From a virus: a stretch of DNA of 22,907 nucleotides. Where the stretch lies: the IMG/VR virus record IMGVR_UViG_3300023215_001257, positions 1-22,907 of that record, one strand, 5' to 3'. The notes below the pieces were generated by a model. The model saw only the letters and a list, made by a program, of their open reading frames with translations, ran no database searches and was not told the origin of the DNA. Numbering within the stretch: the first letter of the stretch is position 1; each line of letters starts with the position of its first letter. Below are positions 1-22,907 of the stretch, in pieces. Position numbers and translations under genes: made by a program.

Positions 1-116
1 AGAATGCGCGCTATGGGAAAGATGAGTTCGCCAATCAAGTCGGCTATCGTATTAGCGCCTACCGGGCGGATTATACCCTTTGCTTACAAGTTCATAAAAT
101 CATCAACGTGGAGTAA
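1..116 (+). CDS. queE: 7-carboxy-7-deazaguanine synthase QueE, C-terminal end only (partial)
   Basis: The window opens inside an ORF read in the frame starting at base 3 and ending with TAA at 114-116. The 37 visible residues end in YTLCLQVHKIINVE, which fits the usual C-terminus of QueE (a short beta strand followed by L/SxQxHKxxxxx). QueE is a radical SAM enzyme that contracts the ring of 6-carboxytetrahydropterin to 7-carboxy-7-deazaguanine, the step just before QueC. The radical SAM CxxxCxxC region lies outside the window, so it cannot be checked. The GGAG at 110-113, in its last codons, serves as the likely ribosome site for queC at 122. The assignment rests on the short C-terminal motif plus its place directly before queC in a gene set that otherwise lacks only QueE. 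Confidence 0.75.
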   Translation, partial: NARYGKDEFANQVGYRISAYRADYTLCLQVHKIINVE

Positions 117-121
117 TACCA

Positions 122-841
122 ATGGATAAGAATATTCATTTAATGTTTCCGGAAAGCTGGAAAAAAGAAAGCTGTGTTCTAGTAATGAGCGGCGGTCAAG
201 ATTCAACTACCTGTTTAGGTATAGCGCTTGAACATTTCAAAAAGGTGTATTGTATCACCTTTAGTTATGGACAAAAGCACACGGTTGAAATTATGTGCGC
301 TCAAAAGATAATTGAAAACTTTGAAAACACAACGCTTGAAATTATTAATCTGGAACCACTTAAGAAAATTGGTAACAGTGCATTAATTGAAGGTACTGAA
401 CAAACTGACGTTAGTAAAGAACATGCTACTAAAGAAGGTTTACCAGCGTCTTATGTACCAAACCGAAACGCAACGTTCCTAACGCTGTCACACGCTTACG
501 CGCAGAAGGTTGGTGCTAAGTTTGTAATGACAGGTGTATGTGAAACTGACTATAGTGGTTATCCAGACTGTCGTTTAGACTTTATTAATAGCTTATCCTA
601 CACACTTAATATTGGATCTAATAGCGATATTCAAATTTTAACCCCACTTATGAAAGTGGATAAAGCTGACACCTTTAAACTTGCTGAAGAATACCATGTA
701 CTTGATGAAGTTCTCGGCTTGAGCCATACATGTTACAATGGTGATCACAGCACGTTCCATGAATGGGGTTACGGTTGTGGAAAGTGTCCAGCTTGTGAGC
801 TTCGCGCTAAGGGTTGGAAAGAGTTTTTGGAGCGTTACTAG
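122..841 (+). CDS. queC: 7-cyano-7-deazaguanine (preQ0) synthase QueC
   Basis: QueC uses ATP and ammonia to turn 7-carboxy-7-deazaguanine into preQ0, the nitrile base inserted by DpdA. The 239-residue length is normal for the family. The PP-loop SGGQDS sits at residues 23-28. Residues SYVPNRN follow at about 110-116, and the C-terminal zinc site is complete: C204, then C219, C222 and C225 in CGKCPACELR. No amidotransferase (Gat) domain is fused, unlike the Gat-QueC proteins that some phages use to make archaeosine-type bases. The start has GGAG 8 bases upstream, within the end of queE. Its stop codon TAG shares a base with the GTG start of the next gene, so translation is probably coupled. 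Confidence 0.96.
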   Translation: MDKNIHLMFPESWKKESCVLVMSGGQDSTTCLGIALEHFKKVYCITFSYGQKHTVEIMCAQKIIENFENTTLEIINLEPLKKIGNSALIEGTEQTDVSKEHATKEGLPASYVPNRNATFLTLSHAYAQKVGAKFVMTGVCETDYSGYPDCRLDFINSLSYTLNIGSNSDIQILTPLMKVDKADTFKLAEEYHVLDEVLGLSHTCYNGDHSTFHEWGYGCGKCPACELRAKGWKEFLERY

Positions 842-1026
842 TGGCTAAGGTTAGATTTACACCAACCAAAAGAATTAACGTTATGTTATGTGGCGGTCCT
901 TATGATGGTGAAAAGCTTAACCTAGCACATCCGGAAAGCGGGACAATGACCTTTACCGCAAAAGGTGAAACTGGACGTTATGTTTCACAAAGTGCCTGCA
1001 AATTCTTATTATGGGAAGCTGCATAA
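841..1026 (+). CDS. small conserved phage protein of unknown function
   Basis: This encodes 61 residues from GTG 841, which overlaps the queC stop by one base and has GGAG at 829-832, 8 bases upstream. That ribosome site favours this start over an in-frame ATG at 814 inside queC. The protein contains CGGPYDGEKLNL and ETGRYVSQ, a pattern like the short 'GGPxDG' proteins scattered in phage genomes. I do not recognise a function. There is no signal peptide or membrane span. It ends in a TAATG overlap with the next gene. It lies inside the preQ0 cluster, which hints at co-expression but not at a role. Confidence 0.75.
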   Translation: MAKVRFTPTKRINVMLCGGPYDGEKLNLAHPESGTMTFTAKGETGRYVSQSACKFLLWEAA

Positions 1027-1433
1027 TGGACATATTTACTCATGCGGTTGTGGGTGCGGTAGCTGGTTTACAAGTTAACCATCCTATTGTAGGCGCGATT
1101 GCAGGGGTAATGCCTGACGTAGTATTAGGGGTTAACCGTAAATTAGCCCCTAATATCGCATATAAGCTTACACACAGTCTTTTAATTTGTGCTGTGTGTA
1201 GTTTACTGTTAATTGCGTACACCCCGTACGGTGTCGCTGTGTTGGCAGGTTGGCTATCCCATATAATCTTAGATATACCAACACACGGGAAGCAATGGGC
1301 TCCGATGCCTTTGTATCCTTTCAGCAATTTCGCATTTAGATATTTTAACGAATGGGAGTGGTTAGATGCAACGTGGTTCAAAGGTCTTGCATTAGCTATT
1401 TCATTCATATTAATATGCGTCTACTTTAACTAA
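1026..1433 (+). CDS. DUF457-like membrane protein (putative metal-dependent hydrolase, YdjM-like)
   Basis: This encodes 135 residues from ATG 1026 (TAATG overlap with the previous stop; GGGAAG just upstream); an earlier in-frame start at 1011 would extend into the previous gene. The protein begins MDIFTHAVVGA, has PD at about residue 31-32, KLTHS near 48-52, and GWLSHIILDIPTHG near 75-88. These conserved His and Asp residues at membrane borders are the pattern of the DUF457 / YdjM family, whose members are annotated as membrane-bound metal-dependent hydrolases. Hydrophobic stretches lie at roughly 8-35, 50-85 and 116-135. The substrate is unknown. Its place between queC and the queF-like gene is unusual for a membrane protein. 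Family assignment is moderate; enzymatic role is inference. Confidence 0.6.
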   Translation: MDIFTHAVVGAVAGLQVNHPIVGAIAGVMPDVVLGVNRKLAPNIAYKLTHSLLICAVCSLLLIAYTPYGVAVLAGWLSHIILDIPTHGKQWAPMPLYPFSNFAFRYFNEWEWLDATWFKGLALAISFILICVYFN

Positions 1434-1447
1434 CTAGGAACAATCCC

Positions 1448-1714
1448 ATGAAAACTATCATTACTACTTGGTTCCCAATTTTAACTTTTTGTCCGGTTAA
1501 CAACCTTCCGGATTTCATCTTTGTTGAAGTTGAGTTTACCGAGTTTGCAGAGCTGTATGGTGTACGTAAAAAATTACGTAAGTTAATATCTTGCAAGAAT
1601 ATGTATATGGAAGATGTTGCTCAATTGGTTGCGGACAACTTTGCATGCGATAAAGTGACAGTTCGTTTAATGTTTAACAAGCACGTTGTAATGTGGGAAC
1701 GTAAAGATGGCTGA
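1448..1714 (+). CDS. short QueF-like T-fold protein (preQ0 nitrile reductase or QueF-L amidinotransferase relative)
   Basis: This encodes 88 residues with AGGA 8 bases before ATG. It contains CPVNNLPDF at about 15-23, matching the QueF active-site motif CPxTxQPDF, in which the Cys forms the thioimide with preQ0 and the Asp is the acid. About 30 residues on, YMEDVAQLVADNF aligns with the QueF segment FHEDxxNxIxxDL, keeping the substrate-binding Glu but with Met in place of His. Bacterial single-domain QueF is about 150-165 residues and carries an ExKSLK NADPH-binding motif; that motif is not visible here. A short T-fold without it resembles archaeal QueF-L, which adds ammonia to the nitrile to give the archaeosine formamidine. 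The outcome could be preQ1, G+ or no catalysis. Similarity is clear to me by eye; the reaction is inference. Confidence 0.65.
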   Translation: MKTIITTWFPILTFCPVNNLPDFIFVEVEFTEFAELYGVRKKLRKLISCKNMYMEDVAQLVADNFACDKVTVRLMFNKHVVMWERKDG

Positions 1715-1919
1715 TAGCGTTCATTTAGTTGTATTGGCAAACGACAGTTCAGCGTTCGGTATACCGTACAGCGTAGCACACGCAGATAACCTAGATTATC
1801 ATTTTGCAAATGAAGAAAAGTTTGATGATTTCAGAGGTTTAAAAATTCAGAGCGTTGTGTTTGTAGGTACTGTAAGCAAAGAAAATGCTGAAAAATTCAA
1901 AACATTAGTGAGTGATTAA
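1707..1919 (+). CDS. hypothetical protein inside preQ0 cluster
   Basis: This encodes 70 residues, starting 8 bases inside the queF-like gene, with GGAACG upstream of ATG. It is soluble looking, acidic, and has no motif I recognise; the second half (GLKIQSVVFVGTVSKENAEKF) looks like a beta strand followed by a helix. It is followed immediately by queD, so it is tightly coupled to the pathway genes on both sides. Function unknown. Confidence 0.7.
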   Translation: MADSVHLVVLANDSSAFGIPYSVAHADNLDYHFANEEKFDDFRGLKIQSVVFVGTVSKENAEKFKTLVSD

Positions 1920-1920
1920 A

Positions 1921-2379
1921 ATGCCTAAATTATTTAAGAGTACAAAGACGTTTGGCCACAATTTAGGGTTAAGCGCAGCGTTCAGACAATGGCGCGCTAA
2001 TTCACATTGTGCGTTCATACACGGTTACGCTTTACAGGTGGCACTTGAGTTTGAATGTACCGATTTAGACGCTCGTAATTGGGTTGTTGATTTTGGTGAT
2101 TTAAAAGAAATTAAAGAGTGGCTAAAAGACACTTTTGATCATAAAACTTTAGTGGCTAGCGACGACCCATTTCTTGAGCAGTTGCACGTATTGGCACACC
2201 ATAACGTGATTGATATTGTAGTTGTGGAAGCGGTAGGTTGCGAGCGCTTTGCAGAGCTTATCTTTGATAAGGTGGAAAGCTGGCTAAATAGCAAACCTGA
2301 ATATCGTGGCCGTTGTAAGGTGACTAAAGTTGAAGTACGTGAACACGGTGCTAATAGTGCCATAGTTGAAAGCAAGTAA
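1921..2379 (+). CDS. queD: 6-carboxy-5,6,7,8-tetrahydropterin synthase QueD
   Basis: QueD converts dihydroneopterin triphosphate (from FolE) to 6-carboxytetrahydropterin, the substrate of QueE. Numbered from ATG 1921 (152 residues), the catalytic Cys is C30 in SHCAFIHGYAL, H34 is a zinc ligand, VVDFGDLK at 55-62 is the usual 'DFxxLK' motif, D73-H74 match the catalytic DH pair, and E103 matches the C-terminal Glu. Two zinc-ligand positions differ from E. coli QueD: the FxAAHR histidine is Phe (SAAFRQW), and the second His of HGH is Tyr36; H13 or H29 may substitute. This looks like the divergent 'FRQWRA' QueD group. GTG 1912 is in frame but overlaps the previous gene and has no better ribosome site, so ATG 1921 was chosen. 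Confidence 0.9.
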   Translation: MPKLFKSTKTFGHNLGLSAAFRQWRANSHCAFIHGYALQVALEFECTDLDARNWVVDFGDLKEIKEWLKDTFDHKTLVASDDPFLEQLHVLAHHNVIDIVVVEAVGCERFAELIFDKVESWLNSKPEYRGRCKVTKVEVREHGANSAIVESK

Positions 2380-2388
2380 GGAACAGTA

Positions 2389-2967
2389 ATGAAAGATATG
2401 AATAAGCAATTAGTAGAGCTAGCAGTTAAAGATATTTTACACGCAGTTGAAAAGCAAGTTGAGACTGGCGTATTACGTGAAGGTTTACAGGACACCCCTG
2501 CTCGTTATACCAAAGCTATGGCGCACTGGTTTAGCGGTTACGATGCTGACATTTCTGAAATCCTTAAAGTGTTTGAAGACGGTGCGGATAATTACGATCA
2601 AATGGTTATCGTTAAAGACATTCCGATTTACAGCCATTGTGAGCACCACATTGCACCAATTTTCGGAACAGCTACCATTGCTTACATACCGAACGGTAAA
2701 ATAGTCGGTTTGTCAAAGCTGTCACGCTTGGCTGACGCTTTTGCAAGACGTTTGCAGGTACAAGAACGTTTAACTACGCAAATAGCAGACGCGATTGAAG
2801 AACACTTACAACCGCTGGGCGTTGGTGTACTAATTAAAGCGCGACATATGTGCATGGAATCACGCGGTATTTGTCAACAGGGCCATCACACGATAACCAC
2901 AGCTCTGCGCGGTGTTATTAAAGATGAACCTGAAACGCGAGCGGAGTTCATTACGCTAGCTAACTAA
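2389..2967 (+). CDS. folE: GTP cyclohydrolase I FolE
   Basis: FolE opens GTP to 7,8-dihydroneopterin triphosphate, the first step of preQ0 synthesis (and of folate synthesis). The 192-residue product has the full family signature: SHCEHHIAPIFG at 82-93, GLSKLSRLADAFARRLQVQE at 107-126, and CMESRGI at 155-161. Zinc ligands C84, H87 and C155 are present. AAGGAA lies 7 bases before the ATG, right after the queD stop. A phage copy relieves dependence on the small host pterin pool. It is the last gene before the terminator at 2988-3023. Confidence 0.96.
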   Translation: MKDMNKQLVELAVKDILHAVEKQVETGVLREGLQDTPARYTKAMAHWFSGYDADISEILKVFEDGADNYDQMVIVKDIPIYSHCEHHIAPIFGTATIAYIPNGKIVGLSKLSRLADAFARRLQVQERLTTQIADAIEEHLQPLGVGVLIKARHMCMESRGICQQGHHTITTALRGVIKDEPETRAEFITLAN

Positions 2968-2987
2968 TAGACACATCTAGCACATGT

Positions 2988-3023
2988 AAGGTCGTTCAGT
3001 TATTATAATTGCACGACCTTTTT
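2988..3023 (+). terminator. rho-independent terminator after folE
   Basis: The stem AAGGTCGT (2988-2995) pairs with ACGACCTT (3013-3020), followed by a T run (3019-3023). The 17-base loop contains TATAATTGC (3004-3012). It closes the queE-folE transcription unit; the large loop suggests partial readthrough into the dpdA unit. Confidence 0.7.
3004..3009 (+). promoter_or_regulatory. possible -10 element (TATAAT) within terminator loop
   Basis: A perfect TATAAT lies 28 bases before the start at 3037, inside the loop of the preceding terminator. No TTGACA-like -35 is seen at 16-18 bases upstream. It could drive the dpdA-clamp-polymerase unit. The same 9-mer TATAATTGC recurs on the minus strand in the terminator at 22867-22896. 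Confidence 0.3.
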
Positions 3024-3036
3024 AGTGGAGTTTGAA

Positions 3037-3285
3037 ATGTTAACATATCTAACGAGTTTCATAGTTACGTTCGTATCTGTGGGGTTGCGCACAATGCAAA
3101 CTCGAAACGTGATGCAGGAACGTTATCTTATACTTTTCGTTAACTCATGGTGTATAGAAGCTTTGTATTTTGCAATCATACTTAAAATATTAACAGCTGA
3201 CGTTTACCATTTTATTGCACTTGGTATGGGTGCATCGTTAGGAAGCGTCACCTTTGTTAAGCTACATAAGAGGTTCTTTAAATGA
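3037..3285 (+). CDS. small multi-span membrane protein of unknown function
   Basis: This encodes 82 residues from ATG 3037; GGAG at 3027-3030 is 6 bases upstream, which argues against an in-frame GTG at 3025 that overlaps this ribosome site. Three hydrophobic stretches lie at about 3-18, 40-56 and 60-76, with a basic C-terminal tail (KLHKRFFK). No recognised family. It overlaps dpdA by ATGA, so the two are translationally coupled; a membrane partner for a DNA-modifying enzyme is not expected, and the link may only be shared expression. Confidence 0.7.
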   Translation: MLTYLTSFIVTFVSVGLRTMQTRNVMQERYLILFVNSWCIEALYFAIILKILTADVYHFIALGMGASLGSVTFVKLHKRFFK

Positions 3286-4220
3286 GCAGTCCGCTTCAAA
3301 TATATCTAGCCGCTGTATATACAAACAGTTATATGCCTGGCGGAAACCGATATCCAAAACTTAATGAACGTGAAGTAGATGTTATGGCAAAAGTTAAAAA
3401 CCATAACATACTAGAGTCTTGGCACTATGTTGGGAAGCAAAAGTATGTTGATAACATGCGTGAAAACAAAGCTAAGATATTTCTGGATTCTGGTGCATTC
3501 TCCGCCTACACACTTGGGGTAACATTAAGTGTTGAAGAATACTGCAATTACATCAAACGCAACCAAGATATTATTCGCGTAGAAGATGGGTCTTTAATGG
3601 CGTCTGTGCTGGATGGTATTGGTGACCCTCAGGAAACCTTTGAGAACCAAATGGCAATGGAGCGTTTAGGGGTTAGACCTTTACCGTGTTTCCATGCTGG
3701 AGAAGATGAGCGTTATTTGGAATGGTACATTAAGAACTATGATTACATTACATTGGGTGGAATGGTAGGTACATCAACCAAACAACTAGAAACTTGGCTT
3801 GACCGTATGTGGAGCGAGTATCTTTGTGACAGTAGTGGTAATCCGCGCATTAAAGTACACGGTTTCGGTATTACGTCAGTTCCATTAATGGAAAGATACC
3901 CTTGGTACAGTTGCGATTCATCTTCGTGGATTCAGTCCGCTGCCTTCGGTGCTATATTTACAGCAAAACACGGGCCGATGTCGGTATCTAGTGAGTCACC
4001 TTCTAGACACGACCTTAATGCCCACATTGAAACGCTCGCACCGCTTGAGCGTGAATATGTTGAAAATATGCTTAAGGACGAAGGTTTTGACCGCGAGCGT
4101 TTGTCTACCGTTTATGAGTCACGTGCTGTATACAATATGTATGCTTATATGCAGGTTAATGACATGATAAACGCAGAGAAGCAAAACAATTATTTAAACA
4201 TGCCTAGAGGGTTATTTTAA
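3282..4220 (+). CDS. dpdA: DpdA-family DNA guanine transglycosylase (7-deazaguanine insertion into DNA)
   Basis: DpdA proteins are relatives of tRNA-guanine transglycosylase that exchange guanine for preQ0 or a derivative in DNA. The 312-residue product has the TGT-like motif FLDSGAFSA at 67-75 (D69 likely general acid/base), VLDGIGDP at 109-116, TLGGMVG at 157-163, VHGFG at 192-196 and CDSSSW at 211-216 (D212 the likely nucleophile position). This is the compact phage-type DpdA. The start overlaps the previous gene (ATGA) and its stop overlaps the clamp gene (TAATG). The presence of the whole preQ0 pathway just upstream strongly supports the DNA role over a tRNA role. Motif placement is seen; catalytic residue roles are by analogy with TGT. 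Confidence 0.88.
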   Translation: MSSPLQIYLAAVYTNSYMPGGNRYPKLNEREVDVMAKVKNHNILESWHYVGKQKYVDNMRENKAKIFLDSGAFSAYTLGVTLSVEEYCNYIKRNQDIIRVEDGSLMASVLDGIGDPQETFENQMAMERLGVRPLPCFHAGEDERYLEWYIKNYDYITLGGMVGTSTKQLETWLDRMWSEYLCDSSGNPRIKVHGFGITSVPLMERYPWYSCDSSSWIQSAAFGAIFTAKHGPMSVSSESPSRHDLNAHIETLAPLEREYVENMLKDEGFDRERLSTVYESRAVYNMYAYMQVNDMINAEKQNNYLNMPRGLF

Positions 4221-5206
4221 TGAGTGCTGAACTATTACAAAGAATGAAATTTGTGCAAGGCTCGGTAGCAAAGAAAGACTTGTTACCAGCCCTTACACAC
4301 TTCCGTATTGAAAAAGGGCGTATACAGGGCTACAACGGGCGCATGGCGCTATCCACCCCCATAGACTTTGACGTAGACTGTACGCCTAAAGCTGTGCCGC
4401 TGGTTAGCGCTATTGGTAAGTGTAACGAAACTATTCAGTTGGGTATGACAGCAACGGGTCGCTTGTCTATTAAGTCAGGTAAGTTCCGTACATATATTGA
4501 CTGCGTAGAAGGTCCGACAGCACACGTTGAACCTGAAGGAGAATTTGTTAATATAGATGGTAATGCAATGATAACCGCTTTAAAGCTGTTACAGCCTTTT
4601 ATAGGCGACGATGCAGCTAGACCGTGGACTAACGGCATTTTATTTGCTGGAAGCAGTGCATACGCGACAAATAATGTGGTCATAGCTGAGCACTGGTTAG
4701 GTGAACCGTTTCCAATTGAGGTGGTTATACCTCGCAATACTGTTAAAGAACTAATTCGCATTAAAGAAATACCTGAGCGCTTTCAGGTTGCACACAACTC
4801 AATGACATTCCATTACAGTGATGGGCGTTGGGCGCGTACTAACCTAATAGACCAAGAATGGCCAAGTCAAATTGCTCAGATGTTTAATGAGCCTAGTAAC
4901 CCTGAAAGCATACCTGAAGAATTCTTTGTTGGGTTAGATTCAATGAAACCATTTATTGACAAGTTTAACCGCATAATATTCGAGCCCGGGCTTATGCGCA
5001 CCCACACCAATGGAAGCGATGAGGGTAGTAGCTACGAGCTACCGTGGCTTAAAAATAAGAGTACATTCCCGCTCCAGATGCTACAAAAGCTTGAAGGTAT
5101 TGCGCAGAAGTTAGACCTTACAATGTACCCGAAGCCTTGCGCATGGTATGGTGACAATATTCGAGGGTTAATTGTTGGGATGCACTGGTTGGAGGGTCAA
5201 CTATGA
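4220..5206 (+). CDS. DnaN-like DNA polymerase sliding clamp (putative)
   Basis: This encodes 328 residues, slightly shorter than bacterial DnaN (about 366). The N-terminal third (AKKDLLPALTHFRIEKGRIQGYNGR, residues about 17-41, then LSIKSGKFRTYI near 93-104) has the clamp-domain pattern of 'xxLxHxxxxxxxxxxxxNG' followed by the 'LxIxSGxFxxxI' strand seen in DnaN domain 1. Domains 2 and 3 are divergent. It sits between dpdA and the polymerase, overlapping both neighbours (TAATG, ATGA). A clamp would tether the family B polymerase encoded 330 bases downstream. No clamp-loader gene is in the window. Structure prediction would settle it; an unrelated replication protein remains possible. Confidence 0.6.
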   Translation: MSAELLQRMKFVQGSVAKKDLLPALTHFRIEKGRIQGYNGRMALSTPIDFDVDCTPKAVPLVSAIGKCNETIQLGMTATGRLSIKSGKFRTYIDCVEGPTAHVEPEGEFVNIDGNAMITALKLLQPFIGDDAARPWTNGILFAGSSAYATNNVVIAEHWLGEPFPIEVVIPRNTVKELIRIKEIPERFQVAHNSMTFHYSDGRWARTNLIDQEWPSQIAQMFNEPSNPESIPEEFFVGLDSMKPFIDKFNRIIFEPGLMRTHTNGSDEGSSYELPWLKNKSTFPLQMLQKLEGIAQKLDLTMYPKPCAWYGDNIRGLIVGMHWLEGQL

Positions 5207-5547
5207 ACGTTCTTGTCTGTGGTAGTCGCAAGCGTGGAAGCTGTACACATGTACACAACACCCTTAATTATTTAGCGCAATGGTTCCCCTTAGATACTGC
5301 TATTGTACAAGGTGGTGCAAAGTGCGTGGATTACTTTGCAAAAACATGGGCTATTAAAAACGGTTATTGCAACATTCAAGTTGACGCTAATTGGAACTAT
5401 TTCAACAGCACCGCTGGACCTATCAGAAACGGTTGGATGTTAAAGCATTTAAAGATTGATTTAGTGGTAGCGTTTGACGGCGATAACGGAACTAAAGATA
5501 TGATTAGAAAAGCTAAAGCTGAAGGGGTAGCAATCTATGAGGGCTGA
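5203..5547 (+). CDS. SLOG superfamily / DUF2493 (YspA-like) protein
   Basis: This encodes 114 residues with a Rossmann-like SLOG layout: NVLVCGSRKRG at 2-12, the nucleotide-binding VQGGAKCVDYFAKTWA at about 35-50, GPIRNGWML at about 72-80, and VAFDGDNGTKDMIRKA near 89-104. These match the GSR, GGAxGxD, GPxRNxxM and F.GGxGT motifs of DUF2493. SLOG proteins bind nucleotide-derived ligands; some relatives (LOG) are nucleotide phosphoribohydrolases, but the function of phage DUF2493 proteins is not established. It overlaps the clamp gene (ATGA) and the polymerase gene (11 bases), so it is embedded in the replication unit. Confidence 0.85.
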   Translation: MNVLVCGSRKRGSCTHVHNTLNYLAQWFPLDTAIVQGGAKCVDYFAKTWAIKNGYCNIQVDANWNYFNSTAGPIRNGWMLKHLKIDLVVAFDGDNGTKDMIRKAKAEGVAIYEG

Positions 5548-7798
5548 TGCACTTGGTTTATTTTGGCAGGATATGCCAAAGATTAAAGTTATTAAAGAGG
5601 ATGAAAAATACTTACCACCTGAGCCAACGTGGAAGCTAGCAACCTTTTTACCCTACCTTACTGAAGCGCGTTTGTTTAACGTGCCTATAATGTCGGACTG
5701 CGAACTTGTCAGTGCGCACCAAGACAAACACCCGTTCGTATTTGATATAGAGTCTTATATTAATTACTTCCTGATAGCGTTTAAGGACACCGTTACCAAC
5801 AAGTGCATCTACTTTGAAAAGATGGGTGGGCCTAATGGTGACAGTGATTGGAACGACGATCCGCGGAAACTTATATGGTTAATGCAAAATATAAAAGTTA
5901 TAGGCTTTAACTCAATTGGATACGATATGCCACTTGCAATTATGGCAATGGCTAACAAAAGCGTTGAGCAAATGAAAGCAGCTACCAATATGATAATTGG
6001 CGAGGGTTATAAACCTTGGCAGGTGTTGCGTAAATTAAAGCTGAAGAAGTTTGAAAATGACCACATTGACATAATGGAAGTTATGCCCTTGCGCGGTTCA
6101 CTTAAGATATATGGCGGTCGCGCTGGTACACGTAAAATGCAGGACTTACCGATACACCCCGATGTGGAGCTAACAGACGACCAAATTACTGTAACGCGTT
6201 ACTACTGTATCAATGACTTGGATACAACACATGATATTCTAAATACTGTGCAAAAGGACATACTATTACGTGAAGAAATGAGCGCAGATTATGGAATAGA
6301 CTTGCGCAGTAAATCTGATGCACAGATTGCGGAAGCTGTAATTGCACATGAGCTTGAAAAGATACTTGGGCACAAACCAACTAAACCAAGCATAGATCCT
6401 GGCACTGCATACCGTTACCGGATACCTGAGTGGATGGGGTTTGAAACACCGCTAATGCAAAGCGTTATGAAGGTTATAAACGACACGATATTTGTAGTTA
6501 GTGAAAAGGGTTCTATAGGCTTACCTCCTCAACTTGCAAACATGAAGATACAAATTGGTGACGGTTTGTATAAGATGGGTATTGGTGGGTTACACAGTAC
6601 GGAAAAGAAAGCGACACATTTCAGTGATGAGCTTTATCAACTAAGCGACCACGATGTAACGTCATATTACCCGTTTATTATTCTTAATAACAACCTTTAC
6701 CCGCAACACTTAGGCCCAGCGTTCTTGCAGGTGTTTAGAACCATTGTATTTAGACGTCTAGACGCTAAGGAAGCGGCGGGTCGTTATGCGGACTTAGCGG
6801 ACAATGAAACCTACCCAGTTAAGAAAAAGGAATACGTACAGTTAGCGAAGGACAACAAGCGTACAGCGGACAGCCTTAAGATCGTAATAAACGGGACATT
6901 CGGTAAGCTTGGTTCAATGTGGTCAATATTCTACTCACCCGACCTACTGATACAAACTACCCTAACGGGTCAGCTTGCACTACTAATGATGATTGAGAAA
7001 TTCGAACTGAATGGAATACCAGTTGTGTCAGCTAACACGGACGGTATTGTAATTAAATGTCCTCGTTCTAAATTTGCAGTACGTGACGCAATACTTGAAG
7101 CGTGGGAGCAGCAAACAAACTTCAACCTAGAAGCTAACATGTATAAGATGTTATGTAGCAAGGACGTAAACAATTACTTTGCGGTTAAAGAAAAAGGCGG
7201 TGTGAAAGGTAAAGGTGCTTATAGTGATCCTGGCTTGCGTAAGAACCCGACTACCACAATATGCGCAAAGGCTGTACAAGCGTTTATAGAACACGGTACG
7301 CCCGTAGAATCGTTTATAGCTAATAGTAGTAACATGCAGGATTTTATAACTGTACGTAGCGTTACAGGCGGTGCTGTGGAAGTTACATATGAAGACTTAG
7401 GCGAAAGCGGAAAAGTTAAAACAGAAGACATGATCGCTCATGTTAAAAAGACAGGATGGGTTGAATACGCTGGAGGTACTTGGGTCAAGCGAAGTTGGAT
7501 AAATGAAGGTAAGTCATATGAGAAAATGGCTGTTAACCTAAACACAGCTTACGGGAAGGCGCGTTGGGAACCTATTGACCACATATATCTTGGCAAGGCA
7601 ATTCGCTGGTATTACGCAAAGGTTCCGGAAGGGTTTGCTAGACGTATCATTTACGCTAAAAATGGTAACAAGGTTCCTAAGAGTGACGGAGCTAAGCAGT
7701 TAATGGAGCTTTGTGATACCTTACCTAAAGATTTAGACATGCAATGGTATGTGGATGAAGCGTATCGGATTTTGAAGGATGTCGGATACCCGCTTTAA
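5537..7798 (+). CDS. family B DNA polymerase with 3'-5' proofreading exonuclease
   Basis: This is the phage replicative polymerase (753 residues). Exonuclease motifs: ExoI FDIES (D70, E72), ExoII NSIGYD (N125, D130), ExoIII YCIND (Y223, D227). Polymerase motifs: A DVTSYYP (373-379), B KIVINGTFGKLG (448-459) and C SANTDGIVI (498-506), with catalytic Asp D373 and D502. In motif C the usual first Asp of DTD is Asn500, and Gly replaces the usual Ser after it. The GKGAYSDPGLRKNP stretch near residue 560 resembles the DNA-contacting KKRY region. The start overlaps the SLOG gene by 11 bases with AAGGGG upstream. The terminator at 7821-7848 follows. Confidence 0.93.
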   Translation: MRADALGLFWQDMPKIKVIKEDEKYLPPEPTWKLATFLPYLTEARLFNVPIMSDCELVSAHQDKHPFVFDIESYINYFLIAFKDTVTNKCIYFEKMGGPNGDSDWNDDPRKLIWLMQNIKVIGFNSIGYDMPLAIMAMANKSVEQMKAATNMIIGEGYKPWQVLRKLKLKKFENDHIDIMEVMPLRGSLKIYGGRAGTRKMQDLPIHPDVELTDDQITVTRYYCINDLDTTHDILNTVQKDILLREEMSADYGIDLRSKSDAQIAEAVIAHELEKILGHKPTKPSIDPGTAYRYRIPEWMGFETPLMQSVMKVINDTIFVVSEKGSIGLPPQLANMKIQIGDGLYKMGIGGLHSTEKKATHFSDELYQLSDHDVTSYYPFIILNNNLYPQHLGPAFLQVFRTIVFRRLDAKEAAGRYADLADNETYPVKKKEYVQLAKDNKRTADSLKIVINGTFGKLGSMWSIFYSPDLLIQTTLTGQLALLMMIEKFELNGIPVVSANTDGIVIKCPRSKFAVRDAILEAWEQQTNFNLEANMYKMLCSKDVNNYFAVKEKGGVKGKGAYSDPGLRKNPTTTICAKAVQAFIEHGTPVESFIANSSNMQDFITVRSVTGGAVEVTYEDLGESGKVKTEDMIAHVKKTGWVEYAGGTWVKRSWINEGKSYEKMAVNLNTAYGKARWEPIDHIYLGKAIRWYYAKVPEGFARRIIYAKNGNKVPKSDGAKQLMELCDTLPKDLDMQWYVDEAYRILKDVGYPL

Positions 7799-7820
7799 AT
7801 TAATTTAAAAATAAATCAAC

Positions 7821-7848
7821 AAAAGGGTTGCGCTGTGCAACCCTTTTT
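7821..7848 (+). terminator. rho-independent terminator after the polymerase gene
   Basis: The stem GGGTTGC (7825-7831) pairs with GCAACCC (7837-7843) around the loop GCTGT, extended by AAAA (7821-7824) and a T run (7844-7848). It ends the dpdA-clamp-SLOG-polymerase unit. The A run on its left side could allow weaker termination of leftward transcription. Confidence 0.88.
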
Positions 7849-7893
7849 CGTACATTAGCACTCAAGCAAACAAAACATCTTAAAGGAATCGTT

Positions 7894-8112
7894 ATGCCAC
7901 GTAAAACATTTATCCAAAAATTAACCGCTGCTAAGTCAGCGGAGTTCTTTAGTGAAGCAAAAGCTAAAGCTGAAAAAGACATTGCAAACCCATTCGTTGA
8001 GCTTCATGCTGATAGTTTTGCAGACTATCAAGAAGAGCTTATTCACTGTGTTCACGCACAAGATTTTGAAAGGGTTGCGGTACTGGCTAGCTTTTTAGCA
8101 CAAGGTAGCTAA
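7894..8112 (+). CDS. small hypothetical protein
   Basis: This encodes 72 residues from ATG 7894, with AAAGGA at 7882-7887 in good spacing. Longer in-frame starts would begin inside the terminator stem at 7828 and are unlikely. The protein is charged and probably helical (AAKSAEFFSEAKAKAEKD), with a short C-terminal hydrophobic helix (VAVLASFLA). No motif recognised. Confidence 0.7.
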   Translation: MPRKTFIQKLTAAKSAEFFSEAKAKAEKDIANPFVELHADSFADYQEELIHCVHAQDFERVAVLASFLAQGS

Positions 8113-8125
8113 ACTGTAATTTTGC

Positions 8126-8166
8126 GCAACGCGTAGCGACTTAAAGGGTGTTCGCTACGCAGTTGC
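8126..8166. promoter_or_regulatory. long imperfect inverted repeat (hairpin) in intergenic region
   Basis: GCAACGCGTAGCGA (8126-8139) pairs with TCGCTACGC-A-GTTGC (8152-8166): 14 pairs with one bulged A (8161) and a 12-base loop. No T run follows, so it is not a standard terminator for rightward transcription. It may be an operator, an RNA processing or stability element, or a weak terminator. The remainder of the 101-base gap (8113-8213) holds only a smaller hairpin, GCGCT (8185-8189) with AGCGC (8196-8200), just before the ribosome site of the gene at 8214. Confidence 0.6.
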
Positions 8167-8189
8167 ATTACTTTGTAAACTAAAGCGCT

Positions 8190-8195
8190 TAAAAT
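8190..8195 (+). promoter_or_regulatory. possible -10-like element (TAAAAT) before the small membrane gene pair
   Basis: TAAAAT followed by AGCGC lies 24 bases before the start at 8214, at the loop of a 5-bp hairpin. It resembles the TATAATTGC and TATAATACGC seen at the other intergenic sites. No clear -35 at normal spacing. Weak evidence. Confidence 0.2.
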
Positions 8196-8213
8196 AGCGC
8201 ACAGGGGTTTGAA

Positions 8214-8423
8214 ATGTTGAGCAATTACGGTCGAATTGCAGGTGGGTTAACACTTGTGAGCATTGTGTTAGGTTTATTTATTGCTGCGGGTAAAATGGAA
8301 GTTGAAGACGCAGTTGAACAGGTTACTCAATACTGTACGAATGTACAGTATTGGAAAGCATCAAACGGGCAACGTGGTTGGCCAGATTATAACGAAAATT
8401 ATGAGGAAGTGTGTAATGACTAA
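8214..8423 (+). CDS. small single-span membrane protein with two cysteines (copy 1)
   Basis: This encodes 69 residues with AGGGG 7 bases before ATG. One hydrophobic span lies at about 8-26, followed by an acidic linker and a tail with QYC near residue 40 and ENYEEVCND at the end. The tail is similar to that of the next gene (TYC near 40, ENYHYMCN at the end), which suggests duplication. If the N-terminus is cytoplasmic, the two cysteines face the periplasm and could form a disulfide. It overlaps the next gene by 8 bases. Function unknown; lysis or exclusion roles are possible from position and topology only. Confidence 0.7.
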   Translation: MLSNYGRIAGGLTLVSIVLGLFIAAGKMEVEDAVEQVTQYCTNVQYWKASNGQRGWPDYNENYEEVCND

Positions 8424-8622
8424 AGGGTTTAAAGGTTTTATCAAAAGCGTAGCTATTGCGGTAGCGCTTATGACAGCGATTGTAATATTTATGGCGTCAA
8501 TAGGTGCAAAGCGTTTGGAAGCACGCTACGAAACATACTGCGAAGCGTATGCAGCCAACGGGAGGGTGGAGCTGGCAGACAATCCCGTAAATCAAGAAAA
8601 TTATCATTATATGTGTAACTAA
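8416..8622 (+). CDS. small single-span membrane protein with two cysteines (copy 2)
   Basis: This encodes 68 residues from ATG 8416, with GAGGAAG upstream; longer in-frame starts run back through the previous gene in another frame and are not supported. The N-terminus is basic (MTKGFKGFIK), then there is a membrane span at about 12-30, then KRLEARYETYC and a tail ending ENYHYMCN. Basic N-terminus implies N-in/C-out. It shares the span-plus-two-Cys plan and the terminal ENYxxxCN with the gene before it. It is the last rightward gene before the convergent terminator. Confidence 0.7.
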   Translation: MTKGFKGFIKSVAIAVALMTAIVIFMASIGAKRLEARYETYCEAYAANGRVELADNPVNQENYHYMCN

Positions 8623-8649
8623 AAAGGGGGTTTTAACCCCCTTTTTTTT
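8621..8649. terminator. bidirectional rho-independent terminator between convergent arms
   Basis: The stem AAAAAGGGGG (8621-8630) pairs with CCCCCTTTTT (8637-8646) around TTTTAA, with T runs on both strands. It lies between the rightward stop at 8622 and the leftward stop at 8652, so one hairpin ends both early/replication and structural transcripts. Confidence 0.92.
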
Positions 8650-8651
8650 CC

Positions 8652-11600
8652 TTAGTTCCCTACCTGCTCAGCAGGTATCAAATGTTCATCACTCAGCTGC
8701 ATCTCATCTGTCCAAGGGTCATACGCTCCTATTCTGTAGTAAGTATTGTTCGAACTCCAAGGGCCACCATCCCCACGTTCAATCATTCTAACTGAAAATG
8801 TGCGATAGTTGCTTTGTGAGTCCCATGTTGGCTTATCTAAATTTGGCGTAAAACCTTGGTTAATACTTTGCCATATTTTATATCCAAGCAAATCAGGATC
8901 AGTACTTCTATCCCAATCCATTTCATAATCCGCCCATTGCTGGTCAACACTTTGAAGGGTGTGTGTGACATTTAAAATTTTAGCGGGCGCAGGATTTGAT
9001 ACATCTAGAACTGTAGGGTTTTCTGAACGACCAACATTATTAACCGCACTCACAGTCACTCTAAACGTCCTTGAATTTGAACCGTCTGTTTTAGCGTCAT
9101 CACTTGTGTATGTGTACGCTAAAGACGTATTGTTTATAGTACGTAGAACTTTATTTTCTGTATTGTCGTAAATTTCAATTTCATAATACGAAGAGTTGAT
9201 TATTTGGTTCCAAGCTACTGTAAATTGCTTCCCTGTAAAGGGTGCAATCAAATGAAGGTTTTGAACATCACCAGGCGGATCGTTCTCACCGCCAACCTGT
9301 CCGTCCCATATAGCCCAAGGACCCTGGCTCTTATTTATACCGGCAACCCGAACATGTAACTGCTCATAAAATACTTCCATTGTGTAAATAGTAGATGTTG
9401 TGGTTGTAGCTTCAACCCAATTAACACCGTCCCCTGAAGTTTCAATAACATAGGAAAGAGCTCCTAATGCAGGGGTCCATGTTATCTGTATTCTGTTTGG
9501 TTCATTTGGAACGGTGTTAACCCTTAGCCCTGTAACCACAGGTAACGCAGGTACTGAAGGTCCTCCACCTTCATCACCATAATCAGGCGTTGGAAGGTTA
9601 TCAAATGCGTGTATGATTTGCTTATAAACAACAGCCTTAATTGTGATATTTTCTTTAGTGGACGGTGTAATATCAGTTACCCTACAAATCTTAGCCCAAT
9701 TGTCACCTTTACCGAACTGAAACATGGGAGGTTCAACGTTATCGCGTACTGTTATAGGTGCAGATACCGTCACAACGCGAACCGAAGTTTCAGATACGTA
9801 TGTGCAAGCATACGGGCCCGCAGCTGAACCGTCAGCTTTACGAAATACTATATAGTGCGTGTCACTACCGTCAAACTCTACACTGTCAAATAGTCGTATA
9901 ACATATTCGTTGTTAGCAACTTGCTGAACACTTTCAACAAAACCGCTTGAGCCCCACAAAGGCATATCGTAACTGACGGATATCACGTCCCCGTAGCTTG
10001 GTATATAACCTTCTAAGCCTGTGCTAAAGCTAACAGCTTCGCGTAAGTAATATTTTGAAGCTAAGATATACATACCTTCACGGTATGCCTGAGCTCTGTT
10101 TTTAATACCCTCCAACCTCATTTCCTCAATGTTGTTAGCAGTACCGCCTGGAAGTTGGCATAAAACAGTTTCTATTTGACCAGTAGCTAAATCGCTATAC
10201 TCAACTCTCAATGCGTCTTTTTCATTAACTTCAAAAAATTGGAAGTCCCAGGCAAAACTACCGCTAACAATGTTATCCATAGTGAATACACCTTTAGCTA
10301 TTGTCTGAGGTACGTCCCTCACCATTGTAATGCGTGATCCCGGCAAGCGCGGAACCGCACGTACAGCACGTGATATTTTTTTTGCCGCTTCCCAAATTGT
10401 TGTCTTTTTATCAAATATCCAGTCAAACACATCCCCACGAGCTGCCAGTTCGTTGTCCAAGCTTGCTAACTGGTCAAGCGATATGTAAGTGTCTGTTAGA
10501 TTAGCGCCATACTGTGCTTTAAATAGGTCACAAAGCGCCCACACTGCTGAGCGTGTAGCTTGGGGCGTAGACCATGTTTTACTGATACTATTGTACACAG
10601 GTAACTTACGCGTTGCGTCAACCTTTACAGCGGTTTGCGAGTTTGAGTTCAGGTTATTAGTTGCTTTAGCTTTTAGGGCTAGTAATGTGACGTTACCGTA
10701 ATCCCTAACGTCAGGCATAAATACGCGTAAGGTTTGCCATACTATATCATCACCTACTACGTGATCTTGTGAGGCTGTATTGGTACGTTGACCGCGCACT
10801 TGGTAACGACCAACAGGTACATCCGCACCCGCGGTGAAACGCTGCGGAGTGGTAGTAGACATTGTATGACTAATTGTGGTCAGCGTAGTCCATGGCCCTA
10901 TTGACGCACCATTATTATCTATTTCTTGGTATTCAAATTTTGCTGCGATGGTTTTAGTATCTAAACCACCTTTGTCATTCGCTTCATAAAGCCCTTTAGG
11001 GAACGCGTAATCAACTTCTATTCTGTTAACTGTGGTTTGGGCAGGGTTAGCGACATAAGGCCCTATAGGTGTCCCACCACCCGTCTCGTTAGTGCCAGGC
11101 ATTTCTATTTCACTAACCTCAATGCTATTAATAACGTTATCTGGAAATAACGTTACTTGTTCGCCAGGCCCGTATATTTCGTATTCACTTTCAGGAAATG
11201 TCTCACTTGTTAAAGGTGTATCTTCAATAAAAACACCATGTATATCAAACTCGCCCTGACCCAAGCAAAATAAACTGAATAGATATTGGTCGTTCCCACG
11301 GTATACGTTATATGAACGCGCTGCTATTGCTCCATATATGTAATTTCTACCGTAACAAACCTCTATCGGTTGCCCTAATTTATTTTGATTTCTATGACCT
11401 GCAATCGAGTAAGTTGGGTCAGCGCCCGGAATATTAGTTTCTGTGGGTTTGGGCATGTTACTATAAGCATATACAGCTGAGCCAATTGCAATTACCGCTA
11501 CAACAACATAGAAAGCTGTTACAGGATCCTGTACCAATGCGGAAAAAGTTAAAGTATCCCCGTCTTTCAGCTTTGTGTTAGACCAGTCACTTCTTAGTAT

Positions 11601-11762
11601 ATACGCTCCGTTAAGCTGACATACAGTAGGCGCTGAAAAGTCTTTAAAATTGGCAGTAAATGTACTTTGTAACAATTGAGTAATTGTTCGCCCCCCTTCC
11701 AGCTCGGTGGCAATGTTGTCCGTTTTATCTAACGGATTGTGTTGAAAAATGACTGTAATCAT
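8652..11762 (-). CDS. tail tip / host specificity protein (lambda J-like, TipJ family) with fibronectin III domains
   Basis: This encodes a 1036-residue receptor-binding or tip-complex protein of a siphovirus tail. The N-terminus (MITVIFQHNPL...) is followed by a hydrophobic segment FYVVVAVIAIGSAVYAY at about 84-100, then GQPIEVCYGRNYIYGAIAA near 130-150, a pattern typical of the J/TipJ family. The central part (about 250-700) matches the size and position of the J hub domains. From about 740 on, three fibronectin type III-like modules start near 740 (LPVVTGLRVNT), 829 (PPGDVQNLHLI) and 922 (PAPAKILNVTH). It is downstream of and overlaps (ATGA) the NlpC/P60 gene, as in lambda K-I-J, though no separate I-like gene is seen. 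It is the last gene of the leftward arm. Confidence 0.9.
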   Translation of the reverse strand: MITVIFQHNPLDKTDNIATELEGGRTITQLLQSTFTANFKDFSAPTVCQLNGAYILRSDWSNTKLKDGDTLTFSALVQDPVTAFYVVVAVIAIGSAVYAYSNMPKPTETNIPGADPTYSIAGHRNQNKLGQPIEVCYGRNYIYGAIAARSYNVYRGNDQYLFSLFCLGQGEFDIHGVFIEDTPLTSETFPESEYEIYGPGEQVTLFPDNVINSIEVSEIEMPGTNETGGGTPIGPYVANPAQTTVNRIEVDYAFPKGLYEANDKGGLDTKTIAAKFEYQEIDNNGASIGPWTTLTTISHTMSTTTPQRFTAGADVPVGRYQVRGQRTNTASQDHVVGDDIVWQTLRVFMPDVRDYGNVTLLALKAKATNNLNSNSQTAVKVDATRKLPVYNSISKTWSTPQATRSAVWALCDLFKAQYGANLTDTYISLDQLASLDNELAARGDVFDWIFDKKTTIWEAAKKISRAVRAVPRLPGSRITMVRDVPQTIAKGVFTMDNIVSGSFAWDFQFFEVNEKDALRVEYSDLATGQIETVLCQLPGGTANNIEEMRLEGIKNRAQAYREGMYILASKYYLREAVSFSTGLEGYIPSYGDVISVSYDMPLWGSSGFVESVQQVANNEYVIRLFDSVEFDGSDTHYIVFRKADGSAAGPYACTYVSETSVRVVTVSAPITVRDNVEPPMFQFGKGDNWAKICRVTDITPSTKENITIKAVVYKQIIHAFDNLPTPDYGDEGGGPSVPALPVVTGLRVNTVPNEPNRIQITWTPALGALSYVIETSGDGVNWVEATTTTSTIYTMEVFYEQLHVRVAGINKSQGPWAIWDGQVGGENDPPGDVQNLHLIAPFTGKQFTVAWNQIINSSYYEIEIYDNTENKVLRTINNTSLAYTYTSDDAKTDGSNSRTFRVTVSAVNNVGRSENPTVLDVSNPAPAKILNVTHTLQSVDQQWADYEMDWDRSTDPDLLGYKIWQSINQGFTPNLDKPTWDSQSNYRTFSVRMIERGDGGPWSSNNTYYRIGAYDPWTDEMQLSDEHLIPAEQVGN

Positions 11763-12175
11763 TTTAAGTCCTTATGCAAATAAAAACCAAACGTCTTTAA
11801 TTGAAGTTGGTCATAAAGGTTATTTAATGAGACAACGGTAACACCACCGCGCTCACTGCAATGCACTATAACACCCCCGTCAACGTTTAAATAGATTCCG
11901 CAGTGCGTAGGGTATTTAGAACGTCCTAGTAGTACCACACTAAACTCCAAAGGCTTTTCTAATTTTTCCCATGTGACCACATTAACATTATCACAAAATG
12001 CGTTTGCAACGTTCTTTCTATTGTGCGGGTCGACATATTGGTAACGTTCTATTTCTATACCCTTTACGGTTTTAAATATATGGTAAACAAAACCCCAACA
12101 GTCAAAACTGTCGGGGCCATAAGCATGAGCTTTCCAACGACAGCCCATATGTTCAGCAACCCATTCATATTCCAT
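11759..12175 (-). CDS. NlpC/P60-family tail peptidase (lambda K C-terminal domain-like)
   Basis: Numbered from ATG 12175 (138 residues), the catalytic Cys is C26 in SFDCWGFV, His is H91 in THCGIYLN, and the third residue is H105 in VIVHC: the NlpC/P60 triad. This type of tail protein probably cuts peptidoglycan during DNA entry. A longer in-frame start at 12220 would overlap the previous gene by 44 bases; GGGAG sits 7 bases before ATG 12175, in the last codons of that gene, so the shorter start is preferred. The lambda K JAB-type N-terminal domain is absent. Confidence 0.9.
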   Translation of the reverse strand: MEYEWVAEHMGCRWKAHAYGPDSFDCWGFVYHIFKTVKGIEIERYQYVDPHNRKNVANAFCDNVNVVTWEKLEKPLEFSVVLLGRSKYPTHCGIYLNVDGGVIVHCSERGGVTVVSLNNLYDQLQLKTFGFYLHKDLK

Positions 12176-12176
12176 A

Positions 12177-12701
12177 TTAAGCTCCCAAGTTAGGGAATCT
12201 ATCCCTTGTGTAATTTTCACTTGGAAAGTCAGTATTTAGCACATCAGCGAACGTAGCTTTAGCACTCAGCACACCGTCCTTCATGCGTCCGCCCTTAAGC
12301 GTTAATGTAAGGGGTGGATCCATTTGTGGTGCACTAGTATCGGGTAACAGGTAAGGGCGGTACACGCACTCGCAAGGGGGCATTACAACCGAATTTACAA
12401 TAGCATTGTTGGTCGCGCTTATTATAAAGTCCAATATACGCCTGTCGTTGTTATCCATTTGCAGTTGTAAATCCTGCCGCCCATTTGAACCTGCATTAGG
12501 AAGTTTAAAAGTGAATGCGCTTTTTTCAAACGTTACAGTATCGCCATTTTCAAGCGTAAGTATGTGGTCATCTTGGTGATTAGCTAAGTAAATTACTTCA
12601 CCCGTTGTGGGGTTCGTAATAGACAAAGTATCTAATATTACTTTGTTCGTTGGTACGCTTGCATAAGCGTCCTTAATAGCTTCTGAAAGTGTATTGCTCA
12701 T
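12177..12701 (-). CDS. DUF1833 minor tail protein
   Basis: This encodes 174 residues. It shows the DUF1833 pattern: FTFKLPNAGSNGRQDLQLQMDN at about 62-84, a PYLLPDTSAPQMDPP segment, LSAKATFADVLNTDFP and a terminal YTRDRFPNLGA. In siphophages this gene usually lies between the tape measure region and the NlpC/P60-J pair, as here, and it is probably the counterpart of lambda L. AAGGAGGG before the ATG is a strong ribosome site. It begins a new unit after a 110-base gap. Confidence 0.85.
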   Translation of the reverse strand: MSNTLSEAIKDAYASVPTNKVILDTLSITNPTTGEVIYLANHQDDHILTLENGDTVTFEKSAFTFKLPNAGSNGRQDLQLQMDNNDRRILDFIISATNNAIVNSVVMPPCECVYRPYLLPDTSAPQMDPPLTLTLKGGRMKDGVLSAKATFADVLNTDFPSENYTRDRFPNLGA

Positions 12702-12720
12702 TTACCCTCCTTAAATGCGT

Positions 12721-12726
12721 ATTATA
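12721..12726 (-). promoter_or_regulatory. possible -10 element (TATAAT) before the tip genes
   Basis: On the minus strand TATAATACGC lies 20 bases before the DUF1833 start, in the only sizeable gap of the tail module. No convincing -35 is seen at 16-18 bases. It would let the tip genes be expressed apart from the upstream fibre genes. Confidence 0.35.
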
Positions 12727-12771
12727 ATTAAAAACGAGCCTTTAACTAGACTAAGGTATTTGAACACACAA

Positions 12772-12796
12772 AGGGCTATATTCCTAATGTAGCCCT
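12772..12796 (-). terminator. hairpin after the fibre-associated gene (weak terminator)
   Basis: AGGGCTA (12790-12796, minus-strand sense) pairs with TAGCCCT (12772-12778) with an 11-base loop, followed on the minus strand only by TTTGTGTG. The short T tract suggests partial termination after the spike/fibre genes. Confidence 0.5.
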
Positions 12797-12811
12797 CTGC
12801 ATGGTAAGTTG

Positions 12812-13204
12812 TTACGGGAGTGGGTATTTTAGTTTTATCTCTAGAACCTTATTTTTCCAAACAGCCATCGCTTCATCTGTGCCGTCATAAACAGCTTCAA
12901 TAAATAAAGGATCTGACTGTGCTTTATAAGCAGCTGAGCGTGAAGCTAAAACAAGCTCGCGAGCTTCACGCTGCATGTCCTCTTCCGTCGGACTTATTAA
13001 AGTTACATCACCACTTTTTATTTTAGATTGAAATTTAGCCCAAATATCAACAGTATCTTCACCATCAACGCGAGTCATACCTTCACGTAAAAAGCCGCTA
13101 TGAGTTGCATTACCAGCTGTGTAAGTCCAGCTTACCGAACCGTCATCGTTTTGCTTATATTTATCGACCAGCAAAAAGTCGTTGTCATCTATGAATTTTA
13201 ACAT
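12812..13204 (-). CDS. tail fibre-associated protein (possible assembly chaperone)
   Basis: This encodes 130 residues starting at a TAATG overlap with the stop of the spike gene. The C-terminal half has REARELVLASRSAAYKAQSD and WKNKVLEIKLKYPLP: a helical 'R..a..sDpLf..a....' followed by 'W...v..IK.rYP.P', the pattern at the end of many tail fibre assembly proteins. The N-terminal half looks like a beta-rich sequence of an unknown domain. Position directly after the fibre supports a chaperone or capping role; direct proof is lacking. Confidence 0.6.
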   Translation of the reverse strand: MLKFIDDNDFLLVDKYKQNDDGSVSWTYTAGNATHSGFLREGMTRVDGEDTVDIWAKFQSKIKSGDVTLISPTEEDMQREARELVLASRSAAYKAQSDPLFIEAVYDGTDEAMAVWKNKVLEIKLKYPLP

Positions 13205-16200
13205 TATGGGTTTACCTCTATTTCAGCGCCAGCAGTTTCAGCACTTAACTCGTAAGTTTCATTTCCTCCAAAAGCAAGTACTGTCGGGTCAACATTGTTA
13301 ATTCTTAACTTTAATCTTTTACTTGAAGTCAGAACATCTAAAGTTATGTCTGAGGATGCTATACCTGTTATCCTATCTACTCCGCTTTGATTAGTGATTT
13401 TAAATGTGCCAGTACAAGTTATTGATGAGGGGGCAGATGTGTAACCTGTTATATCTTTAACCATAAAGAGTGTATTTGTATTTCTGTAAACAATACCCCC
13501 TAATTGATCTCCAATATTTTCACCTTTTAATGTGGTGAAATTAGTGTTTCCCTCTCCGTAAAGTTTTTTCCATTCTGTCCAACCTCGAGACCTTGTTGGC
13601 AACTCTCTAGTGTATACATCACCACTACCACTGCATGTGTGCCAAACTTGAGCTTGCCTATCTGGGGTGAAGATTTTATGTGTTAATACCGCATTACCAA
13701 CAAGCCCATCTGGTTTTGTTCCAGATGTACCGCTTGCAACAATAAACATACCAGATGAGTTATCAAAACCATCTAGATTTGAGATTGTTATCCCAGTATT
13801 AGATGAGCCATCAATACCCAGACCAAAATCAAGAGGGTTAACACTGTTTCCGCTGTCGTAAATTTTATTCCAAACTTGCCAGACACCACCTAAACGCTCT
13901 CTGTAATATCTAACAGAACCGCTGGATGCACTCCCAACCTCTATCGCGTCTTGGGTTGCCTTATCCTCGTCAATTTCAGTATGACGTACAGAAAACAGTG
14001 TGTTGGAAGGTGCACCAACCGTATTGTCTGTTCTGTTAACGTACTCCCCCGACCTTGTTATTGTGTTGAAGTTTTCTGTAGATGCAACCAATCCTGACTC
14101 TGTAGCCCATTCAATACCTGTTGGCGTTCTTACCATGTTGTCATAAACAATAGCGTTATTCGCTTTCACTTCATCCACAACACCTTCAGCGTTCGTTGCT
14201 CCAACCAGATCAATTTGGTTATCTTTTACCGTGTAATTCTCAATTGTTGAAGTTCCATCTTCTATGAATATACCAGCAGTTAAAGCAGAATTCGGGCGGT
14301 GTAATGTATTGCCCGTCACAGAAAAACCACGCATAGGACCACCATCTAACGTTGAACCTATTCGTATAAATGAGCTATTACATAAACTTATTTTATTACT
14401 TTCAATTACGCTATAACCAGCATCCTGAACCCATATACCATCTTCTGCGTTTTCTATTTGGTTAGATGTGATTATCAAGCCATCACGGTTATCACCGCCA
14501 GCAGCTTTCACAGCTGATTTTAAATCACTAAACACGTTACCTGATATAAGGGCATTTTTAACGTAACCCCGATTGTCATTTGGATTGTAAAAATCTACAC
14601 CGTTAGTTAGCTTTTGACCGTTTGTACCTCTAATTGTGTTACCAGTTATTGTTAAACCGTCAATTTTAACCTGTGAATTACTTGTGGTAATAGCCGCAAA
14701 TTCATTACCTGAGGTGTTAAGAGACCTAATGTGGTTATTTGAAATAGCTATGTTTTTAAACTCATCACCTCTATGCTCAAACACTATTACGTGATTTTTT
14801 GCTTGTAAAAAGTTTTCAGTGATAGTTATATTTGAAACTGGGCCTGTTAAGTCTCTATCTTGATGCTGCTCCATCGCAATACAAGGCGTATTAGTTGTGA
14901 ATACACGGTTGCCAGACATTACGCCATAGCTCCAACCGTCAATCATTTGCAAACCTTCATTGCCTGGGTTGATACAGGTGTTATATAGCGCCCAACCATG
15001 TTGACCAGATTGGAATATGATCGCCCCGTTTCCGTTATCCTCTGTTTTGCATCGTATAGCATAACAGTTTTTAACGGGCCCTAAATTCTCAAGAGCAACA
15101 CCAGTAACACCACCTTGCGCTATTTGCGTAAACAATATTCCGTGGTTTGACGTGTCAACAGCTTCTGTTTCGTAAACGATAACATCATCTGAATTAGTGA
15201 CCGTCACTCCGTTTAAACCTTCAATAGCACTGCCAACTTCATCAACGTTACCTATTAAGCGTTTAGCTTTGAACTTAATGTTGTTTGCTGTATGGATTGT
15301 GACCATTGATTCTAAAAGAGTATCTGAAGCAACAATGGTACAAGATAAGTCAACATTAATATTGGAACCAGTGACCACAACAGTATCTTCTACTGTTAAT
15401 GTCCCACCTGCACTTTTTACCGTTACTTGGTTACTTGTTAGCGATGCGTATTTTAACGCAGCGTTAAGGCTGTCTAGTGATAACCCGCCAAATTGCTCCA
15501 CGCTTATAACATTATTGTTAAAAACGGCTTTAGCTTGCAAACCATTGCGCAGATTAATGTAACCGCCTTCTACTGTACCACTACCGCCGGGAACTACCAA
15601 GAATTGATTCCCGCCACCATCACCGTGAGCAGAATAGCCAAATGTTACTATTGAATCACCCACCTCAAGATTATCAAGCTCTAAACTTGCTAGCTCTGCT
15701 GTGGTGTACTTTCTTATAGATGTATCGCTATGAGCGTCCCTATCACTAGCGCCTAACTGGTCTTCGTGGGTTGTTGCGCTAACCTCTTTAAAGTTACTCG
15801 ACGTTGCTGGATTTGTTTGCGCGTTAACGTAAATAGGCAATTGGTTAGAGCCTACGTATGAGTAATACTTATTATCTGAATACACACCCACTTGATTTTT
15901 ATCAGTTATGGTGAAGCCAGAAACAAAAGCCCCAGCGTATCTATCTCCCCATATACTAAAGTGAGTTATGCTTTCAAATGTAACCTGCAAGTAATCGCTC
16001 GATGAGCTTGGGTTGGTGTTCGGTGCAACAGTTTTAATTGGTGCACCTGTACCAATGTAAATCCACGCATCCCCGTTACTATCTAAGCCAACATCATTAA
16101 ATAGTTCATAATCAAAGCCATCATTAAAAAGACCAACAACCCTAAAGCCCCGGCTCTTTTCCATTTTATCTATGGATGACTCTGCATCCGCTTCAAAATC

Positions 16201-16593
16201 TTCGATAGCTTTTACGCTGTTAACATTAAATGAGGTTAATGATTGCTGTGAAGAAGTTTTAAAAGAAGTAATTACCTCGTCACCTTCACTGTTTATGTTA
16301 ACAAGTATCGCGTCAAGCCTATTATTACCATTAGTATTAATGCCTGAAAGTATGCTACTCAATCTGGAATCGCCTAAATCTTGCAAATCCACAATTACGT
16401 TATCAACTCTTATTTGTCCGTTAGCTTCAAGATCTGAAACTATATCTTCAAACTCACCTTGTAATTTAAGCCAAGATTTTTTGGGCTGTGGGCCATAACG
16501 AGTTATTAGTTCAATGTCCTCGTTCGTAAGTTTGTAAAGGTCCTGCAAATCCCTAAATCCATTCTCGAAATCTTGAACTGTAGGCATTGTCAT
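13204..16593 (-). CDS. tail spike/fibre with parallel beta-helix and pyocin-knob-like repeats
   Basis: This 1129-residue product is the likely host-surface binding or capsule-degrading protein. Residues 1-150 are polar and helical, with repeated 'LQDLGDSRLSSIL..NGNNRLDAIL' type units. From about 364 (FGGLSLDSLNAALKYAS) a pectate-lyase-like start leads into many short 'ITGNTI', 'ISGNVF', 'ITSNQI', 'IESNKI', 'VTGNTL' turns (about 560-810), typical of a right-handed beta-helix. Two related modules follow at about 849-911 and 948-1009, each ending W..W.K.Y (QVWNKIYDSGN, TEWKKLYGEGN), resembling pyocin_knob domains. The last 100 residues form a distinct beta-rich end. GAGGA lies 7 bases before ATG. 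Catalytic residues cannot be assigned. Confidence 0.88.
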   Translation of the reverse strand: MTMPTVQDFENGFRDLQDLYKLTNEDIELITRYGPQPKKSWLKLQGEFEDIVSDLEANGQIRVDNVIVDLQDLGDSRLSSILSGINTNGNNRLDAILVNINSEGDEVITSFKTSSQQSLTSFNVNSVKAIEDFEADAESSIDKMEKSRGFRVVGLFNDGFDYELFNDVGLDSNGDAWIYIGTGAPIKTVAPNTNPSSSSDYLQVTFESITHFSIWGDRYAGAFVSGFTITDKNQVGVYSDNKYYSYVGSNQLPIYVNAQTNPATSSNFKEVSATTHEDQLGASDRDAHSDTSIRKYTTAELASLELDNLEVGDSIVTFGYSAHGDGGGNQFLVVPGGSGTVEGGYINLRNGLQAKAVFNNNVISVEQFGGLSLDSLNAALKYASLTSNQVTVKSAGGTLTVEDTVVVTGSNINVDLSCTIVASDTLLESMVTIHTANNIKFKAKRLIGNVDEVGSAIEGLNGVTVTNSDDVIVYETEAVDTSNHGILFTQIAQGGVTGVALENLGPVKNCYAIRCKTEDNGNGAIIFQSGQHGWALYNTCINPGNEGLQMIDGWSYGVMSGNRVFTTNTPCIAMEQHQDRDLTGPVSNITITENFLQAKNHVIVFEHRGDEFKNIAISNNHIRSLNTSGNEFAAITTSNSQVKIDGLTITGNTIRGTNGQKLTNGVDFYNPNDNRGYVKNALISGNVFSDLKSAVKAAGGDNRDGLIITSNQIENAEDGIWVQDAGYSVIESNKISLCNSSFIRIGSTLDGGPMRGFSVTGNTLHRPNSALTAGIFIEDGTSTIENYTVKDNQIDLVGATNAEGVVDEVKANNAIVYDNMVRTPTGIEWATESGLVASTENFNTITRSGEYVNRTDNTVGAPSNTLFSVRHTEIDEDKATQDAIEVGSASSGSVRYYRERLGGVWQVWNKIYDSGNSVNPLDFGLGIDGSSNTGITISNLDGFDNSSGMFIVASGTSGTKPDGLVGNAVLTHKIFTPDRQAQVWHTCSGSGDVYTRELPTRSRGWTEWKKLYGEGNTNFTTLKGENIGDQLGGIVYRNTNTLFMVKDITGYTSAPSSITCTGTFKITNQSGVDRITGIASSDITLDVLTSSKRLKLRINNVDPTVLAFGGNETYELSAETAGAEIEVNP

Positions 16594-16595
16594 AT

Positions 16596-17060
16596 CTAAT
16601 TCCTCTTATTTACACAAATCGCCAAAGCGTTTAACAAATTATACCAACCTTCTTCAGGAGCTTCCGAACTGTTTATTAAATTCCAAAAGTCTTGGTCTAT
16701 AACACCGACTTCCTTAACATCAACACTCATTGTTAAACGCCAGTTCATATAGTTTACATAATTAGCTTTATATTTACCACCAATTATGCGAATTAAACGA
16801 TTAACAACGCCCCCGCCAGTCGCTAAAGGACATTCAAACCAGTCATTACCATTGTTAACATTGTAAGCTAAAAAAGCTTTAAACGCTTCGAAACCCCCAT
16901 CGTCAATTTCAAAAGTTACGCTTGCTGAATAAGAAGTACGTTTGGTCAAAGCTCGTTGTCTTACGTGCCCGCTAGACATTGACGTACGGCTAGTATTAGG
17001 AGTAGCTGTGACATTAAAGCTGGTTGACGGGTTCGGTAAGTGTTTTGGCCATTTTTCCAT
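16596..17060 (-). CDS. minor tail protein (conserved, function unassigned)
   Basis: This encodes 154 residues starting in a TAATG overlap with the tape measure stop, with AGGAG upstream. It contains SYSASVTFEIDDGGFEAFKAFL and NDWFECPLATGGGVVNRLIRIIGGKY, a pattern shared by small minor tail proteins found directly after tape measure genes in siphophages (the position of lambda M). It probably forms part of the distal tail or tip. Function is from position and general similarity. Confidence 0.75.
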   Translation of the reverse strand: MEKWPKHLPNPSTSFNVTATPNTSRTSMSSGHVRQRALTKRTSYSASVTFEIDDGGFEAFKAFLAYNVNNGNDWFECPLATGGGVVNRLIRIIGGKYKANYVNYMNWRLTMSVDVKEVGVIDQDFWNLINSSEAPEEGWYNLLNALAICVNKRN

Positions 17061-19462
17061 TAGGCGCTCCTACTCATATTGGTGTATGTTGTCTCAAGTG
17101 CGTTTGAAAAATCATTCCCACCCTCTTGAACGTCTGTAGTTAATTCATCTTTCACTTGCTTAATAATAAATTCTATCGTTTCGTTACCTTCCGCGTCTTG
17201 GGTGCGTTGCTCCTCAACTTCAGTGTTAGGTACTTGGTTGATGAAATTGACCACAGTGGATCCTCCACCGCCTTTCACAGCGTCCATTGTTTGTTTACGA
17301 CTCATAACCTGCGCGGGTCCGCTGATAAACTCCGGTCCAAACTCACCCACTAAACCCACACCACCTTCAGGTATTTGTCCACCGTTATCGTGCGCACTAA
17401 ACGTAGTTCCTGAAATTGTTGAAACAACACCAGCAGTTGTTGAAACGACACTTGCAAGCGCTGGTATCATAGCAGGCCAACCAAGCTCCGCAGCTTTTGC
17501 AATACCTGTCTGTATACTCATTATTGAGTCTGCAATTGAAAAGGCTTTGCTAACCGCAAACATTGCTTTATATGTTTTGCTTTGCTCATCTCCAGCACTT
17601 TTAGCCAGTTCCGCAAGGTTTCCAAACAAAGCAGCACTCTGGCTTACTACCAATTGCGTTCTTGCTTTTTCCAAATCCGCTATTTTATTATTGCGAGCGT
17701 TTGTAAGCTTTTCTTCAAGCTTTGTCCTATCTTCTTCAGTTATGGCTGTGTTAGAAAGTATTAATTCCCGTCTCTGTTCGAACTCGCTTTGAATACGTTC
17801 TAACTCGCCTTGGAACGTATCATCTTCAGCAAACTCACCTAAAGCCTGCTCAGCAAACTCAGCGTCTAAACGTTGTTTAAGTTCGTTTTGCTGTATACTA
17901 CCTTCTTCGGTGTTAGCAAGTAGCATTTCAAGTCGTCTGTCATAGCTTTCCTGAATTACTTCTTCTTCGGTACGTAAGCTTAAACGGAGCTTTTCAATAG
18001 CAGCATCATCAAACCCGCCAGTGGTTCCTCCACCGTCTTCGCCTTCACCTTCACCGCCAACCTTAAATTCAGCTAAACGGTCACCCGTCGCACTAGCGCG
18101 AGCTTCCTGAACTTGGTTCCACTTTTCACGTAGCTTTTCACCCTTTTCAATTTGAGCATCAAAGCTACCTAAAGCAGCGGTTCTTTCATCCATAATGGCC
18201 ACAACACTATCACGTCTTAGCTGCGCAGTAACTTCCGCTTCTTCCTCTGCTTTTGCAATACGTGCGTTAACACCCTTATTAAACTCCGCGTCCAGTGCAG
18301 CTAAGTTACCAGCAAGGTCATAATCAGTTGTCGGGTCTAACGCTTCCTTAAGTGCTGTACCGTAAACCTTCGCCCGTTCAACACCCAAGTCAAAAAAGCT
18401 AAGAAACGTGTCTATAGTAGCTTCGCCGTATATTTTAGCGTAATCAACCATCACAGCAAGCTCAACCGCTGCAAGCTTAATAAGGGTTTCAACTTCTATA
18501 GGTAGGTGTTTCAACGCAAATATAAATGCGTCTACAGCACTGTCACCGTTCTTTTTCCATTCGCCAGGTACTTTACCCCACAAATCCGAAATAAAGTCAA
18601 ACGCGTCAGCTACAGCGGTAGCTATACCACTAAATTGTCCAGTAATAGCTTCTATGTACGCACCTAACTCACCGCTTTCAAGCATTGCAGTAAATTCTTC
18701 TATGGCACTTGTGGCCATTCGAACAGTTGTCTCTATTACATCCCCGACACCGGATTTTGAAATGGTTAGGAATGCTTTGTCCCAAGCATCGCCCATGTTA
18801 GACATAGCACCGTCAAGTGTTTTCATGCGCTCAGTCATTGCACCCGCAAAGTTATTTTCACCAAGCTTAGTAAGATACTCTTCAATTTCAGCTGCATTGA
18901 ACTTAACGGTTTCTTTAACTCCACGAAAAGTAAATGTTACGTTATCCCCTTCTTTTTTAGAGCGTATACCAAATTCTTTTAAACGTTCAAATTCACCCGT
19001 CGTGGCATCCGCTACCGCTTCAACCATTTGTATCATGTCTTTACCCATTGCGGAGGCAGTGTCACCGTAAGACATCATGGCGCGCTCGGAAGGTGTTAAA
19101 CCTAAGTTTACAAGTTTGGTGAAACCTTCTGTAGCTTGCTGAAGGTCATAAGGGGTTTGTGTCGCGAAGTCTTGTATGGCAACAAAAGCACGAGCGGCAT
19201 TTTCAGCGTTACCTGTCGCTGTAATAAGCTGTGCATTGAGAACGTCAAATTCCCTTGTAACGCTAGTGACTTTCATTATGCCCGCTACAGCGCTCGCAGC
19301 AAGCGCAGCAGGGCCTACAAAACGACTAAACGAGCTAGTTAACCCGTCCGTTGCGCGTTCCGCTTTTGTACCTGAACGTGTTAAACCGTCTAAGCGCTTA
19401 TTGGCTACAGCAGCCTCTAAGGAGTCTACCTTGATTCTTAAGCTAGCAATATCTTCAGACAT
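17060..19462 (-). CDS. tail tape measure protein
   Basis: This encodes 800 residues. It is the longest mostly helical tail protein, starting with a coiled-coil (DIASLRIKVDSLEAAVANKR). The segment at about 70-240 has the tape measure pattern 'FDxLNAQLITATGN', 'FATQTPYDLQQATEGFTKL', 'MGKDMIQMVEAVADATTGEFERLKEFGI' and 'GAMSNMGDAWDKAFLTIS'. Charged coiled-coil runs through about 470-620, a hydrophobic region at about 640-690 follows, and the C-terminus has GLVGEFGPEFI, common in these proteins. At about 1.5 angstrom per residue the tail would be roughly 120 nm. The start overlaps the chaperone extension by 8 bases. Confidence 0.95.
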   Translation of the reverse strand: MSEDIASLRIKVDSLEAAVANKRLDGLTRSGTKAERATDGLTSSFSRFVGPAALAASAVAGIMKVTSVTREFDVLNAQLITATGNAENAARAFVAIQDFATQTPYDLQQATEGFTKLVNLGLTPSERAMMSYGDTASAMGKDMIQMVEAVADATTGEFERLKEFGIRSKKEGDNVTFTFRGVKETVKFNAAEIEEYLTKLGENNFAGAMTERMKTLDGAMSNMGDAWDKAFLTISKSGVGDVIETTVRMATSAIEEFTAMLESGELGAYIEAITGQFSGIATAVADAFDFISDLWGKVPGEWKKNGDSAVDAFIFALKHLPIEVETLIKLAAVELAVMVDYAKIYGEATIDTFLSFFDLGVERAKVYGTALKEALDPTTDYDLAGNLAALDAEFNKGVNARIAKAEEEAEVTAQLRRDSVVAIMDERTAALGSFDAQIEKGEKLREKWNQVQEARASATGDRLAEFKVGGEGEGEDGGGTTGGFDDAAIEKLRLSLRTEEEVIQESYDRRLEMLLANTEEGSIQQNELKQRLDAEFAEQALGEFAEDDTFQGELERIQSEFEQRRELILSNTAITEEDRTKLEEKLTNARNNKIADLEKARTQLVVSQSAALFGNLAELAKSAGDEQSKTYKAMFAVSKAFSIADSIMSIQTGIAKAAELGWPAMIPALASVVSTTAGVVSTISGTTFSAHDNGGQIPEGGVGLVGEFGPEFISGPAQVMSRKQTMDAVKGGGGSTVVNFINQVPNTEVEEQRTQDAEGNETIEFIIKQVKDELTTDVQEGGNDFSNALETTYTNMSRSA

Positions 19463-19787
19463 TAGTATATGATTCCCAATATATAGTATCTAGTTTTTTG
19501 ATAACCTCCACTTCCCAAGGAAGTGGCTCGTTACCTGTTAATTCACACCAGCTTTTAATTTCAGTAAACGTTAGAGGGCTAGCACCCTGAAGTTCTAAAT
19601 ACCAGTTAACAATATATTGCAAATTGTCATCCAGCTTAACTCTATCCCTTAACTTAGCAGGTAACTTCCCTGTTGCCTTGTACACCTGCATTAAGTGATC
19701 CTTCAGTGGTACTTTAGATCCTTTAGGTGGTTTAGAAAGTTCTACCTCACTTCTAGCCCACTCATAAACCGCTGTAGCCTTTAAGCG
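19455..19787 (-). CDS. tail assembly chaperone frameshift extension (T part of a G-T fusion)
   Basis: This is the second part of the tail assembly chaperone pair, as in lambda G/GT. It is read in the -1 frame after the slippery site at 19787-19793, from CGC at 19787 to the stop at 19455, giving 110 residues with no interruption. An ATG at 19691 starts a 78-residue ORF in the same frame, but it has no clear ribosome site and the reading frame upstream of it is open and coding-like (KATAVYEWARSEVELSKPPK). The full fusion would be about 228 residues. It ends over the start of the tape measure gene, the protein it is expected to chaperone. Confidence 0.82.
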   Translation of the reverse strand, partial: RLKATAVYEWARSEVELSKPPKGSKVPLKDHLMQVYKATGKLPAKLRDRVKLDDNLQYIVNWYLELQGASPLTFTEIKSWCELTGNEPLPWEVEVIKKLDTIYWESYTNV

Positions 19788-20140
19788 AAAAAAGCTCGAC
19801 GGTTCGCTGCAAACTGATTAATAGCTTCTGTAATTTGCGGAGCTTCTGTTAGCAGTTTGACCACATTAGGTTCATTACAAGGTTGTTCAAAAGTCCAATC
19901 CACAACAATTGAAGCGATCAGTTTGATACGTAACTTTTCAATTTCTTCGCTGCGCATTTCTTCATCTAACGTTTTGTCTAATTCAAGAGCTGCCCGTTTC
20001 ATTTGAACTTCACTCTTTTTGAACTTGTCACTGTCCACCCCTAGTACGGTAATGGTGTGTTCACTCTTTTCACCGCTAGGTAGATATAATGGTAAAACTT
20101 TGCCTTCGTTGGCTCGCTGACGGGTAAAAAACTCTTCCAT
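19781..20140 (-). CDS. tail assembly chaperone (lambda G-like)
   Basis: This encodes 119 residues between the tail tube and tape measure genes. It contains LYLPSGEKSEHTITVLGVDSD, a helical middle, and a C-terminal FAANRRAFFA, a common end for phage tail chaperones of the G type. These proteins coat the tape measure before the tube polymerises around it. The slippery sequence lies three codons before the stop, so a fraction of ribosomes should produce the longer GT form. Confidence 0.88.
   Translation of the reverse strand: MEEFFTRQRANEGKVLPLYLPSGEKSEHTITVLGVDSDKFKKSEVQMKRAALELDKTLDEEMRSEEIEKLRIKLIASIVVDWTFEQPCNEPNVVKLLTEAPQITEAINQFAANRRAFFA
19787..19793 (-). other. programmed -1 frameshift site (T TTT TTC)
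   Basis: On the minus strand the end of the G gene reads GCT TTT TTC GCT TAA. In the zero frame this is a perfect X XXY YYZ heptamer, T TTT TTC. A -1 slip re-pairs both tRNAs on TTT and continues CGC TTA AAG into the downstream open frame. No strong downstream stem-loop is obvious to me by eye. Confidence 0.82.
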
Positions 20141-20159
20141 TATTTTAACTCCAATGTAT

Positions 20160-21092
20160 TTAAGCTGGAACTCGCTCTACTGTAATATTAGTTCCGGTTG
20201 CTGGGTCTAACAGCGCCTGGAAAGGCATTGTTAGTGTGATAGGGCCTTCACCAGATACATCCGGTTGACCACCTGTGTAAAGGAAACGTGGAATTGTTAC
20301 ATTAAGAACATTACCATCTAGATCTGGAAGTTCTAACTTAATTTTACTTTCCGTTTCGTTTATGAATTTCTCAACTAAGCTACTGTCTTCAAAGAAAGCT
20401 GTAACAGAACCAGTAAGGTTTGAACGTCCTATAGATGGGTTGATTGAATTTTTATTACCAACTACGAATCGTGCCGCAATAGCATTTTGCAAGCTTAAAG
20501 ATATTTCGGTAACTACTGCAATTTCACCGCCACCTTCTTCGAGTGTACCAGTAAAAGAATCCAACGGTTTAGTAGTTGTAGGCTCGTCATAAGTAACCGT
20601 CCCCAAACTTGTCAAATCGCTTAATAACTCTTGGGACTGACCAAACACCGTAAACGTGCCCGTAATCATTGCGTTCGCTGTGATAGTTAACGTGAGGTTG
20701 TTCATTTCACAACCGCGATAAACATAGAATGGTTTCTGTCCCGCACTTAAGTCTTGAAAGTCACGTACGAACGTCCAACTATGGCGAATATCACTCCCAT
20801 GGATAGCTTCCGGAGTACCAGTCCACTCGGGTGAACAAAGTACACCCATTAAAAACTGATCAAAGCTCCCATAACTAAGTTCAAAGTTAATATCACCGCC
20901 CACCTGATTTGCACCGAGACGGAAATCAGCGATTTGTCGATCCGAACGAATTTCATTACTTTGCAATGAATCTTTTGTTAAGCCTAAGGTAGTGCCCGTA
21001 ATTCGGATAGTATCCAATACAGGGTTATTTGGTGTTACACCTTTAGTTGTTTCCGCTACTGCGTACAACTCGTGACGACTGCCGTCTGCCAT
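20160..21092 (-). CDS. major tail tube protein
   Basis: This encodes 310 residues. The pattern TRITGTTLG-like (TIRITGTTLGLTKDSLQSNE at about 27-46), DRQIADFRLGANQVGGDINF at about 51-70 and SYGSFDQFLMGVL at about 73-85 is typical of siphophage tail tube proteins. A beta-rich C-terminal part follows. The position between the tail terminator and chaperone genes agrees. GGAGAAT precedes the ATG. As the most abundant tail protein it should be visible in a virion proteome. Confidence 0.92.
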   Translation of the reverse strand: MADGSRHELYAVAETTKGVTPNNPVLDTIRITGTTLGLTKDSLQSNEIRSDRQIADFRLGANQVGGDINFELSYGSFDQFLMGVLCSPEWTGTPEAIHGSDIRHSWTFVRDFQDLSAGQKPFYVYRGCEMNNLTLTITANAMITGTFTVFGQSQELLSDLTSLGTVTYDEPTTTKPLDSFTGTLEEGGGEIAVVTEISLSLQNAIAARFVVGNKNSINPSIGRSNLTGSVTAFFEDSSLVEKFINETESKIKLELPDLDGNVLNVTIPRFLYTGGQPDVSGEGPITLTMPFQALLDPATGTNITVERVPA

Positions 21093-21101
21093 GTTATTCT
21101 C

Positions 21102-21524
21102 CTAAACAATACGCTTAGTTCGCGCATAGAAACGAACGGAAACGGAACGTCTAGCATAACCGCCAACATTTCGTATTCCACTAATAGAACTACCTGTAAG
21201 TTTAACGGCCTGTCCCTGATATTGCAAACCTTTTCCCGCGTGCAAGTTTGTACAGATTACATCACAAACATTAAGGAGTTGCCCTGCGCCTTTGTTTTGC
21301 AAAACATTAACGTCTATTTGCAAAACGCCTGGATTGTTATCTGTACCGCTGTCGCCTAATGTGGCCACATTAGTTTGCCCATTTAACACGCTCACCTTAA
21401 GCCAAACACCGTTACCCTTTTGCTCGTTAGTAAGCTCACGGTTCGGTTCTGACATTGGGTATGATAAACCAATCGCTTTGACCGCTTTGATTAAAGCTTG
21501 CTCTATATTAAAGAAACCGCTCAT
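21102..21524 (-). CDS. tail terminator-like protein (DUF4128)
   Basis: This encodes 140 residues. It has the DUF4128 pattern: an N-terminal helix (NIEQALIKAVKAIG), WLKVSVLNGQTNVATLGDSGTDNNPGVLQI with the 'G..G...PGxLQIDV' motif, and a C-terminal beta strand region. Such proteins occupy the place of the tail terminator (lambda U). It overlaps the previous gene by ATGA and is followed by the tail tube gene. Confidence 0.82.
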   Translation of the reverse strand: MSGFFNIEQALIKAVKAIGLSYPMSEPNRELTNEQKGNGVWLKVSVLNGQTNVATLGDSGTDNNPGVLQIDVNVLQNKGAGQLLNVCDVICTNLHAGKGLQYQGQAVKLTGSSISGIRNVGGYARRSVSVRFYARTKRIV

Positions 21525-21922
21525 TTAATTTTCCTCGCGTTAATCTTTACAATATTATCCCATCTTATAGTGTTTACTCGAACCATACCATTAGGTGCTT
21601 TTCCCGAAATACCATCAAACTCTATATACGTTGCATAAGGTAAGTTATTAACAAAGTAAACAACATCGCTAACATCCACATCTTTAAGCTTGCGCTTCAT
21701 GCGGTTAATAGCTGCGGAACCTGAAGGGTCTTCGCGTGTTGTTTCCGTGTCTACAGGGAAGTTGAACTCAGCGTACCAGTTATTACGAAGCACACCCTTA
21801 TCAACAGGAGTTTCAAGTATAATAGATGAAAACAAGTCCAAACAGGACGTTCGCAATACAGTAACGAAACGTCCTTGAGTTTTCTCACTAAATTTGCGCA
21901 GTTGTGAAGCGAACGTACTCAT
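21521..21922 (-). CDS. tail completion / neck protein (HK97 gp10-like)
   Basis: This encodes 133 residues. The motifs TPVDKGVLRNNWYAEF at about 39-54 and ATYIEFDGISGKAPNGMVRV at about 96-115 match the 'TPVDTGxLRxxW ... YAxxIExGxSxQAPxGMVRV' signature of HK97 gp10-like neck proteins. These join head and tail. ATGA overlaps both neighbours. Confidence 0.88.
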   Translation of the reverse strand: MSTFASQLRKFSEKTQGRFVTVLRTSCLDLFSSIILETPVDKGVLRNNWYAEFNFPVDTETTREDPSGSAAINRMKRKLKDVDVSDVVYFVNNLPYATYIEFDGISGKAPNGMVRVNTIRWDNIVKINARKIK

Positions 21923-22299
21923 CGTGTTATGTCCAGCATATAAACCACAGTTACGTCTGCGGGTTTAATTTCAGTAACCTTACTTAGCGGGTAAAGCGAA
22001 CCATCTATTTTAACGCTTTCAGTCGGTTTCGGTGCTGCACTTGCTTTCAGAATTAACACCTTTTTACCCATCCAAGTCGCGTCGCTACTCAACCCCGAAC
22101 CCGCCATATTGGCCACACTAATTGCAACGGTTTGGTCTGCTACCAGTCCGCCAACTTGTCGTGATGTAGGTGAGTCGTTTTTTAAAGTATCCTCATTGTA
22201 AGCGCCTGGCGTTTCTATGGTGTAAGTTGTGCCAAGCTCGTCAATAATACCATCAACTTCAGGAACTAGCTCGTTATAGAAAGCATCACTTAAAGCCAT
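21919..22299 (-). CDS. head-tail joining (head closure) protein
   Basis: This encodes 126 residues. It begins with a helix (SDAFYNELVPEVDGIIDELG), then a beta-barrel-like stretch with GLVADQTVAIS, WMGKKVLILKA and IDGSLYPLSKVTEIKPADVTVVYML, which fits the small SH3-like head closure proteins (SPP1 gp16 / HK97 gp9 type). The position between the adaptor and the gp10-like gene supports this. Name based on layout and pattern rather than a strong motif. Confidence 0.7.
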   Translation of the reverse strand: MALSDAFYNELVPEVDGIIDELGTTYTIETPGAYNEDTLKNDSPTSRQVGGLVADQTVAISVANMAGSGLSSDATWMGKKVLILKASAAPKPTESVKIDGSLYPLSKVTEIKPADVTVVYMLDITR

Positions 22300-22301
22300 A
22301 A

Positions 22302-22829
22302 TTAGTTCCTCATTACCGAACCACCATTACCGCTGAAAGCTTTCAGGTACGCTTTAACAAGCATATCAGCTTTAGGATAAGATGTGTAAGTGCTAGAAGA
22401 TGAACTGTCCGTGGTAAATTCTTTTTCTGTAGTGATTGGGCCAACCACTGTTTTCTTTTTCTTAAGACCCGCTTCCGAACTTGTTGTACTACCTAGTAAC
22501 GGACCTTTTGTGCTTTGCATAGTGTATTCACAAACAGCTTTTTTCCAGTCCGTAGGTACACCAATAACAGGACGTCCGTAACGGTCCGACAAACCTGAAC
22601 GTGGAAACTGTAAAGCTTGGGTAAGCTTTAGCAAACTAGCTTTTAAACGCATACCCCAACGCAAGTCAGCGTACTCACTACCGTTTTCAAGGTACATTTC
22701 TTTGTTTGCAGTGCTCATTGAAGCCCATGCGGTGAAACCAACCCGTGCAAAATATGCATCCGCAAAGGCAACATCAACGTAACTTGTGGCATCGGGTAAA
22801 CCAGTGCCGTCTTCTAGTTTAAATGAGAT
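22302..22829 (-). CDS. head-tail adaptor, DnaT-like family (non-standard start)
   Basis: The first standard start is ATG 22718, giving 138 residues, but it lacks a ribosome site and would remove the family's N-terminus. The same frame upstream reads LEDGTGLPDATSYVDV and then FADAYFARVGFTAW, the classic opening of these adaptors (Pfam 'DnaT-like', actually head-tail connector adaptors). An in-frame TAG lies at 22839-22841 and no ATG, GTG or TTG occurs between it and 22718. The best candidate is ATC at 22827-22829, 7 bases after AGG, which would give 175 residues, a normal length. Further on, LQFPRSGLSDRYGRPV matches the family's 'LxFPRxGxxDxxG' motif. Either ATC is used or the sequence has a base change at the start codon. 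Confidence 0.8.
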   Translation of the reverse strand: MSFKLEDGTGLPDATSYVDVAFADAYFARVGFTAWASMSTANKEMYLENGSEYADLRWGMRLKASLLKLTQALQFPRSGLSDRYGRPVIGVPTDWKKAVCEYTMQSTKGPLLGSTTSSEAGLKKKKTVVGPITTEKEFTTDSSSSSTYTSYPKADMLVKAYLKAFSGNGGSVMRN

Positions 22830-22866
22830 AGTGAACGCCTAAATGTTTAAAACAGTGTAAAACAAA

Positions 22867-22896
22867 AAACCCCTGTACGCAATTATACAGGGGTTT
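22867..22896 (-). terminator. rho-independent terminator (leftward) before the head-tail genes
   Basis: CCCCTGTA pairs with TACAGGGG (22886-22893 with 22870-22877), flanked by AAA/TTT, and followed on the minus strand by six T. It is oriented to stop leftward transcripts coming from outside the window, presumably the capsid genes. The loop and stem contain TATAATTGCG on the minus strand. Confidence 0.85.
22882..22887 (-). promoter_or_regulatory. possible -10 element (TATAAT) within the terminator
   Basis: Minus-strand TATAAT, preceded by TG, lies 52 bases before the proposed adaptor start at 22829. The -35 position falls at the window edge and cannot be judged. It shares TATAATTGC with the site at 3004-3012. 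Confidence 0.3.
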
Positions 22897-22907
22897 AAAA
22901 TAAGCTT

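Follow-up and report, generated by a model that had tools for sequence, protein, structure and literature searches.

A QueF-L-like T-fold protein of 88 residues and a linked YdjM-family membrane protein in phage 7-deazaguanine operons

The stretch of DNA analysed here (the window) was the entire 22.9-kb contig of IMG/VR virus record IMGVR_UViG_3300023215_001257 (22,907 nucleotides). It was found that its left end carried a preQ0/DpdA (7-deazaguanine) operon on the + strand, with the following features:

3..116, + strand: C-terminal end of QueE (frame-3 translation ends ADYTLCLQVHKIINVE*; the contig begins within the gene)
122..841, + strand: QueC with the Zn-binding Cys motif and no Gat domain (PF06508, E=3e-70; TIGR00364 above cut-off)
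841..1026, + strand: small conserved ORF (phrog_12090, E=3.6e-8)
1026..1433, + strand: YdjM-family membrane protein, candidate partner of the next product (PF04307, E=1.3e-8)
1448..1714, + strand: QueF-L-like single-domain T-fold protein, 88 aa (from the ORF, homologues, fold and motif alignment)
1707..1919, + strand: small ORF between the QueF-L-like gene and queD (phrog_35364, E=2.3e-4)
1921..2379, + strand: QueD-like 6-carboxytetrahydropterin synthase with a variant metal site (PF01242, E=7.4e-20; phrog_2389, E=5.7e-44; alignment)
2389..2967, + strand: FolE, GTP cyclohydrolase I (PF01227, E=3.6e-67; TIGR00063 above cut-off)
3037-3285, + strand: holin-like ORF
3282..4220, + strand: DpdA, the transglycosylase swapping guanine for 7-deazaguanine in DNA (phrog_887, E=7.6e-88)
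after dpdA: sliding clamp, then a B-family-like DNA polymerase

The QueE end resembled the QueE of another contig carrying the QueF-L-like gene (L005), the C-terminus of which is YTLCLQVHKIINME. DpdA of the window was 67% identical to that of phage 9g. Its identity to the DpdA proteins of Vibrio phages was 73-77%, and at least two of these phages are listed as Queuovirinae. The ORF at 841-1026, between queC and the cassette formed by the YdjM-family and QueF-L-like genes, was also observed in Vibrio phages without the cassette, and no counterpart of the ORF at 1707..1919 was matched in the other loci compared.

The ORF at 1448-1714 started with ATG, with CPVNNLPD at residues 15-22 and MED at residues 54-56 of its product. 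C15 (nucleophile), D22 (acid/base) and E55 (substrate anchor) aligned in register with Cys55, Asp62 and Glu97 of QueF (B. subtilis numbering). For the chance test this Cys/Asp/Glu pattern was composed after the sequence had been seen. It was present once when the window's ORFs were scanned in six frames, and it turned up in 3 of 200,000 protein shuffles, indicating that it did not arise by chance. Homologues were 43-63% identical, with C15, D22, M54 and E55 invariant; in a 12-sequence alignment the invariant positions included W8, C15, P16, V17, N18, P21, D22, E35, L36, Y37, R40, M54, E55 and H79, the last of which sits in the C-terminal hairpin. Three members added later also kept the Cys, the Asp and the Met-Glu pair. 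Across three close copies of the gene dN/dS was ~0.1-0.25. The protein is real and conserved, and it is probably catalytic. The net charge of the members was near neutral (-1 to +5), and therefore no strong nucleic-acid-binding signature was present.

Single-sequence searches with the window protein gave nothing relevant in Pfam, NCBIfam, PHROGs, plasmids or, by phmmer, the PDB. None of 12 members matched Pfam, the window protein was without a match in NCBIfam, and the cut-offs of PF14489, TIGR03139 and TIGR03138 were not reached. A two-sequence profile had no match in the PDB. The first scan of viral sequences with the single protein also returned none, but alignment queries did find relatives. 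In total, 17 viral contigs were found to carry the gene (12 from alignment-based IMG/VR scans and 3 from a search with the neighbouring YdjM protein, the window and MMDA13 being included in the total), one of them an isolated phage, Sphingomonas phage MMDA13. Among 50,697 phage records the only relative was MMDA13 gp33 (one phage, two records). Bacterial genomes gave one match, on a contig of 55.9 kb binned with a Verrucomicrobiales MAG. This contig (L032, PBAL01000089.1) appears identical to a 55.9-kb IMG/VR phage record (L021), and a cellular copy of the gene was rejected because the contig is also a virus record.

QueC, QueD, FolE and DpdA were present in the carrier operons wherever the available sequence extended far enough, and several variants of them were observed. 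Two of the zinc-binding His of canonical QueD were replaced by Phe and Tyr (SAAFR...HGY versus SAGHR...HGH) in the window (1921-2379), L021, L001 and L043, and the canonical form was found in carriers L005 and L006 and in Vibrio phages L003/L004. An extra N-terminal domain of ~100-130 residues was seen on FolE in several carriers (L006 2111-3094, L039 5062-5784, L044 5122-6012); it contained a PRGG/PVAYAL...DDLIDSGAT-like motif and was phosphoribosyltransferase-like. The C-terminal zinc-binding Cys motif of QueC was kept in the window, L005, L021 and L024, and in most carriers it was replaced by SHTSYDGxYPPTDxNHANVLRAxGF... (for example L001 6806-7591, L006 318-1061, L009 5537-6295). A tie between zinc-less QueC and the cassette was considered and rejected, as related QueCs are widespread in phages without the cassette.

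An AlphaFold2 model of the 88 residues, built from the 12-sequence alignment, had a mean pLDDT of 91.8. Its elements were ordered E3-6, E11-14, E21-30, H36-47, H54-65, E69-74 and E80-84, giving an antiparallel sheet with two helices on one face in the strand-strand-helix-helix-strand-strand order of the T-fold superfamily. Foldseek against the PDB placed P. calidifontis QueF-L at all of ranks 1-12. By VIA-align, QueF-L (5jyx/5k0p) gave a Z of 12.0 over 83-84 residues (rmsd 2.0-2.3 A), B. subtilis QueF (4f8b) a Z of 9.5, and GTP cyclohydrolase I and dihydroneopterin aldolase Z values of about 9-11 (next families 11.0 and below). The T-fold predicted by an earlier note, made from the sequence of the window, was thus supported, and the comparison it had proposed placed QueF-L nearer than QueF. 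Its description of the protein as half the size of bacterial QueF holds for B. subtilis (165 aa), but archaeal QueF-L (109 aa) is only ~20 residues longer. Profile-profile comparison (hhalign) with a joint QueF/QueF-L alignment gave E=7.7e-5 at a probability of only 62%; Cys, Asp and Glu lined up with their counterparts, and Met fell at the His position. Against QueF alone E was 2.2e-4, and against archaeal QueF-L, for which one archaeal sequence was the basis, 0.016. Control comparisons with the T-folds FolE and QueD and with the unrelated YdjM stayed below 1% probability.

According to published criteria, QueF is recognized by Cys55, Asp62 and Glu97 together with the NADPH-binding QueF motif E(S/L)K(S/A)hK(L/Y)(Y/F/W), which contains Glu78, and a sequence without the motif is screened as 'non-QueF' (PMC5372742). 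The motif was absent in 12 of 12 members aligned, and the C-terminal RGG was replaced. Both were kept by all other phage or virus QueFs aligned (Dp-1, HVTV-1, Cellulophaga phiSM, mycobacteriophage Funsized, Arthrobacter phage Mufasa8, Dinoroseobacter phage R5C and Pseudanabaena phage Pan1). Unimodular QueF (B. subtilis; phage Dp-1) shares with the window protein the T-fold, the thioimide Cys/Asp pair and the substrate Glu, but keeps ESKSLKLY, TPRGGISI and the active-site His, all three of which the window protein lacks. P. calidifontis QueF-L is likewise without the QueF motif and RGG, yet has the His; because of the shared absences, the clade is nearer QueF-L than QueF. The earlier note is thereby supported in that an NADPH motif is missing and the protein is QueF-L-like rather than QueF-like.

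These observations bear on whether the protein could be a shortened nitrile reductase, which would yield preQ1 and hence dPreQ1 in DNA, as in Dp-1 and HVTV-1. Such a product has a precedent in virus DNA (PMC6884629), and the T-fold, the thioimide Cys/Asp and the Glu would be common to both enzymes. Nevertheless, no member has the NADPH motif, RGG is replaced, the published screen classes the protein as 'non-QueF' (PMC5372742) and the structure matches QueF-L better than QueF, so that this reading is considered very unlikely. The equal weight formerly given to dPreQ1 and dG+ is not supported, since the protein has neither the reductase motif nor the C-terminal RGG. The Dp-1 and HVTV-1 proteins, the two phage or virus 'QueF-L' tested so far, were predicted as QueF-L by HHpred, yet mainly dPreQ1 was formed (PMC6884629). 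This speaks against amidination by the window protein, although in our alignment both retain the NADPH motif.

In the profile alignments M54 was opposite H62, and E55 opposite E63, of P. calidifontis QueF-L. Met occupied the active-site His position in every member examined, and a sequencing error or lone mutation was rejected, the residue being fixed across the clade. Thus the Met that had earlier been called unusual is a real substitution, but it is clade-wide rather than a one-off, and the other phage or virus QueFs also vary there (His, Gln or Cys). As far as the alignments tell, it is a lineage trait and the clade's own signature. The His beside the substrate Glu is not given as family-defining in the QueF-L literature cited. 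Owing to the Met, the protein is named here as a variant, 'QueF-L-like', and not plain QueF-L.

Within the same family, gp33 of MMDA13 (vB_StuS_MMDA13; QHB80466.1), annotated as QueF-like archaeosine synthase, was 48% identical over the alignment. It shares with the window protein the operon position, the C/D/ME residues and a YdjM-like neighbour (gp34, annotated hypothetical). It differs in being 10 residues longer, with an insert ahead of the first helix, and the MMDA13 QueC is without the zinc Cys motif that the window QueC has. A 2020 paper already described the MMDA13 protein as an archaeosine synthase of the QueF-L type (PMC7472734), so that the 'new branch' suggested before is not new as such; what stands is a variant clade with a fixed Met. 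Already known was the annotation in one phage, and the present analysis adds the clade with its fixed Met and a strictly linked membrane protein.

P. calidifontis QueF-L forms a Cys/Asp thioimide with preQ0-tRNA, which is resolved by free ammonium, but not by glutamine, to give G+; whether a partner produces the ammonium was left open by the authors (PMC5485725). The window protein resembles it as its best structure match, with Cys/Asp/Glu on a small single T-fold and no NADPH motif, and differs in the shorter chain, Met for His62 and the pairing with a membrane protein; its presumed substrate is DNA (via DpdA) and not tRNA (via arcTGT). We consider it fairly likely that this phage protein works as a minimal amidinotransferase of the QueF-L type, converting preQ0 to archaeosine (dG+). 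By analogy, C15 would attack the preQ0 nitrile to form a covalent thioimide, D22 would shuttle a proton, E55 would hold the 7-deazaguanine ring, and ammonia rather than hydride would attack the thioimide, releasing archaeosine (G+). The preQ0 would probably be already in DNA rather than a free base.

The QueF-L-like protein would thus take over the task that the Gat domain of Gat-QueC performs in relatives such as phage 9g, for which dG+ is proven (PMC6884629). The 9g protein has the same predicted end product and operon position, but an unrelated fold and ammonia source. No Gat domain was found in the 17 carrier contigs (flanks are partial for several), and it was present in 9g and JG054; this is consistent with Gat-QueC having been replaced by QueC together with QueF-L and agrees with the earlier statement that QueC is not fused to Gat. 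The same replacement was proposed by the MMDA13 authors, who inferred archaeosine in a text that does not contain 'mass spectrometry' (PMC7472734). Neither biochemistry nor DNA mass spectrometry for the clade was found in the literature searched, which did not extend to the 2023 phage 7-deazaguanine work (10.1093/nar/gkad657) and the QueF-L crystal-structure paper. That the small protein helps to choose the final base, as the earlier note had proposed, is plausible. Our best guess for the product, made with some confidence, is dG+, the alternatives being dADG, dPreQ1 and a carrier role.

The residues that fit amidination are also compatible with hydration, in which water would attack the thioimide to give the carboxamide dADG and the membrane protein would not be an ammonia source. 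Met for His could change the entering nucleophile. We know of no QueF or QueF-L family member with hydration as its main reaction. Minor dADG is known from phages and viruses that have homologues of ArcS or QueF-L (PMC6884629), but the closest structural relative yields an amidine (PMC5485725), and hydration seems unlikely here. A non-catalytic preQ0 carrier or channel to DpdA, leaving dPreQ0 as the DNA base, might suit a very small protein with Met for His, and in phage 9g Gat-QueC seems to hand its product on to DpdA (PMC6884629). Such a role is judged improbable, because every member keeps the nucleophile Cys and the acid/base Asp, which is not expected of a carrier.

A YdjM-family gene was found directly upstream of the QueF-L-like gene in all 17 contigs, usually overlapping it, including 12 of 12 contigs of the QueF-L search set. 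An independent search with a YdjM alignment gave 16 contigs; the QueF-L-like gene followed in all 15 that contain downstream sequence, and the sixteenth terminates inside the YdjM gene. The two frames overlapped by ~13-28 bases in most loci (no start codons were assigned for L006, L021 and L024) and were 14 bases apart in the window. Among the 50,697 phage records a YdjM relative was found in MMDA13 only, which holds for this clade's YdjM and not for every phage YdjM-family protein, as the search was pattern-based and favours this clade. The close Vibrio phages pVco-14 and vB_VhaS-tm had the operon except for these two genes. We did not find this linkage reported in the literature, and it was also missing from the earlier note.

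All 12 YdjM members matched PF04307, with H6, D31, H50, H79, D83 and H87 conserved; this pattern of six His/Asp is suggestive of a metal site. The model of the YdjM-like protein had a pLDDT of 89.7 and showed no credible relative among solved structures. From the linkage, the protein is probably a dedicated partner of the QueF-L-like protein, possibly for ammonia supply or membrane tethering. More tentatively, the two might together make up a two-component archaeosine synthase with DNA as its substrate, the membrane protein delivering ammonia or otherwise activating the enzyme; this is less likely than not. If true, it would be, to our knowledge, the first dedicated QueF-L partner and the first DNA-modification function for a PF04307 protein.

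The gene pair suggests a two-gene kit for altering the way in which phages mask their DNA against the restriction enzymes of bacteria. Its occurrence in every genome examined makes the ammonium-partner question left open by the 2017 QueF-L work directly testable, and the protein offers a very small, tractable enzyme for asking how one T-fold active site picks reduction (preQ1), amidination (G+) or hydration (amide). For uncultured phages whose gene escapes every family model, dG+ is now predicted from genomes.
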